A stretch of DNA of 64,000 nucleotides, taken from NCBI RefSeq assembly GCF_038725785.1, contig NZ_CP109796.1:5208001-5272000 (forward strand), given 5' to 3'. A program made the translations under genes and the position numbers. This document shows, in pieces, positions 1 to 64,000 of the stretch (position 1 is the first letter of the stretch; each line of letters opens with the position of its first letter). Below the pieces are notes generated by a model, which was not told the DNA's origin, searched no databases, and saw only the letters and a program-made list of their open reading frames with translations. The DNA comes from Termitidicoccus mucosus (lineage in GTDB: Bacteria; Verrucomicrobiota; Verrucomicrobiia; Opitutales; Opitutaceae).

Positions 1-603
1 CTGCATGCCGTCGCGCCAGGTGCGCGTGGTGGCGTCACAGGCGGCAAACACCGTTTCGACCGGCTCCAGTCCGGCAAGGTTGACGAAGAAGTTCAGCCAA
101 TGAATGCCGGCGTTGATTATGTCCCAGCCGCTGCACTGGATTTCCAGTAATTTTAATTCTCCAATCTCGCCCTGCCGCACCCTGTTTATAATCTCAAGCG
201 GAGTGCGGCGCGCCATCAGCCCGTGGGGCACGGCAACCGGCAGGCGGCGTTCCTGAATCGCTTTGAGAATGCGGCGGCCCGAGGCCCAAGTGTGACCGAG
301 AGGCTTTTCCACCAGGATGCCCTTGAGCGGGAGCCGGTCGAGGGCCGCAAGGGTGATTTCTTCGTGCGACGGCGGGAATGTGCTGACCGCCACAACATCC
401 GGGGGGCACGCGCGAAACATGTCCTCGTGATTGGGATAGGTTTGGATGCCGGGATATTGCCGGGCAAGCTTCAAGCGGACGTCTTCCCTCAGGTCGGCGG
501 CCGCCACCAGTTTGAACCGGGGTGATTCGGTGAGCGCGGCCATGCTGAGATTCCCTCCGAATCCGCCGCCAATCACCGCGGCTGTGTATGTGTGCATGGG
601 CAT
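1..603 (-). CDS. Gfo/Idh/MocA-family oxidoreductase, 3' end cut by window
   Basis: The reading frame stays open from the ATG at 603 to the window edge (201 codons), so the C-terminus is missing. The N-terminus reads MPMHTYTAAVIGGGFGGNL, a Rossmann nucleotide-binding start with a G-G-G-F-G-G loop. It is followed by a segment like P-D-V-V-A-V-S-T and then by V-E-K-P-L-G, the sugar-oxidoreductase signature that contains the conserved Lys near the nicotinamide. Members are cytoplasmic NAD(P)-dependent dehydrogenases of sugars, inositols or related compounds. It is the last seen gene of a leftward cluster of carbohydrate enzymes, 85 bp after the preceding hydrolase, which suggests a role in processing the released sugar. 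A second ATG at 597 is equally possible as start. The substrate cannot be inferred. Confidence 0.85.
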   Translation of the reverse strand, partial: MPMHTYTAAVIGGGFGGNLSMAALTESPRFKLVAAADLREDVRLKLARQYPGIQTYPNHEDMFRACPPDVVAVSTFPPSHEEITLAALDRLPLKGILVEKPLGHTWASGRRILKAIQERRLPVAVPHGLMARRTPLEIINRVRQGEIGELKLLEIQCSGWDIINAGIHWLNFFVNLAGLEPVETVFAACDATTRTWRDGMQ

Positions 604-688
604 GGTTTAGAAATATTTGATTTTCCTCTTTCATCGGACCTGCTGTCCGCGTGCAATATCCGGGCATCGCCCGCATTCACATATGGAA

Positions 689-2152
689 TTAAAATCGCAG
701 GGTCTCAAAGAATGCTTCGTCAGTGATCACGCAGGGACTGTCATAAACAGGAACAGAAATGGTGGTTTCCATTCCTCGTCTCTTTATGCTTGAATCGGGA
801 ATCCTGTAGATACTGCCAGTGCGGATATCAATATATGCCGGATGTGTGATGTTGAGCTTGGGAAAATGAAGTGTGGCGATCCGGCAATGGTTTGCATTTG
901 ACGGGATTTCCCCGCCAAACCAGACAACCACCGCATGCCGGTCGTTTGTCTTGTGCCTGAAGGCATGAACAACAAGCTTTTCCCCGTGTCCCGAAGTCCG
1001 GGCGGAGTGCTCGAATTCCTTTTGCGGCACGGCATTCCCGTCAAACATGGCGCAGAGGTTTTGATAGGCATAATAGGCCGGTTTGCCGCGTTCGACGGCC
1101 AGGGTCTTTTCATTGATTTCCAGGAGGCCCTTAGTGTTCAATGGATTGCGATTAACATAGGCCGGATGTTTGGTATAGGAAAACTCGCAGAGGAGAAACA
1201 GGCTGAAGGGGATGCCCCTGCCCAGGTGCGAAAGCGCCCTGCGCAGATTCCATTTTGCCTGTGTGAGCTCTGTCCATGGATGGCCGCCGAGCGCCCCGGA
1301 GCTGCCTTCCGTCGACGGGCATCCCGTCTCGCCCTGCCAGAATCGGATCTTCCGGTTATGCTTCCAGATGAGATTTTGTATTATCTCCACTTTGTCAAAA
1401 TTGCCCTCGGGTATCGTGGGGTAGCCGTGAAAGGTGACGACATCAATGAGGGAAACGGCGCCCCTGCCTTGCAGATAGTCCATGAACGCGGTCACATAAT
1501 TGACATCCATGCGCGCCATGGACAACGCCACAATCGTGGCTTGCGGATCGATTTCGCGAATGATGAGCCCGGTGCGGTAAAACAGTTCGGCGTAAACATC
1601 CGGTCTCTTGATATTATCCCCCAGGTCGGATTCGTTCCACACTTCCCACTCGCGCACGCGGCCTTTAAAGTGCGGCACCAGGGCGCGGACGTAGTTTTCC
1701 CACGCGGCCAGCCCTTCCTCGCCGTGGGGGATCCCCCCGCCGAGATCGACGCTGCCGGCGCCGTTGTAGAGCAGGTTGCCGTAAGAAATCTGGATCCAGG
1801 GCTGCACACCCTGCGAGAGGGCGTCATTTACAATGGCGTCCAGCCAGGCAAAGTCATAAACGCCCTTCGCCCGTTCGGTCTTGGCCCAGCCCGACTGAAG
1901 GCGGAGCTTTTTCGCGCCGAGCGGACCGAGCCAGGCTTTATATTGCTCGTAATTGGCATAGTCCCGGTCAAGCGTCTCGCCCCCGATCCACAGGTTGGAT
2001 GACGGGATATTCCTGGCATGGCGCGGCTTGATCTTGCCGATTTCCTGCCACGCGATTTCCGGGGCCTGCGAATACAGATTATGCAGGGCGCCCGCCGCGA
2101 GCAAGGCGGCCGCGGCGGGCATTATCCTGAAAATGATTGAGTGTTTATGCAT
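689..2152 (-). CDS. Secreted clan GH-A glycoside hydrolase (GH39/GH5-like)
   Basis: A 487-residue protein with an N-terminal hydrophobic signal segment (about residues 5-25, ending near Y-S-Q-A). A TIM-barrel hydrolase is indicated by W-N-E-S-D around residues 172-176 (Glu174 as candidate acid/base) and W-Q-G-E-T-G-C around 272-278 (Glu275 as candidate nucleophile). This is the two-glutamate arrangement of clan GH-A retaining enzymes. I chose the ATG at 2152 because it gives a clean signal peptide and overlaps the stop of the upstream gene as TGATG, implying translational coupling. A longer in-frame extension upstream lies inside the neighbour and is not credible. The substrate is unknown. 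The neighbours (alginate/pectate-lyase-type fusion, GH57-like) point to a plant, algal or host polysaccharide. Confidence 0.8.
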   Translation of the reverse strand: MHKHSIIFRIMPAAAALLAAGALHNLYSQAPEIAWQEIGKIKPRHARNIPSSNLWIGGETLDRDYANYEQYKAWLGPLGAKKLRLQSGWAKTERAKGVYDFAWLDAIVNDALSQGVQPWIQISYGNLLYNGAGSVDLGGGIPHGEEGLAAWENYVRALVPHFKGRVREWEVWNESDLGDNIKRPDVYAELFYRTGLIIREIDPQATIVALSMARMDVNYVTAFMDYLQGRGAVSLIDVVTFHGYPTIPEGNFDKVEIIQNLIWKHNRKIRFWQGETGCPSTEGSSGALGGHPWTELTQAKWNLRRALSHLGRGIPFSLFLLCEFSYTKHPAYVNRNPLNTKGLLEINEKTLAVERGKPAYYAYQNLCAMFDGNAVPQKEFEHSARTSGHGEKLVVHAFRHKTNDRHAVVVWFGGEIPSNANHCRIATLHFPKLNITHPAYIDIRTGSIYRIPDSSIKRRGMETTISVPVYDSPCVITDEAFFETLRF

Positions 2153-3981
2153 CACCAATTGGGCACGGTGAAGACCCGTTTGTAGTCTTCCCATTTGGAA
2201 TTCATTATATTCAGTTTCATTTGCAATTCTTTGATAAAATCGGGGCCGAACAGCATGATGTCGGTTTCCTCCTTTGTCGGCGCGATCAGGAGGAACTCGC
2301 CGGGATTGTCGCCGAGAAGTTGCATGAGGAGCGCGGTGTTGTCGATCTCTTCGCGGGCGGTTTCCATCATGAGCTGGCGGTCCCAGTCCGACATGGTCTC
2401 GATCACGGCGTGCTTGAGGGGCTTTATGCCCATGTCCCGCACACGGTCGAGCTGCGCCTGGTAGCTCACGGCATTGCGCGTATTGCGCTGGATGCACTTG
2501 AAAACCTCGAAACGGCGGGCGAGGTTTTCGTTTCCTATTTCGCGGGCAAGCTTGATGTTTTCATCCACGAGCGCCTCGACGGGGTCGAGCACGCGCTTGA
2601 CAAAATGGCGTCCGCTCCAGCCGTAGTAGGAGTCGGTCGCCTGCACGTCCGCCAGGTTGTCGGCCTTCGATTCATCGAGCGCCTGAAACAGGTATGGGCG
2701 ATAATATGCCTTTTCCGCGTCAGCAAGTTCCTCGGGAAAGGGCACGAAGGGGCGAGTGACCCAGCGCTGGTGCACGCCGCCGAGGTAGAAGAGGATGCCG
2801 CCGGTGTCGAGGAGGCGTATGTATTTGGTGCAATCCTGCACATTCACCCAGATTTTCAACTGCGCGTCGGCCATGCCGGCGCCGGCATGGGCGGCGGCGA
2901 TTTCGCGCAGAAAGGCGAGCTGTTCCACCGGGCCGACCGGGTTTGTCGTCTGGAATTTATCATAAATCAGGAAATATAAATCGCGGTTGCGACGGTCGCC
3001 CATGTTGACACTGAGCCGCGGCGCGGTGGTGCGGGCTGATGCCACAAGGCCCGAGAGAAATTGCACCGGCTGGGGTATCCCGTACACGGGATTATATACG
3101 TTGCCGTAACCTTCGCCGACACCGCCGCCCGTGGAGAAGGGCGTGCAGTCGGCGCCCTCTATGTTTTCGATGGCGGTGCCCCGGGCGAGTTTTGCCGCGA
3201 CGCGTTTGGGATCGGATTCGCGCGTGAGCGTGATGCGCACCTCGGTTTCTCCGCCCGCGTCCCTTGCCCCGGCTTGGAGCGTGTCGAGAAAGCCGCGAAT
3301 GCGCGCATCCATCGGTCTGTCCCGATAGAGTGTGTTGCCAAAGCGCCCGCTGTAAAGTCCCTCGCTCCAATCCAGGCCGGCGCCCGAATCGTTGGTGGTG
3401 ATGGTGAAGAGATCGATTTCCGGGCAGCGACGGATGAGAATGGCAACGCTTTCGCGAAAGAGGGTGAGCACCTCGGGATTGTCAATCGTCGGCGCGAAAC
3501 GGGCCACCCGGGAACGCGACGGATGATCGACGCGCGCCCCGCGCCAAAGCGGATGGTCGGTGAACACGGCCTCGGGCAGCATGCTCGGGTCTTTCATCGA
3601 GTAGGTGGCCTTGAGGCCGAGCCGGCGCAGGATCTTGCAGCGGGCCTCAAGCACCTTGAGGACCGATTCGGAATAATCGGCTGGCATGTATTTTTTGAGC
3701 GCCGGGGGCGGTGCGACCTTCAGGAGACTGTTGCTGTATATGGTCCAGGCGGGATAGGGGTCTCCGGGATGGTCATATTCCCAAAAACTTTTCGGCAGAT
3801 CGCTTGAAACGCCGATGTGCGTGGCGCCGGATTGCTTGGCGCGCGCGGCAAACTGCTCGAAATCCGCGAGGTCCGTATAGGTGCTGCTGAAAATAACCTT
3901 CTTGTAGCCTGCCGGATAAAGCGGGCCGCTCAAGAAAACCAGGATCGTCACGAACAATAATAATTTCGGGCTATATTTCAT
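2152..3981 (-). CDS. Large secreted protein of unrecognised family, possible TIM-barrel hydrolase
   Basis: A 609-residue protein starting MKYSPKLLLFVTILVFLSG, a clear signal peptide cleaved near residue 23. I do not recognise the family. Visible features are an early T-H-I-G-V-S segment, a T-T-N-D-S-G-A-G-L-D-W segment in the middle, and many aromatic residues, compatible with a secreted barrel-type glycosidase such as GH20-like proteins. That is a guess from texture, not a motif match. The stop overlaps the start of the downstream clan GH-A hydrolase (TGATG), so the two are almost certainly co-translated and probably act on the same material. The gene upstream on the same strand is the GH57-like protein, 145 bp away. 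Confidence 0.75.
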   Translation of the reverse strand: MKYSPKLLLFVTILVFLSGPLYPAGYKKVIFSSTYTDLADFEQFAARAKQSGATHIGVSSDLPKSFWEYDHPGDPYPAWTIYSNSLLKVAPPPALKKYMPADYSESVLKVLEARCKILRRLGLKATYSMKDPSMLPEAVFTDHPLWRGARVDHPSRSRVARFAPTIDNPEVLTLFRESVAILIRRCPEIDLFTITTNDSGAGLDWSEGLYSGRFGNTLYRDRPMDARIRGFLDTLQAGARDAGGETEVRITLTRESDPKRVAAKLARGTAIENIEGADCTPFSTGGGVGEGYGNVYNPVYGIPQPVQFLSGLVASARTTAPRLSVNMGDRRNRDLYFLIYDKFQTTNPVGPVEQLAFLREIAAAHAGAGMADAQLKIWVNVQDCTKYIRLLDTGGILFYLGGVHQRWVTRPFVPFPEELADAEKAYYRPYLFQALDESKADNLADVQATDSYYGWSGRHFVKRVLDPVEALVDENIKLAREIGNENLARRFEVFKCIQRNTRNAVSYQAQLDRVRDMGIKPLKHAVIETMSDWDRQLMMETAREEIDNTALLMQLLGDNPGEFLLIAPTKEETDIMLFGPDFIKELQMKLNIMNSKWEDYKRVFTVPNW

Positions 3982-4126
3982 GGCAGGAGGGGGTGTTGGT
4001 TTTTATTTTGACGTCTGAGCAAGGCAGAAAAGGAAATCCGATGCGAGCGGCGCATGGAAGAGATTGAGCGGGGATCACGGTGGCGCGCGAGCATCCCAAA
4101 TATCCGGATGCCCGCGCGAAGGTTGG

Positions 4127-5551
4127 TCATGTGCTGAGCGTGGGCTCGGGGCTGATGGCGGATTGTTCTTCGAAATAAGGCATGGCCATAAGCTCCTCGC
4201 GGATGGCGGCGATCTGGGTGCGCATGATGCCGGGGGAATAGAGCCCGCGATATGCGGCTATGCCGCGGCTTGACATGATTGCCTCGACGCCGTGATTGGC
4301 CTGTTCCAGCGCGCTGAGCGCTTCCGCTACATTGAAACGCCCGGGCGAGGTCGGTTTCGGAGGCCAGCGGGCGTCGCTGACATAGGCGGTTCCGATCCGG
4401 CGCATGATCTCGCGGAACTCGGCGTCGCGGCGCATCTCCTCGATGCCCAGATGCGCGGCAACGGCCTTGAGTCCCTGAAAGACGCTGCGGCAAACCGGGT
4501 CCAGCAGGCGCGCGTGCGGTGTGTTTGTCCAGGCCTTGGCCGTGCCTCCGTGCCAGGCACAGCCGCTCTCGACGCATTCGAATCCGCTCGCGGGTATCGT
4601 TTCGTAGGCGGCCACGGCATCACGCGGAGTCATCAGGCGGTAACCGAGCTCGCGGGCGACACAGAGCGTCTCTTCAAATCGAGTGATGCTGTCGGGCGCG
4701 GGTTCGAAGAAACGGGCAAGGCCGAATTGCTTTACATAAAAATAGGCCGTGGTGCCGACATACTCGGCGTCCTCCGCATACGGCAGAATAAAGCCATTGC
4801 CGCCGGGAATGCGGTCGCGCCAGCGGGCCAGCGTGGCGCGAACCTCGTCGGTCTGGATGGGCTGCTCGCGGTTTCCCTCGGTCGCGCCCATGAGATACCA
4901 GAGGAGTATATTGCAAAGCATGTCCGAACGCAGAATCATCCTGAGCCCGTTGGGGAGCAGATTGGGGCGAAACAGGGTTTGCAAGATCCCGGGCTGGCCG
5001 GCGATTTCCTGCTCGATTTTGAACAAGGCATTTTTGTTGCTGTGGCCCCGCACATCGAACCGAAGCCCGGTGGCTTCCCTCAAGCCCGGCACGCTGGACA
5101 GCAAATAGGAGTCCGCATCGCCAACCAGTGCCTCGAAGCCGGCCGCGCGGAAAATATCGGGAATAAAACCAGCCCAGCTGCATTCCGGATTCCATCCCGT
5201 GACCGGGCGCGCGCCTGTGAGCCGTTCCCATGTGTCGAGGCCGTTGCGCAGCGAGTCGAGACCGATTTCGGGCTCGATATTGGCCAGCATGATGTGGGTG
5301 TGCGGAGAGGCCACCGGCTCGATGCGGCCTTCGCGGATGCCGGCCTTGAGTTTATCCAGCACCCGCGGCGCGGTTTCCGCCACGATTTCGAGCGTTTCGC
5401 CGGACGCTTCAAAACCGATCGGCGCGTCATGGCGTGCCGAGAGATCGAATAGTGCCTCATAGGACTGGTGCGCGACCCATCCGCGCCGGTCCGGGCGGAG
5501 CTGGGAATACTGCAAATTGCCGTGAGGTAGAAAAACAATGCCAGGTTGCAT
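4127..5551 (-). CDS. GH57-like glycoside hydrolase / polysaccharide-modifying protein
   Basis: A 474-residue protein with no signal peptide, so probably cytoplasmic. GH57 character comes from the start (L-P-H-G-N-L-Q-Y, replacing the usual H-Q-P motif), E-A-S-G-E-T-L-E-I near residue 48, and G-W-N-P-E-C-S-W near 119-126, where Glu123 matches the family nucleophile region. GH57 enzymes act on alpha-glucans or alpha-galactosides, and the fold is shared with polysaccharide deacetylases. I chose the ATG at 5551 because the family motif begins directly after it. The frame is open further upstream but the added residues are basic and look non-coding. It is transcribed leftward, separated from the lyase gene upstream by about 420 bp, so it may have its own promoter. 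The exact substrate is unknown. Confidence 0.75.
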   Translation of the reverse strand: MQPGIVFLPHGNLQYSQLRPDRRGWVAHQSYEALFDLSARHDAPIGFEASGETLEIVAETAPRVLDKLKAGIREGRIEPVASPHTHIMLANIEPEIGLDSLRNGLDTWERLTGARPVTGWNPECSWAGFIPDIFRAAGFEALVGDADSYLLSSVPGLREATGLRFDVRGHSNKNALFKIEQEIAGQPGILQTLFRPNLLPNGLRMILRSDMLCNILLWYLMGATEGNREQPIQTDEVRATLARWRDRIPGGNGFILPYAEDAEYVGTTAYFYVKQFGLARFFEPAPDSITRFEETLCVARELGYRLMTPRDAVAAYETIPASGFECVESGCAWHGGTAKAWTNTPHARLLDPVCRSVFQGLKAVAAHLGIEEMRRDAEFREIMRRIGTAYVSDARWPPKPTSPGRFNVAEALSALEQANHGVEAIMSSRGIAAYRGLYSPGIMRTQIAAIREELMAMPYFEEQSAISPEPTLST

Positions 5552-5969
5552 AAAATAATACGGGAGAAGCGTCGTCAGGGGAAACTTGGGATTATAGGGA
5601 TGCGATATGCCGACGCGTGCGGCGAGGAACTGTTTGCGCAACGCCTTGCATTGGAGCCGCCGCCGGGGCAGGGAATATCGGAAAGACGTTGGTCTCTTGG
5701 CGAACACAGCCCCTGGCTTTTTACAATTGGATTCCAGCCACTACATTCAGGAGATGGTTCTATATTGCGATGAACGACTATAGGGCATGCCCTGTTTGTT
5801 TTATCGCATGCTCAAGCCGCAATTCCAAGCGCCTCCCCGGGGCGATCTCCAGATTGCAACCCAATAGGTTACGATCTGATTTGGAATGCGATAAATTGAA
5901 CGAAAAATGCCCTGGCAGTCCGTGCAAGGCAACGAAGCCTGCCGGTACAAAAGGCGCTTGGAGTCCGAT
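5552..5969. other. Intergenic stretch upstream of the GH57-like gene
   Basis: About 420 bp between two leftward genes. Short frames on both strands here look like shadows. The only regular structure I see is the 12-bp perfect palindrome listed separately. The length suggests that the promoter region of the GH57-like and downstream genes lies here. Confidence 0.5.
5782..5793. promoter_or_regulatory. 12-bp perfect palindrome, candidate operator
   Basis: AGGGCATGCCCT is a perfect 12-bp palindrome in the promoter-sized gap before the GH57-like gene. No regulator gene is adjacent, so function as an operator is inference from position and symmetry only. Confidence 0.3.
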
Positions 5970-8585
5970 TTATTCGGCGGGAACAGGGGCGGACTCTTTC
6001 AAGCGGCGGAGACGCTGGGCGAGGTGCAGGTTTGGCGGTAGTAATGTTTCCGGGGCAAGCGTCTCGAACCAGAGCCCGTTCGTCGTGATGCTTGACGGTT
6101 CTTTTGTGGTCAACCCCACGACATTGATGCTCCAAGGGCCGAACTTCGGCGGAGGGTAGGCGAGTGGCTGGCGGGCGCGGATATTCCAAAATGTGCCGCG
6201 CGCCCCGCAATGCCATCCCAGGGCCCTGCCGCCGCCGCACCGCCAAAGGTGCGTTCCGGCCCCCGCGTCAATGTTGGTGAATAGATTTTCATAGGGGGCG
6301 CGGCGGTGATGATCGAGGCAAAGATCCTCACCCCATCCCTCCGATACAACATTGCCTGAGGAGCAGGCTCCCATTGTAATATCATGCTCGAATTGTAGAC
6401 GTATATTGAAATGGGTGAACAAGTTGTCGTTGCCCGAAAGGTAGATGCCGTGATGACCCTGGCCGCCGCGGACTTTGTCGGGCGCGCGCAGCGAGTCCAT
6501 CACCACGCCGTCAATCGTGCAGAAATCCCCCTTGATCATCAGCCCGCTGTCGGAATTGCGAATCCGAATGTTGCGAATCCAGCAGTGGGCGACATCGCTG
6601 AATGCCATCGCATTGAATCCCAGTTCTGTGAAATGACCGCCATAGGGAGTGACGGGAAATTCAAACGTGAGATTCTCGACACCCACCTCGGACACCGTCG
6701 GTGCGTGACAATGGACGGCGGGTTTCCACTCAAGGCGCAAATCTGTGCGCAACGGACGATCGATGGTTATTGTCAGTCCGTCGATCCGGACGATTCGCGC
6801 GGGCAGGGAGATCTTCGTGCTGCCCTTCAAATTCGCGACATCAGCCGGCTCGTCGGAATATAGATGAATGGCGAGGCTGTTGTCGGGCAGATCCCGCTGG
6901 CAGACGGCGATGGTGTCGCCGGCGCTCAATCCGTCAGTGGAGGCCAGCGTCAGCGTCGTGGCTCCGCGCGCGGCCGGCCTCGTGATGTCGGCGAGCTTTT
7001 GCAAGCCGAGGCTGCCTTTCACCCAGATGAAACCGCCGGCCCAGGAATAATTTGATGTCCGCATGCCGGTTGTGGTCTTGCTCCAGTCCGGGCGGATGTC
7101 GTTGAGCGGTTTTGGAAAATATAGGATGGTTCGGGCAGGATCCTCGCCGCGCAGCACGAGATTGGATTTATTGATATCAATGATATCGGTGATCAGATAG
7201 CGGCCCGCGGGAATCAGGATCACTCCGGGATCAACGGCGGCGACCGCCCGCTGGAATGCCGCGCTGTCGTCGGTGACGCCATCTCCCTTTGCGCCGAAAT
7301 CGCGAATGTTGTGGGTGACGGGGGAATCGGGAATCGACCGCTCGCCGCGCGCGTAACCGGCGAAGGAAAAATCGGGCAGGCGGCTGGCCGGAGACCAGGC
7401 CTCGCCGTTTTTTCCCCAGAGCGCCGAATGTGTATTCTCATTTGGCGGCATCCTGGCGTCCGGGCTGGCTTGGCGGCGAATCTGTTTTTCCGCGAATTCG
7501 CGCGTGATTTTTTTCGAGGATTTTGAGGTGGCGGATTCCATCTCTTTCACAAGTTCGTCGAGAAATCCGGGATCGAGCCGGGCGTTTTGAGAATACGGCC
7601 ACGTCTCGGGAGCTTGGTTGTAGGGTCTGAGAAAATCCACGGCTCGGCGCAAACTGGCGCCATTCGGGGCGGTGTGGTTCCACAGGTCAATGCCCAAGCC
7701 GGCGGCAAGCCGGGCCGTGCGAGCGTGGGCTTTCAGGTTGAACACGCTGTAGCCCAACCCGTTTACGCGCCTGATTTCCCGGGGGATGCTGCCATCCGCG
7801 TTGATTTGCTCCGCGATCAGGGACTTGGCCTCTTCACAGAGCGTGAGCGCAAGGTCATCGCGCCCGACATAGCGGGCAATGGGAATGGCCTGCGCCAGAT
7901 ACCAACTGCCGTGGTTGCTTTTCATCGCATGTTCGGTCACGGCATTTTCGGCGGTGGTGAGCCAATGCAGGTATTCAGCAAACCACTCTTTTATTGCCGA
8001 TTCTTCGCCGGGCTTGAGGGCAGGCGAATCATGCAGCAGCCGCAGGGCGTCGATTACCTGACCAAAGCCGCGCGCATCAATCACTCCATAATTGCTGCCA
8101 TGATTGTTATTATGCCCGAGTTGCACCTGGGCATACTCAAGATGGGGATTCATGCGTGTGGCCGGGGTGACGATCCACGCTCGCAGCCATTCCCCCGCCC
8201 GGCGGGCGGATCGCTCGTCGCCGCGGACATGCCAGTCCGCGGCGAGTATTTCCACCGATTGAAAGAAATTCCACAGGCGGGCGTGGTCGCCGCGCGCCAC
8301 CTGTTCATGATTATGCTGTCCGTCCCGGGCAATGTAGGGGAGCCCGTTGGGCTTGTCCGGATCGGGCCAGTAATAACGTGCATAACTTACATAATCATGA
8401 ACATCTCCGCTGGGAGGGGGCACGGTCTTGTCGGTGACGGTCGAGATAGGCAGCTTGAGTGCTTGGTGAACTTGCCCCGCGAGGAGGCGGATTTCCGTCT
8501 CCTCGAGATGATAAGCTTGCTGGGCGATTACGCCGCCAGGGCTTGCGAACAGGAAGATATAGAAGGCAAGGAATAGAGGGCGCAT
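5970..8585 (-). CDS. Secreted alginate-lyase-like / pectate-lyase-3 beta-helix fusion
   Basis: An 871-residue protein with signal peptide MRPLFLAFYIFLFASPGG. The N-terminal half (about 40-330) looks like the alpha/alpha-barrel alginate lyase family (PL5-type). It has G-H-N-N-N-H-G-S-N-Y at 157-166 (Asn/His substrate-neutralising pair), S-N-H-G-S-W-Y at 223-229 and G-L-G-Y at 276-279 as candidate catalytic Tyr. The second half opens with D-F-G-A-K-G-D-G-V-T-D-D at 429-440, the hallmark of pectate-lyase-3/GH28-type right-handed beta-helices, and continues to about 840. The fusion would let one secreted enzyme cut uronate polymers with two modules. The ATG at 8585 is chosen for the signal peptide. 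Upstream in-frame residues are probably untranslated. It is divergent from a TonB receptor across 287 bp, forming the core of a utilisation locus. The substrate (alginate, pectin or other uronan) is not determined. Confidence 0.8.
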   Translation of the reverse strand: MRPLFLAFYIFLFASPGGVIAQQAYHLEETEIRLLAGQVHQALKLPISTVTDKTVPPPSGDVHDYVSYARYYWPDPDKPNGLPYIARDGQHNHEQVARGDHARLWNFFQSVEILAADWHVRGDERSARRAGEWLRAWIVTPATRMNPHLEYAQVQLGHNNNHGSNYGVIDARGFGQVIDALRLLHDSPALKPGEESAIKEWFAEYLHWLTTAENAVTEHAMKSNHGSWYLAQAIPIARYVGRDDLALTLCEEAKSLIAEQINADGSIPREIRRVNGLGYSVFNLKAHARTARLAAGLGIDLWNHTAPNGASLRRAVDFLRPYNQAPETWPYSQNARLDPGFLDELVKEMESATSKSSKKITREFAEKQIRRQASPDARMPPNENTHSALWGKNGEAWSPASRLPDFSFAGYARGERSIPDSPVTHNIRDFGAKGDGVTDDSAAFQRAVAAVDPGVILIPAGRYLITDIIDINKSNLVLRGEDPARTILYFPKPLNDIRPDWSKTTTGMRTSNYSWAGGFIWVKGSLGLQKLADITRPAARGATTLTLASTDGLSAGDTIAVCQRDLPDNSLAIHLYSDEPADVANLKGSTKISLPARIVRIDGLTITIDRPLRTDLRLEWKPAVHCHAPTVSEVGVENLTFEFPVTPYGGHFTELGFNAMAFSDVAHCWIRNIRIRNSDSGLMIKGDFCTIDGVVMDSLRAPDKVRGGQGHHGIYLSGNDNLFTHFNIRLQFEHDITMGACSSGNVVSEGWGEDLCLDHHRRAPYENLFTNIDAGAGTHLWRCGGGRALGWHCGARGTFWNIRARQPLAYPPPKFGPWSINVVGLTTKEPSSITTNGLWFETLAPETLLPPNLHLAQRLRRLKESAPVPAE

Positions 8586-8771
8586 TGGATGAGGGTAATG
8601 GGATTTTTCGCGGATGGAAATGATTTCATCTGCTTGCATTTCCGACAAGTATCTGCTCACGCAAAGCCTTGCACGGTTTTATTCACGCGGACTGCATATC
8701 GGAGGGCCGCTGTGGTGGCTGGATTTGAGGGTGGTCTTCGCGGCGGGGGCAAGGGAATCAAAATTATGCAA

Positions 8772-8787
8772 GGCATTGCACAATGCC
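8772..8787. promoter_or_regulatory. Inverted repeat in divergent promoter region, candidate operator
   Basis: GGCATTGCACAATGCC has two perfect 7-bp arms around a 2-bp centre and lies about 85 bp before the TonB receptor, in the shared gap with the lyase fusion gene. A related string with the same T-T-G-C-A-C core occurs about 100 bp upstream (around 8661-8676). Position and symmetry fit a transcription-factor site controlling both divergent units. The regulator is not in the window. Confidence 0.4.
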
Positions 8788-8872
8788 GGTGATTGTTTCA
8801 TGTTTTTAATGTCGCTTAGTCGGAGTGCATTGCATCCGCCCCTTCCCCGGCCTTTCACCTCAACTCACCATC

Positions 8873-11806
8873 ATGAAAACAGCATCCCCAGAGTCATGCA
8901 CACGGCACGTCCGTTTTTTTGCCCTAACAGCCGCCCTGCTTTCCGCCGCCCTGCCCTGGCCTGTCGCCTTTGCGCAGGCGACGGGCAATCTTCCCGTTGC
9001 AGATGAAGAGCCTATTCTATTGGACCGTTTCGTAGTGAGCACCGAGAAGGATACCGGCTATATAGCCAATTCCACACTTGGCGGCACCCGCACAAACACC
9101 GCGCTCAAGGATCTGGCCAATCCGCTCGATATATTCACACCCGAATTGATGAGCGATCTTGGCGTCCAGGATATCCAGGACCTTACAGCCTTTGCCAACG
9201 GGGTCGAGACAAACGCCAACGGCGATCATAATTCCGACGGCCAGGAACGCGAGGTCTGGAATTATAATTATATGCAAATCAGGGGGTTCAAGGTAGGCAC
9301 CCTGACGCGCAATTTCATGGCGCTCAACGCCCAGTTTGAAGCCTACAACTCCGAGCGCGTGGAATTTTCCAAGGGCCCCAATGCGATTCTCTCCGGCATC
9401 GGCGATCCCGGCGGCAGCGTGAACTACGGCACCAAAACCCCGAAGCTGCACCGCAGCGCCTATTCCTTCGCCTACCGGACGGATGACTTGGGGAGCCAGC
9501 GCCTCAGCATGGATGTCAACCAGGTTTTGATCAAAAACAAACTCGGTCTGCGTTTGAACGCGATGTGGGAGGACGAGGACTTCTACCGCCACCCGGCCTA
9601 CGAAAAACAAAACGCTTGGCACCTGACCGCGCAATACCGGCCCACCCGTAAAACCGTGATCGACGTAGGGCACGAACGGCGAAGATCCGACCGCGCCAGC
9701 CCTCGCGGCGTGTTTCCCACCGACTTGGTTTCGCAATGGGTCGCCGCTGGCAGGCCCGGCGTGACCACCGCGATTCCGGCTTCCGGCAATAATATCATGG
9801 TGAACGGCGGCACCACGACGGTCACGGCGGCCTCGCAGGGCATGGCGATTTGGGGCACCACGTGGCTGCTGGACAGCGATGGCGTGGTCAGAAACGGCAC
9901 GAGAACTGCGCACGGCGTCGCGCTGCCCGTGAACGCGTCGAATCGGGACACGGTGTCCAGCGGATACGATTATCCCCGGGATGTCGTCATCAGCGGCCCC
10001 AACGGTATCAATGACAGCGACTGGGATATTACCGAGCTCCGCGTCAGCCAGGTGATAACCAAGAACCTCCAGGTGGAGCTGGCCTATGGGCATTCAAAAA
10101 ACCATGTGAGGCAGGGCAACAGCGCGAACCGCAACCTGGATATTGACACCAATAACTGGGCGGGTGAAAACGCCCATTTCGGCCAAATGTATGTCCAGAC
10201 CCAGCCGTTCTGGATTGACCGCGAGTTCAAGATTGACCATTTCCGCGCCAGCGCCTCCTACGAACTTGATCTGGGCAAATGGTTCGGGAAACACCAGCTT
10301 GCCGCCGTGATTGAGAATAATGAGAACGAGGAATGGGAGAACAACGGCAGACTCGTGGTCGGGAGCGCTCCCGGCTTTGTCATGCCTGCCACCGGCTATC
10401 AGAACACCGCCACTTATTTTTGGATACGTGATTATATGGATCCCGCCTCGGGGAGATGGTCCCAGCGCGATCTGCGCGATCTCTATTATTCCGATGGCTT
10501 CACGATCGACGGCGTCACCGCCAAGTATGCGGCCCGGGACAGCTATGCCTTTTATAGGAAGCGGACGGAGCGCGACACCGTGCTCGGTGTGCTGCAGAGC
10601 CGCTGGTTCGGCGACCGGGTGATCACTACCATCGGCATCCGCAAGGACTGGGAGAAATTATATGTGGGGGCGACCTATCAGAATACCGACCCTCTGGTCG
10701 CGGACGTGGGCATTTTCCGTCCGGGCGCGAGTAACATCGGACAGTCGCATCCCAGGTTCGCCCCGTATCTCACCCCGCCCACCCGAAATTCCGGCTACTC
10801 GCGCAATTATGGCGTGGTGGTCCATGTGACCGACTGGCTGAGTTTCACGGGCAATTATACGACCAATATGTCGTTGAGCAGCGAGAGCCGGGACATGTAT
10901 GGCAAATATCTGTCCCCGGCAGATGGCGAGTCGATGGACTTCGGCGTGCGCCTTAATCTGCTGGACAACCGGCTGCACCTCAACTTCGTCAAGTATGAGA
11001 CCAGCCAGATCGGTTATCCCACCAATGGCAGCAACGTTAATTCCCCCTTTAGCAACATGAAGGAAATCGAGGAGCTTCTGGTTTATAACAATATCCCCGG
11101 GTTCACGGACAGCTTGGTCGGTGTGTTTACCACAACGGAACGGGTGGCAAAGGGGGAGGAGCTGACCATTGTCGGCAACATCACGCGCAACTGGACCATG
11201 CGCCTGGCGGCGTCGCGCTCGGTCAACGTGCAGTCAAATATCGCGCCCGATGTCCGGGCGTATTATGCGGCGCACATGCCATTATACAAGGCGCAGAATC
11301 CCGCGCTGGTGGCCTCGAACGGCGACACCCTGGCGACCCGCATAAGCGAGGCCGAGAACAGTTTCGCGCTGATGAACGCCCGGGAAGGGACCGAAAACTG
11401 GCCGTCCAGTGAATACAATGTCCGCCTCACGGCCAAGTATTCCTTCAGTCGCCCGTCCTTCCTGAAAGGATTATCCATCGGCGGGAATATCCGCTGGGCC
11501 AGCGCCCCGGTCATCGGTTATTATAAAACGACCGATTCCGCCGGAACGGCCTACCGCGATACCAGTCGCGCTTGCAAGGGGGACGAAACGTATTTCACAG
11601 ATTTGTTTGTCAGCTACCAGCGAAAAATAGCCCGCAACCTCTTGTGGAAGATTCAAATCAACATCAACAATCTGCTTGATGATGATGACCCCTACCCGAC
11701 CGCGGCGGTCAATGACAAGGACGCGCCGGATTTCAAATGGGTGGCCTATCGCTACCGCCCGATTGACGGGCGGGTGGTCTCGCTTACCACCAGCGTCAGC
11801 TTCTGA
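8873..11806 (+). CDS. TonB-dependent outer-membrane receptor
   Basis: A 977-residue outer-membrane protein. It has a signal peptide (hydrophobic A-L-T-A-A-L-L-S-A-A-L-P stretch, cleavage near A-F-A-Q-A). Next come I-L-L-D-R-F-V-V-S-T-E-K-D-T-G-Y, the conserved N-terminal box of this receptor type in Opitutaceae, and a plug domain (F-T-P-E-L-M-S-D-L-G, then V-E-F-S-K-G-P-N-A-I-L-S-G-I-G-D-P-G-G). A 22-strand-type barrel follows and ends in Phe (T-S-V-S-F). Such receptors import oligosaccharides or metal complexes using TonB energy. There is no SusD-like partner. The start at ATG 8873 gives the proper signal peptide. An upstream TTG would add 16 unlikely residues. It is followed by two secreted propeller proteins, probably in one transcript, and is divergent from the lyase fusion, suggesting uptake of the lyase products. 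Confidence 0.9.
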   Translation: MKTASPESCTRHVRFFALTAALLSAALPWPVAFAQATGNLPVADEEPILLDRFVVSTEKDTGYIANSTLGGTRTNTALKDLANPLDIFTPELMSDLGVQDIQDLTAFANGVETNANGDHNSDGQEREVWNYNYMQIRGFKVGTLTRNFMALNAQFEAYNSERVEFSKGPNAILSGIGDPGGSVNYGTKTPKLHRSAYSFAYRTDDLGSQRLSMDVNQVLIKNKLGLRLNAMWEDEDFYRHPAYEKQNAWHLTAQYRPTRKTVIDVGHERRRSDRASPRGVFPTDLVSQWVAAGRPGVTTAIPASGNNIMVNGGTTTVTAASQGMAIWGTTWLLDSDGVVRNGTRTAHGVALPVNASNRDTVSSGYDYPRDVVISGPNGINDSDWDITELRVSQVITKNLQVELAYGHSKNHVRQGNSANRNLDIDTNNWAGENAHFGQMYVQTQPFWIDREFKIDHFRASASYELDLGKWFGKHQLAAVIENNENEEWENNGRLVVGSAPGFVMPATGYQNTATYFWIRDYMDPASGRWSQRDLRDLYYSDGFTIDGVTAKYAARDSYAFYRKRTERDTVLGVLQSRWFGDRVITTIGIRKDWEKLYVGATYQNTDPLVADVGIFRPGASNIGQSHPRFAPYLTPPTRNSGYSRNYGVVVHVTDWLSFTGNYTTNMSLSSESRDMYGKYLSPADGESMDFGVRLNLLDNRLHLNFVKYETSQIGYPTNGSNVNSPFSNMKEIEELLVYNNIPGFTDSLVGVFTTTERVAKGEELTIVGNITRNWTMRLAASRSVNVQSNIAPDVRAYYAAHMPLYKAQNPALVASNGDTLATRISEAENSFALMNAREGTENWPSSEYNVRLTAKYSFSRPSFLKGLSIGGNIRWASAPVIGYYKTTDSAGTAYRDTSRACKGDETYFTDLFVSYQRKIARNLLWKIQININNLLDDDDPYPTAAVNDKDAPDFKWVAYRYRPIDGRVVSLTTSVSF

Positions 11807-11917
11807 GCACAGTAAATGTAATTAAGAATTGGGGCCGGCAATCCCGTCTCCATTGGGAACTCCAATCCCCCGATGAATGCTCTTACTGCTTGTTGATTAT
11901 TAATTCTATTCTTAATC

Positions 11918-13270
11918 ATGCATTTCAATGCCCATCAAGCGGGACTGATCCTTTCCTGGTTAAGACGATTCGGAGCAGTTTGCCTTCTCACTGCGGGCGC
12001 GCACGCCATCGGCGCGCCCACCGGGCTGCCCGCCGTCCCAATCAAGCATTATGCGTTTCCCGGTCCGGACCGCCCGGCGCAAATGTGGAGTGGATTGTAT
12101 GCGGCGTCAAACGGGCGCATCTATATCGGCCTATGCACCCACGGTGATGCCGCGACCCTTTATGAATTCGATCCGGCGACAGAAAAAATGCGCCTGCTGG
12201 CGAATCTTACCGAACTGGCCGGTGAACGGGGGCAAGGCACTTGGACCACGGGCAAAATCCATGTGCAGATGCAGGAACTCGATGGATGGATCTATTTCGG
12301 CACACTTTGCGAGGACAACGGACCTCCGGTCATCGACTTTTCCAGCTTTCGCGGGCTTCATTGGTATCGGGTGGAAATGGCGACCGGCCGGGTCGAGCAA
12401 CTCGGCATGATCACCCGTTATTGGGGGCTGCTTGGACAGGACATGGACAAGGCCCGGCGTCTCATCTATGGCTTGGGGGAAGATGGCAGGCTCTATCGAT
12501 ATCACATCAAGGATGATTACACGGAGGAGCTTGGCCGCGTGGACGATTGGGATATTTGCCGGACCATTTTCACGGATGACCAAGGTAATGTGTATGGCTC
12601 TTACTCGGGCGGCCATGTCTGGAAACTAGAAGCCTCATCTGACAGAATACTCGACCTGGAGCTGCGACTCCCTGTGACAAGACAGTCCCGGACGATGGCC
12701 AACCCGATGAATGACCGGCGCGCACAATGGCGCATCGTGGAGTGGGACCCGATTGACAGGGCGGCCTATGGGATTGTGGGCGGCTCGAACCAGCTTTTCC
12801 GCTATGATGTCCACGCCGGAACTGAAGGCAGGTTTGCCATGCTGGCGGAGATGTGCGCCCCTCCGTTCCGGGAGGGCGATCCCTTCAAGATCCCAAGCGC
12901 GACACTTGCGATGGCGCTTTCCCGGAAGGAACGCAAAATCTATTATATTCCGGTCATGGAAGGTGATTTTGACTACGGTGCGGTGAAGCTTGACCTGGCG
13001 CTCCCCGATGGACTGTCTGGAGGTGAAATGCCTCCGGTTTCCTGGATGGTGACTTATGATTTGAAAACAGGCGAGCGCCGCGACCTTGGGGTGCTGCGTG
13101 CCGACGATGGACGCCTCGCTTACGGACAAGGCGGAGCAAAAGCGGATGCATCCGGCCGCATTTGGTTTGTGGGCGCGTTTGCCGAGCCCGATGAGAACAA
13201 GGCCGCTCGCCCAGGAGTTGGCCGGTTCCCGTATAGCATGGGACTCGGCTGTTACGATCCGGCCCGATAG
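11918..13270 (+). CDS. Secreted beta-propeller protein, unknown function
   Basis: A 450-residue protein with an N-terminal signal region (about residues 12-32, A-H-A-I-G-A). The body shows recurring propeller-blade texture: G-R-I-Y-I-G, G-W-I-Y-F-G, G-N-V-Y-G-S-Y, R-I-W-F-V-G, each followed by a strand with an aromatic and a D-x-x-T-x-x turn (for example Y-E-F-D-P-A-T-E-K). I count roughly six or seven such units. No catalytic motif is recognised. It could bind or cleave glycans (oligogalacturonate lyases and several new PL families are propellers), but this is inference. It lies 112 bp downstream of the TonB receptor and 14 bp before a second propeller gene, so it is probably co-transcribed with both. 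Confidence 0.75.
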   Translation: MHFNAHQAGLILSWLRRFGAVCLLTAGAHAIGAPTGLPAVPIKHYAFPGPDRPAQMWSGLYAASNGRIYIGLCTHGDAATLYEFDPATEKMRLLANLTELAGERGQGTWTTGKIHVQMQELDGWIYFGTLCEDNGPPVIDFSSFRGLHWYRVEMATGRVEQLGMITRYWGLLGQDMDKARRLIYGLGEDGRLYRYHIKDDYTEELGRVDDWDICRTIFTDDQGNVYGSYSGGHVWKLEASSDRILDLELRLPVTRQSRTMANPMNDRRAQWRIVEWDPIDRAAYGIVGGSNQLFRYDVHAGTEGRFAMLAEMCAPPFREGDPFKIPSATLAMALSRKERKIYYIPVMEGDFDYGAVKLDLALPDGLSGGEMPPVSWMVTYDLKTGERRDLGVLRADDGRLAYGQGGAKADASGRIWFVGAFAEPDENKAARPGVGRFPYSMGLGCYDPAR

Positions 13271-13284
13271 CAAACATATTACCC

Positions 13285-14667
13285 ATGAAAATCATAGACC
13301 GCGCTTTCCGCCTACAGCTAATCACGATTATATTGGGCATTGGCTTGGGCGGTGCGGCGCGAGCCCAGCAATGGGTTAATCCGCACTATGACGCGCATCA
13401 TCTGGATTACCGTGACCTCGGGTTTCCATCGCAAAATCTGATTCCTGCCGACAACAGCATGATCACCGCGCTATTAGCCCATTCCAATGGGCTCGTTTAC
13501 GGCGCCACCAGCGGACGCCAGCAGTCATATTTATTCTTATATAATAGATATATAAACAAAGTCCGGCCGCTTGGGAAAATAGGCGCGGAGCAGGGCGTGC
13601 ACCACGCGCTGCTGGAGGGGCCCGACGGCTCCGTCTACATCGGGACCGGCCTGAATGTTCTTTCCCCGGTAAGGTTGAGCGGTAAATTCCCGGTCGAATA
13701 CGAGGGAGTGGAAAAACAGCTCTGGAAAGACATTAAAAAACCATACGAGAACTATGCCGGCGGCCGCTTGTTCCGATATGATCCCAAGGCGGGGGATTCA
13801 CGGCGTTACACCAATGACGACTTTTGCCCTTTGACGGATCTAGGTGTCCCGGTCAAAGGAAACACCATTTACGCAATGGCTTGGAGCGCGGACCGCAGGC
13901 TCATCTATGGCATAACCTATCCCGACGCGCATTTTTTCTCATTCGATATCGAGACTAAAAAGGTTCGCGATTACGGGGAATTTCTGGCCAAGCGGGTTTA
14001 CAATGGTCCCGAGCGGCACTGGAGAAGCATTCCCCGGGCGCTGTGGTGCGACGAAAAGACCGGAATGATCTATACTTCCGGCGACAACGGCTGGCTGGTG
14101 CGTTTCGATCCGGGGGCCGGTAAATTCAGCCTGACGACCATGCGGTTGCCCGGTGAATATTGGGAATCGTTAAGGTCCATGGATTATCCAGTGATCGAGG
14201 GATTCGCGCGCGACGAGAAAGGCAGTCTTTTTGCCGGAACGAACGATGGCGTGCTGGTGCGCATTGACCTGGATTCGCAAAAGCTGCGGGCGCTCGGCAA
14301 GCCGCGCGTGCAACGCCGCATGAGGGCCATCTCGGCCGGTTTGGACGGGAAAATATACATGCTTTGCGGCGAGACCGACATGATGTGCAAACTGTATTCC
14401 TACGACCCCGAGGGAGAGGGCGGATTCCACGATCTGGGCATTCTTGCGGTGGACCGCAGCCCGTATTATGCCAAGCGCGCTTATCGATTTGACGCGATGG
14501 CGGTGGGCGTGGACGGCACGCTCTTTATCGGTGAAAGCGACCGTCGCGGGAAACTCTTTCTTCATCTGCCGGTGTCGGAGCCTTTTCCGGGTTTCATGAA
14601 TCCCACGAACGCGGCTGTTGAGAGAATGAGGCTGGAAACTCCGGCCATCATCCCGGAGGCGCTCTGA
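13285..14667 (+). CDS. Second secreted beta-propeller protein, unknown function
   Basis: A 460-residue protein with signal peptide (T-I-I-L-G-I-G-L-G-G-A-A-R-A-Q). Blade-like repeats include G-L-V-Y-G-A, G-S-V-Y-I-G, R-L-I-Y-G-I, G-M-I-Y-T-S, G-S-L-F-A-G, G-K-I-Y-M-L and G-T-L-F-I-G, consistent with a seven-bladed propeller. It resembles the preceding gene in layout rather than in exact sequence and is probably a diverged paralogue. It begins 14 bp after it. About 35 bases at 13526-13560 are almost wholly A/T and use rare codons in an otherwise GC-rich gene. Function is unknown; co-occurrence with the receptor and lyase suggests a role in glycan binding or cleavage. Confidence 0.75.
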   Translation: MKIIDRAFRLQLITIILGIGLGGAARAQQWVNPHYDAHHLDYRDLGFPSQNLIPADNSMITALLAHSNGLVYGATSGRQQSYLFLYNRYINKVRPLGKIGAEQGVHHALLEGPDGSVYIGTGLNVLSPVRLSGKFPVEYEGVEKQLWKDIKKPYENYAGGRLFRYDPKAGDSRRYTNDDFCPLTDLGVPVKGNTIYAMAWSADRRLIYGITYPDAHFFSFDIETKKVRDYGEFLAKRVYNGPERHWRSIPRALWCDEKTGMIYTSGDNGWLVRFDPGAGKFSLTTMRLPGEYWESLRSMDYPVIEGFARDEKGSLFAGTNDGVLVRIDLDSQKLRALGKPRVQRRMRAISAGLDGKIYMLCGETDMMCKLYSYDPEGEGGFHDLGILAVDRSPYYAKRAYRFDAMAVGVDGTLFIGESDRRGKLFLHLPVSEPFPGFMNPTNAAVERMRLETPAIIPEAL

Positions 14668-14799
14668 GGCCAAAATAATCCATTGACGCGGGCCGCTCCC
14701 CAAGGGCGCAACCGGCAAGAAAAGGCCGTATTTTACTGTCCAGGGCTGAATAAGGGGCAGGCCAAATCGCGCCGGCACTCTCTGAGGCAGCCATCCATT

Positions 14800-14823
14800 C
14801 ACACCGGGCACAGCACCGGTGTG
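14800..14823 (+). promoter_or_regulatory. Inverted repeat upstream of sigma-54 promoter, candidate activator site
   Basis: Perfect 8-bp arms CACACCGG and CCGGTGTG flank an 8-bp spacer, ending about 37 bp before the -24 element. Sigma-54 promoters need an enhancer-binding activator such as NtrC, whose sites are GC-rich dyads. This is a plausible one, although NtrC sites are usually farther upstream. A hairpin in the leader or a terminator of the upstream propeller operon is an alternative, but no T-run follows. Confidence 0.4.
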
Positions 14824-14860
14824 GCCAGGAGTTTTGGCCGAATGCCGCTGGTTTTCGAAG

Positions 14861-14877
14861 TTGGCATCAAACTTGCA
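14861..14877 (+). promoter_or_regulatory. Sigma-54 (RpoN) promoter of the guanidine/urea operon
   Basis: TTGGCATCAAACTTGCA matches the sigma-54 consensus TGGCAC-N5-TTGCA. The invariant GG (14863-14864) and GC (14875-14876) are separated by exactly 10 bases. It lies 49 bp before the UAAP1 start. Sigma-54 control is typical of nitrogen-scavenging operons, which fits the encoded proteins. Confidence 0.65.
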
Positions 14878-14925
14878 GTAACACGAATCAGAAATTTCGT
14901 AACACTGAGCGCATCACCATCCACC

Positions 14926-15729
14926 ATGCCACTCCTCGTTCCTCCCGCTCCCTCCGGCACCACTTTCACCACGACGCGCCCCGCCGGCCCGGCTCCCGTT
15001 CCCCCGGCGGAGATTCCACCCGAACGCCTCCTTTATGAGGAGACGCTGCCGGGCGGCGCCGGCTGGTCCTGGTCGCTCAGGCGGCACCTCACGCTGCGCC
15101 TCACCGCCCTTGAGAACGGTGCGAACGTCTCGCTCATCTGCTTCAACCGGCACGACCTTGTCGACCGCTACAACATGGCGGACACCCTCAAAGGCCAGCA
15201 CACTGCGAAACTCACCGCGGGATACATCCTCGTTTCCGACATGGGCCGCGCGATGCTTTCCATCACGGGCGACACGCTCGGCTGGCACGACGCCATCAGC
15301 GGTCATGACAATGCCGGGATCGTCCGTCAAAAATGGGGCGAGCGTTCCTATCAGGCAGCCCGCAACGAATGGTTTCAAAACAGCCGCGACCATTTCCTGA
15401 TGGAACTGGGCAAGCACGGGCTCGACCGCCGCGACCTCGTCGCCAACGTGAACTTCTTCAGCAAGGTGACCGCCGATGACGAAGGCGTCATGCATTATGT
15501 GCCCGATCACGCAAAGGCGGGCGATTTTATCGACCTGCGCGCCGAGATGGACCTCCTCGTCATCCTGACCACCTGTCATCATCCGCTGGACACGGCGGAA
15601 AGCTATTCGCCCAAGAAAGTGAAGCTCCAGCTCTGGCGCTCCGACCCGCCCGGCCCCGGCGACTGGTGCAGGAAATACAGGCCCGAAAACGAAAGGGCGT
15701 TCTTCAACAGCGAGGTCCTGTATATATGA
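14926..15729 (+). CDS. DUF1989 protein UAAP1 (urea-amidolyase-associated; carboxyguanidine deiminase subunit family)
   Basis: A 267-residue cytoplasmic protein. It carries the UAAP1-type segments T-L-G-W-H-D-A-I-S-G-H near residue 120, R-N-E-W-F-Q-N-S-R-D-H-F-L-M-E-L near 147, and a following V-N-F-F-S-K-V. UAAP1 and UAAP2 were named for their linkage to urea carboxylase. Work on guanidine assimilation showed that the pair acts as a deiminase of carboxyguanidine, giving allophanate. The start at ATG 14926 (context CACCATG) follows the sigma-54 promoter at a sensible distance. The frame also opens upstream from a TTG, but that part crosses the promoter. UAAP2 follows after 35 bp and the carboxylase after that, so this is one operon. 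Confidence 0.88.
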   Translation: MPLLVPPAPSGTTFTTTRPAGPAPVPPAEIPPERLLYEETLPGGAGWSWSLRRHLTLRLTALENGANVSLICFNRHDLVDRYNMADTLKGQHTAKLTAGYILVSDMGRAMLSITGDTLGWHDAISGHDNAGIVRQKWGERSYQAARNEWFQNSRDHFLMELGKHGLDRRDLVANVNFFSKVTADDEGVMHYVPDHAKAGDFIDLRAEMDLLVILTTCHHPLDTAESYSPKKVKLQLWRSDPPGPGDWCRKYRPENERAFFNSEVLYI

Positions 15730-15764
15730 AATGATCCGGCCCCGGCATATTCCATTTATATAAA

Positions 15765-16421
15765 ATGAGCACCCTGAATTACACCGAGAGTCCCCTCGCG
15801 CCCGAAAAGGCGGCCTATCGCCACAAGATACCGGCGGGGGATTTCTGGATACACAAGATCACCGCCGGTCAGTCCGTCCGCATCGTCGATCTCGAGGGCA
15901 ATCAGGCGGTGGACACCATTTTTTACAATGCCGGTGATTTCGCCGAGTATTACAGCGCGCAGGCGACGATCCGCGGGCAGCGCTGCATTTATCTCACCAC
16001 CGGCACAAAAATCATCTCCAGCGAGGGAAACGTCATGCTTGAGATCACCGCCGACACCTGCGGACGTCACGACACCCTCGGCGGCGCGTGCGCGTGCGAA
16101 AGCAACACTGTCCGCTACGGTCACGACACCAAATACATGCACGCCTGCCGCCAGAATTTCCTCATGGGCCTGGCAAGCTGGCCCGGCGCGGCCTGCCACC
16201 TGAACAAGCGCGACATCCCGGCCAATATAAATTTTTTCATGAACGTCCCCGTGACCCCGGAAGGCGGCCTGATGTTTGAGGACGGCGTGTCGGCGGGCGG
16301 CAAATACGTCGAGCTGAAGGCCGCGATGGATGTCGTGTGCCTCATCTCCAACTGCCCGCAGCTCAACAATCCCTGCAACGGCTGGAATCCCACGCCGGTC
16401 GAGGTGCTGGTTTGGGATTGA
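15765..16421 (+). CDS. DUF1989 protein UAAP2 (urea-amidolyase-associated; carboxyguanidine deiminase subunit family)
   Basis: A 218-residue cytoplasmic protein. Family motifs are [11 protein letters not shown] near residue 44, [13 protein letters not shown] near 94 with C-E-S-N-T-V-R-Y-G directly after, and C-R-Q-N-F-L-M near 127. The Cys, His and Asp in the central motif are likely metal or catalytic positions. It is the partner of the upstream UAAP1. In characterised systems the heteromer converts carboxyguanidine to allophanate and ammonia, after a biotin-dependent carboxylase has carboxylated guanidine. An allophanate hydrolase would be needed to finish the pathway, but none is encoded here. 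Confidence 0.9.
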
Positions 16422-16474
16422 TACAAATTATCGAGCCGCGGGCGCGGATAAACGCGGATGATGAAACCAATGGT

Positions 16475-16578
16475 TTTTTGGACAGAATGAACAAAACTGA
16501 GAATAATAGGCAGAATGAATTTAATAATAATAAATCATATTTTATTAATTCATTTTAATTCCGTCCATTTTGTCTAAA
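16475..16578. repeat. Palindromic intergenic repeat, family C copy 1
   Basis: An AT-rich element of about 100 bp with inverted ends of the type GGACAGAATGAAC ... GTCCATTTTGTCTAAA. Related copies lie at 47877 and 54447. It sits between UAAP2 and the carboxylase gene and could form an RNA hairpin within the operon transcript. Confidence 0.6.
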
Positions 16579-16597
16579 GCCCCCGCATAATTTCACC

Positions 16598-19500
16598 ATG
16601 TTTTCCAAAGTTTTGGTCGCCAATCGCGGCGCCATAGCCTGCCGCGTGATTCGCACGCTCCGCAAAATGGGCATCGCCTCGGTCGCGGTCTATTCCGAGG
16701 CCGACGTGGATTCCCTCCATGTGCGAATGGCCGATGAATCCGTCGCCATAGGCCCCGCTCCCGCCGCGCAGAGCTATCTCGACGCCGCGAAAATCCTCGA
16801 CGCCGCCGTCGCCACCGGCGCGCAGGCGATTCATCCGGGCTACGGGTTCCTTTCCGAGAATCCCGGTTTCGCCGATGCCTGCGCCGCGGCGGGCATTGTG
16901 TTCATCGGCCCCACCGGCGACCAGATGCGAAAGTTCGGGTTGAAGCACACCGCCCGCGAAATCGCGCACGCGCACGGCGTGCCCTTGCTGCCCGGCACCG
17001 GCATCCTTCACGACGAGGCCGAGGCGGGGCGGGAGGCCGCGCGCATCGGCTGGCCAGTCATGCTGAAAAGCACCGGCGGCGGAGGCGGCATCGGCATGCA
17101 GGTCATCCGCGCGCCGGAGCAGCTCGCGCCGGCATTCGCGTCGGTGGCGCGCCTGGCGAAAAACAATTTCAAGGAGGGCGGCATCTTTCTGGAAAAATAT
17201 GTCGAGCGCGCCCGGCACATCGAGGTGCAGATTTTCGGGGACGGCTGCGGCCATGTCGTGGCCTTGGGCGAGCGCGATTGCTCGGTGCAGCGCCGCAACC
17301 AGAAAGTCGTCGAGGAAACCCCCGCGCCCGGGCTCACGGTGAACCAGCGCCGCCAGTTGCTGGAAAACGCCGCCCGCCTCGGCAACGCCGTCGGCTATCG
17401 CAATGCCGGCACGGTCGAGTTCATCTACGATGCGGCGACGGGCGCGTTCTACTTTCTCGAGGTCAACACGCGTCTCCAGGTCGAGCACGGCGTCACCGAG
17501 GAAGTGTGCGGCGTCGATCTAGTGGAGTGGATGCTGAAATGCGCCGCGGGCGAGCTTGACCTGTCAACTTACACGCCCTCCGCGACGGGGGCATCCATCC
17601 AAGTGCGCGTCTATGCCGAGGACCCCGGCAAGGAATTCCAGCCCGCCGCCGGCACGCTCACCGACGTGCATTTTCCCGAAAACGCCCGCGTGGAAACGTG
17701 GGTCGAGCGCGGCACCGAGGTGTCGGCTTTCTATGACCCGCTGCTCGCCAAGATCATTGTCAAGGGCGCCGACCGCGCCGGCGCGCTCGCCCGCCTCAAC
17801 GACGCGCTGGCCGGCACTCGCGTGCACGGCTTGGAAACCAACCTCGACTACCTGCGGCAAATCGCGGCGGATTCCGCTTTCGCGTCCGGCGGGGTCACGA
17901 CCGGTTTCCTCCGCGGGCTTCCCTACGCCGCCGGCACGATCGACGTCCTCGAAGGCGGCACGCAGACCACGGTGCAGGCCTGGCCGGGCCGCGTCGGTTA
18001 TTGGGACGTGGGAGTGCCGCCCTCCGGGCCGATGGACAGCCGTTCGTTCCGGCTGGCCAACCGCCTCGTCGGCAACCCGACGACCGCTGCCGGGCTCGAA
18101 ATCACGGTGGGCGGCCCCGCGCTGCGTTTCAACACGGACGCCGTCATCGCGCTCTGCGGCGCAACCCTGCCCGTGCAACTCGACGGGCAGCCGCTCCCTT
18201 GGTGGCAGGCCGTCCCGGTCAGACGCGGCCAGACGCTTCGCATCGGCTCGATCAAGGAATCCGGGATGCGCGCGTATCTGGCGATCAGAAACGGGCTCGA
18301 CGTGCCCGACTACCTCGGCAGCAAGGCCACCTTCACGCTCGGCCTATTCGGCGGACACGCCGGACGCAACCTGCGCGCCGGCGATGTGCTCCGCGTCAAG
18401 GCGGACGGCGCGTCCGCCGATCCCGCGGCGGCCCCGCTTCCGGAGAAAATCCGCCCGGCGATCACAAACACATGGCGGATCGGCGTCCTCTACGGCCCGC
18501 ATGGCGCGCCGGATTTTTTCACCGACGACGACATCGGCACCCTCCTCTCCGCCTCCTACGAGGTCCACTACAACTCCGCGCGCACGGGTGTGCGCCTGGT
18601 CGGCCCCAAGCCCGCCTGGGCGCGCCGCGACGGCGGCGAGGCCGGACTGCATCCTTCCAACATCCACGACAACGCCTACGCCATCGGCGCGATCGATTTC
18701 ACCGGCGACATGCCCATCATCCTCGGCCCCGACGGCCCGAGCTGCGGCGGCTTTGTCTGCCCGGCCTGCATCGTGCAAAGCGAGCTCTGGAAAATCGGCC
18801 AGCTCAAACCCGGCGACGAGGTGCGCTTCGTCGCCGTGGCCGCGGAAGAGGCCCGGCGGCGCGCCGCGCTCGCGGAAACGGAAATAGAAACCTTTGTTCC
18901 CTGCGGAGGAGACGCGCCTTTGCCCGAGCCGGCGGACGACATCCTCGTCCGGGAGCCGGCGATCCTGCACCGCCTGCCCGCCCGCGCCGGCGCGCCCGCG
19001 GTCTGCTACCGGCGCGCGGGCGACGCGTATTTGCTGATCGAATACGGTGACCCCGTCCTCGACATCGCCCTCCGCATGGCGGCACGACGATGTCCGCCGG
19101 GTCGCCTTTGATGCGAGCTACCTCGTGCTGGCCCTCGGCGACGTCTATCTCGGCGCGCCGGTGGCGACGCCCGTCGATCCGCGCCATCGCCTGGTGACGA
19201 CCAAATACAATCCCGCCCGCACCTGGACGCCCGAGAACGCGGTCGGCATCGGCGGCGCCTACCTCTGCATCTACGGCATGGAGGGCCCCGGCGGCTACCA
19301 GTTCATCGGGCGCACCTGCCAGATGTGGAACCGCCACCGCGCGACCGCCGATTTCACCGAGGGGAAGCCGTGGCTCCTGCGCTTCTTCGACCAGATACGC
19401 TTCCATCCCGTCACGCACGACGAGTTGTTGCGATTCCGCCGGGATTTTCCGCTGGGCCGCGTGAAACTGAAAATCGAGGAAGCGACCTTCCGCCTGCGCG

Positions 19501-19886
19501 ATTACCGGAATTTTCTGGCTGAAAACGCAGACAGCATCGCGACGGCCAAAAAGCGGCAGCAAACGGCGTTCGAGGCCGAGCGCCGCCGCTGGGAGGAGAG
19601 CGGCCAGCTCGAGTTCTCCGCCGAAACCGAGGCCGCGTGCGAGAGCGTCGCGGACGCGATTCCCGAGGGGTGCGTCGCCGTGCCCGCGCACATTCCGGGA
19701 AACATCTGGAAAGTGCTGGCCAGGCCCGGTGCCAAGGTCGCGAACGGCGAGCCGCTGGTCATTCTCGAATCCATGAAAATGGAGGTGACCATCGTCTCGC
19801 CCCGCGACGGACGGGTGCGTGAAATCCGCTGTGCCGAGGGCCGCCCGGTCCACGCCGGCGAGGCGCTCATGGTGATCGGGGAGTGA
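16598..19886 (+). pseudogene. Biotin-dependent urea/guanidine carboxylase, broken by internal deletion and frameshift
   Basis: The first frame (16598-19111, 837 codons) has a biotin-carboxylase domain (about 1-450, with K-S-T-G-G-G-G-G-I-G near 161 and E-V-N-T-R-L-Q-V-E-H near 288). An AHS2/PxpC-like domain follows (about 470-770, with G-V-P-P-S-G-P-M-D near 473). The AHS1/PxpB-like domain then starts ([11 protein letters not shown]) and the frame collapses near 19075. The other frame resumes as [14 protein letters not shown] and runs to 19886, ending in a biotinyl domain with E-S-M-K-M-E-V. Family members are about 1200 residues. Here roughly 100 residues of AHS1 between L-A-L-R and D-D-V-R-R are absent, and the phase is lost. 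The enzyme carboxylates urea or guanidine with ATP and bicarbonate. Either a real inactivating deletion or an assembly collapse explains it. No allophanate hydrolase gene follows. Confidence 0.85.
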
Positions 19887-19966
19887 TGCCGTTTCAGGAG
19901 CTATGCAGGGTATTTCACCCCGTTCATTCTGCCTAATATCATTTCCCGGTCCTTTATAGACTTATC

Positions 19967-20037
19967 AAGGTAGGGCGAGGCGTCCCCGCCGAACCGTTGG
20001 TCGCCTGCGGCTCGGCGGGGACGCCTCGCCCTACCTT
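19967..20037. repeat. Long palindrome, family A copy 1
   Basis: Near-perfect inverted repeat of 71 bp with arms AAGGTAGGGCGAGGCGTCC and its complement around a G/C-rich centre. Flanking strings (TAGACTTATC on the left, ATAAATTTCG on the right) are shared with copy 2 at 20793, so the mobile or copied unit is larger, about 100-120 bp. It lies just 3' of the carboxylase gene and could act as a transcript-end hairpin. Confidence 0.8.
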
Positions 20038-20205
20038 AAATATAAATTTCGTTCAGGGATGGTATAAAATAAACCAATCAATAAATTAAACCACTAATCT
20101 CCACTAATGAAACGGAGCACTAATAAACACTGATAAAAACATTAGTGATAATTACTGTTCCGGCAAGTTGTTGAAAATTAGTGGTTAATAAAAACGAACC
20201 ATTAA

Positions 20206-20286
20206 TTTAACCGCAAAGGACACAAAGGTCGCAAAGAACCAGCATAATCACCCTTGAGTTCTTTGTGTTCTCTGTGATTGATAAAA
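20206..20286. repeat. Palindromic intergenic repeat, family D-like copy
   Basis: Inverted arms of the form CCGCAAAGGACACAAAGGTCGC and its imperfect complement (TTCTTTGTGTTCTCTGTGATT) meet in a short loop. It ends 4 bp before the nikR ATG, so it overlaps the regulatory leader of that gene. The style resembles the D copies at 47985, 54351 and 54552, though the sequence is more distant. Confidence 0.55.
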
Positions 20287-20289
20287 GTC

Positions 20290-20721
20290 ATGCCAAAACA
20301 CGACAAAATCGCCCGCTTCAGTGTTTCGCTCCCGGAAAGTCTGCTCGACGAACTCGACGCCATGGTGGAGCGCAGGGGCTACCAAAGCCGCTCCCAGGCG
20401 GTGGCCGCGCTCGCGCGCGACGGGCTGGTCGAATACGCCTCCCAGCTCGGCACGGAATCGGTCGCGGGCACGATCAATCTGGTTTACGACTACAAGAAAA
20501 AAGGTCTCCAGGCCAAGCTGGCCGCGATCCAGCACAACTATTATCTGCTGATCGTTGCCAACATGCATGTCCATTTGGAGAATCACAATTATCTCGAGGT
20601 GCTGCTTGTCCAGGGGCGGGCCAGCGAATTGCAAAAGCTCGCCGATGAATTGATCACCTGCCGGGGCGTGAAAAACGGCCGCATCAGCCTCACCGCCACC
20701 ACCATTCCGCCGTTGTTGTAG
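20290..20721 (+). CDS. nikR: NikR-like ribbon-helix-helix metalloregulator with altered metal site
   Basis: A 143-residue protein. The N-terminal ribbon-helix-helix DNA-binding part (about 5-48, I-A-R-F-S-V-S-L-P-E then R-S-Q-A-V) is followed by an ACT-like metal-binding domain. Aligning to E. coli NikR by eye, His76, His87 and His89 are kept as His82, His93 and His95 (Q-H-N-Y-Y and H-V-H). The fourth ligand Cys95 is replaced by Tyr101 (H-N-Y-L-E-V). So it may bind nickel differently or sense another metal. The ATG at 20290 is chosen; a TTG 12 bases earlier lies inside the repeat. No nickel transporter or hydrogenase gene is near, so its target is unknown. It is convergent with nrdG. Confidence 0.85.
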   Translation: MPKHDKIARFSVSLPESLLDELDAMVERRGYQSRSQAVAALARDGLVEYASQLGTESVAGTINLVYDYKKKGLQAKLAAIQHNYYLLIVANMHVHLENHNYLEVLLVQGRASELQKLADELITCRGVKNGRISLTATTIPPLL

Positions 20722-20792
20722 CCCAGGGAGGAAAAGGCCCGCGGCGCGGACATCGTGACGGATATTATTTCCGCATCATTTTAGACTTATCA

Positions 20793-20861
20793 AGGCAGGG
20801 CGAGGCGTCCCCGCCGAGCCGTTGGTCGCCCGCGGCTCGGCGGGGACGCCTCGCCCTACCT
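20793..20861. repeat. Long palindrome, family A copy 2, between convergent genes
   Basis: Inverted repeat with arms AGGCAGGGCGAGGCGTCC and its near complement, in the same orientation as copy 1 and with the same flanks (TAGACTTATC upstream, ATAAATTTCG downstream). It lies between the convergent ends of nikR and nrdG and could serve as a two-way terminator hairpin, although there is no long T-run. Confidence 0.8.
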
Positions 20862-20906
20862 AATATAAATTTCGCCCGGAGACGGTATAATATTGGACAC
20901 GGACGG

Positions 20907-21485
20907 TCAGGGTTGGCGGTAGGTTTGCCAGATGTGGGGCGAGCCTTGCGCGATGGCGGCGAGGGCGGGCGTGTCGGCTTCTGTCAGGCTGGGCCAGCGC
21001 GTGGTGCGGAGTTGGTGCGGCGTGCCTGACTCGCGGAGAAGGGCGATGGTTTCCTTGAGGGCGGCAATGTCCACGGCCACGCCGGCGGCCTCGTCGTAGC
21101 GGGGCCACGGGGCCTTGAGGTCCATCGCGACGTAGTCGATGAGGCGCGCGGCGAGGAGCGCGCGGACAACGGCGGGGCGGCTGCCGTTGGTGTCGAGTTT
21201 GATGCGATAACCGAGGGCGCGGATGCGGCGGATAAAATCGGGGAGATCGGCGTGAAGCGTGGGCTCGCCGCCGGTGATGACGGCGCCGTCGAGCCGGCCG
21301 CGGCGCGTGGCGAGGCGGGCGAGGATGTCGGCCTCGGGAAGCGGCGCGGTGAAATTTTTGGGATAAACGAGCGCGGGATTGTGGCACCAGGGGCAGCGCC
21401 AGTTGCAGCCTTGGGTGAAAATGACCGCGGCGATGTGTCCGGGAAAATCACCCAGGGAGCAGGGGACGTAGCCGCCGATGCGCAT
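20907..21485 (-). CDS. nrdG: Anaerobic ribonucleotide reductase activating protein, radical SAM
   Basis: A 192-residue protein with the radical-SAM cluster motif C-N-W-R-C-P-W-C-H-N-P at residues 27-37 (Cys27, Cys31, Cys34 binding the 4Fe-4S cluster). The SAM-binding G-G-E-P segment (T-G-G-E-P-T-L) lies near residue 71. It generates the glycyl radical on NrdD by reductive cleavage of S-adenosylmethionine under anoxic conditions. The N-terminal I-G-G-Y-V-P-C-S-L-G-D-F-P-G is typical of the NrdG/PflA type found with NrdD. It sits 127 bp downstream of nrdD on the same strand, with a palindromic repeat in the gap, and probably shares its transcript. Confidence 0.93.
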   Translation of the reverse strand: MRIGGYVPCSLGDFPGHIAAVIFTQGCNWRCPWCHNPALVYPKNFTAPLPEADILARLATRRGRLDGAVITGGEPTLHADLPDFIRRIRALGYRIKLDTNGSRPAVVRALLAARLIDYVAMDLKAPWPRYDEAAGVAVDIAALKETIALLRESGTPHQLRTTRWPSLTEADTPALAAIAQGSPHIWQTYRQP

Positions 21486-21531
21486 AGTGGAGATGAGTGG
21501 AGGGTGTGGGATGGAAGCGGGCGGGATGGGT

Positions 21532-21600
21532 GGCTGGCAGGCGGCCAGCCCAGACCGGCGGCGCGGAGCGCCGTCTGCCGGCAGGATGCCGGCGCTCCCA
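21532..21600. repeat. GC-rich palindromic repeat, family F copy 1, between nrdD and nrdG
   Basis: Contains the string GCCGGCAGGATGCCGGCGCTCC preceded by a complementary C-C-A-G-C-C/G-G-C-G-G-C-G stretch. A related copy lies at 49624-49692. It is located in the nrdD-nrdG gap and may form a stable hairpin that lowers nrdG expression relative to nrdD, or stabilises the upstream message. Confidence 0.55.
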
Positions 21601-21612
21601 GTCGCTGGCGCG

Positions 21613-23937
21613 TTATTTTGCGGCGGCGATGGCAGACGGGACGTTCATGGTGTCGGGGGCCAGCGGGATGACATTTTGGCCGGGTGACAAGGTGGCGACG
21701 ACGGGGGTCTTATAGACGCGGCGGCGGGCAAACTCGGCCTGCTTGCCTTCGTTCCATTGCTGCACGGGGCGGAGGTAGCCGACGACGCGGGAATAGACCT
21801 CGGACGGACGGCCGCAGTCGGGGCAGGTGTGGTGCTCGCCGGCAATGTATCCATGTTCCGGGCACACGCTGAAGGTCGGCGTGAGCGAGAAGTAGGGCAT
21901 GCGGTAGGTTTCGGCGATGCGGCGGACGAGGAGCTTCGTCGCGACCGGGTCGGCGATGCGTTCGCCGAGGAAGAGGTGCAGCACGGTGCCGCCGGTGTAG
22001 CGGGTTTGCAGTTCGTCCTGATGATCGAGCGCCTCGAAGAGGTCGTCGGTCGCCTGCACGGGGAGGTGGCTGGAATTGGTGTAGAAGGGTTTCGCGCCCT
22101 GGAGCAGGTCTTCCTCGTTGGCGGCGAGGATGCCGGGGCAGGTTTCCTTGTCCTTTTTGGCGAGGCGGTAGCTGGTGCCTTCGGCGGGGGTGGCCTCGAG
22201 GTTGTAGTGGTTGCCGGTCTCGGTCTGGTAGGCGATGAGGCGCCCGCGCATGAAGTCGAGCGTGCGGAGGGCGAAGTCGCGGCCCTCGGGCGTGATGATG
22301 CCGCCCAGGCCGAGGTTGGCGCAGGCTTCGTTCATGCCGACGAGGCCGATGGTGGAGAAGTGGTTGCCCCAGTAGCGGCCGCCGCGTTTGCCGAGGTAGT
22401 ATTTGGTATATGGATACAGGCCGGCATCGGTGAGGCGTTCGAGGAGCTTGCGCTTGGTCTCGAGGGAGTCGCGGGCCATGTCCATGAGGCGGACGAGTTT
22501 TTCGCGGAAGGTTTTTTCGCGGGCGGCGAGGGGCGCGTCGGCGCCGGGTGCGGCGGGGTTTTCGCGCGTGGCGAGCCAGCCGAGGCGCGGGAGGTTGATG
22601 GTCACGACGCCGACGGAGCCGGTGAGCGGGTGCGCGCCGAAGAGGCCGCCGCCGCGGCGTTCGAGCTGGGTGTTGTCGATGCGGAGGCGGCAGCACATGG
22701 AGCGCGCGTCCTCGGGCTTCATGTCGGAGTTGATGAAGTTGGAGAAATAGGGGATGCCGTAGCGGCCGGTCATTTCCCACAGGCCGGCGAGGTTGGGGTT
22801 GTCCCAGTCGAAGTCGGGGGTGAGGTTGATGGTCGGTATCGGAAAGGTCATGACGCGGCCCTTGGCGTCGCCCTCGGCCATGACCTCGAAGAAGGCGCGG
22901 TTGAAGAGGTTCATCTCGGCTTGGAAATCGCCGTAGGTCTCGGGGCGCCAGGCGCCGCCGTGGACGACGGGCTGGCCGGCGAAATGGCGCGGGCAGACGA
23001 GGTCGAGGGTGATGTTGGTAAACGGGGTCTGGAAGCCGACGCGGGTGGGGACGTTGACGTTGTAGATGAATTCCTGGAGGGCCTGCTTGACCTGCGCGAA
23101 GTCCAGCCCGTCGAAGCGGATGAAGGGCGCGAGGAGGGTGTCGAAGCTGGAGAAGGCCTGCGCGCCGGCGGCCTCGCCCTGGAGGGTGTAGAAGAAGTTG
23201 ACGATCTGGCCGAGCGCGCTGCGGAGGTGGCGGGGCGGGCGGGACTCGATTTTTCCGGCGACGCCGCCGAAGCCGCGCTGGAGGAGGTCCGACAGGTCCC
23301 AGCCGACGCAGTAAACGGAGAGTTGGTTGAGGTCGTGGAGGTGAAAATCGCCGGTCTCGTGCGCGGCGCGGATTTCGGGCGGGTAGATGGCGTTGAGCCA
23401 GTAGGATTGGGAGACGGTGGCGGCGAGGTAGTTGTTGAGGCCCTGGAGCGAGTAGCTCATGTTGCTGTTTTCACGGACCTGCCAGTCGAGCTGCCGGAGG
23501 TAGCCGTCGATGAGCTCGACGTCCTGGCGGGCGGTGATCTCGCGGAGGCGTTTGTGCTGGTCGCGGTAAACGATGAAGGCGCGCGCGGTGCGGCGGAAGG
23601 GCGAGCCGAGGAGCATTTCCTCGATGACGTCCTGCACCTGCTCGACGCTGGGCGTGGTGTCGGCGATGGTGGCGGTGAGGTGATTGACGGCGCGGAGGGT
23701 GAGGCGCTGCGCCATGGCGCCGTCGTATTCGCCGGTGGCGGCCCCGGCGCGGGCGAGCGAGCGGGTGATGCGGGCGGCGTCGAAGGCGACGAGGCGGCCG
23801 TCGCGCTTGCGGACTTGCGCGGGCAGGCCGGGCGCGCCGCGGAGAAACGCGGCGAGGTCCTGCGCGGGTGTCGGGAGGTGGAGGGCGGGCGTGGCGGAGG
23901 AGGCGGAGGGTGTGTCGGAGAAAATGGAGTCGGACAT
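21613..23937 (-). CDS. nrdD: Anaerobic (class III) ribonucleoside-triphosphate reductase
   Basis: A 774-residue glycyl-radical enzyme that reduces ribonucleotides to deoxyribonucleotides without oxygen. An ATP-cone allosteric domain lies near 40-130 (V-R-K-R-D-G-R-L-V-A-F). The catalytic barrel follows. Near the C-terminus is a metal-binding knob C-P-E-H (Cys692) and C-P-D-C (Cys705, Cys708), then the glycyl-radical loop R-V-V-G-Y-L with Gly720 as the radical site. Length is normal for the family. No Shine-Dalgarno is seen before the ATG; the context is CACCCGCCATG, as for rpsJ. A cobalamin riboswitch with terminator lies about 350 bp upstream on the same strand with no gene in between, so B12 probably represses nrdDG. 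A B12-dependent class II RNR elsewhere in the genome would explain this. Confidence 0.95.
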   Translation of the reverse strand: MSDSIFSDTPSASSATPALHLPTPAQDLAAFLRGAPGLPAQVRKRDGRLVAFDAARITRSLARAGAATGEYDGAMAQRLTLRAVNHLTATIADTTPSVEQVQDVIEEMLLGSPFRRTARAFIVYRDQHKRLREITARQDVELIDGYLRQLDWQVRENSNMSYSLQGLNNYLAATVSQSYWLNAIYPPEIRAAHETGDFHLHDLNQLSVYCVGWDLSDLLQRGFGGVAGKIESRPPRHLRSALGQIVNFFYTLQGEAAGAQAFSSFDTLLAPFIRFDGLDFAQVKQALQEFIYNVNVPTRVGFQTPFTNITLDLVCPRHFAGQPVVHGGAWRPETYGDFQAEMNLFNRAFFEVMAEGDAKGRVMTFPIPTINLTPDFDWDNPNLAGLWEMTGRYGIPYFSNFINSDMKPEDARSMCCRLRIDNTQLERRGGGLFGAHPLTGSVGVVTINLPRLGWLATRENPAAPGADAPLAAREKTFREKLVRLMDMARDSLETKRKLLERLTDAGLYPYTKYYLGKRGGRYWGNHFSTIGLVGMNEACANLGLGGIITPEGRDFALRTLDFMRGRLIAYQTETGNHYNLEATPAEGTSYRLAKKDKETCPGILAANEEDLLQGAKPFYTNSSHLPVQATDDLFEALDHQDELQTRYTGGTVLHLFLGERIADPVATKLLVRRIAETYRMPYFSLTPTFSVCPEHGYIAGEHHTCPDCGRPSEVYSRVVGYLRPVQQWNEGKQAEFARRRVYKTPVVATLSPGQNVIPLAPDTMNVPSAIAAAK

Positions 23938-24020
23938 GGCGGGTGAATGGCGTGGTGATTATGGCGAGGGATACGGTGTGAAAACGGGCGGATTATCGGC
24001 AGTGGATGGATACACTATTG

Positions 24021-24129
24021 GATAATCGTTCCCTTTCTCTTTTTCGTAATCGTTCTTTTCGATTTTTGTCCCGGGCGCCCGCGTTATTCGGACGGGTTCG
24101 ATAACGAGTAAGAGAACGAAAACGATTGT
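24021..24129. repeat. AT/GC mixed inverted repeat in nrdD leader
   Basis: The left arm (24021-24061, T-A-A-T-C-G-T-T-C-C-C-T-T-T-C-T-C type) and right arm (24099-24128, A-G-A-G-A-A-C-G-A-A-A-A-C-G-A-T-T type) are imperfect complements around a G/C-rich centre. It lies in the untranslated leader between the riboswitch terminator and nrdD. A shorter hairpin, CACGGGCTGGAGGCCCGTG, follows at 24167-24185. Both look like inserted genomic repeats rather than parts of the switch. Confidence 0.5.
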
Positions 24130-24287
24130 GGCGGGGGAGGGCAGGGGGATTCCGCGCGACGCCGGTCACGGGCTGGAGGCCCGTGCCACAAGAAACAAAA
24201 AAACGCCGAGGGTGTATCGGCGCAATGAATGGACGCGGGCGCGCGGCAAGCGCGCCCGGGGAGGGAGGCTGGTTCATTCGTGCGATG

Positions 24288-24321
24288 AAGAAAAAAAAGA
24301 GCCGCGACGGAGGGTCGTGGC
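24288..24321 (-). terminator. Intrinsic terminator directly after cobalamin riboswitch
   Basis: On the minus strand an 8-bp stem with one mismatch (GCCACGAC, loop CCTCC, GTCGCGGC) is followed by a run of eight T. It lies about 15 bases past the B12-box part of the riboswitch, the classic layout for transcription-termination control of the downstream nrdDG operon. Confidence 0.75.
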
Positions 24322-24334
24322 ATTGATGAACTCG

Positions 24335-24560
24335 GCAGGGATGTTCGGACTCCGGGCTTCAGGAGACGCGCTTGGCGTGCCCCAGCCATTGGCCGGCCTT
24401 CACCCGCTCGCAGACGAGCGGATTGGCGTTGCCCGGAGCGCGTGTTCTCGAAACGCGTCCGGTGGACAATGTCACCCGTAACCGCAGCGCGACTGTGGCC
24501 GGTTTGCACGGCCTTTCCCGCTGCCGGGGATGATGTGAAAAAGAACGCGCCAAGGCTAGG
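24335..24560 (-). ncRNA. Cobalamin riboswitch upstream of nrdD
   Basis: Reading the minus strand, the conserved core appears in order. CATCCCCGGCAGCGGGAAAG is followed by G-C-C-G-T-G-C-A-A-A-C-C-G-G-C-C, then C-A-G-T-C-G-C-G-C-T-G-C-G-G-T-T-A (the A-C-U-G-U region). Later comes GCGGGTGAAGGC, and finally the B12-box-like GAAGCCCGGAGTCCGAAC. This matches the AdoCbl/cobalamin class by order and spacing. The element is followed by an intrinsic terminator. No gene lies between it and nrdD, so the regulated operon should be nrdD-nrdG. The outer boundaries are approximate. Confidence 0.82.
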
Positions 24561-24659
24561 CTCGCGGGCTGCGCACATGCAACAGGATTGTGGATAAAAT
24601 TTCGGTTCACCGGCGCATTCCGGGGCGAGTGCGCGGGCAGCCACACCGCGCGGGTGTAA

Positions 24660-25208
24660 AAATGCGCCGCATGATTCTATCCGCGCTCATAAATCCAGGG
24701 CCATCAGGACACCGGTATCAGGTTTCATGCACTGCCTGTGTTTGCTTAACATGTTGAAATATTGTATCTTATATGTTTATAAGGTGCAAAAAAAGAACCA
24801 TAACATCCATCTTGTTCCTCTGCTGTGCGTCACTTTTCATTCCTTCCGATTCTTTATTCCACCCAGATCACCTCCACCCACTTCATTACCCCGCCAGAGC
24901 GTCCAACAGATTCCGCCGGCATTGGATAATCATCATGAAGAAGCCCCTCGCGTTTCCACGTGCCTTCCTTTCTATTCCTTGGTTTTTATATATCGTCCGC
25001 GCCGGTCTCAAAACATCGAATCGGCGAATGATATAATCATCCCAAGCCGCCTCATCCCCTTTGATTCATTATTATGCCAGCATCATATCATCGAGATGCA
25101 TCAGTAATGTCCATGTTTCTTGCGATTTTGCCATGCTCCTGCGCGGATTGGTACAAGGCATATATTAAATAAAACCCGAATAATAATATAAAAATATTTC
25201 ATATTATC
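24660..25208. other. Intergenic region without recognised gene
   Basis: About 550 AT-richer bases between the riboswitch and the giant autotransporter. Frames here encode basic, Pro/Ser/His-rich peptides without family signal, and I see no RNA motif. It should contain the outward promoters of both units, but none stands out. Confidence 0.5.
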
Positions 25209-25634
25209 ATGAAATTGAATAACTTCCCAGTTAATTTTATCGGGCGCGCCCGTCGCCGGCGGTCCTTGATGGTCGCGCTCGCGCTCGTCCCGGCATTCTT
25301 GCAGCCGCCCGCGCGCGCCGCCGTTGTCCCAGTCCCGGAAATAACGACAAGCGACACCACCTATATCATCAGCCTCGGCGATACCGTCGGCCCGGCCACA
25401 TCCACCACCGGCACGATCATGGCCGACGGCGCAAGGCTGGTCATCAGCCGCGCTCCCGGACTCGGCACAACCAACCTGTTTGCCGGCGCGAATTTCGCCA
25501 GCCTTGCCGCGCTGAACATCACCGGCACCAACGGCGGGCGCGTCGTGTTTCAGGACATCCACTATGACCAGGACAACAGGCATGCGGGTGTGGCCGAGAT
25601 CAACACCACATACACCAATCTGACCCAGTTGAAC

Positions 25635-25849
25635 GTGACGGGGGTCGATTTCATGCGGATCAGCAACGGCGGCCCCGTTAATTATAACGGCGTGGGAGGC
25701 GTTTTCCTGTTTAATAAAGCCGGCCTGACCTCCACCTTCACCGTGACGGGGTCGATTTCATGCGGATCAGCAACGGCGGCCCCGTTAATTATAACGGCGT
25801 GGGAGGCGTTTTCCTGTTTAATAAAGCCGGCCTGACCTCCACCTTCACC
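25635..25849 (+). repeat. Tandem duplication (108 + 107 bp) causing a frameshift
   Basis: Copy 1 (25635-25742) and copy 2 (25743-25849) are identical except that copy 1 starts GTGACGGGGG and copy 2 GTGACGGGG. Removing one copy restores the autotransporter frame. This is typical of an unmerged contig overlap with a homopolymer error, or of a recent slippage event. Confidence 0.9.
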
Positions 25850-28800
25850 GATGTCCTTTTTCAGGATAATTATTCCTGGGGGGAGGGCGGCATCGCGCGC
25901 GTGGCCCTTGGCAATGTCATATTTAACGACGTGACCGTCCGGGGCAATTACACGCGGGGCAACAAGAATGCCGGCGCCTTCACCTTTAATTCCACCGGTG
26001 CCCTCACAATGAACGGCGGCTTGATCGAGGCCAACCGCACCGGTTTCGATGGCGGTGTCTTTGCCCTGGCCGCCGCCGCGAACACGACCCTCACGTTGAA
26101 CAACGTCGTCATCAGGGACAACTGGGCGGGCAGGTCGGCCGGCGTCTTCCTGAACAACATGAGTTCCAGCACCGCAAAGGTCGTCATCAACCTGACCGCT
26201 GCCGGCGGCACCAACAACTATCTCTATTCCGGCAACATTGCCGGCAACGCCTCGAATTATCATACCGCCACGCCCACCGTCGGCGAATACATGATAAACA
26301 ACAACGCCCCCGCGCCGCTCGCCAAGGCCGGCGGCTTCTACCGGGGCAACAATGCGGCGGGCACCTTGGAGATCAACGTCGAGTCGGGCATCACCCTCGC
26401 CATCGGCACCGCCGATGCGGCCGACATGGACACCCTCGCCACGAACAATGCCATGGCGCACAAACTCAACAAGCTCGGCGGCGGCGACCTCGTCCTCAAT
26501 GCCAACAACGCCTATTTCGTCGGCAACACCACCGTCGCGGCCGGGCGCCTCCTGCTCGGCAATGCCGGCGCGCAGCTCGGCGGCTCCATCACCGTCAGCG
26601 CCGGCGCCACCTTCGGCGGCTCGGGCACGGTCTCCTCCTTGCTGCAAAACGACACCGCCGCCGCGGCCTCCCTCACCGCCCAGGCCGGCGCCGCGCTCCA
26701 GATCGGCGCGCCCGGGGCGGTTGCGCCGCAGAAGTTGTATTTCGCCCGCACCGGCTCGAACACACTCACGCTCTCGGGTGGCGTCATTTTGAATTTCGAC
26801 CTCTTCGGCAGCGACGGCGCCCCCGACACTTACAACCAGCTCATCGCCGACCAGCTCGTCGCCGGCACCGGCACCAATATCATCGCCATCTCCAATCTCG
26901 GCACCGCCGACTCCTACACGCTCATCAGCAGTTCCTCCTTCATCGGCGAGGCGAGCAACTTCACCTACACCCTCGCCAACGCCTCGGTGACCGCCCGCAA
27001 CAGCCTCACATTTGAAAAATCCGGTCAGGATCTTCTTCTTAACAACTCACTCGCCAGCCTCGCCCTCACGTGGACGGGTTCCGAGGGCATGAGCTGGATC
27101 AATTCGGCCATCTCGGCGGCGAGCTGGACGGACGGAGGCGCACCCGCCGAGACCCATTTCAACACCGGCGATGCCGTCATCTTCGACGCCACCGCCGACA
27201 GCAGCCACCGTGGCGTCACTGTCGCGGCGGAAGGCGTCACGGTCTCCGGCATGAAGGTCGCGGGCGACGCCGATTACACCTTCGATGGCGGCGTGATCAC
27301 GGTTGACGCCGGCTCCGCGCGCCCTGCCTTCACCGGCACCACCGGCAAGCTCGAAAAATCCGGCACGGGTGCCATGACCCTCGCCAATGCTGGAAACAAC
27401 TTCGGACGCATCGAGATTGCCGGCGGGGCGATCGTCTTTTCCGATACCGCCCAACTGGGGGCGGGCGCGGACGAGATCCGGTTCACCGGCGACGGCATGC
27501 TCCGGACCGCGGCTGACGGCCTCGTGCTCGCCAACAGGCTCGAATCGGATGCAAACCGGACCGGTGCGATTGACACCAACGGAAACACGCTGGCCTACGC
27601 GGGCGTGCTGGCTGGCTCGGGGACGCTGGCCAAAATCGGCGCGGGCGTGCTCCGCCTGACTTCCGACAATGCCGCCTACGCCGCCTCCTTCGCCCTCCGC
27701 GAAGGCACGCTTCTGCTCGACGCCCCGTCCGCGAAACTTGGCGGTATCGTCACCTCCGCCAACGGCACGATCCTTGGCGGTTCCGGTGAGTTCACCGGCA
27801 CGGTCAATCTCGTTGCCGGCGCCATCCTTCAGATCGGAGTGGACTCCACACAATCGACCCTCGGCGTCGGAACCCTTAATTTCGACGGTGGCACGCTCGC
27901 CTTCGACCTTTTCGACGGCACGGCGGCCGACAAGCTCAATGCCGCCACCCTCGGCACCCTCGCGGGCGGCTACGGGGTCGATGTCAGCAGCTACCGCCAC
28001 GGCAGCCGCCCCCTCGCCACCATCAATGCGGGTGACCGCGCGACGTTTGCAAACAGCGCGGCCGTTACCGTCGGCGGACGCCCCCAGTCGGGTCTTCGCC
28101 AGCTCATGAAACTCGGTGTTTCCGGCAACGACCTCATCGTCACCGGCACCTCCGACTCATCCCGCGACATGAAGTGGACGGGAGCCGGTTCGACCATCAC
28201 GGCATGGGATGATGCCAATGCCAACTGGACGGATGCCGGCGCCGTCCACACCTTCGCCGAAGGCGACCGGGTGACTTTCGACGCCGGCTCCCCCGGCGCC
28301 TCGCACGCCATCGCCATCGCCGGGACGCGCATCACGGTTTCGGACATGGTTGTCCAGGGAAACGCCGATTATCGTTTCACCGGCGCGGCTGTCGTCGCCG
28401 ATCCGGGCAGCGTGGTCGGCGCCATCCTTACCGGAGCCCAAGGCAAACTCACCAAGGACGGCAGCGGCAAACTCACCCTCGCCAATGACGGCGTGAATGC
28501 CTTCAAGGGCGGCATCGACCTGAAGGCCGGCACGCTCGCCCTCGAGGCATCCGGGGCGTCCGGCACCCATGCCATCAACCTCGCCGGCGCGGCGGCGACC
28601 CTGCAAATGGCGGGCGCCGATCTCACGCTTGTCAACGCCATCAACCTCGGCGCCAACACCCTCATCTTTGACACCCAGGCCTTCAACGCGACCCTCCAGG
28701 GCTCCATCGCCGGTTCGGGCAGTCTGATCAAGACGGGCGCGGGCACGCTCACCCTCGACGGCGCTTCCACTCACACCGGGGTGAACACCCTCTCGGCCGG

Positions 28801-29431
28801 TGTGCTCGCGCTCGGGCATGGCTCCGCGCTCGGCGCCGACTCCGCGAAACTCGCCGTCGGGGCCGATGGTGCGGCGGTGCGCCTCGCCGCCGCCGGACTC
28901 TCCATTGCCAACGCCATCGACCTCGGCGCCCACACCCTCACCCTCGACGCCCTCGGCAACACCGGAACTTTTTCCGGGATCATCAGCGGCGCAGGCGGCC
29001 TGACCAAAATCGGCGCGGGCACGGTCGCGCTTTCCGGCAGCAACACTTTTTCCGGTCCGCTTGCCATCAACGAGGGCGTCGTCTCGCTCCGCTCGGCCAA
29101 CGCGCTCGGCGCGGCGCAGCTCAAGGGGACCGGCGTCCTGGCGGTGACGACGGGGAATTTCGCATTCGCTTCCACGGCCCTCGGCGGCGGTTTCACCGGC
29201 ACCGTGGCGGCGGCCGATTCCGGGCATCTGGCCCTTGACGCCAATGCCGCCGCCCTCCTCTCCGTGGACGGCGCGGTGCTCCGCATCGATTCCGGCGGTG
29301 TCGTGCAGAAAGCCTCCGGCAACGTCGCCATCGACAGCCTCGCCCTCAACGGCGGCCTGATGGGTTTCGGCATGAACGGCCAGAACCCCGATGGTATCCT
29401 TACCGTGGATACACTCGACCTCGGCTCGGGC

Positions 29432-30009
29432 GTGAGCAGCATCGGTCTCGACACCAGCGCCCTCCTCGCCGACATCGTCAATCCCCCCGTCCCGCCCGAT
29501 CCCAACATCCTGGACCTGGACAACGGCGTCGGCGGCACCAGGCTTGTCGCCGCCACCACCATCACCGGCGCGGGCACCATCGTGCTGACCAGCACCGACG
29601 GCAGCGCCATCCCCACGCCAGCGTATGTGAACATCACGCAGAGCGGGGACACCGTGCGCCGGCGGCACAATTACACCACGTCCGTGGTCACCGACGGCCC
29701 GGCGAGGGCGTCAATCGGGCGTGAGCAGCATCGGTCTCGACACCAGCGCCCTCCTCGCCGACATCGTCAATCCCCCCGTCCCGCCCGATCCCAACATCCT
29801 GGACCTGGACAACGGCGTCGGCGGCACCAGGCTTGTCGCCGCCACCACCATCACCGGCGCGGGCACCATCGTGCTGACCAGCACCGACGGCAGCGCCATC
29901 CCCACGCCAGCGTATGTGAACATCACGCAGAGCGGGGACACCGTGGCCCGCGCCGGCTACAATTACACCACGTCCGTGGTCACCGACGGCTCCGGCGAGG
30001 GCAATGGTG
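29432..30009 (+). repeat. Tandem duplication (289-bp offset) causing a frameshift
   Basis: The segment starting GTGAGCAGCATCGGTCTC at 29432 is repeated from 29721. The copies are identical for over 200 bp, then the last about 60 bases of copy 1 carry several small differences (for example around 29655-29665 and 29695-29715) relative to copy 2. The offset of 289 is not a multiple of three, so the reading frame breaks. Confidence 0.9.
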
Positions 30010-32300
30010 TTTACATGGGCTACGGCCTGGCCGAGATCGGCATCCTCGATGGCAAGACACTCATCCTCGACAACGGAAGCAGCACCGACTCCAACCTGTC
30101 GGCCAAGATCACCGGCCCGGGCGGGCTCGATATCCGGGCGACCGGCAGCGCCGCCGTCACGCTGACCAATGCCGGCAACGATTACACCGGCGCCACCACC
30201 CTTTCCAGCGGCACCCTCAGGGCCGGCGCGGCCAACGTGATCGCCACCAGCAGCGGCGTGGAGGTGAAGGCCGGCGCGGTCTTCGACATGGACGGTTTCG
30301 CGCAGACCGTGAAAAATCTCGCCGGTGCGGGCAGTATCATGATGGGAACCGGCAGCCTCACGGTCGATACCGCCGCCGGCGGCCTCTTTTCAGGCGGCAT
30401 CACCGGAAGTGGAAAATTGATCAAGACCGGCGCGGGCCGTCTTTCGCTCACCGGTTCCAGCGCCTACACCGGCGGCACCGAATTGGCGGCGGGAGAGCTT
30501 GGCATCGGTCACAGCCACGCTTTGGGCACGGGCGCGCTCACCGTCACCGCGGCAGACGTGAAGCTCGCGATTGAAGGCAACAACCTCACCGTGGTCAACG
30601 CGATCGCCATCGGTGGAAACGGCCTTGCCATTGATTCCGGCACGAGCAGCAACAGCGTCCTCGCCGGCGTCATCAGCGGCGCGGGCGCGGTTGTGGCGGG
30701 CGGTAACGGCGAGGTCGGCCTCGCTGGCGCGAACACCTTCAGCGGGGGACTCGCGATCAACAGCGGGCGTGTCTTTGCCACCGGCTCCAACGGCGCGAGG
30801 GCGATCGGCACGGCGGCGGTCACGATTGCCCCGTCGGCCGTGCTTGAGTTCCGCGGCGTCACGGCCGGCGCCGTGAACAACACGCTCGGCGGCGATACGG
30901 TTGAGTTTACCAACAGCACGCTCGCGCTCGGCGGCGCGAATACCCTCCAGCGTTTCATCGTCGGCAGCGGCGCCAGGATCACCGCTTCCTCCACCGGCGC
31001 GCTCGGCGGCGTTTCCGCCGCCGTCACCATCGGCTCCGGCGGCGAGCTCGGCATCAGCCCGTTGGGCACCGTCGCCGGCACCCTCGAGGTCAAAAATGGC
31101 GGCAAGCTCATCTTTAATCCCATGTGGCGCGTCAACACCTCCCCCATGCTGACCGTTGACTCCGCCATCATCGAGAACGGCGCCTCCATTTCAAAATCGA
31201 TCCCGATGCCGGCACGGTGAGCTTCGGCGCGCTGAATTATGTCGCCAATCCCGGCAAGGACATCGCCGCCATGTTCGACGCCATGACCGCCGCCGGCAAC
31301 GCCATCTACTCCCGCGTCAGCGAGGGCTTTCTCTTCGCCACGGATCGTCCCGCAGGCAGTTTCTGGCTCAAGGGCATCGGCTCCTACGCCAGCTATGACG
31401 GCAACACCGGCCCCTCCGACTACGTCCACGGCACCATCGACAGCAACGCCGGCAAGACCGGATATGCCAACGACACCTATGGTATTGTCGCGGGATTCGA
31501 CCGGAAAGTCTCCGAACAATTCCTCGCCGGGGCCTATGTCGGCTGCCTGAGCAACAGAATCCGCACCGATGACCGCCTCTCTGAAAACGAAGGCACCCTT
31601 CCTTTCGGCGGCGCCTACGGCGCCCTTCGTTTTGGGACCGTTTATCTCGCCGCCGATCTTATGTTCGGCTCCATGGACGCCGACACCTCCCGCTTCGAGC
31701 AAACCGGCTACGCCACCGGCGCCTACAAGACGTCCATCTACGGCGCCAGCATCGAGGCGGGCACCATCCTCGGCGCCTGGGACAAGGGCGCCATCAAACC
31801 CGCCGTCGCCCTCCATTACACCAGCTTGCGCTACCGCAATCAGGACGAGACCGGTCCCGGCTCGGTCCTTATTGACGGCTTCGACATCGAATACTTGGAA
31901 TCCCTCGTCAGCCTGCAAGTCACGCAGGAGATCACCCTGCCGTGGAAGAAGCCCGGCGTGATCGACGGGCGCATCGGCTGGCGCGGGTCCCTCAAGGACT
32001 CGCCCATCAAAACCACCGGCCGATTCCTCGGCGGAGCGCCGGACGAAAACTTTGCCATCGCGGTGGACCAATACAACCGCAACGGCCTCCTCATCGGACT
32101 CGGATTGCGCTTCGGCCTCACCGAAAAATCCGACTTCTCCCTCGGCTACGACTTCGAGCTCGGGAGCGAGTTCAACCGGCACACACTCGAAGCCGCCGTG
32201 CGCTTTATTTGGTGACCCCGTCCTCTCGCGCGGGGCCGGGCGTTGATTCCTGTCTCCGTGCGTTTCGCCCTTTGACCAATAACAAAAACAAGACACTGCC

Positions 32301-35300
32301 ATGAAATTCCTCTTCCTTCCCGCGCCAGCCCGGCTGGCCGCCCAACTCCTCTCCGCCGCCCTTGCCAGCACCGCCTTGCTCCCGCCCGCAAGGGCCGATG
32401 TGATCACCGAGGACACCAGGGTGCTGATCGGCGAGGGGGCCGCCCCGTTGGTGAATATTGGTGACAACCTGTATGAAATCGCCGACGGCGTCACCATCAC
32501 CCACACCCGATTCGGTCCCTATGCGTCCGCCCCCGGATTCATGTCGATAGTTGGAAATTCGCTGACTTACAGGCCATTGAACCAAACCGGGCTGACGGTT
32601 TTTGAAAACATCCAGTCGCAGGGCATCGGCGGCGTTTTCACCATGGGCGCGGGCTCAACCCTGAGCATCACCAACGGCATCTTCAGAAACAACCGCGGCG
32701 GGAAAACCCCCATTCCCGATCCGGATGATAATGGCGATGGCGTGAGCGGTGTCATTCATGCGCAACAAGCCACGGCTTCCGTCTATCTGAAGGATGTGAT
32801 TTTCGAAAACAACGGCGGCTTCGGCAACACCGGCCTCTCGCGCGTCTCCGGCACGTTCATCATGGAGGGCGGCGGCATTTATAACACGTTTGCCGCCGGC
32901 GACCACACCGGCGCCATCAGTTCGTATGCCGCGACCTCCTACGTATCGCTGACTGATGTGGTGGTGGATTCCAACCGCGCCAGGAGTTACGCGGGGGCGA
33001 TTGCCGTGGCCGCCAACGGGGCGACGGCCATTTTTAATAATGTGACCTTCACCAATAACTGGGCGGGATTTCGCGGGGGGGCCGTGTATAGCAATCAATC
33101 GTCCGGGACAGTGCTTTTCAAAATGACGGAGAGCGGCGGCACCAACAGTTATTTCTATACGGGCAATTTTGCGGGCAACCTCAACAGCGTGAACCAACCG
33201 GATCCGGCGATCACGATGAACGACCCCCAGGTGGTCGACAACACGCCGGCATTCACCGCGTTGGCCAGGGGCGGCGGGTTCCTTTTCGTCAACGGGGCCA
33301 GCCTGACCGAGTTTGACATTGCCGCTGGCGTTAGCCTGACCATCGGCGCCGCCGACGCTGCCAGCCGGGCTTACGATACCCTTGTCGCCAACAATGCCGG
33401 GTCCCGAATCCTGAAGTCAGGCGAAGGCGACCTCATTCTCAACGCCGACAACTCTTACTGGCGGGGCTCCACCACCGTGGCCGCCGGTCGCCTGCTGCTG
33501 GGCAATGACGAGGCCCAGTATGGCGGCATTACCACAGTGGAGTCCGGCGCGGTTTTCGGCGGCGCGGGCACGCTGGCCACATGGATATATTCGACCAGCA
33601 ACACCACCGCTCCCGACGCCGGCCCGACCGTCGTGAACGCCACCGCCGGCTCCACCCTCCAGGTCGGCTTGAGTGACCGCCAGACAAGCGGCCTGACCAT
33701 CACCGGCACCCTTTCCCTGACCGACGCGACCATTTCGTATGCCGCCTTCGGCGGCACGCACGCCGCCAAGCTCAACGTCACGGGCACGCTTGTCACCTCC
33801 GGCACCAACACCATCAACCTGCAATCCTTCAAGTCGGGCGTGTATCGCCTCGGCAACAATTACGGCGCCCTCACCGCCAACGGGGAAAACACCTTGCGCT
33901 ACGCCATCAACGGCCTGGTCGTTTCCGGCAGCGGACGCCAGGCCATCGTGCGCGACGGCGGCTACACCGATGACCTCGTGGTGAATCTTGTCACCGACAC
34001 CGCGCGCGCCATGAAATGGACGGGCTCCGCCGGCGCGACATGGAATGACGCGGAGCACAACTGGGAGGCGCTGAACAACGCCTCCATCACGCAATATTCC
34101 GCGGCCGACACGGTGCAGTTCGCCGGTGCCGGCGGCACCGTCACGCTGGAGGGCAGCCTGCCCGTGTCCAACATGGAGGTGGCGGGCTCCGGCATTCTCA
34201 CGTTCAACGGCACTGGCGGCATCATCGCCTCCGCCTGGCAGGATTGGGTGGAAGCCGAGAATGCCGTCCAGACCGGCGGCTTGGGCAAACTCGTCAAAAC
34301 CGGCTCCGGCACTTTGGTGTTCAACAACGACGGGATAAATGATTTCAAGGACGGCGTCGAATTGCGCGGCGGGGAGATCGAAATCCAGCGCGGCGGCCAA
34401 TTGAGAACCTCCGGCGGGGTTCTCGCGTTGGGTATGGCCACGACTCTGCGCGTCAGGGGCACTGGCGCCATCGACAGTTCCGCGGTCCAGGAGATGGATA
34501 ATGAAATCGCAATCGAGGGCGCGGCGGCGATCTCGACGGTCAACGGACACGTTCGCCTCAACGGGAATATCACCGGCGGCAGGCTGGTGAAAACCGGGAA
34601 CAGCACATTGATTCTGGCCGGGGCCAATACCCACGAAGCCACCGATCTCGCGGATGGCGGCCTGGCATTGTATCACGACCAGTCGCTGGGGCGCGGGGCG
34701 CTCAATGTTCTGGCCGACAACAGGTCGGTGGCAATCGCCGGGGACGTGACCGTCAACAATAATATTAACTTCGGGGACTTTAACCTGTATGTATATAATT
34801 CTCAATCCGGGGCGGGCGCTCCGGCGCCGGCCGGCATCCTTGCGGGCTCGCTCAATGGCAATTCCCTGACCGTCTCCGTCCCCAATAATGATTCCAACCC
34901 CAACCGGGGACCCGTCACGCTGGCCGGTGCCAACACGTTGAATTCCGTCCGCGTCCAGCAATACGCCACCCTCGTTGCCGCCCATGCCGGGGCGCTTGGC
35001 GGCGCCGGTTCGGATGTCACCGTGGCGGATGGCGGAGCCCTCCATCTGACCGTGCCGGACATCACCGCCAGAAACGTGCTCGTGCAGGATGGAGGAGCCC
35101 TTGGCTTCAGCCGTCCGCGGGTTGCCGGCGTCCTTACCATGCTTGCCACTTCCGGCACAGTCACCATCGAGGAGGGAGCCCGGCTGGCTATTCTTTCCCG
35201 GCTCACCTCCGGCTACACCACGCTCATTCATGCCGAGGGAGGTCTCGTCCTCGATCCCTATACGCTCGTGGTCGATGCCGGCCCCAACAATGCCGTCTTC

Positions 35301-36299
35301 CGCGTGTATGCCGATGAAGACAACAACCTCATCTGCATGAACATGAACCGCGCCGGCAATCCCGGCAAGGACATCGCCGTAAGCCTCGACGCCATGAGCG
35401 CCGTTGTCTCCACCGTCCATTCGCGCGTCACCGAAAACTTTCTCATGCCCTTGGCCGAGTTTGAGCCCGGCGGCGACAGCCCCGGAAGCAGCTTCTGGAT
35501 CAAGGGAATCGGCAGCGTCGGCCAATATGACGACAATGCCACGCGCATCGGTTACAAGGACACCACCTACGGCGCCGCCATCGGCTTCGACAAAATCTAC
35601 CTCGAAAAATACCTGCTCGGTCTCCACGCCGGCTACTCCTACAGCGACCTCGAGACCGACAACCATGCCACCACCGACGCCATCATGCCCCACATCGGGG
35701 CCTATGGCTCGGCCCGTTTCGGAAAATTCTACATATTGGCGGATGTGTCCGGCGGTGCATTCAGGGCGGACACCACCCGCGCCGAGGATGCCGTGACCGG
35801 ACGCTACCGGGCCATCATCTTCGGCGCGAGCGCCGAGGCCGGCATGGTGCTGCGCACATGGGAGAACGGCGGCGTCAGGCCCTTCGCCGGGCTCCACTAT
35901 ATGCGCTACGCCTATAAGGATCATGCCGAGAAGGGTCCCGGCGCGATTTTTATAGATGATTTCAAGGCAGACCGCCTCGAAAGCCTCGTCGGCGCGCAGT
36001 TGACGCATTCTTTCGAGACCGTCTGGAAACAGCCCGCCATGCTCACCCTCCATGCCGGCTGGCGTGCCGCCCTCAACGACGAGCAAACCGAACTGAACGT
36101 CGTCTTCGCCGACATGTATGTTTACGAAGACTATTTCAAGGTGCTCAGCGATGTCTATTCGCGTGATCGCATCGTCGTCGGCGCGGGCCTGCGCGTCGGC
36201 GTGACCAAGTCGTCGGTCTTCTCGTTCGATTACGAATGCGAGTCCGCCAAGGACCATGTCCGCCACAACCTCAACGCCATCATCCGCTGGAGCTGGTAA
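32301..36299 (+). CDS. Type Va autotransporter with beta-helix passenger, intact
   Basis: A 1332-residue surface protein. It has a signal peptide (MKFLFLPAPARLAAQLLSAA to about A-R-A). The N-terminal passenger has repeated N-x-G-G/F-x-N-N coils (I-F-R-N-N, F-E-N-N-G-G, F-T-N-N-W-A-G). Autotransporter-associated beta-strand repeats follow (G-K-L-V-K-T-G-S-G-T-L-V-F-N-N; G-R-L-V-K-T-G-N-S-T-L-I-L-A-G-A). The translocator barrel spans about residues 1050-1332 (S-S-F-W-I-K-G-I-G-S-V-G-Q-Y) and ends R-W-S-W with a terminal aromatic. It shares layout and many segments with the broken gene just upstream (85 bp gap), so the pair probably arose by duplication. It precedes a TonB receptor and glycan enzymes with short gaps, suggesting one surface programme. 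The ligand is unknown. Confidence 0.9.
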   Translation: MKFLFLPAPARLAAQLLSAALASTALLPPARADVITEDTRVLIGEGAAPLVNIGDNLYEIADGVTITHTRFGPYASAPGFMSIVGNSLTYRPLNQTGLTVFENIQSQGIGGVFTMGAGSTLSITNGIFRNNRGGKTPIPDPDDNGDGVSGVIHAQQATASVYLKDVIFENNGGFGNTGLSRVSGTFIMEGGGIYNTFAAGDHTGAISSYAATSYVSLTDVVVDSNRARSYAGAIAVAANGATAIFNNVTFTNNWAGFRGGAVYSNQSSGTVLFKMTESGGTNSYFYTGNFAGNLNSVNQPDPAITMNDPQVVDNTPAFTALARGGGFLFVNGASLTEFDIAAGVSLTIGAADAASRAYDTLVANNAGSRILKSGEGDLILNADNSYWRGSTTVAAGRLLLGNDEAQYGGITTVESGAVFGGAGTLATWIYSTSNTTAPDAGPTVVNATAGSTLQVGLSDRQTSGLTITGTLSLTDATISYAAFGGTHAAKLNVTGTLVTSGTNTINLQSFKSGVYRLGNNYGALTANGENTLRYAINGLVVSGSGRQAIVRDGGYTDDLVVNLVTDTARAMKWTGSAGATWNDAEHNWEALNNASITQYSAADTVQFAGAGGTVTLEGSLPVSNMEVAGSGILTFNGTGGIIASAWQDWVEAENAVQTGGLGKLVKTGSGTLVFNNDGINDFKDGVELRGGEIEIQRGGQLRTSGGVLALGMATTLRVRGTGAIDSSAVQEMDNEIAIEGAAAISTVNGHVRLNGNITGGRLVKTGNSTLILAGANTHEATDLADGGLALYHDQSLGRGALNVLADNRSVAIAGDVTVNNNINFGDFNLYVYNSQSGAGAPAPAGILAGSLNGNSLTVSVPNNDSNPNRGPVTLAGANTLNSVRVQQYATLVAAHAGALGGAGSDVTVADGGALHLTVPDITARNVLVQDGGALGFSRPRVAGVLTMLATSGTVTIEEGARLAILSRLTSGYTTLIHAEGGLVLDPYTLVVDAGPNNAVFRVYADEDNNLICMNMNRAGNPGKDIAVSLDAMSAVVSTVHSRVTENFLMPLAEFEPGGDSPGSSFWIKGIGSVGQYDDNATRIGYKDTTYGAAIGFDKIYLEKYLLGLHAGYSYSDLETDNHATTDAIMPHIGAYGSARFGKFYILADVSGGAFRADTTRAEDAVTGRYRAIIFGASAEAGMVLRTWENGGVRPFAGLHYMRYAYKDHAEKGPGAIFIDDFKADRLESLVGAQLTHSFETVWKQPAMLTLHAGWRAALNDEQTELNVVFADMYVYEDYFKVLSDVYSRDRIVVGAGLRVGVTKSSVFSFDYECESAKDHVRHNLNAIIRWSW

Positions 36300-36339
36300 G
36301 CGTCCCCGCCACACCTCAACCCAAACCCGATTTCTTAAT

Positions 36340-38814
36340 ATGAAAGCCAAACTCTCCGGCCTGTTTGCCTGCCTCGCCGCGTTCATCCTGCCCGCCGCCA
36401 TGCCCTTGCTTCCCGGCCAGGCTGCGGGCAATAATGTGACGCCGGCCGCGGCCCCCAAGGAAAGCGACGAGATCATCCAATTGGGCGTCTTTGACGTAAG
36501 GGAGGATCGCGATGTCGGCTACATCTCGACCAACGCCGAGAGCGCCACCCGCATGGATGTCGCCATTGCCGACATCCCGCAGAACATCGTCGTTTTCAAC
36601 CAGGAATTCATGCAGGACATCATGGCCGAAAGCGTGGCCGACGTTGTCCTGTACGACCCCACCGTCACCGCCTTCAACGAGGGCGATTCCTTTTCCATGC
36701 GCGGCATGGGCGGTGCCGCCGCGCCCGGTGCCGGCGCGAATTATTTGAATGGCTTTGAGCAGGCGGGCGGTTTCGGTTCGCAAACGCTCGTCAACACCCA
36801 GCGCGTCGAGGTGCTCAAGGGACCCAACGCCGTGCTCTACGGCCAGGGGGCCTTCGGCGGCACCATCAGCCGCACTTCGAAAAAACCCCAGGGCAAGTAT
36901 GCCACCTGGATGAGGTCGAGCCTGACCGACAGCGGATATTTCAGATATCAACTGGACACCCAGGCCCCCATTCTCAAAAAGAAACTGGCTTTCCGCTTCA
37001 ACGGCATGTGGGGCGACGGCGATGGCTGGCGCGGTTATCCCAGGCGGCAATGGGTGCTCTCGCCCGCCTTGCTGTGGAACATCACCAAACGCGACACCCT
37101 GATCGCCGAATACACCCGCACCTACGAGCGCGACGTGGGCAGCAACCTCGAGTTCGCCCTGCACGACAACAACCCGCTCGAAATCACCCTCGACGACGTC
37201 CGCTACCCGGTGGACGTGCGCCGTTGGATGTGCGAGCTGGACGACCGGCGCATCTACAACAACAACATCGTTTACGCCGAGTACCGCCACGAGTTCACGA
37301 AAAAGATCTATTTCCGCGCCCTGTATAATTCGGAAAACAAAAAGACCGACAACTTCGAGACCCTGGCCGACGCCCAGTATTTCGCGATCGTGGACGGGCA
37401 GCCTTACGTTTCCCGCTATTACCGCCAGTGGTATCAGAAATACGACAACTACCGGGCGCGCGCCGAGCTTGCCATGAACGATGTCAAGACCGGCTTCCTG
37501 AACCACAAGGTGATCATCGGCTGGGGCTGGGAAGACTTGGTCACCGACTCCCTCCGTTTGCAGACTTTGTATAACCGACCCACTTACAATGGCGCCACCC
37601 AGACGTGGGCCTGGACTGATCCCAATTTCAGGGAGACCACCGCCCTTCGCATCGGCGCGGCCAACATCCTCAGCCATGTCCCCGGCCATGTGCCTTACAC
37701 CTCGGGCGGGCTTCAGCCGTTTGTGGTGACGGGATCGAATGCGGACGGCTACGATATCATCGCCCAGCAGGATCCGTCCATCGGCAGCAACCTGCCCAGG
37801 GTCAATATCAATGAGCGCATCTCGACCCAGAGCACGTCGTATTATTTCAGCGACCTCATGTCGCTCCTCAAAAACCGCATGTTCATCCAGTTCGGCCTGC
37901 GTTATGTTGACATAAAGCGCATTGAGAACCGGCGCGGCCTTGTATACAACCGTTTTTCCACCAGCGAGAACGACCGGAGGGTAACGGACAGGCGTTACGA
38001 CGTTTTCTATGAGCATCCGCTCACCCACAGCCTCGGCTGGGTTTACCATCTCACCGAGAACAAGGCATGGACTTTGTATTTCAATAACAACGCCTCCTTC
38101 CAGCCAAACTACCGCACCGAATACCCCGAGGGACCGAGGCTCAAATCCATGACCGGCACCCAGTATGAAGGCGGTGTCAAATATGTTTACAGGAACCGGG
38201 TTCACGTCACGCTGAGCTACTTCGACATCCTCCAGGAGAACGTGCCGCAAAACGGGCTGATTTTCTACATTGATGAAAACGGCGTGCCCCAGGAAAGATG
38301 GGGAACCACCACCATCGCCGGCCTGCACAGCAAGGGCTTCGAACTGACTTTCAACGCCAATCCCACGCGCAATTGGCAGGTCTTGGGCGGTTATGCCTAC
38401 ACGCATTGCATAAACATGGAGCCCCCGCTCGACAGCAACACCAGAAAGCCGCTCGAAAAACGCCATTATCGCACACCCCTGCACGCCGTTTCCATCCTGA
38501 ACACCTACAAGTTCAATTCCGGCCCGGTGAAGGGATTGGAATTCACCTTTGGGGTTCAGTGGCGCGACACCATGCTGTCCCAATATATTCCCTACACCAC
38601 TGAAATCCGCGCGGAGCCGCCCTACAAGGTTCCGAGCTTCCTGAACGTCAACCTCGGCGCCGCCTATCGTTTCAAAGTCGGCAAGGTGCGCATGACCGCC
38701 CGCATCAACGTCACCAACGCCACGGATGAGTTCAACGCCCTGGCCTCCTACAATGTCCGCGTCCAGTGGGCGGCGCCGCGTTCCACCACCATCGCTCTTG
38801 ACACGAGCTTCTAA
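36340..38814 (+). CDS. TonB-dependent outer-membrane receptor
   Basis: An 824-residue receptor. The signal peptide MKAKLSGLFACLAAFILP runs to about Q-A-A-G. Next are I-I-Q-L-G-V-F-D-V-R-E-D-R-D-V-G-Y (the local N-terminal box), a plug domain (D-I-P-Q-N-I-V-V-F-N-Q-E-F, V-E-V-L-K-G-P-N-A-V-L-Y-G-Q-G-A-F-G-G) and a barrel ending D-T-S-F. It resembles ferric-siderophore/TonB receptors of the plug-plus-barrel type with no SusD partner. It starts 40 bp after the autotransporter, and its stop overlaps the ATG of a tiny secreted reading frame (TAATG). GH127 and sialidase genes follow, so import of oligosaccharides from that degradation is the likely role. Iron uptake cannot be excluded. Confidence 0.9.
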   Translation: MKAKLSGLFACLAAFILPAAMPLLPGQAAGNNVTPAAAPKESDEIIQLGVFDVREDRDVGYISTNAESATRMDVAIADIPQNIVVFNQEFMQDIMAESVADVVLYDPTVTAFNEGDSFSMRGMGGAAAPGAGANYLNGFEQAGGFGSQTLVNTQRVEVLKGPNAVLYGQGAFGGTISRTSKKPQGKYATWMRSSLTDSGYFRYQLDTQAPILKKKLAFRFNGMWGDGDGWRGYPRRQWVLSPALLWNITKRDTLIAEYTRTYERDVGSNLEFALHDNNPLEITLDDVRYPVDVRRWMCELDDRRIYNNNIVYAEYRHEFTKKIYFRALYNSENKKTDNFETLADAQYFAIVDGQPYVSRYYRQWYQKYDNYRARAELAMNDVKTGFLNHKVIIGWGWEDLVTDSLRLQTLYNRPTYNGATQTWAWTDPNFRETTALRIGAANILSHVPGHVPYTSGGLQPFVVTGSNADGYDIIAQQDPSIGSNLPRVNINERISTQSTSYYFSDLMSLLKNRMFIQFGLRYVDIKRIENRRGLVYNRFSTSENDRRVTDRRYDVFYEHPLTHSLGWVYHLTENKAWTLYFNNNASFQPNYRTEYPEGPRLKSMTGTQYEGGVKYVYRNRVHVTLSYFDILQENVPQNGLIFYIDENGVPQERWGTTTIAGLHSKGFELTFNANPTRNWQVLGGYAYTHCINMEPPLDSNTRKPLEKRHYRTPLHAVSILNTYKFNSGPVKGLEFTFGVQWRDTMLSQYIPYTTEIRAEPPYKVPSFLNVNLGAAYRFKVGKVRMTARINVTNATDEFNALASYNVRVQWAAPRSTTIALDTSF

Positions 38815-38933
38815 TGGCCAAAATCTCCGCATTTCTCCGGCTTCTGCCATTATTCTGTTTCGCGGTCGCGCCTCGCGGGCAAAACGCCGAAATCATCGAA
38901 ATCGCGACCGGCGCCCCGCGACGAACCCCTTGA
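38814..38933 (+). pseudogene. Short signal-peptide-like reading frame, possible gene remnant
   Basis: A 39-codon frame whose ATG overlaps the receptor stop (TAATG). The product begins MAKISAFLRLLPLFCFAVAP and then reads R-G-Q-N-A-E-I-I-E-I-A-T-G-A-P before the stop. It looks like the signal peptide and first mature residues of a larger secreted protein whose body has been lost. The next gene, GH127, starts 11 bp later with its own signal peptide. A genuine small secreted peptide is possible but less likely. Confidence 0.4.
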
Positions 38934-38944
38934 GATTGCATGCC

Positions 38945-40981
38945 ATGAGACATGAATATTTGCTGTTGTCATTGATTCTGGTGGTGAGCCCTTGCCTGGG
39001 CCATGCCTGCCGCGGCGGGGAAGGCGATTATCCCAACAACCGCGCCCCCTTGGTAAGGAAGCCTTTTGTCGAACTGCCGTTGGGCAGCGTCAAGGCCCGG
39101 GGCTGGCTGCTGGAGATGCTCAGGCGGCAGCAGGCGGGCGCCACCGGCCGGATGGACGTTCTTTATCCGCAAGTGATGGGCCCGCGCAACGGCTGGCTCG
39201 GGGGCGACGGCGACCAGTGGGAGCGCGGCCCCTATTGGATAGACGGGCTGCTGCCGCTGGCTTATATATTGGACGACGAAGCGCTGAAGGCAAAAACGCG
39301 GCCATGGGTGGAGTGGGCGCTGGCCAGCCAGCAGGATGACGGCTTTTTCGGGCCGGCCAGGGACTACGGGCCGGAATCCGGCCTGCAAAGGAAAAACGCC
39401 GCGGACTGGTGGCCGCGCATGGTGGTCCTGAAGATCCTGCAACAACATCATTCGGCGACCGGCGATCCGCGTGTCGTCGCGTTCATGACAAAATATTTCC
39501 GGTATCAATTAAAAACCCTGCCGGAAAGGCCGCTGGGAAAATGGACCTTCTGGGCCGAGTATCGGGTGTGCGACAATCTTCAGGCGGTGTATTGGTTGTA
39601 TAATATCACGGGGGACGGTTTCCTGCTGGAGCTGGCCGATCTTTTGCACCGGCAGGGATATGATTTCACGGGCGCGTTTCTCGCGGGCGACATTCTTTCC
39701 CGGGTCGGGAGCATCCACGGCGTCAACCTCGCCCAGGGCATCAAGGAGCCCGTGATCTATTATCAACAGCACCCCGAGAAAAAATATATCGACGCGGTGA
39801 AAAAGGCGTTTGCCGACCTCCGCCGGTTCAACGGGCAGGCGCAGGGCATGTATGGCGGCGACGAGGCTCTCCACGGCGCCAATCCCACGCAGGGCTCGGA
39901 ACTCTGTTCGGCCGTGGAGCTGATGTATTCGCTGGAGACCATGCTGGGCATCACCGGCGACATGGCCTTTGCCGATCATCTGGAGCGGATCGCCTTCAAC
40001 GCGCTGCCCGCGCAGGTCACGGACGACTTCATGCACAAGCAGTATTTCCAGCAGGCCAACCAGGTGATGGCGACGCGGCATGTGCGAAACTTCAATGTCA
40101 ACAACGACGCGACCGATATTGTTTTCGGCCTGCTCACCGGATATCCCTGCTGCGCCTCGAACATGCACCAAGGCTGGCCGAAACTTACGCAGAATCTCTG
40201 GCACGCCACGCCGGACAACGGACTGGCCGCGCTGGTTTATTCACCGTCGGAGGTGTCCGCTAGGGTGGGCGGCGGCTGTCGCATAAAAATCATCGAGGAT
40301 ACTTATTATCCGATGGACGACAAGATCCGGTTTTCCGTGTGGATCGAGGATGGGACGCGCGATGAAATAACATTCCCCCTGCACCTGCGCATTCCCGGTT
40401 GGTGCAAAAAGGCGGGCCTCACGGTCAACGGCAGGCCGGAGAGCTCGGCCCGGGCCGGGGAAATCGCCGTGATCCGCCGGGCGTGGAAAAACGGCGATGT
40501 CGTGGAGCTGAGCCTGCCCATGGAGGTGTCCGTCAGCACATGGTATGAAAACTCCGTCGCGGTGGAACGGGGACCGCTGGTGTATGCATTGCGGATGCGG
40601 GAGCAATGGACGGAAAGACCGTTCCCGCCCGGCGAGTCGCCGCGCTTTGGCGACATGTATTATGAGGTGACCTCGCCCGACAAATGGAACTACGGCATCA
40701 TCAATTTCGACAGGAAAAAGACGGCGATGCATTTCGAGGTCGCGGTTGATCCCTCCAGGCAAAAGGCCGGTTATTTCTGGAATCTTGAAAACGCGCCGGT
40801 GCAAATCAAGGCCAGGGCGCGCGAGATTCCCCACTGGTCGCTCTATAATGAAATGTCCGGCCCGATTCCCCATTCCGGCGGAAATCCCGGCTCCGCCGGG
40901 AAACTACCCGAAGAAGAAATCATCCTGGTCCCGTATGGCTGCACCACGCTGAGGATCTCGCAATTCCCCGTGGTCAGGTGA
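38945..40981 (+). CDS. Secreted GH127 (DUF1680) beta-L-arabinofuranosidase-like hydrolase
   Basis: A 678-residue protein with a short signal peptide (E-Y-L-L-L-S-L-I-L-V-V-S). The alpha/alpha-barrel of GH127 is seen in W-x-D-G-L-L-P-L-A-Y near 98-107. The Zn/thiolate active site is intact by pattern: Glu319-x-Cys321 (G-S-E-L-C) and the Cys402-Cys403 pair (Y-P-C-C-A-S-N). These correspond to the Glu338/Cys340/Cys417/Cys418 set of Bifidobacterium HypBA1, in which the second Cys-pair region supplies the nucleophile. Glu307 (G-G-D-E-A) is a candidate acid/base. The family removes beta-L-arabinofuranose from hydroxyproline-rich glycoproteins or pectin side chains, but its specificities vary. It is the third gene of the run receptor-GH127-sialidases. 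Confidence 0.88.
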   Translation: MRHEYLLLSLILVVSPCLGHACRGGEGDYPNNRAPLVRKPFVELPLGSVKARGWLLEMLRRQQAGATGRMDVLYPQVMGPRNGWLGGDGDQWERGPYWIDGLLPLAYILDDEALKAKTRPWVEWALASQQDDGFFGPARDYGPESGLQRKNAADWWPRMVVLKILQQHHSATGDPRVVAFMTKYFRYQLKTLPERPLGKWTFWAEYRVCDNLQAVYWLYNITGDGFLLELADLLHRQGYDFTGAFLAGDILSRVGSIHGVNLAQGIKEPVIYYQQHPEKKYIDAVKKAFADLRRFNGQAQGMYGGDEALHGANPTQGSELCSAVELMYSLETMLGITGDMAFADHLERIAFNALPAQVTDDFMHKQYFQQANQVMATRHVRNFNVNNDATDIVFGLLTGYPCCASNMHQGWPKLTQNLWHATPDNGLAALVYSPSEVSARVGGGCRIKIIEDTYYPMDDKIRFSVWIEDGTRDEITFPLHLRIPGWCKKAGLTVNGRPESSARAGEIAVIRRAWKNGDVVELSLPMEVSVSTWYENSVAVERGPLVYALRMREQWTERPFPPGESPRFGDMYYEVTSPDKWNYGIINFDRKKTAMHFEVAVDPSRQKAGYFWNLENAPVQIKARAREIPHWSLYNEMSGPIPHSGGNPGSAGKLPEEEIILVPYGCTTLRISQFPVVR

Positions 40982-41024
40982 GCGCGCGGGACCAAATTAT
41001 ATAACCCGGTGAAAAAATAAACCA

Positions 41025-42620
41025 ATGCCCACCCGCAGTCTGGCTGTCATGTCATTGCTCCTCCTGGCTGTCGCGGCGCCCGTCCGCGCGAAGGAGGTCG
41101 AGGCTCGTTTCTCGCGCCGCGAGGCGCCGGTGCTGACACTGGCGGAAAACAACACCGTGCTCGAAATCCGGATCGACAGCGTGCTCTCGTGCACGGTCGA
41201 GAAAATCGCCGTCAACCTCGACGGGACGACCAGCCTCGACGACATCGCCTCGCTCCGCCTGTTTTACGAGGGTCGCGACAAAAAAAACCGTCCCTTTGGT
41301 CCCGAACGCGCCCCCGCCCCCGGGGAAATGGTGTTCGAGGGGGCGCAGGTGGTGAAAAACGCCTCGGGCGTATTCAAGCTTTCCATCCGGCTTAAGCCGT
41401 CCGCCGGTCTGCTCAACCGCGTCAACGCCTCGTGCGCGTGGCTGCAAATCAGCGGGAAGCGCGTCGCCGGCGCCGCCATGCCCGCGCCCGGCCTGCGCCT
41501 CGGTGTCGCGCTCCGCCAGGGCGGCGAAGACCGCGTCATGCGCCACCGCATCCCCGGCCTCGTCACTACGAAGCACGGCACGTTGCTCGCCACTTACGAC
41601 GCCCGCCGCAACCAGGATCGCGACTTGCAAGGCGACATTGACATCGGCCTGAGCCGCAGCACCGACGGCGGGCAGACTTGGGAACCCATGCGCGTCGCTC
41701 TCGACGTGGGCCGCTGGGGCGGCCTCCCGCAAAAGTTCAACGGCGTGAGCGATGCCTGCATCCTCGCGGACACCGGCACCGGTGATATTTATATAGCGGG
41801 TTGCTGGATGCACGGCGTGCTCGACGACGACGGCCATTGGATCGAGGGGCTGACCGTCTCTTCCACCAACTGGAACCACCAGTGGCGCGAGAACGGCTCC
41901 CAGCCCGGCCTCGACGTGAAACAAACCTCGCAATTCATCATGGCAAAGAGCGTTGACGACGGCAAGACATGGTCGCGTCCCGGCAACCTCACCCGCGCCC
42001 TCAAAAACGAAAAATGGTGGCTGCTCGCCCCCGCGCCCGGGCGCGGCATCACCCTGCGCGATGGCACGCTCGTCATGCCCGTCGAAGGGCGCGACGCCAA
42101 TGGCCGCGCCTTCGCCACCATCATCTGGAGCCGCGACGGCGCCGCCTGGGCCATCGGCGCGCCCGGCTTCGCCGCCGGCGAAAACCAGGTCGCGCAGCTC
42201 GACGACGGCTCCATCATGCTCAACGCCCGCCGCCGCGGCACGCGCGCGGTTGTGGTCACGCGCGACCTCGGCAAAACCTGGACGGAGCACCCCACTTCGC
42301 GCCGCGCGCTCGTTGACCCCGGTTGCATGGGCTCGCTCCTCCGCCATGACTACACCGATGCCGGTGGCGCGAAAAAAAGCGTCCTGCTCTTCTCCAATCC
42401 GAACTCCAAGGACAAACGCGAAAAAATGACCATCAAGGCCAGTTTCGACAGCGGCGCAACCTGGCCCGGGCGCCACTGGATCATGCTCAGCGAGGGACTT
42501 CGCGGCGGCTACTCCTGCATGACATCGGTTGACGAGAACACCATCGGCATTCTCTACGAGGCCGCCGGCGCCGACATGGTTTTCCAGAAAATCCCGCTCG
42601 CCGAAATTCTTGGCCGATGA
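41025..42620 (+). CDS. Secreted exo-alpha-sialidase, GH33, with N-terminal accessory domain
   Basis: A 531-residue protein with signal peptide (S-L-A-V-M-S-L-L-L-L-A-V-A-A-P-V-R-A). Residues about 25-155 form a beta-rich N-terminal domain typical of Bacteroides-type sialidases. The six-bladed catalytic propeller starts with R-H-R-I-P-G-L (Arg174-Ile-Pro motif, sialate carboxylate binding) and Y-D-A-R-R. It contains Asp-boxes S-T-D-G-G-Q-T-W (212-219), S-V-D-D-G-K-T-W and S-F-D-S-G-A-T-W. It releases terminal sialic acids from glycoproteins or glycolipids outside the cell or in the periplasm. A second sialidase follows after 42 bp and a sialic-acid lyase further on. Confidence 0.93.
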   Translation: MPTRSLAVMSLLLLAVAAPVRAKEVEARFSRREAPVLTLAENNTVLEIRIDSVLSCTVEKIAVNLDGTTSLDDIASLRLFYEGRDKKNRPFGPERAPAPGEMVFEGAQVVKNASGVFKLSIRLKPSAGLLNRVNASCAWLQISGKRVAGAAMPAPGLRLGVALRQGGEDRVMRHRIPGLVTTKHGTLLATYDARRNQDRDLQGDIDIGLSRSTDGGQTWEPMRVALDVGRWGGLPQKFNGVSDACILADTGTGDIYIAGCWMHGVLDDDGHWIEGLTVSSTNWNHQWRENGSQPGLDVKQTSQFIMAKSVDDGKTWSRPGNLTRALKNEKWWLLAPAPGRGITLRDGTLVMPVEGRDANGRAFATIIWSRDGAAWAIGAPGFAAGENQVAQLDDGSIMLNARRRGTRAVVVTRDLGKTWTEHPTSRRALVDPGCMGSLLRHDYTDAGGAKKSVLLFSNPNSKDKREKMTIKASFDSGATWPGRHWIMLSEGLRGGYSCMTSVDENTIGILYEAAGADMVFQKIPLAEILGR

Positions 42621-42662
42621 CCGTGCCCCCTTCGCAGAGAAACCCAAAACAAGAAACCACCC

Positions 42663-43820
42663 ATGAAAAGCCGCTCGCTGTTATTATACGTCCTGTGCTT
42701 GCTTCCGTTCCTATGGCCGGTGCTCTGCGGCGCCGCATATCCGTTTATCGAGAAGCAAATCCTGTTTGAGGCGGGAGGCGGCTACCCTTCCATCCGCATC
42801 CCTTGCATCCTGGCCCTGCCGGACAACACCGTGCTCGCCGTGACCGCGAGGCGCAGCCGCGTCTCAGACTGGGCCGACATCGACATGATCATGAGGCGCA
42901 GCGGCGACGGCGGAAAAACCTGGGGGCCGGTCACGGTGCTGGCCGACGCGGGGACGGAGGTGGCGGACAATCCCGTGCTGATCTGGGACCGCGACACGAA
43001 GGCGGTGCATTTCCTCCATCAGGTGGATTACGCGCGCGTTTATCACATGCAAAGCACCGACGGCGGAAAAACCTTTTCGCCCGCCGTTGAAATCACGCCG
43101 CAACTCGGCGCGTTCAAGGGAAAATACGACTGGACGGTGATCGCCCCCGGCCCCGGCCACGGCATCCAGTTGAAAAACGGGCGGCTCGTGGTCCCGGTCT
43201 GGCTGGCCGCCGGCCAGCCGCTCGCCTCGGGACACGGGCGCGCGCACCAGCCGTCGGTCACCGCGTCAATCTACAGCGACGACCACGGCAAAACCTGGCA
43301 GTGCGGGGAGATTCTCCCCGACACGCTGAAAAACATGAACGAGACCGTGGCGGTCCCGATGGATGACGGCGGCGTGATGTTTGTCATCCGCAACGGCGAG
43401 CCCGGCGCCTACAGCAAGGCGATTTCGCGCAGCCCGGACGGGGCGACGGGCTGGACCAAGCCGGAGTTGAACAAGGAATTGTATTCGCCGATTTGCTTCG
43501 GCAGCGCGCTGCGGATTTCGGGAGCCCCGGACAAAAGCCGCATCCTCTTTTGCAATCCCGACAGCCGCGTCAACCTGAGGCCGAACCGCTCGGGCAGCGG
43601 CCGGGCGCGGGTGAACCTGACGGTGAAACTCAGCTACGACGAAGGCCAATCGTGGCCCGCCTCGAAGGTGATCGAGCCGGCGCACAGTTCCTACTCCGAC
43701 CTGGCCATGCTTCCGGACGGCACGATCCTCTGCCTGTATGAAAACGCCAACAAATACGTCTCCCTCGCGCGCTTCAACCTCGAATGGCTGACGGATGTCA
43801 AGGACAGCCTGTCCAAATGA
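42663..43820 (+). CDS. Secreted sialidase-family (GH33-like) hydrolase
   Basis: A 385-residue protein. It has a signal peptide (S-L-L-L-Y-V-L-C-L-L-P-F-L-W-P-V-L-C-G-A). The propeller starts S-I-R-I-P-C-I (R45-I-P), and Asp-boxes follow: S-G-D-G-G-K-T-W, S-T-D-G-G-K-T-F, S-D-D-H-G-K-T-W and Y-D-E-G-Q-S-W. It lacks the N-terminal accessory domain of its neighbour and is diverged from it, so the two probably differ in linkage preference or one acts in the periplasm. A palindromic repeat follows within 65 bp. The next gene is nanA. Substrate assignment beyond sialidase superfamily is inference. Confidence 0.88.
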   Translation: MKSRSLLLYVLCLLPFLWPVLCGAAYPFIEKQILFEAGGGYPSIRIPCILALPDNTVLAVTARRSRVSDWADIDMIMRRSGDGGKTWGPVTVLADAGTEVADNPVLIWDRDTKAVHFLHQVDYARVYHMQSTDGGKTFSPAVEITPQLGAFKGKYDWTVIAPGPGHGIQLKNGRLVVPVWLAAGQPLASGHGRAHQPSVTASIYSDDHGKTWQCGEILPDTLKNMNETVAVPMDDGGVMFVIRNGEPGAYSKAISRSPDGATGWTKPELNKELYSPICFGSALRISGAPDKSRILFCNPDSRVNLRPNRSGSGRARVNLTVKLSYDEGQSWPASKVIEPAHSSYSDLAMLPDGTILCLYENANKYVSLARFNLEWLTDVKDSLSK

Positions 43821-43881
43821 ACCGCCCGCATGCGACAGGCCGCATGTTCTCCAAAAAAATATTATATCATATTATGAATAT

Positions 43882-43950
43882 AAGGTAGGGCGAGGCGTCC
43901 CGCCGAGCCGCTGGCGGTTCACGGCTCGGCGGGACGCCTCGCCCTACCTT
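43882..43950. repeat. Long palindrome, family A copy 3, inverted orientation
   Basis: Arms AAGGTAGGGCGAGGCGTCCC and the complement surround G-C-C-G-A-G-C-C/G-G-C-T-C-G-G-C. The flank after it (GATAAGCCTATAAA) is the reverse complement of the left flank of copies 1 and 2, so this copy is inverted as a whole unit. It is located 3' of the second sialidase gene. Confidence 0.8.
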
Positions 43951-44023
43951 GATAAGCCTATAAATAGTTCGGGATTGATATAACAACTGCGAATGCGCCT
44001 GTTTTTCGATAAACCTGATTTCC

Positions 44024-44947
44024 ATGAACAATAACAAATTTCATTTAACCGGGCTGGTAGCGGCCCCGTTTACTCCATTTGATGCAAATGGGGCACTGAA
44101 CCTGGCGATGATTCCACGGCTGGCCGACCACTACGTGGCGACCGGCGTGAGCGGGGCCTTTGTCTGCGGCACGACGGGCGAGGGCTCGTCGATGTCCAAC
44201 GAGGAGCGCATGATTGCGGCCGAGGCGTGGCGCAAGGCCACCGCCGGGAAGCTCAAACTCATCGTGCACGTCGGCCACAACAGCCTGGTCGATTCCCGCG
44301 CGCTGGCCGCGCATGCCGAAAAGATCGGCGCCGAGGCCGTCGCGGCCATTGCGCCGTGCTTTTTCCGCCCCGGCTCGGTGTCCGGGCTGGTCGATTGGTG
44401 CGCGGGCATCGCGAGCGCCGCGCCGAAGACGCCGTTTTATTATTACCACATGCCGGCCATGACCGGGGTGAATTTCGCGATGGTGGATTTCGCCCCGCTG
44501 GCGGTGAAGCGCATCCCAAATTTCGGGGGGATCAAGTTCACGCACGAAAACATCATGGACTTCAGCAGCGCGCTGGCGGCGGGAGAAGGCGGCTACGATG
44601 TGCTTTTCGGCCGCGATGAAATATTATTGTCCGCACTGGTGATGGGCGCGACCGGGGCGGTGGGCAGCACCTACAACTACGCGGCGCCCATCTACAATCG
44701 CGTGATCAAAGCCTACAAGGCCGGAGACATGGCGGCGGCGCGCAGGGAGCAATTGAAGTCGATACAATTCATCGAGGTATTTTGCAAATACGGCGGGATG
44801 TCGGCGAACAAGGTAATCATGAAGCTCATCGGGCTGGATTGCGGGCCGGTGCGGCAGCCGTTGTCGCAAATCACTTCCGCCCAGGAGGCGGCGATGAAGG
44901 CGGACTTGGAGCGGATCGGGTTCTTCGAAGCGGTCCGGGCCGGGTAG
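44024..44947 (+). CDS. nanA: N-acetylneuraminate lyase
   Basis: A 307-residue cytoplasmic class I aldolase of the DHDPS/NAL family. It has G-T-T-G-E-G at 49-54 (carboxylate-binding loop), F-Y-Y-Y-H-M-P-A-M-T-G (Tyr141 as catalytic Tyr) and G-G-I-K-F-T-H (Lys171 as the Schiff-base Lys). The Y-x-x-P and following T-G pattern fits NAL rather than dihydrodipicolinate synthase. It splits N-acetylneuraminate into N-acetylmannosamine and pyruvate. Two sialidase genes lie directly upstream, so it consumes the sialic acid they release. No nanE, nanK or sialic-acid transporter is present in the window; they must be elsewhere or replaced. The gap before it holds a palindrome, so a separate promoter is possible. 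Confidence 0.92.
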   Translation: MNNNKFHLTGLVAAPFTPFDANGALNLAMIPRLADHYVATGVSGAFVCGTTGEGSSMSNEERMIAAEAWRKATAGKLKLIVHVGHNSLVDSRALAAHAEKIGAEAVAAIAPCFFRPGSVSGLVDWCAGIASAAPKTPFYYYHMPAMTGVNFAMVDFAPLAVKRIPNFGGIKFTHENIMDFSSALAAGEGGYDVLFGRDEILLSALVMGATGAVGSTYNYAAPIYNRVIKAYKAGDMAAARREQLKSIQFIEVFCKYGGMSANKVIMKLIGLDCGPVRQPLSQITSAQEAAMKADLERIGFFEAVRAG

Positions 44948-44965
44948 GGCGTTTTCGGTTTGATC

Positions 44966-45094
44966 ACTGATGTTACGCGCCGTGTAGGGCCTGACCTTGT
45001 GTCAGGCCGCGAATTATTTGCGCGGGCTCCCTCGCGTGTGCGGCCTGACACAAGGTCAGGCCCTACAAAATCCTGCCTGCCGCGTAACATCAGT
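44966..45094. repeat. MITE-like palindromic element, family B copy 1
   Basis: A 129-bp element with perfect 14-bp terminal inverted repeats ACTGATGTTACGCG ... CGCGTAACATCAGT. Inside is a long second palindrome with arms TGTAGGGCCTGACCTTGTGT and its complement. A sibling lies at 53354-53486. It starts 18 bp after nanA. Confidence 0.8.
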
Positions 45095-45234
45095 TGACAG
45101 TTGATCAGTCGCAGATTCCAAGCGCCAGCGCGTCGTTTGTTTATTTGCCCCGAGAAAAATGCCCGGCGGCGATTCTGACTGTTCCATTTTTGCCGGCCTT
45201 GCAAGGGGACGCCATTTTTCCACGTAGTTCCAGG

Positions 45235-47775
45235 ATGCGTGCCTTCCCCATTCCCACCCGCCTTGTATTGACCGTGCTGATCATCCTGCCGGGTCTGCTG
45301 CCGGCGACAAATGCCGCCGAGGAAACCGTCCGCATGCCTTCGCGCGCGGAAACCCTCAAGGCGATGCATGCCGTCAATGACTACTTCATGAAGAAGTGGC
45401 CGGACCCGGGCCTGCCCATCGTGCATCCGAATCGCACCCGTCCGTCGAACATCTGGACGCGGGGCGTGTATTACGAGGGGTTGATGCAACTGTGGGCGGT
45501 GGATCCGTCGCCGCGTCATCTCGATTACGCGGTCCGGTGGGGCGAGGCGCATCAATGGGGACTGCGCGGGGAGGCGCACACGCGCAACGCCGACAACCAA
45601 TGCTGCGGGCAAACCTATATTGACCTTTACAAGCTCGATCCCCGCCCGGAGCGGATTCGGGCAATCAGGCAAAGTTTCGATCTCATGATCGAGAGCGGGC
45701 GGAGCAATGACTGGACGTGGATCGACGCGGCGCAGATGGCCATGCCCGCGCTCGCCAAACTCGGCGCGCTGCTGGACGAACCCAAGTATTTCGACTACAT
45801 GCACGCCCTCTATCTCGACATGAAACTCCGCCAGGGCGGGAGCGGGTTGTTCAACCCGGAGGACGGCCTCTGGTGGCGCGACCGCAGTTTCATGCCGCCC
45901 TACCGGGAGCCCAATGGCGAGGATTGCTACTGGGCGCGCGGCAACGGCTGGGTGGTTGCGGCGCTCATCCGCACGCTGGACGCGCTGCCGGCCGGTTCCC
46001 CCTATCGGGAGGAATACACGAACATGCTCCGCGTGATGTGCGAGGCGCTCCGCAAGGTGCAGCGGAGCGACGGTTTTTGGAATGTGAGCCTGCATGATCC
46101 CGGCAACTTCGGCGGCAAGGAAACCACCGGCACCTCGCTGTTTGTCGCCGGGATGGCGTGGGGCGTGCGCCACGGCGTGCTGGAACGCGCGGTTTATGAG
46201 CCGGTCATCGCCCGCGCCTGGTCGGCGCTGCTGCGCGAGGGCGTGCGCGGGGACGGGTTTCTGCGTTATGTGCAGGGCACGGGCAAGGAGCCCAAGGACA
46301 GCCAGCCGGTCGGCCCCGACCGGGAGCCCGATTTCGAGGATTTCGGCATCGGCTGCTTTCTCCTCGCCGGCGCGGAGGTTTATAAATTGCCGGAGGCGGG
46401 CGGCGGGAAAGCCGGCTTTGAAATAGCGGACATCCCGTGGGCCTCGAAGGTGGGGGCGCGCGCCGCGCCGTCGTCCGAACGGGCCTTCAATGTCGCTGAC
46501 TTCGGGGCGAAGGCCGACGGGGTCACCCTGAGCACGGCGGCCATACAGTCGGCCATTGACACCGCGCACAAGGCGGGCGGCGGCGTGGTGACCTTCGCCC
46601 CCGGCCAATACCTCACGGGCTCGATTTATATAAAGACCGGCGTGCATTTTGTCATCCCGGAGGGCGTCACCCTGCTGGGCAGCACCCGCATCGAGGATTA
46701 TCCCCGGATCGACACCCGCGTGGCCGGCATCGAGATGAAATGGCCCTCGGCCCTCATCAATGTGCTCGGGCAGGAAAAGGTGAAAATAAGCGGCAAGGGC
46801 ATCGTCTTCGCGCAGGGAAAAGTGTTTTGGGAAAAATACCGCGCCATGGCCCTGGCATACCGGGAGCGCGGGTTGCGGTGGATTGTCGATTACGACTGCG
46901 AAAGGCCGCGCACGGTGCTGGTTTCCGAGTCGCAGGATGTCAGCTTGCAGGGCATCACTTTTCAACAGGCGGGCTTCTGGACCGTGCATGTGCTTTACTC
47001 CTCCCATTGCACGATCGACGGCATCACCATCCAGAACAATATCGGCGGGCACGGGCCGAGCACGGACGGGGTCGATATCGATTCCTCCTCGTGGATTCTG
47101 GTCGAGAACTGCGACATCGACTGCAACGACGACAACTACTGCCTCAAGGCCGGCCGCGACGCCGACGGGCTGCGGGTGAATCGTCCGACCGAATACGTGG
47201 TCATCCGCCATTGCGTGTCGCGCGCGGGGGGCGGCCTTTTCACCTGCGGGAGCGAGACCTCGGGCGGCATACGCCATGTGCTGGTGCACGACATGCAGGC
47301 CAGGGGGACGAGCACCGGTTTCCGGCTGAAATCCGCCATGAACCGCGGGGGGACGACCGAGGATATTTATATAAAAAACATCAGGATGGAGCGGGTGGGC
47401 ACCGCGTTTTCGGCCACGATGAACTGGAACCCGTCGTATAGCTACTCCACGCTGCCGAAGGAATACGAGGGCAGGGAACTCCCCGCGCATTGGGTCAAGA
47501 TGCTCGAGGTGGTGCCGCCGGAGAAAGGGCTGCCCCATTTCCGCGACATCCGCCTCTCGAATTTCGAAATCACAAGCGCCAGAACCGCCATCGACGTGGA
47601 GGGCGACAAGAATTCCCTCATGGAGAATTTCTCCTTTGATAATATCAATATAAAAGCGACCCGGGGCGGCAAGGTGAGCCACGCGCGCGATTGGACCGTG
47701 GACAATGTCAATATAAAGACGGACGCGCCCCTGCAAATCGCCGACTCGGAGGGCGTGCGCTTTCCGGTTCAATGA
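45235..47775 (+). CDS. Secreted GH105-GH28 fusion (unsaturated uronyl hydrolase plus polygalacturonase-like)
   Basis: An 846-residue two-domain enzyme with signal peptide (R-L-V-L-T-V-L-I-I-L-P-G-L-L-P to about N-A-A). Residues about 35-390 are a GH105/GH88-type alpha/alpha barrel with D-A-A-Q-M-A-M near 164 and W-A-R-G-N-G-W-V at 233-240; such enzymes open terminal unsaturated uronic acids made by pectate lyases. From about 415 (F-N-V-A-D-F-G-A-K-A-D-G-V) a right-handed beta-helix of GH28 follows, with S-T-D-G-V-D near 609, N-D-D-N-Y-C-L-K near 631 and F-R-L-K-S later. The usual G-H-G is replaced by A-G-G-G, so catalysis in that half may differ. Such a fusion could strip decorations and cut rhamnogalacturonan. 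It follows nanA after a repeat element. Confidence 0.87.
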   Translation: MRAFPIPTRLVLTVLIILPGLLPATNAAEETVRMPSRAETLKAMHAVNDYFMKKWPDPGLPIVHPNRTRPSNIWTRGVYYEGLMQLWAVDPSPRHLDYAVRWGEAHQWGLRGEAHTRNADNQCCGQTYIDLYKLDPRPERIRAIRQSFDLMIESGRSNDWTWIDAAQMAMPALAKLGALLDEPKYFDYMHALYLDMKLRQGGSGLFNPEDGLWWRDRSFMPPYREPNGEDCYWARGNGWVVAALIRTLDALPAGSPYREEYTNMLRVMCEALRKVQRSDGFWNVSLHDPGNFGGKETTGTSLFVAGMAWGVRHGVLERAVYEPVIARAWSALLREGVRGDGFLRYVQGTGKEPKDSQPVGPDREPDFEDFGIGCFLLAGAEVYKLPEAGGGKAGFEIADIPWASKVGARAAPSSERAFNVADFGAKADGVTLSTAAIQSAIDTAHKAGGGVVTFAPGQYLTGSIYIKTGVHFVIPEGVTLLGSTRIEDYPRIDTRVAGIEMKWPSALINVLGQEKVKISGKGIVFAQGKVFWEKYRAMALAYRERGLRWIVDYDCERPRTVLVSESQDVSLQGITFQQAGFWTVHVLYSSHCTIDGITIQNNIGGHGPSTDGVDIDSSSWILVENCDIDCNDDNYCLKAGRDADGLRVNRPTEYVVIRHCVSRAGGGLFTCGSETSGGIRHVLVHDMQARGTSTGFRLKSAMNRGGTTEDIYIKNIRMERVGTAFSATMNWNPSYSYSTLPKEYEGRELPAHWVKMLEVVPPEKGLPHFRDIRLSNFEITSARTAIDVEGDKNSLMENFSFDNINIKATRGGKVSHARDWTVDNVNIKTDAPLQIADSEGVRFPVQ

Positions 47776-47876
47776 ATAACGAAGAACCACAAAACCGGGC
47801 CGATAAAAGCCTGCGGAAGACGCGGAAATAAAAATCCTTTTCCGTGTGTCAGTGAGCAATAAAAGACCAGCCGTTT

Positions 47877-47967
47877 ATTTGGACAGAATGAACGGAATTT
47901 TAAAAAATTAACAGAATAAACAACCAATTCTGTTCATTCTATTAAATTCCGTTCATTCTGTCTAAAA
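47877..47967. repeat. Palindromic intergenic repeat, family C copy 2
   Basis: Inverted ends TTTGGACAGAATGAACGGAAT and AATTCCGTTCATTCTGTCTAAA surround an AT-rich middle that holds a second pair of AACAGAAT/ATTCTGTT repeats. It lies 3' of the GH105-GH28 gene, with family D copy 2 directly after it. Confidence 0.75.
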
Positions 47968-47984
47968 TAAACAAACCATTAAAT

Positions 47985-48070
47985 TAAACAGAAGGAAACG
48001 AAGGACACTAAGAAAACAATAATCATAAAAGGTATTCTTCGCTTCCTTTGTTTCCTTCTGTTCAATAAAA
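47985..48070. repeat. Palindromic intergenic repeat, family D copy 2
   Basis: Arms AACAGAAGGAAACGAAGGAC and the imperfect complement (TTCGCTTCCTTTGTTTCCTTCTGTT) form a hairpin of about 86 bp between the convergent GH105-GH28 and sufE genes. Confidence 0.75.
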
Positions 48071-48143
48071 CCGGTTCGTCGCTGCCATTTGAAATGCTCC
48101 AAGGCGCCCGCCCGCTCTGCATGCCCTTGCATGGCACCCGGGA

Positions 48144-48560
48144 TCAGACAGGCCGGTGGCGCGCGGCGAGTTCCCGGATGCGGGCGCGGACGGCGGCGAG
48201 GCCGTTGCGGCGAGTGGGGGAAAGGTTTTGGGTGAGACGCAGCTCCTCGAGCAGGACGGGCTCGACCGCCGCGGCCTCGGCGGGATCGGTGTCGTCGTAG
48301 AGTTCGCAGAGAAGCGCGACGAGCCCCTTGACGAGCGGCGAGTCGGCGTCGGCGCGGAGGCGAAGGCGTCCGTCGCGGATTTCGCCGATGAGCCACACGG
48401 TGGAGACGCAGCCGGGCACGCGGTTCGCGTCCACGCGCTCGCCGGGGGCAGGCGGAGGGAGGTGACGCGCGCGCTCGACCGCGATGGCGAGGCGTTCCTG
48501 CGCGTCGGGGATGATCGCGAGGCCGTCGATGAGAAGGCGCTGTTTTTCGGCAAGGGTCAT
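48144..48560 (-). CDS. sufE: SufE-family sulfur acceptor for Fe-S cluster assembly
   Basis: A 138-residue cytoplasmic protein with the SufE motif V-P-G-C-V-S at 48-53. Cys51 is the sulfur-accepting thiol that takes persulfide from the cysteine desulfurase SufS and passes it to the SUF scaffold. The N-terminal K-Q-R-L-L-I-D-G-L and L-Y-D-D-T-D segments are also typical. It is not next to other suf genes. It starts 18 bp after the NERD-domain gene ends on the same strand, and the two may be co-transcribed without an obvious shared function. Confidence 0.9.
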   Translation of the reverse strand: MTLAEKQRLLIDGLAIIPDAQERLAIAVERARHLPPPAPGERVDANRVPGCVSTVWLIGEIRDGRLRLRADADSPLVKGLVALLCELYDDTDPAEAAAVEPVLLEELRLTQNLSPTRRNGLAAVRARIRELAARHRPV

Positions 48561-48578
48561 GGGCGTGGCGCGGTCCGG

Positions 48579-49478
48579 TCAAAACTCCACGTCGCGGCAG
48601 CGGGCTTCGAGCTGGCGGGCGATGAGATCGACCTGGGCCTCGGTGAGGCTCGCGGGCTGGGTTTCGATATGCTGGGGGATTTGTTTCGGGTTGAGCACGC
48701 ACACCGGGCTTTCGAGGGGGGCGGCGTTGGTTTGCGTGACGAGCCAGCCGGGAAATGTGAGGACGGGGGTGACGCGCAGGCGGTGGGCGCCGAGGAGGGT
48801 TTGCAGGTGGTGTTCGAGCCAGAGGGCGCGGTCGCGGGCCTGCGCGAGGCCGTGGGCGTCGGCGCCCCAGGGATAGATGATGCGGTGCCCGTCGAAGGTG
48901 ATTTTGTAGTCGGCGCGGCCGGGCGCTGCGCGGCCTTTGCGGCGGGTCTTGGTCTCGATGGCGAACACGCCGGTGCGGCCGGCGACGACGTGGTCGATGT
49001 TGAACGGGGAATTTTTCTCGCCCGCGGGCACGTCGTGGAAGACGCGGCAGCCCCTGGCGCGGAGTTGCTCGATGAATTCGCCCGCGTAGCGCTCCCCGAA
49101 GTAGCCGAGGTAGTGGTTGCGGCGCTGTTCGAGCACGCGCATGAGGCGGCGCGAGCAGATGACGAGGGCGGCGATGGCGAGGACGAGCGTGAGCGGGATG
49201 AGCCACGAGGCACGCGAGGGGAGGAGGGCGACGGCGCTGTAGCCCGCGGCGAGCACGATGACGGGGAAGAGGGCGTTGCCGAGCAGAGTGGCGCCGAGGG
49301 CGGTGTCGAAGTCGTCGAGCTTGCGGCGGAGGGTTTCGCCGGGGGCGCGCAGGAGTTTGTCGGGGAAGGGCGGGCGCTCCTGCCGGCGGTTGACGCGCCA
49401 GCGCCAGATGAGCATGACGACGAGGCAGTAGAGGAGCAGGTAGGCGGAGAGCAGGAGGGGACTGGTGAGAAAACGCAT
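48579..49478 (-). CDS. Membrane-anchored NERD (nuclease-related) domain protein
   Basis: A 299-residue protein. Two to three N-terminal membrane segments are present (about 5-25, L-L-L-S-A-Y-L-L-L-Y-C-L-V-V-M-L-I-W, and a hairpin near 65-110). The NERD domain follows, with G-E-R-Y-A-G-E near 130, N-I-D-H-V near 160 and the E-T-K motif (F-A-I-E-T-K) near 175, plus a C-terminal part with V-C-V-L-N. NERD shares the fold of restriction-type nucleases (E/D-x-K core), but most members are uncharacterised. The ATG at 49478 is chosen because it opens the first membrane helix. The longer upstream frame is basic and covers a palindromic repeat. Role unknown; DNA processing or defence is possible. Confidence 0.82.
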   Translation of the reverse strand: MRFLTSPLLLSAYLLLYCLVVMLIWRWRVNRRQERPPFPDKLLRAPGETLRRKLDDFDTALGATLLGNALFPVIVLAAGYSAVALLPSRASWLIPLTLVLAIAALVICSRRLMRVLEQRRNHYLGYFGERYAGEFIEQLRARGCRVFHDVPAGEKNSPFNIDHVVAGRTGVFAIETKTRRKGRAAPGRADYKITFDGHRIIYPWGADAHGLAQARDRALWLEHHLQTLLGAHRLRVTPVLTFPGWLVTQTNAAPLESPVCVLNPKQIPQHIETQPASLTEAQVDLIARQLEARCRDVEF

Positions 49479-49623
49479 GGCCGGATGAAGGAAGATGTAA
49501 GAGGCGAGGGGAGCGGGGCGGCAACCGTTCTTGTCGGGGGACCGCCGGTTTTCTTCCTCCCCCAAAGCCGGATGAATTTCCAAAGAAGTCCGCCGGAGGC
49601 GCAACGCGAACGCGGCAGCGACT

Positions 49624-49692
49624 GGGAGCGCCGGCATCCTGCCGGCTTTGGCGGCGCGAAGCGCCGTCCCGCGGGCAGGATGCCCGCGCTCC
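49624..49692. repeat. GC-rich palindromic repeat, family F copy 2
   Basis: Arms GGGAGCGCCGGCATCCTGCC and GGCAGGATGCCCGCGCTCC flank G-G-C-G-G-C-G-C-G-A-A-G-C-G-C-C-G. It is related to the copy at 21532-21600 and lies upstream of the NERD gene and 3' of the small ribbon-helix-helix gene. Confidence 0.75.
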
Positions 49693-49769
49693 TTTGCATG
49701 CCCCTTTGTCGCCGCCATGGGCGTCATCGGCCCCCTCTTTGTCCGCCGAAAACCCCGGGCGCAGCCGGG

Positions 49770-50048
49770 TTACGGAGATTTCCCGGGCGGCCGGGCGCCG
49801 CCCGTCTGCCTCAGCTTGCGCCAGTCCAAAAATTCCAGAAATTCCGGGTTCTTAAGTTGGTCTGCCGAGACGTATTGCGTGTAATGCTCCGTCTTCCACT
49901 GGCGAATGTCCCGCGCGATGACCTGCCTCACGTAATCGCTCAGGTGCAGGATGCCGCGTTCGTCCATGATCTGCTGGACATCCGCCAACTGCGGCTCGGA
50001 CAGCACTATGTTTACCTGAGGGCGTTTTAGGGTCCTTTTTTGCGGCAT
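49770..50048 (-). CDS. Small ribbon-helix-helix-like protein, candidate regulator
   Basis: A 92-residue basic protein starting MPQKRTLKRPQVNIVLSEPQ. The pattern R-P-Q-V-N-I-V-L-S-E-P-Q (strand), L-A-D-V-Q-Q-I-M-D-E-R-G (helix) and L-S-D-Y-V-R-Q-V-I-A-R-D-I (helix) fits a ribbon-helix-helix/CopG-type DNA-binding fold. The C-terminal half may be a partner- or ligand-binding tail. The ATG at 50048 is used; a GTG three codons earlier is possible. It is divergent from the trimeric autotransporter gene with 152 AT-rich bases between them, so it may regulate that gene and itself. No toxin gene is adjacent, which makes a toxin-antitoxin role less likely. Confidence 0.65.
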   Translation of the reverse strand: MPQKRTLKRPQVNIVLSEPQLADVQQIMDERGILHLSDYVRQVIARDIRQWKTEHYTQYVSADQLKNPEFLEFLDWRKLRQTGGARPPGKSP

Positions 50049-50200
50049 GTGAGCCACAACCCTACCCAGAATTCATAAAAAAAAGAGTTGAGTAATCATC
50101 ACGGATATATTTTGTGCGTCTTTTTACTATTTTAAATAGCTATAAATCTATTGAAACAGTAAAAAATGGCAAAAATCGTAAAATGTAACATACAAATGCA

Positions 50201-53200
50201 ATGAATCTTAAAAATCACCCAAACATAAGCAAAACCCCCGTCCGGGTTTTTCTGGCACTGGTCGCCTTGCTGGCCTTCCAGATGGCGGGCGCGCAGACGA
50301 GTCCGGATAGCGCTGCGGATATGGACACGATTATCACCGAGATACTGGCCTCCGGAACCTACGACGCCACCAGCGGCAGCTTCAGGCAGGGAACCTCCAC
50401 CTGGTTCGCCGATACCAGCGGCACCATCGCCGCGCTCGGCAGTCAGGTTCAGGCCAACAGCGCTGCCCTCGCCAGCGCGACCACGGCGCTGGGCACGCGC
50501 ATCGACAACCTTGACACGACGTTGGCCAGCGCGACTACCACGCTGGGCCACACCATCGTCAGCGCCAGCGCCGTGCTGGATGGGCGCATCAACAACCTCG
50601 GCAATGTGCTGGCCAGCGCGACCGCCGCGCTCGACACCCGCATCAACACGGAGGTCGCCGCGCTCAACAGCACCATCAGTGCGACCACCGCCGCGCTCGA
50701 CACCCGCATCAGCAATGAAGTCGGCACGCTGAACAACACCATCGCCAGCGCCACCATGGCGTTTGGCACGCGTATCGACAGCCTCGGCACGGCATTGACC
50801 TCTGCGACCAATGCGCTGGACACGCGCATCACCAATGAGGTCGGGACGCTGAATACCACGATAGCCAGCGCGAGCACGGCGTTGAACACGCGTATCGACA
50901 CCGAGGTGGCCACACTCGGCAACGCGTTGACCAGTGCGACCACGGGGTTGGGGACGCGCATTGATACCCTCGGCGCGGCGCTGACCAGCGCGACCGGTGC
51001 GCTGGACACCCGCATTACCAATGAAGTCGGAACGCTGAATACGACCATCGCCAGCGCGACCACGGCATTGGGCACGCGTATCGACAATCTCGGCACGGCG
51101 CTGACGACTGCGACCACCGCGCTCGACACCCGCATCACCACGGAGGTCGCCGCGCTCAACAGCACCATCAGCGCGACCACCGCCGCGTTGGATACGCGCA
51201 TCACCACCGAGGTCGGCACGTTGAACACGACCATCGCGAGCGCCAGCACCGCGCTGAACACGCGCATCGGCACCGAAGTGACCGCGTTGAACACCGCGCT
51301 GACCAGCGCGACCACGGCATTGGGCACGCGTATCGACAATCTCGGCACGGCGCTGACGACTGCGACCGCCGCGCTTGACACGCGCATTACCACGGAGGTC
51401 GGCACCCTCAACAGCACCATCAGCGCGACCACCGCCGCGCTGGATACCCGCATCACCAGCGAGGTCGGCACGCTGAACACCACCATCGCCAGCGCCAGCA
51501 CCGCGCTGAACACGCGCATCGACACCGAAGTGACCGCGTTGAACACCACGCTGACCAGCGCCACCACGGCATTGGGCACGAGCATCGACAATCTCGGCAC
51601 GGCGCTGACCACGGCGACTTCCGCTCTCGACACCCGCATCACCAACGAAATCGGCACGCTGGGCACCGCCCTCGCCACCGCGACCACCGCGTTGAGCACA
51701 CGCATCGATACCGAGGTCGCCGCCCTCAACAGCACCGTCAGCGCGACCACCGCCGCGCTCGACACGCGCATCACCACCGAAGTCGGCACGCTGAACACGA
51801 CCATCGCCAGCGCCAGCACCGCGTTGAATGGGCGCATCGACACCGAGGTGGCCTCGCTGAACAACACCCTCATCACCGCGACCACGGCGCTCGGCGCGCG
51901 CATCGACGGCCTCCAGGTCGATCTCGACGCGCTCGACACCACGGCCGTGAAGTATGTCAACGGCAGCGATCCGACGATCAGCCTGCGCGTCGGCACCACC
52001 ATCACCAACCTCGCCGATGTTTCCTCCAGCGACACGGACCAGACCAAGGCCGTGAACATCGCCAGCGCCAAGACCATCGCCACCGAGATTGCCACCGACA
52101 TCGTCACCGATGCCGTGGCCGAGGCCAACAAGTCGGTCGCCTTCTCCACCGGCAATCAAGCCGCCTCCATCGGCGCCGGCGCTTCCGACGCGATGGCCAT
52201 CGGCAGCGGCGCCATCGCCAACGGCAGCAACGCCGTGGCCCTCGGCTCCGGCGCGCGCGTCAGCGACCAGGCGGCGGACGGCGTCGCCGTCGGCTCGGGC
52301 GCCACCGCCCTCCACGCCAACTCCGTGGCGCTCGGCGCCGGCACCACGACGGACGCGGCCAACAGCGTCGCCGTCGGCAACCGCACCATCGACCAGATCG
52401 CCGCCTCGGCCCTCACCGACGGCAGCGACAGCCACGCCGCCACCACCGGCCAGCTCTACAACGCCGGTTCCAGCGCCGCCGGCATTCTCGGCGGCGGCGC
52501 CACGCTCGGCGCCGACGGCGCCATCAGCGGCTGGAGCGTCAACATCGCCAGCGAAAACGGCCCCGTCGCCTACACCAACGTGGCCGACGCCATCACCGCG
52601 GTGGACGCCAACCTCAACACCCGCATCGACAACCTCGCCCAGCAACACGACGGCGACATCACGGCGCTCGATGACAAGATCGACCAGGAGATCGCGGACC
52701 GCGCGGCCCTGATCCGTTCCGAAACCCGCACGGACGGCGGCGGCAGCCTCGTCCTCGACGCCCGCGGCGACGCCATCACCGACATCCACATCGGCGGCCA
52801 TTCCCTCGTCACCGCCGAGGTCGCCGTCAATGTTGACGGCGCGATTGTCACCCGCCAGCAGCTCTCGGCGCGGGACACCGGCGGCAACGCCATCGACATC
52901 GACGTCACCAACGGCAGCAGGCTGCTCGTCAACGGCGACGAAGTCATCGGCAAAAACGCGGTGCAGGCCCGCATCGACACCGCCGTCAACGCGGCCAAGG
53001 CCGAACTGAACACCCGCATCGACGGCATCGAGGAACGCGTGCAGGCGGTGGAAAACGGCCAGACCCTCCAGTTCCAGCGGCACGCGGCGGCCATCCAGAA
53101 ACTGCAACGCGGCATCGCCATGGCGGCCGCCCTGCAAACCCCGCAAATCGCCCCCGGCCACCGCCGCGCCGTCAAGCTCGGCATCGCCTACTACGACGAC

Positions 53201-53326
53201 CAGACCGGCCTCGCCGGCGGCTACGCCGAGCGCCTCAACCAAAACGTCTCCGTCAACGCCGAGATGGCCACCAGTCACCAGTTCAAGGAAGTCATCCTCC
53301 GCGGCGGCGTGAACTACAGCTGGTAA
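50201..53326 (+). CDS. YadA-type trimeric autotransporter adhesin (type Vc)
   Basis: A 1041-residue surface protein. It has a signal peptide (V-F-L-A-L-V-A-L-L-A-F-Q-M-A-G-A-Q). A long stalk of 22-residue repeats (about 80-580; A-L-D-T-R-I-T-x-E-V-x-x-L-N-x-T-I-x-S-A-T-T type, two hendecads per unit) suggests a right-handed coiled coil. A YadA-like head follows at about 645-735 with A-I-G-S-G-A, A-V-A-L-G-S-G-A, V-A-V-G-S-G-A and the H-A-N-S-V-A-L-G motif. A neck (A-T-T-G-Q-L-Y-N-A-G) lies near 745, with a further coil after it. The C-terminal YadA anchor (about 935-1041, I-A-M-A-A-A-L to N-Y-S-W) makes the 12-strand trimeric pore. Having the main stalk before the head is unusual. Such proteins mediate adhesion or autoagglutination. 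The repeats invite length variation. An outer-membrane protein gene follows. Confidence 0.92.
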   Translation: MNLKNHPNISKTPVRVFLALVALLAFQMAGAQTSPDSAADMDTIITEILASGTYDATSGSFRQGTSTWFADTSGTIAALGSQVQANSAALASATTALGTRIDNLDTTLASATTTLGHTIVSASAVLDGRINNLGNVLASATAALDTRINTEVAALNSTISATTAALDTRISNEVGTLNNTIASATMAFGTRIDSLGTALTSATNALDTRITNEVGTLNTTIASASTALNTRIDTEVATLGNALTSATTGLGTRIDTLGAALTSATGALDTRITNEVGTLNTTIASATTALGTRIDNLGTALTTATTALDTRITTEVAALNSTISATTAALDTRITTEVGTLNTTIASASTALNTRIGTEVTALNTALTSATTALGTRIDNLGTALTTATAALDTRITTEVGTLNSTISATTAALDTRITSEVGTLNTTIASASTALNTRIDTEVTALNTTLTSATTALGTSIDNLGTALTTATSALDTRITNEIGTLGTALATATTALSTRIDTEVAALNSTVSATTAALDTRITTEVGTLNTTIASASTALNGRIDTEVASLNNTLITATTALGARIDGLQVDLDALDTTAVKYVNGSDPTISLRVGTTITNLADVSSSDTDQTKAVNIASAKTIATEIATDIVTDAVAEANKSVAFSTGNQAASIGAGASDAMAIGSGAIANGSNAVALGSGARVSDQAADGVAVGSGATALHANSVALGAGTTTDAANSVAVGNRTIDQIAASALTDGSDSHAATTGQLYNAGSSAAGILGGGATLGADGAISGWSVNIASENGPVAYTNVADAITAVDANLNTRIDNLAQQHDGDITALDDKIDQEIADRAALIRSETRTDGGGSLVLDARGDAITDIHIGGHSLVTAEVAVNVDGAIVTRQQLSARDTGGNAIDIDVTNGSRLLVNGDEVIGKNAVQARIDTAVNAAKAELNTRIDGIEERVQAVENGQTLQFQRHAAAIQKLQRGIAMAAALQTPQIAPGHRRAVKLGIAYYDDQTGLAGGYAERLNQNVSVNAEMATSHQFKEVILRGGVNYSW
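50449..51950 (+). repeat. 66-bp coding repeats of the adhesin stalk
   Basis: About 22 imperfect direct repeats with a 66-bp period (22 codons), each with a G-A-C-A-C-C/G-C-G-C-A-T-C core encoding D-T-R-I. Adjacent units differ at many third positions, so the array is not freshly amplified throughout, but several blocks (for example around 51040-51400) are nearly identical. Confidence 0.85.
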
Positions 53327-53353
53327 GCGGAAAATTACGAATGACGAATTACA

Positions 53354-53486
53354 AACTGATGTTACGCGGCAGGCGGGATTTTGTAGGGCGCGACCTTGCG
53401 TCGCGCCGCGTTCGCCGATTCCGGCACCGCCCACGCATTCGCGGCCTGACGCAAGGTCAGGCCCTACGGGACGCGTCCCATCAGTT
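53354..53486. repeat. MITE-like palindromic element, family B copy 2
   Basis: Begins AACTGATGTTACGCGGCAGG and ends GACGCGTCCCATCAGTT. The inner arms are TGTAGGGCGCGACCTTGCGT and its near complement, matching copy 1 at 44966. It directly abuts another inverted repeat (53484-53541). Confidence 0.78.
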
Positions 53487-53541
53487 ACGAATTGGATGAG
53501 TACGGCGCGGCTCCGCCGTGCGCGGTGACTCCAATTCGTAA
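53484..53541. repeat. Inverted repeat next to family B element
   Basis: Arms TTACGAATTGGA and TCCAATTCGTAA enclose a GC-rich hairpin centre. The string ACGAATTAC also occurs just before the family B copy (from about 53344), suggesting that the B element inserted into or beside an older repeat. Confidence 0.6.
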
Positions 53542-53572
53542 TTCCCCCACTTCCCAAAAAATCAGACACATC

Positions 53573-54337
53573 ATGAAAATTACAAGAATCACAGGGTCGC
53601 TCGTCATGGGCGCCCTCGCTTCCCTCGCGCTCGGCGCGCAGCAGGAGATCCAGCCGGAGCAGACCGCCGCCAGGTGGACCGGCTCCGCCGAAATCCGCTA
53701 CGCCGGCAAACACCTGTTTCGCGGCGTCCAGCAATCCCGCCAATCCTTGCAGGCCGCCGTCGGCTACGAACCCGTAGGCAACGGCTTCTACGCCGGCGGC
53801 TGGTTCAACCAGCCCTTCCACGACGACTACAACAACGAACTCGATCTCTTCGGCGGCTACCGCCACCGCCTTTACGGCATCCAGTTCGACGGCGGCCTGG
53901 TCGCCTACCTCTACCCGGAGGCTGAAAACGAGGAAACCGGCTACTCCTACGAACTCACCCTCGGCGCGAGCCGCGAAGTGTTGCCCGGCTGGACCGTTTC
54001 CGGTCGCGCTTATTACGACATGCGGCTTGAGACCCGCACCTTCGAGGTTGCGACCGGATACAGCCTGCCCTTCAAGCTGGACCGTTATCTGGCGACGGCG
54101 GATTTCAGCGCGCACCTCGGCAATTCCCACTCGGACAATTTCCTGCCCGACCTTCCCGGTCCGAATGTGAAGGACGAGTGGACCTACCATGGCGCCGCCG
54201 CCAGCGTCACCGTCCGTTTCAGCAAGCTGCTTTCCGCCACCGGCGGCCTCCAATACGGCCGGGCCCACGGCCAGATGGCCGGCCGCGACGCCACCAACAA
54301 ACTCTGGGGCTTCGTCGGCGCCGGCCTGCACTGGTGA
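53573..54337 (+). CDS. TorF-like putative outer-membrane porin/beta-barrel protein
   Basis: A 254-residue protein with signal peptide (G-S-L-V-M-G-A-L-A-S-L-A-L-G-A-Q). Strand-rich sequence with regularly spaced aromatics fits a small outer-membrane barrel. The L-F-R-G-V-Q-Q-S segment near 48 and the following A-A-V-G-Y-E match the Gcw_chp/TorF family (usually Y-R-G-I-S-Q-S). The C-terminus G-A-G-L-H-W ends in an aromatic, as barrels do. The ATG at 53573 gives the signal peptide; the upstream in-frame extension covers repeats. It lies 246 bp after the adhesin. Family members are assigned as porins only by prediction, so substrate is unknown. Confidence 0.78.
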   Translation: MKITRITGSLVMGALASLALGAQQEIQPEQTAARWTGSAEIRYAGKHLFRGVQQSRQSLQAAVGYEPVGNGFYAGGWFNQPFHDDYNNELDLFGGYRHRLYGIQFDGGLVAYLYPEAENEETGYSYELTLGASREVLPGWTVSGRAYYDMRLETRTFEVATGYSLPFKLDRYLATADFSAHLGNSHSDNFLPDLPGPNVKDEWTYHGAAASVTVRFSKLLSATGGLQYGRAHGQMAGRDATNKLWGFVGAGLHW

Positions 54338-54350
54338 CGGCAAGGGTTTG

Positions 54351-54438
54351 TTTTGAACAGAAGGCAACGAAGGACGCCAAGAAAACAATATATAAAGTAT
54401 TCTTCGTTTCCCTTTGTCGCCTTCTGTTTAATAAAACC
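54351..54438. repeat. Palindromic intergenic repeat, family D copy 3
   Basis: Arms GAACAGAAGGCAACGAAGGA and an imperfect complement ending CGCCTTCTGTTTAATAAAAC, directly after the TorF-like gene. First of three tandem repeat elements filling 54351-54638. Confidence 0.75.
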
Positions 54439-54446
54439 GAACCAAT

Positions 54447-54535
54447 ATTTTAGACAGAATAAACGGAATGAAATGGAATGAACGGAATTTATTAATTCTG
54501 TCCATTTTTATTAATTCTGTCCATTCTGTCTAAAA
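54447..54535. repeat. Palindromic intergenic repeat, family C copy 3
   Basis: Ends TTTTAGACAGAAT and ATTCTGTCTAAAA are perfect inverted repeats. The middle holds two copies of ATTAATTCTGTCCATT, so the element has grown by internal duplication relative to copy 2. Confidence 0.78.
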
Positions 54536-54551
54536 AATCCAAACCGCTATT

Positions 54552-54638
54552 CTTAACAAAAGGAAACGGAGGGAACGAAGAGAACCCATAATAGAAAAGT
54601 TTCTTTGTTTCCTTTGTTACCTTCTGTTCAATAAACCC
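54552..54638. repeat. Palindromic intergenic repeat, family D copy 4
   Basis: Arms AACAAAAGGAAACGGAGGGA and CCTTTGTTACCTTCTGTT form an imperfect hairpin of about 87 bp. With copies C3 and D3 it makes a D-C-D tandem cluster between the TorF-like and protease-like genes. Confidence 0.7.
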
Positions 54639-54737
54639 GAACCTTTTTGAAAGGCGACCGAATCGAGTTTCGAGGTTTGGTTTTTCCGCCCTTCGCATCT
54701 TTCGCGGCTCCGCGGTGAATTTTTCGGCTTATCCCCC

Positions 54738-55532
54738 ATGCGTTGCGCCGTCCTGTGCTTGTTTGTCCCCGCTTTGCTGCCGACCCTGCCGCCGCGGCTC
54801 TCCGCGGACGCATCAAACGAACCCGCGCCACCGGCCGCAATCGCGACACCCCAGGTGCCGCCCAACGTGCTTTTCCGCCCCACCTTTCTCACCCCCGATT
54901 TCCCGCTCAGCGCGGGCACCGCGTTCCGCCTGCGCGACCCGCGGACCAATCTCCACTATCTGGTGACGAGCCATTCGCTGCTTGGCCCGGCCGGCGGGCT
55001 CGATGCGCAGATGAAGCCCATGGACATCTCCCGCCTCGTCATGGCGCTGGCCGGCGTGTCCTGCACCGATCCCCGCGTGGTGGTGCTGGCCCGGCCCTAC
55101 GTGTTCATCGAGGATGCGCGGCCCTCCGACCAGCGGGGCTCGGAGCGCGACCTCGCGCTGTTTGCGCTGCCGCCCGAGGCGGGGCTGCAACCGGCCTTGC
55201 AACTGGACCCCGCGCCGGCGCTGGCCGGGGACCGGGTGTGGATACTGCTCAAATACGCCGGCACGCAAGTCACCGGGATCGAGCCCGGCCACATCGTGTC
55301 GGCGGCGCCCAACGAGCTTCGCTATCTGTGCGAGAACGACAAGGCGGACCTGAGCGGAGCGGCGGGCGCCCCGGTATTGTCGGCGCAGGGCCGCGTGGTG
55401 GGGATGCACCTGGGCACGCTCAAGGTCAAATCGGGCCGGGTGTACGGTTATGCCTGTCCGGCGGGGGCGATCCAGCAGGTGCTCGACCCGGCGTGGACGC
55501 CCGCGCCCGCCCCGGCGGTCTTCGCGCGCTGA
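54738..55532 (+). CDS. Secreted trypsin-fold protein, catalytic serine missing
   Basis: A 264-residue protein with signal peptide (R-C-A-V-L-C-L-F-V-P-A-L-L-P to about S-A-D). It reads like a chymotrypsin-fold domain: T-S-H-S with His79 in the usual His position, E-R-D-L-A-L-F with Asp138 as the Asp, and late V-V-G-M-H-L-G-T. The serine motif G-D-S-G-G-P reads G-A-A-G-A-P (207-212), so Ala209 replaces the nucleophile. It is therefore likely an inactive protease homologue that binds or senses instead of cutting. It stands alone, between a repeat cluster and rpsL, with no partner gene. That it is a diverged non-protease cannot be excluded. Confidence 0.72.
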   Translation: MRCAVLCLFVPALLPTLPPRLSADASNEPAPPAAIATPQVPPNVLFRPTFLTPDFPLSAGTAFRLRDPRTNLHYLVTSHSLLGPAGGLDAQMKPMDISRLVMALAGVSCTDPRVVVLARPYVFIEDARPSDQRGSERDLALFALPPEAGLQPALQLDPAPALAGDRVWILLKYAGTQVTGIEPGHIVSAAPNELRYLCENDKADLSGAAGAPVLSAQGRVVGMHLGTLKVKSGRVYGYACPAGAIQQVLDPAWTPAPAPAVFAR

Positions 55533-55728
55533 CGGAAGCGAAGCGGGGCGCTCATTTTCCCCTTGCGGCGGATCGTGGCGGCTGTTGTGCTGGCCGTCCT
55601 ACTTTTTTGCAGGAACCACTTCTTGCGCCACCGGATCACGTAGCTGTGCGGTGACGCGGCATTTCGATTCCGGGATATCGTAACTCACGAGCGAAATTCC
55701 CGGGCTGCATTTTTTTGCGAAAAAACGC

Positions 55729-55756
55729 TTGCCGAGGTTCCGGCGAATGGTAGCGT
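55729..55756 (+). promoter_or_regulatory. Candidate sigma-70-type promoter of the ribosomal cluster
   Basis: TTGCCG (55729-55734), 16 bases, then TAGCGT (55751-55756), ending 41 bp before the rpsL start. Each box differs from consensus, so this is a reasonable candidate but not certain. Confidence 0.4.
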
Positions 55757-55797
55757 CCGCTCCTTTTCCTCATTTTCCGACCACTTTCATATTCGTT

Positions 55798-56178
55798 ATG
55801 CCGACCATCAACCAACTCGTGCGCAAAGGGCGCCGCATCATCCGCACCAAGTCCAAGTCACCGGCCTTGAGCGGCAATCCTTTCCGTCGCGGCGTCTGCG
55901 TGCAGGTCATGACCCGCACGCCCAAGAAGCCGAACTCCGCCATCCGCAAGGTGGCGAAGGTCCGCCTGACCAACGGCAACGAAGTCATCTCCTACATCCC
56001 CGACGAGGGGCACAACCTCCAGGAGCACTCCATCGTGCTCGTGCGCGGCGGCCGTGTGAAAGACCTTCCCGGCGTGCGCTATCACATTGTGCGCGGCACG
56101 CTCGACGCCACGGGCGTCGAAAAACGCCGCCGCAGCCGCTCCAAATACGGCGTCAAGCGCCCGAAGGCCGCCAAGTAA
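55798..56178 (+). CDS. rpsL: 30S ribosomal protein S12
   Basis: A 126-residue protein starting [13 protein letters not shown], the standard S12 start; the frame extends upstream but those residues are non-homologous. The decoding-site motifs T-P-K-K-P-N-S-A and [11 protein letters not shown] are intact, with the Lys residues that keep streptomycin sensitivity. S12 sits at the decoding centre of the small subunit. First gene of the str-S10 run, 40 bp before rpsG. Confidence 0.98.
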
Positions 56179-56218
56179 CCATTCATTCCGTCAACGTTAA
56201 CCAAGCACCTTTCCCGTC

Positions 56219-56692
56219 ATGTCACGCCGTCACAGAGCCACGAAACGCCAAGTCGTTTCTGACATCCGCTACAACAGCCCCCTCGTTGCCCATCTGGTCA
56301 ACGTCATCATGAAGAGCGGCAAGAAGAACCTCGCCCAGCGCATCGTTTACGGCGCGTTCGAGAAAGTCTCGGCCAAGCTCGAGAAGGGCGACCCGGTTGA
56401 CCTGCTCATCGGTGCGCTTGAGAACGCCCGACCCCGCCTTGAGGTCAAGAGCCGCCGCGTCGGTGGCGCGACCTACCAGGTGCCGGTTGAAATTTCCTAC
56501 GAACGCCAGGAAAGCCTCGCCCTCCGCTGGATCGCCGCCGCGGCCGCCTCGCGCAAGGGCACCCCGATGAAGGACGCGCTCGCGAGTGAAATCGTGGACG
56601 CCTACAACAACACCGGCTCTGTCGTCAAAAAGAAGGAAGACACACACAAGATGGCCCAGGCCAACCGCGCCTTCGCCCACCTCCGCTGGTAA
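56219..56692 (+). CDS. rpsG: 30S ribosomal protein S7
   Basis: A 157-residue protein beginning M-S-R-R-H-R-A and containing the family segment [13 protein letters not shown]. It ends F-A-H-L-R-W. S7 nucleates assembly of the 30S head and contacts the exit-site tRNA. In many bacteria it represses the str operon by binding its own mRNA. The rpsL-rpsG spacer is only 40 bp, so such control cannot be judged here. Confidence 0.98.
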
Positions 56693-56737
56693 TCCGCCCG
56701 CAACCACTGCCCGCGCCTGCCGCACCACACACCGCAC

Positions 56738-58945
56738 ATGTCCTCCTCCATCGAAAATTCCACCAAGATCATTGTTGTCACGGAGAAGTCCAAGACCTCC
56801 CCGGTCAACGCCAAGGACCGTGGCGCGCCCCTCGAATGGACGCGCAACATCGGCATCGCCGCGCACATCGACGCCGGCAAGACCACCACTTCCGAGCGCA
56901 TTCTTTTCTATTCCGGCTCCATTCACAAAATCGGCGAAGTGCATGAAGGCACCGCCGTCACCGACTGGATGGAGCAGGAGCGCGAGCGCGGCATCACCAT
57001 CACCGCCGCCGCCATCTCCTGCGCCTGGGATGCCTCCTGGGGCCCGTGGAAGGGCATTCGCACGCACATCAACGTCATCGACACCCCCGGCCACGTGGAT
57101 TTCACCGCCGAGGTGGAGCGCTCCATGCGCGTGCTCGACGGCGCCGTCGCCGTCTTCTGCGCCGTCGCCGGCGTGCAGCCGCAGTCCGAGACCGTCTGGC
57201 GCCAGGCCAACAAATACGGCGTGCCCCGCGTCGCCTTCGTCAACAAGATGGACCGCGTCGGCGCCGACTTCTTCCGCGCCGTGCGCGAAATGCGCGAGAA
57301 GCTCGGAGCAAATGCCCACCCGCTTTTCCTGCCCATCGGCAAGGAAGAGAGCTTTTCCGGTGTGATCGACCTGGTTCAGAACGTCGCCTACCACTTCGAG
57401 GACGATGGCGGCAAGGACGATCCGCTCGGCCTGCATCCGACCACGCACGAAATCCCCGACGAGTTGAAGGAACAGGCCCGCGAATACCGCGAAAAACTCA
57501 TCGAGGCCGTGTCAGACTTCGACGACGTGGTCGCTGAGAAATACCTCGGCGGCGAGGAAATTACCGTGGACGAGCTGATGCTCGGCGTCCGCAAGGCCAC
57601 CATTTCCCTGAAATTCGTCGGCACCATTCCCGGCTCCGCCCTGAAGAACAAAGGCGTGCAGCGCCTGCTCGACTGCGTGGTCAACTACCTGCCCAACCCG
57701 CTCGAAGTCGCCACCATCAAGGGCCAGGACAGCGACGGCAAGGAAGTCTCCGTCGTCGTGGACGACAATGCCAAGGTCGCCGGCCTCGCCTTCAAGCTCT
57801 GGACCGACCCCTTCGTCGGCCGCCTCGTCTTCTTCCGTGTCTATACCGGCGCGCTCCGCAAAGGCACCTCGCTTTACAATCCCCGCACCCGCCGCTCCGA
57901 GCGCGTCTCCCGCCTCGTCCGCATGCGCGCCAACGACCGCGAGGAAATCGACGTGGCCTATTCCGGCGACATCTGCGCGCTGGTCGGCGTCAAGGAAGTC
58001 ATCACCGGCGACACGCTTTGCAACGAGGACTACGACGTGCGCCTCGAGCCGCCGTCCTTCCCCGAGCCCGTCATCTCCATGTCCGTCGAGCCGAACTCGA
58101 AGGGCGACCAGGAGAAAATGGGCATCGCGCTCCAGCGTCTCGTCGCGGAAGACCCGACCCTCAAGGTCAAGACTGACTCCGACACCGGCCAGACCATCCT
58201 TTCCGGCATGGGCGAGCTTCACCTCGACATCATCGTCGATCGCATGAAGCGCGAATTCAAGGTCGAGGCCACGGTCGGCAAGCCACAAATCGCCTATCGC
58301 GAAACCATCCTCGCTCCCGCCGAGGGCGAGGGCAAATTCATCCGCCAGTCCGGCGGCAAGGGCCAATACGGCCATTGCGTGATCAAGATCGAGCCCAATG
58401 AAAAAGGCAAGGGCATCGAGGTCATCAACGAAATCGTCGGCGGCGTCATCCCGAAGGAATTCATCAAGCCCACCACCGACGGCATCATGGAAGCCTGCAA
58501 CAACGGCGTCGTCGCCGGCTACCCCGTCGTGGATGTCATCGCCCGCATCGTGGACGGCTCGTTCCACGAAGTGGACTCTTCGGAACTCGCCTTCAAGATG
58601 GCCGGCATCTTCGGCTTCAAGGAAGCCATGAAGAAGGCCAGCCCCATCCTCCTCGAACCCATCATGGCCGTGGAAGTCACCACGCCCGAGGATTACCAAG
58701 GCGACCTCATGGGCGACATCAACCGCCGCCGCGGCACCATCCAGGGCATCGAGAACAAGAACAACGCCGCCATCGTCAACGCGAACGTCCCCCTCGAAAT
58801 GCTCTTCGGCTATGTCACCGACATCCGCTCGCTCTCGAAGGGACGCGCCAGCGCCTCCATCACCCCCTCGCACTTCGAGCAGGTTCCGAACTCGATTCTC
58901 CAGAAGATCGTCGAGACCGCCTCCAAGGCGCCCGCCCGCACCTAA
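56738..58945 (+). CDS. fusA: Elongation factor G
   Basis: A 735-residue translational GTPase. The G1 loop A-H-I-D-A-G-K-T-T lies near 41-49, with D-T-P-G-H and N-K-M-D following. EF-G domains II-V continue to K-A-P-A-R-T. About 26 extra residues precede the usual R-N-I-G-I start ([10 protein letters not shown]). Alternative starts inside the extension cannot be excluded, but the first ATG is 46 bp after rpsG. It drives tRNA-mRNA translocation and ribosome recycling. It is followed directly by rpsJ, with no tuf gene. Confidence 0.97.
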
Positions 58946-58970
58946 CCGACAACGCACCACTTCACCCGCC

Positions 58971-59279
58971 ATGAAAGGCCAACGCATTCGCATCAAACTC
59001 CAGGGCTTCGATTACCGTGTGATCGACCAGTCGGCCCTCGAAATCGTCGAGACCGCCAAGCGCTCCGGCGCCCGCGTCTCCGGTCCGATTCCGCTCCCGA
59101 CCCGCATCGAGAAACTCTCGGTCAACCGCTCGCCGCACGTGGACAAAAAATCCATGGAGCAGTTCGAGTCCCGCACGCACAAGCGCCTCATCGACATCAT
59201 CGAGCCCACCGCGCAAACCGTGGACGAGCTCAAGAAACTCAACCTTCCCTCCGGCGTCGATATCACCATCAACGTCTGA
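58971..59279 (+). CDS. rpsJ: 30S ribosomal protein S10
   Basis: A 102-residue protein, [10 protein letters not shown] then S-G-P-I-P-L-P-T, with standard length. S10 forms part of the 30S head and also serves as NusE in transcription antitermination. The start ATG at 58971 has no Shine-Dalgarno; the context is CACCCGCCATG. It begins 26 bp after fusA. A 120-bp gap then precedes rplC, the largest in this cluster. Confidence 0.98.
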
Positions 59280-59399
59280 TCCACCCGCCCGGAAAAACTT
59301 TTCTGACATACATAGCAGTTGCCCATGTGCGCCCCGCGCACCGCTGGGTTTTCCGCTAATGTAGGTTCTAAACGGAATCCTCCACCTACCACTTAGCCC

Positions 59400-60047
59400 A
59401 TGACATCTACGCTCCTAGGCAAAAAACTCGGAATGACGCAGGTCTACGACGCCCAAAACGTCCTGATCCCCGTCACCGTCGTGGAAGCCGGCCCCTGCCC
59501 GGTTGTCCAAGTCAAGACAGTCGAGACCGACGGCTACAACGCCGTCCAAATCGGCTTCTCCACGAAAAAGGCCAAGAACACGCCCAAGGCCGAACAAAAC
59601 CACGCGAAGAAGGCCGGACTCGACGAGACGCCCCGCGTGCTCAGCGAAATCCGCCTCGACGAGGCCCCCGCGCTCAAAGTCGGCGACGTCCTCACCGTCG
59701 AAACCTTCAAGGAAGGCGAGACCATCGACGTCATCGGCATCACCAAGGGCAAAGGCTTCCAAGGCGTCCAGTTCCGCTTCAAGACCGCCGGCGGTCCCGC
59801 CGCGCACGGCTCCATGTTCCACCGCCGCATCGGCTCGGTCGGCATGCGCCAGACCCCCGGCCGCGTGTGGAAGAACCAGAAGATGCCCGGTCACATGGGC
59901 GGCGTCCGCCGCACCGTGCAAAACCTCAGCGTCGTGAAAATTCTGCCCGAGAAGAACCTTCTTCTCGTGAAAGGCGCCATCCCCGGCGCGAACGGAGACG
60001 ACGTCATCGTCCGCACCGCCACCAAGGGCCAGCCCAAGCAAGCCTAA
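59400..60047 (+). CDS. rplC: 50S ribosomal protein L3
   Basis: A 215-residue protein with L-L-G-K-K-L-G-M-T at the start and the L3 signature F-K-T-A-G-G-P-A-A-H-G-S and R-R-I-G-S-V-G-M-R later. L3 reaches the peptidyl-transferase centre and helps start 50S assembly. The 120-bp gap before it, including C-A-G-T-T-G-C-C-C and T-A-A-T-G-T strings, could hold an internal promoter, but spacing does not give a convincing one. Confidence 0.98.
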   Translation: MTSTLLGKKLGMTQVYDAQNVLIPVTVVEAGPCPVVQVKTVETDGYNAVQIGFSTKKAKNTPKAEQNHAKKAGLDETPRVLSEIRLDEAPALKVGDVLTVETFKEGETIDVIGITKGKGFQGVQFRFKTAGGPAAHGSMFHRRIGSVGMRQTPGRVWKNQKMPGHMGGVRRTVQNLSVVKILPEKNLLLVKGAIPGANGDDVIVRTATKGQPKQA

Positions 60048-60070
60048 CACGGAAGGACAATTAGCCAGCC

Positions 60071-60706
60071 ATGAAACTCAAAGTTTTCACATCCGACGGC
60101 AACACCTCGCGCGAGCAGGAATTTGACGGCATCCCTGTCTTTGAAGACGACAAAGGTCTTCAAGCGGTCAAGGAAGTCATCGTTGCCATCAATGCCAACA
60201 ACCGTCTCGGCACGCACTCCACCAAGACCCGCGGCGAGGTCGCCGGAAGCAACAAGAAACCCTTCCGCCAGAAAGGCACCGGCCGCGCCCGCGCCGGCGA
60301 GCGCCGCTCCCCCATCTGGACCGGCGGCGGCGTCGTCTTCGGCCCGAAGCCCCGCGATTATTCCAAGAAAATCAACGCCAAGGTCAAAGCCCTTGCCTTC
60401 AGCCGCGCCCTCTTCGACCGCGCCAGCGCCGGCGAGATCGACGTCATCGAGAAATTCGACGCGCCCGCCGCCAAGACCAAGGCCATCAACCAGGTCATCG
60501 GACGCATCGCCCCCAAGGGCAAAGTGCTCGTCGTCGATTCCACCTTCACTCTCGAGACCGCCCGCGCCGCGCGCAACATCGCCCGCGTCGCCATGCAGGA
60601 AGCCTCGAAACTCAACACCCTCGACCTCGCCAAATACGGCAAAATCATCGTATCCACGGCGGCCCTCGAGCAAATCATCGCCCGTGCAAAGGGAGGCAAT
60701 CAATGA
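60071..60706 (+). CDS. rplD: 50S ribosomal protein L4
   Basis: A 211-residue protein. The extended loop of L4 is recognised by [10 protein letters not shown] near residue 73 and the following [14 protein letters not shown]4 lines the exit tunnel and in Gammaproteobacteria represses the S10 operon; whether that holds here is unknown. Its stop overlaps the rplW start by 4 bp (ATGA). Confidence 0.98.
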
Positions 60707-60984
60707 ACTCTGCCCACATCCTCAAACACGTCCGCCTCACGGAAAAGTCCAACAAACTCTCGTCGGACTACGGACAATACACCTTCCAGGTTCACACCGA
60801 CGCGACCAAGCACTCGATTGCCGACGCCGTTGAGAAAGCCTTCAAGGTCACCGTCACCCGCGTGAACATCCAGAACTACCGCGGCAAAAACAAACGCAGC
60901 CGCACCGGACGCCCCAGCGTCACCTCCGACTACAAGAAGGCGATCGTCACCCTCAAGAAGGGCGACAAGATCGAACTCCTCTAA
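60703..60984 (+). CDS. rplW: 50S ribosomal protein L23
   Basis: A 93-residue protein; V-R-L-T-E-K-S-N-K-L near the start and V-N-I-Q-N-Y-R-G-K-N-K-R in the middle are L23 features. It sits at the tunnel exit and docks trigger factor and SRP. The start overlaps the rplD stop and has a good Shine-Dalgarno (GGGAGG), one of the few in this cluster. Confidence 0.97.
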   Translation: MNSAHILKHVRLTEKSNKLSSDYGQYTFQVHTDATKHSIADAVEKAFKVTVTRVNIQNYRGKNKRSRTGRPSVTSDYKKAIVTLKKGDKIELL

Positions 60985-61014
60985 AACATCCGCCCTCCCC
61001 GGAGACACACCACC

Positions 61015-61881
61015 ATGGCACTCAAACATTCTCGTCCTCTGACGCCGTCCCAGCGGTTCACCACCAAGAACAGCCAGCCGGAACTCGCCAAGAAACGCCC
61101 CGAGCGCGCCCTCACCACGTCCAAGAAACGGACTGGCGGACGCAACTGCTACGGACGCATCACCTCCCGCCGTCGCGGCGGCGGGCACAAAAAGCTCTAC
61201 CGCGTCATCGACTTCCGCCGCGCCCTCCTCGACGTGCCCGCCACCGTGCTCGCCATCGAGTATGATCCGAACCGCTCGGCCAACATCGCCCTCGTCCAGT
61301 ATGACAACGGCGACAAAAGCTACATCATCGCCCCCCAAGGCCTCGCGGTCGGCGCCAAGATCGTCGCCTCGCAAAAAGCCACGCTGAACGACTTCGTGGT
61401 CGGCAACAACTTCCCGCTCGAAATCATCCCGCCCGCGACCAAGCTCCACTGCGTGGAACTCCTCCCCGGACGCGGAGCCCAGCTCGCCCGCGGGGCCGGA
61501 GCGGCGATCGAACTCGTCGCCATCGACGGCGGCTTCGCCCAGATCAAGCTCCCCTCCGGCGAAATCCGCCTCGTGAACCCGAAGTGCCGCGCCACCATCG
61601 GCGAAGTCGGCAACCTCGAGCACAACCAGCGCTCGCTCGGCAAGGCCGGACGCAGTCGCTGGCTCGGCAAACGCCCCCGCGTCCGCGGCATGGCCATGAA
61701 CCCGGTCGACCATCCCAACGGCGGCGGCCAGGGCAAGTCCAAGGGCGGCGGCGGCCGCCAGCACCTCATGTCCCCCTGGGGCCAGCTCGCCAAAGGCTTC
61801 CCGACCCGCCGTCGCGCCAAGCCCTCGAACAGCCTCATCCTCACCCGCCACAACGGACGCCCGCCGCGCGGCAAGAAATAA
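61015..61881 (+). CDS. rplB: 50S ribosomal protein L2
   Basis: A 288-residue protein with R-N-C-Y-G-R-I-T-S-R-R-R-G-G-G-H-K near residue 43 and the C-terminal signature V-R-G-M-A-M-N-P-V-D-H-P-N-G-G-G. The His in that loop is near the peptidyl-transferase centre. It is slightly longer than the E. coli protein. It is 30 bp after rplW. Confidence 0.98.
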   Translation: MALKHSRPLTPSQRFTTKNSQPELAKKRPERALTTSKKRTGGRNCYGRITSRRRGGGHKKLYRVIDFRRALLDVPATVLAIEYDPNRSANIALVQYDNGDKSYIIAPQGLAVGAKIVASQKATLNDFVVGNNFPLEIIPPATKLHCVELLPGRGAQLARGAGAAIELVAIDGGFAQIKLPSGEIRLVNPKCRATIGEVGNLEHNQRSLGKAGRSRWLGKRPRVRGMAMNPVDHPNGGGQGKSKGGGGRQHLMSPWGQLAKGFPTRRRAKPSNSLILTRHNGRPPRGKK

Positions 61882-61901
61882 CCACTTAACGGACACGCAC
61901 C

Positions 61902-62177
61902 ATGGCACGCTCCATCAAAAAAGGCTTCTTCGTCGATTACCACCTGCTCGAAAAAATCGAGAAGGCGGTCAAAACCAACGCCAAGAAACCCATCCAAACT
62001 TGGTCCCGCCGCTCGACCATCACGCCCGATTTCATCGGCCACACCTTCAATGTCCATAACGGCAAGGCCTTTGTCGCCGTTTATGTCACGGAAAACATGG
62101 TCGGCCACAAACTCGGCGAGTTCGCCCCCACCCGCGTCTTCAAGGCGCACGGCGGCATGACCCGCAAGGAAATCTAA
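61902..62177 (+). CDS. rpsS: 30S ribosomal protein S19
   Basis: A 91-residue protein beginning M-A-R-S-I-K-K-G, with W-S-R-R-S-T-I-T-P and [10 protein letters not shown] typical of S19. It binds 16S rRNA in the 30S head with S13. It is followed by a 92-bp gap containing a G-G-G-T-A-G-G-G-G-A-C-G-G string, longer than the other spacers here. Confidence 0.98.
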
Positions 62178-62269
62178 TCCAGCACCCACCAATCAACCGA
62201 AACCAAAAGGGTAGGGGACGGTGCTCCCGCGCCGCCCTGCTATCGCCGCCAGCCGGAATCCTCATCAAC

Positions 62270-62608
62270 ATGGAAGTACAAGCCATCACCCGTTACGCGC
62301 GCATGTCGCCCAAGAAAATGCGCGAAGTCGCCCGCACCATCCAGGGACGCAAAGCCCCCGAGGCGGTCGACCTCCTCGGCATCATCCCGCGCAAATCCGC
62401 GCGCCTCATCGCGAAGACGCTCAAGTCCGCCATCGCGAACGCCGAGAACAACGCCAACCTCTCCGCCGACTCGCTCGTCGTGAAGACCGCCGTCATCGAA
62501 AACGGCCCCGTCCTCAAGCGCTTCAAGGCCGCCGCCAAAGGTTCCGCCGCCCCGCGCCGGAAGAAAATGTCCCACATCCGCATCGTCCTCGCCGACGGCA
62601 ACAACTAA
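62270..62608 (+). CDS. rplV: 50S ribosomal protein L22
   Basis: A 112-residue protein; Y-A-R-M-S-P-K-K-M-R-E-V-A near residue 8 and the C-terminal K-K-M-S-H-I-R-I-V-L are L22 features. Its beta-hairpin lines the exit tunnel. The ATG at 62270 is the first that gives a homologous start. It ends 9 bp before rpsC. Confidence 0.98.
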   Translation: MEVQAITRYARMSPKKMREVARTIQGRKAPEAVDLLGIIPRKSARLIAKTLKSAIANAENNANLSADSLVVKTAVIENGPVLKRFKAAAKGSAAPRRKKMSHIRIVLADGNN

Positions 62609-62617
62609 TTTACCACC

Positions 62618-63250
62618 ATGGGCCAAAAGACCAATCCCGTCGGTTTCCGCCTCGCCGTCACCCGCGCCTGGCAATCCCGCTGGTATGCCAACAAGCGCGA
62701 CTTCGCCAAACTCCTCGCCGAGGACCAGCTCATCCGTGAGAAACTCATGGAGAAGCTCAAGCAGGCCTCCGTGCCGCGCATCTTCATCGAGCGCGCCTCC
62801 AATCGCGTCCGCGTCAAAATCTACACCGCCCGCCCCGGCATCGTCATCGGCCGCAAGGGACAGGAAATCGACAAAATCAAGGACGACCTCGCCAAGCTCA
62901 CCGGCAAGGAAATCCTCCTCGACATCCAGGAAGTCAAGAAGCCCGAGACCGAGGCCCAGCTTGTCGCCGAGAATGTCGCCCTCCAGCTCGAACGCCGCAT
63001 CGCCTTCCGCCGCGCCATGAAAAAGGCCGTCGAGATCGCCATGACCCTTGGCGTCGAAGGCATCCGCATCCAGTGTTCCGGCCGCCTCGGCGGCGCCGAC
63101 ATCGCCCGTCGCGAATGGCAGCGCAAAGGCCGCGTGCCGCTTCACACCCTCCGCGAAAACATCGACTACGGCTTCTCCGAGGCCCAGACCGTCTACGGCA
63201 AAATCGGCGTGAAATGCTGGATCTGCAAAAAAGACGCCGAAACCAACTAA
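62618..63250 (+). CDS. rpsC: 30S ribosomal protein S3
   Basis: A 210-residue protein; [12 protein letters not shown] start, KH-domain segment [12 protein letters not shown], and [13 protein letters not shown]3 lies at the mRNA entry and has helicase-like action. It has a C-rich end (K-C-W-I-C-K-K-D) instead of the usual longer tail. The start context is TACCACCATG, without a Shine-Dalgarno. Confidence 0.98.
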
Positions 63251-63285
63251 CCCGCCGCCCGGCCAACCAATAGGAGACACCCACC

Positions 63286-63708
63286 ATGGCTCTCGCACCC
63301 GCACGCACCAAATACCGCAAAGCACAAAAAGGCTCCCGCAAGGGTAATGCCAAAGGCGGAAACACCATCGCATTCGGCGATTTCGCCATCCAGTCCCTCA
63401 CCCGTGGCAACATGACCGGCCGCCAGATCGAGGCCGCCCGTGTCGCCATCACGCGCCACCTCAAGCGCAAGGGCAAACTCTGGATTCGCATCTTCCCCCA
63501 CAAGCCCATCACCAAGAAACCCGCCGAGGTCCGCCAAGGCCAGGGCAAGGGCCCGGTCGAATTCTACGTCGCCGTCATCAAGCCTGGCGCCGTCCTCTTC
63601 GAACTCGCCGGCGTGTCCGCGTCCATCGCCAAGGACGCCTTCCGCCTCGCCGACGCCAAGCTGCCCTTCCGCTGCCGCTTCATCATGCGCGAAGGCGTCG
63701 CCGCCTAA
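63286..63708 (+). CDS. rplP: 50S ribosomal protein L16
   Basis: A 140-residue protein with K-Y-R-K-A-Q-K-G near the start, the [12 protein letters not shown] segment and G-K-G-P-V-E-F-Y. L16 helps position the aminoacyl-tRNA in the A site. A good AGGAGA Shine-Dalgarno precedes the start. Confidence 0.98.
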
Positions 63709-63735
63709 ACCAGCAACCCGCAAGGACGCCACACC

Positions 63736-63942
63736 ATGACCGCAAAAGAAACCCGCGACCTCTCCGTCACCGAACTCGACACCAAGATCCGCGAAGCCCG
63801 CGAGCAGCTCATCCAGCTCCGCCTTCGCAAACAAACCGGCCAGGTCGAGAAAACCCACACCCTCCGCGCCATCCGCAAGGACGTCGCGCGCATGGAAACC
63901 ATCCGCGCCGAAAAATCCAGGGCCGCCGCCAAGGCCGCCTGA
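63736..63942 (+). CDS. rpmC: 50S ribosomal protein L29
   Basis: A 68-residue helical protein; [14 protein letters not shown] and I-R-K-D-V-A-R-M are the L29 core. It sits by the tunnel exit next to L23. An AAGGA Shine-Dalgarno lies before the start. It is 27 bp after rplP and 34 bp before rpsQ. Confidence 0.96.
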
Positions 63943-63976
63943 GATCACCGCGCCCAACATTTAAACACCGCACGCC

Positions 63977-64000
63977 ATGTCCACCACGACACGCAACAAA
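63977..64000 (+). CDS. rpsQ: 30S ribosomal protein S17, first codons only
   Basis: Only eight codons (M-S-T-T-T-R-N-K) are inside the window. The identification rests on gene order: rpsQ follows rpmC in the conserved S10 cluster, and an S17-like basic N-terminus fits. Sequence evidence alone is too short. Confidence 0.7.

Follow-up and report, generated by a model that had tools for sequence, protein, structure and literature searches.

In Streptomyces, the cobalamin riboswitch of nrdABS reportedly allows B12 to repress a B12-independent ribonucleotide reductase (RNR) operon, as shown experimentally in work ascribed to Borovok in 2006; it differs from the locus described here in that it concerns class I only. 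B12 elements before nrdDG in genomes that also encode NrdJ were proposed in 2004 for Desulfovibrio vulgaris and Desulfuromonas (PMC545781). In Propionibacterium acnes, cobalamin riboswitches are annotated before nrdAB and nrdDG and not before nrdRJ (class II), and much nrdAB transcription seems to stop ahead of the first gene (PMC3848588). The metE corrinoid riboswitch of P. megaterium has an L5-L13 kissing loop and a P13 whose 3' side can pair with the 5' side of the terminator, and a closing-strand type of platform is mentioned for other riboswitches (PMC10653944).

The logic of B12 control over RNR classes has already been proposed, and the element described here, from Opitutaceae, adds a case. 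The original prediction suggested a link between B12 supply and RNR class; the same idea appears earlier in PMC545781, PMC3848588 and PMC8620254. The locus resembles that of D. vulgaris and Desulfuromonas (PMC545781) in having an element before a class III operon, a B12-dependent reductase (here a putative one) in the genome and the same proposed logic, whereas those Deltaproteobacteria have NrdJ and the present genome has a divergent RTPR-like protein and an element before nrdAB as well. As in P. acnes (PMC3848588), elements stand ahead of both the class I and the class III operon and none ahead of class II, but the phylum is another one and the case there includes RNA-seq, while ours is known from sequence alone. 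The L5-L13 kissing loop, the P13 and the ability of the P13 3' side to pair with the terminator 5' side are shared with P. megaterium metE (PMC10653944), where they have been tested by mutation; here the fold model assigns the larger part of the effect to the closing strand.

The nrdDG locus and its aptamer

Along the minus strand of the window (the whole stretch of DNA analysed, 64,000 nt), an aptamer (24527-24334) is followed by a hairpin (24321-24301), eight Ts (24298-24291), about 350 nt and the nrdD start (23937). The ordered cobalamin aptamer, the stem with eight Ts and the long leader had all been predicted and are present. The features, all on the minus strand, are as follows.

24761-24790, minus strand: sigma-70-like promoter candidate TTTGCA-18-TACAAT (weak; the scan found 1 against 0.6 expected)
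24334-24527, minus strand: cobalamin aptamer (R1 93.3 bits; RF00174 20.3 bits; 208/215 identity to the permease copy)
24488-24492, minus strand: L5 side of the L5/L13 association seen in 54 family elements (position counted on the sequence)
24331-24337, minus strand: UGCCGAG, which includes the aptamer's 3' closing strand (UGCCG) and as a whole can alternatively pair with 24210-24204 (antiterminator AT1; folding)
24291-24321, minus strand: T1, hairpin 24321-24301 (seven pairs plus an A-C mismatch) with eight Ts at 24298-24291 (sequence and folding)
24273-24289, minus strand: P13 hairpin TTCAT-CGCACGA-ATGAA, L13 loop at 24284-24278 (form common to family elements)
24221-24231, minus strand: CATTCATTGCG, which can pair with the L13/P13 3' arm 24284-24275 (antiterminator AT2, 9 pairs; folding) and overlaps the first three bases of T2
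24197-24223, minus strand: T2, terminator-like hairpin with stem 24223-24203 (7 pairs) and seven Ts at 24203-24197, the first within the stem (terminator scan and folding)
24035-24197, minus strand: dispersed repeats between T2 and nrdD (genome matches of the leader)
21613-23937, minus strand: nrdD, class III anaerobic ribonucleoside-triphosphate reductase, 774 aa (TIGR02487 521 bits, cut-off 326; PF13597 625 bits)
20907-21485, minus strand: nrdG, radical SAM activase, 192 aa (TIGR02495 NrdG2 181 bits, cut-off 131; PF04055 83 bits)

Curated models recognise both the reductase and the activase, which places NrdD/NrdG in class III. The aptamer is matched over its full length, as a homolog of accepted RF00174 members, by R1 (93.3 bits at 24527-24334; E 8.9e-34 with 251 kb searched and 2.9e-32 with the whole genome searched). 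R1 is a lineage model derived from RF00174 matches; its training set comprises 30 aptamers from the same family, none sited directly before nrdD, and excludes L116, which lacks the AGYCCGAA signature, and L143, whose core start was missed by the search pattern. In the covariance check proposed with the original prediction, Rfam gave no match in the window at the gathering score, and the window copy (L086) was absent from a relaxed RF00174 scan over 67 kb (E up to 1); a relaxed threshold on 1 kb returned 24515-24342 at 20.3 bits (E 0.0082; gathering score 31.5). Sister elements of the lineage exceed the gathering score (32.7 for the genome's own btuF copy), and RF00174 matches over the cut-off occur in 39 of 200 family genomes. 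The gathering score is taken here as a limit of sensitivity and not as a defining trait, and the element is filed by homology to accepted members; on that homology, the cobalamin aptamer before nrdDG is real.

Conserved helices with compensatory changes, as in RF00174, are seen in an alignment of 42 distinct rows (41 chosen sources) in which 95.9% of cells are paired against 83.7% in shuffles, with the alignment fitted to the model and so biased towards it. Cells changed on both sides number 181 (45.9 when shuffled), a level reached by 0 of 500 shuffles, and slid controls are 27-44% paired. A kissing loop between L5 and the L13 of a downstream P13 is suggested by GCG/CGC complementarity and by the pairing of types among 54 family elements: L5 UCGCG goes with the L13 form CGCNNGA in 10 of 10 cases and other L5 sequences with that L13 in 1 of 44, these being related sequences found with a pattern that itself required CGC. 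Left out of this count were two duplicates, L229 and L221 (no core), the copies L116, L208, L227, L234 and L235, and the nrdD copy of G077; L119 and L143 gave no L13 by the pattern.

Other elements and reductases in the genome

Across the 7.9-Mb genome, R1 finds six elements of at least 77 bits each (next score 15.3), which precede btuBFCD, btuFCD, exbB/btuB-like genes, an Asp-Al_Ex permease gene, nrdAB (class I) and nrdDG (class III, in the window). The nrdAB aptamer ends 58 nt from the start codon and P13 of this element adjoins the Shine-Dalgarno sequence. The aptamer before the permease gene is 97% identical to that of the window (208/215 nt), and the nrdD aptamer may be a recent arrival.

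The search for a class II partner, suggested beforehand, yielded a class II-like reductase of 888 aa (L182; about 3284.8-3287.5 kb on C1), assigned by homology only. Its TIGR02505 score (207.2 bits) lies below the family cut-off (340.05) and it is therefore named RTPR-like, not RTPR. Both by sequence and by fold its closest solved structure is the B12-dependent RNR 1l1l (E 4e-28 alone, 1.9e-43 as profile); 1l1l is also the top Foldseek match of a low-confidence model (mean pLDDT 59.3), used as supporting evidence only. NPCxE, a second Cys and a C-terminal CxxxxC, which we take to be the active-site motifs, occur in 12 of 12 class II-like loci read (L183 and L188 left out), the first motif being partly preset by the choice of ORFs that hold NPC. 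At the class II-like loci given to it, R1 had no match above 12 bits. The absence of a class II enzyme, concluded at one point from a PF02867 search, was overturned by the TIGR02505 match. Limits of the tools are exposed here: of the six elements, the genome search with RF00174 listed two, and that with PF02867 missed the class II-like gene despite a score of 28.8 for the protein itself (cut-off 23.9). A choice between class II and class III governed by cobalamin, as originally envisaged, holds in so far as a class II-like gene exists, but the choice is wider as nrdAB carries an element too; nor is the host supported as an anaerobe, since its genome encodes a class I enzyme.

Relatives

An element directly before nrdD also occurs in G060 and, truncated where the contig ends, in the congener G077. 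Five of nine genomes with NrdD of at least 70% identity had no element in the upstream DNA examined; a class II-like match was obtained in each of the five, and the presence of class II-like genes in genomes whose nrdD lacks the element runs counter to a class II/III choice. In G009, btuB lies between the element and nrdD. Core, L5 and L13 are preserved both in the window copy and in G060, where the gap of about 300 nt from P13 to nrdD is C-rich and has no run of five Ts, so that a T2-type terminator is not general. The gene for another B12-independent enzyme, metE, is preceded by an element in G005 and G053, with P13 at the Shine-Dalgarno sequence; metE (PF01717) is present in these two and had no match in G000, G077, G060 and G009. 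G005 encodes a second, unclassified PF02867 protein (780-aa frame), whose locus lacks an element.

The leader and its folding

Terminator and promoter scans of the region gave nothing above chance. Terminator-like sites were not enriched (1 found against 1.4 expected), T2 was the sole hit and T1 was not reported; 3' of T2 the scan showed no sigma-70-like candidate, though promoters of other types may occur there. The leader (query 24305-23950) has 19 genome matches at E up to 0.001, self included, and the 18 others sit at query positions 109-166 and 165-271.

The eight-T hairpin had been named as the terminator of the switch. It is probably not switched, as T1 has a probability of at least 0.99 in all states of one fold run; we consider that role unlikely for it, and folding points to T2 instead. 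Folding of the stretch between the closing strand and T2, both included, gives T2 a probability of 0.18 when the strands are free; locking the first seven bases raises this to 0.95, and additional docking of L13 to 0.97. P13 is present alongside T2 in the locked state. If only L13 is docked, T2 stays at 0.19, so by this model the kissing loop contributes little to T2 formation. Locking the same seven bases shifts T2 by at least 0.7 in 2 of 300 shuffled leaders, while a free value of 0.25 or less is reached by 9.7% of them. When the whole leader is folded freely, T2 stands at 0.97 and AT1 at 0, and the modelled effect thus requires that the closing strand be left unpaired by the remaining aptamer. 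The T2 sequence is identical in G077, where T2 is at 0.74 already when free and at 0.98 when locked. Pairing of GUUCAU (from 24331) with AUGAAC was rejected as the switch (probability 0.13 at most; missing in G077).

The single leader ORF (94 aa, 23993-24277, minus strand) is taken as chance, and a leader peptide starting at the ATG within P13 is unlikely. At this position some members have TTG or GTG, also possible starts, and two metE copies have ATA or ATC.

Proposed mechanism and alternatives

The reading favoured here, with a probability of about 0.7, is that a corrinoid riboswitch turns nrdDG off through T2, that a sister switch acts on nrdA and that corrinoid supply shifts the RNR class in use. 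Binding of the corrinoid would close the aptamer and dock L5 on L13. Closure would withdraw UGCCG from its alternative partner, the 3' arm of T2, and docking would withdraw the P13/L13 strand from the foot of T2; T2 could then form and transcription would end before nrdDG. With no corrinoid, the free strands would keep T2 open and nrdDG would be made. In the nrdA element, P13 beside the Shine-Dalgarno sequence would block translation of the class I enzyme. No element precedes the class II-like gene, and with corrinoid available the cell would switch from the class I and III enzymes to class II. Aptamer homology, its location and the set of RNR genes are established (class II by homology only); ligand, sign of the response, role of T2, translational block and physiology are inferred.

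A chance likeness to the aptamer in GC-rich DNA would agree with the score below the Rfam gathering value and the absence from the wider relaxed scan; it is practically negligible given the covariation and the gulf between 93.3 bits, from a model free of copies from directly before nrdD, and the 15.3 bits of the best site outside the six in 7.9 Mb. It is also quite improbable that the riboswitch is uncoupled from nrdDG, as a leftover or serving a short RNA, with a promoter 3' of T2 in the repeat-filled stretch driving the genes. The dispersed repeats, the possibly recent arrival of a 97% copy of the permease element, the five of nine close nrdD genes without visible element and the intervening btuB of G009 would suit this account, but nrdD has retained the element in G077 and G060, core, L5 and L13 are undamaged in the window copy and that of G060, the genome's nrdAB carries an element as well, and the scan gave no sigma-70-like candidate 3' of T2, although other promoters may lie there.

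A functional aptamer that acts on nrdD by another route than termination at T2, for instance Rho-dependent termination in a C-rich leader or long-range control of translation, is a rival of some weight, though doubtful. It draws on the G060 leader, C-rich and with no five-T run behind its element, on T1 and T2 not exceeding chance, on P13 at the Shine-Dalgarno sequence in nrdA and the metE relatives, and on the indifference of T2 to L13 docking alone. Against it stand the presence of T2 and two possible partner strands in the window leader, the unchanged T2 of G077 and the rarity in shuffles (2/300) of the modelled shift upon closing-strand locking. Sister elements lie before uptake genes, a position that fits repression by a cobalamin riboswitch and argues against a corrinoid raising nrdDG expression. 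Such an ON switch seems very improbable: an activating corrinoid riboswitch is known from cobT of A. halodurans, but P13 and the terminator are mutually exclusive there (PMC10653944), whereas P13 and T2 coexist here in the locked state.

Should the OFF switch through T2 with its sister on nrdA be correct, both B12-independent routes to deoxyribonucleotides would be under vitamin B12 control, and the choice of the enzyme that supplies DNA synthesis would depend on a vitamin possibly provided by neighbours; the logic proposed for Deltaproteobacteria and P. acnes would extend to another lineage, the Opitutaceae. A more speculative account, which we regard as unlikely, is that the nrdD element is a copied riboswitch module (the near-exact permease aptamer, 97%, ending at the closing stem) which later gained a platform of its own, with the closing strand and the P13/L13 strand jointly holding one terminator open. 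Corrinoid metabolism would then include the permease as a component overlooked so far, and B12 control of RNR would spread by aptamer copying rather than gene movement. Cobalamin elements accompany the Asp-Al_Ex permease gene in two or more genera.

Cobalamin Aptamer in the nrdD Leader

The minus strand carries, in the order that the original prediction gave, a cobalamin aptamer, a hairpin with eight Ts and a leader of ~350 nt before nrdD:

24527-24334, minus strand, cobalamin aptamer
24321-24301, minus strand, hairpin with eight Ts (T1)
24223-24203, minus strand, second hairpin, with seven Ts (T2)
23937, minus strand, nrdD

At gathering score Rfam matches nothing anywhere in the 64-kb window, the general cobalamin model RF00174 gives the nrdD element 20.3 bits (E 0.0082) when 1 kb is scanned at a relaxed threshold, and the window's aptamer is absent from the output of a relaxed RF00174 scan over 67 kb, in which the copy of genome G060 was reported at 30.1 bits. 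Rfam scores by themselves would not settle the identity of the aptamer. In the same family RF00174 has matches in 63 of 200 sampled genomes (39 of them over cut-off), and a lineage covariance model (R1; 175 positions, 36 pairs) was trained on 28 of 30 loci from this survey (L116 and L143 dropped) plus the two elements that RF00174 detects in the window's own genome. This set held no copy directly before nrdD; L135, which was included, precedes btuB, and nrdD comes after that gene. The covariance-model check proposed originally, below threshold with Rfam, is borne out by R1, which aligns to the window aptamer over its full length at 93.3 bits.

Six places in the genome reach at least 77 bits with R1, the next best being 15.3. 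Pairing was assessed on an alignment, itself fitted to R1, of 43 matches (42 of the rows distinct) taken from 41 selected sources: pairs are intact in 95.9% of cells vs 83.7% in shuffles and double changes number 181 vs 45.9, and slid controls fall to 27–44%.

Loop Pairing and a Candidate Terminator

In other corrinoid riboswitches, according to one study, pairing of aptamer loop L5 with L13 upon ligand binding stabilises the P13 hairpin (PMC10653944). Family elements have L5 UUGCG, UCGCG or UAGCG, and L13 was obtained for 54 of 56 distinct elements with a search pattern that required CGC. L13 CGCNNGA stands beside L5 UCGCG in 10/10 cases and beside other L5 types in 1/44 (Fisher 5e-10, not a fair probability as the sequences are related), whereas UAGCG, with L13 CGCAUCA in 5/5, fits simple pairing less well. 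The nrdD, nrdA, permease, btuF1 and metE elements with readable L5 belong to the UCGCG type.

T1 forms in every state of one fold analysis of the leader. T2 would be blocked by UGCCGAG (24337-24331), whose UGCCG closes the aptamer, through antiterminator pairing (AT1) with 24210-24204, and also by the L13/P13 arm (24284-24275) through pairing with 24231-24221. When the segment from 24337 on is folded, T2 has a probability of 0.18 with both strands free, 0.95 with the first seven bases locked, 0.19 with only L13 docked and 0.97 with both constraints; most of the effect on T2 therefore comes from the closing strand and little from docking. The seven-base lock moves T2 by at least 0.7 in 2 of 300 shuffled leaders (0.7%), and 9.7% of the 300 have a free-state T2 of 0.25 or less. 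In the congener G077, T2 rises only from 0.74 to 0.98. The full leader folded without constraint has T2 on (0.97) and AT1 off, so that the model requires an unliganded aptamer with its closing strand free. As a terminator-like site T2 is no better than chance. An OFF switch on nrdDG is the probable reading (about 0.7); that T2 is its site, as the folding model would have it, is slightly less than an even bet.

Parts of the nrdD leader (24035-24197) are common to other places in the genome, and the G077 leader has longer AACGATTA-type repeats.

Ribonucleotide Reductases and Other Cobalamin Elements

NrdD and NrdG exceed curated-model cut-offs, and NrdA, adjoined by NrdB, clears TIGR02506 as well as a class I equivalog. 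A PF02867 genome search reported NrdA as sole match and suggested that class II was absent, a view overturned by TIGR02505, which matches in 14/14 genomes searched (0/14 over cut-off). The search for nrdJ that the original prediction advised thus led to a divergent RTPR-like protein of 888 aa (207 bits to TIGR02505, below cut-off; 28.8 bits to PF02867) with an ATP cone and a sub-threshold B12-RNR insertion domain, for which sequence, profile and fold comparisons all place the B12-dependent RNR 1l1l first. The motifs NPCxE, the CNL cysteine, NC[SA]F and a C-terminal CxxxxC occur in all 12 class II-like loci read, the ORFs having been selected for containing NPC. The genome therefore encodes class I and class III enzymes as well as one that homology assigns to class II, and cobalamin elements stand before I and III only; at the class II-like loci scanned, no R1 score exceeds 12 bits. 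The proposed choice between class II and class III gains a class II-like gene, but class III would not be the sole target, since nrdAB also has an element.

Cobalamin elements elsewhere in the genome (contig C1)
3365978, before ExbB-like and TonB-receptor genes
3357151, before btuF, which btuC- and btuD-like ORFs follow
1453083, ahead of a TonB receptor and btuF, likewise followed by btuC- and btuD-like ORFs
7604902, minus strand, before an Asp-Al_Ex permease
7605339, before nrdAB

The ExbB, receptor, BtuF and permease proteins were examined with Pfam; BtuC and BtuD are assigned by reading. The nrdA element ends 58 nt from the first ATG, shortly 5' of which lies AAAGGA. The organism may itself make or finish corrinoids, since cobQ, which at 380 bits exceeds its cut-off, lies ~6 kb from C1:1453083. 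The stretch C1:7602973-7605095 (L005:2974-5096, minus strand) holds the permease gene (PF06826) with the element in front; a literature search pairing AspT with cobalamin riboswitches found no paper, and permease-linked elements recur in G077 and in G080, of another genus (L234, L233).

Control of nrdDG or nrdAB by B12-elements is of a known kind, as three papers describe: a 2004 proposal that, in genomes with NrdJ, elements preceding nrdDG turn off the enzyme that needs no B12 (PMC545781), cobalamin riboswitches annotated in P. acnes before nrdAB and nrdDG but not before nrdRJ (PMC3848588), and one before nrdD in a Chlorobium (PMC8620254), the paper that also came up when the literature was searched for such elements in Verrucomicrobia. 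In P. aeruginosa, one study states, added B12 slightly lowers nrd genes independently of a B12 riboswitch (PMC5962746). What this case adds is its lineage, an RTPR-like partner enzyme, an apparently copied aptamer and a terminator model.

Distribution Among Relatives

NrdD of at least 70% identity occurs in nine of 200 sampled genomes, three of which have the element directly before nrdD: the window's genome, G077 (39.3 bits with R1, its aptamer being cut by the contig end) and G060, which belongs to another genus (102.6 bits). In G009 the element precedes a btuB-like gene that is followed by nrdD; just 5' of this cluster, on the opposite strand, lies a fragment resembling the NrdG C-terminus (L208:1312-1425). 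G102, G005, G053, G011 and G034 show no R1 element in ~1.5 to 5 kb upstream of nrdD, where loci L006-L009 were equated with L088, L091, L092 and L093 because their match figures agree. All five have a TIGR02505 match; class II presence is therefore no predictor of the element. G005 (L220) and G053 (L219) each have a single R1 match, before metE, with the P13 3' arm at the Shine-Dalgarno sequence.

Neighbouring Genes

A plus-strand ORF convergent with nrdG (20278-20721) putatively encodes, by reading, a NikR-type nickel regulator look-alike. An autotransporter-like gene, likewise assigned by reading (about 25209-32215, plus strand), contains a 289-bp tandem duplication (29426-30002, 97% matches), a length not divisible by 3, and the reading frame shifts at this place.
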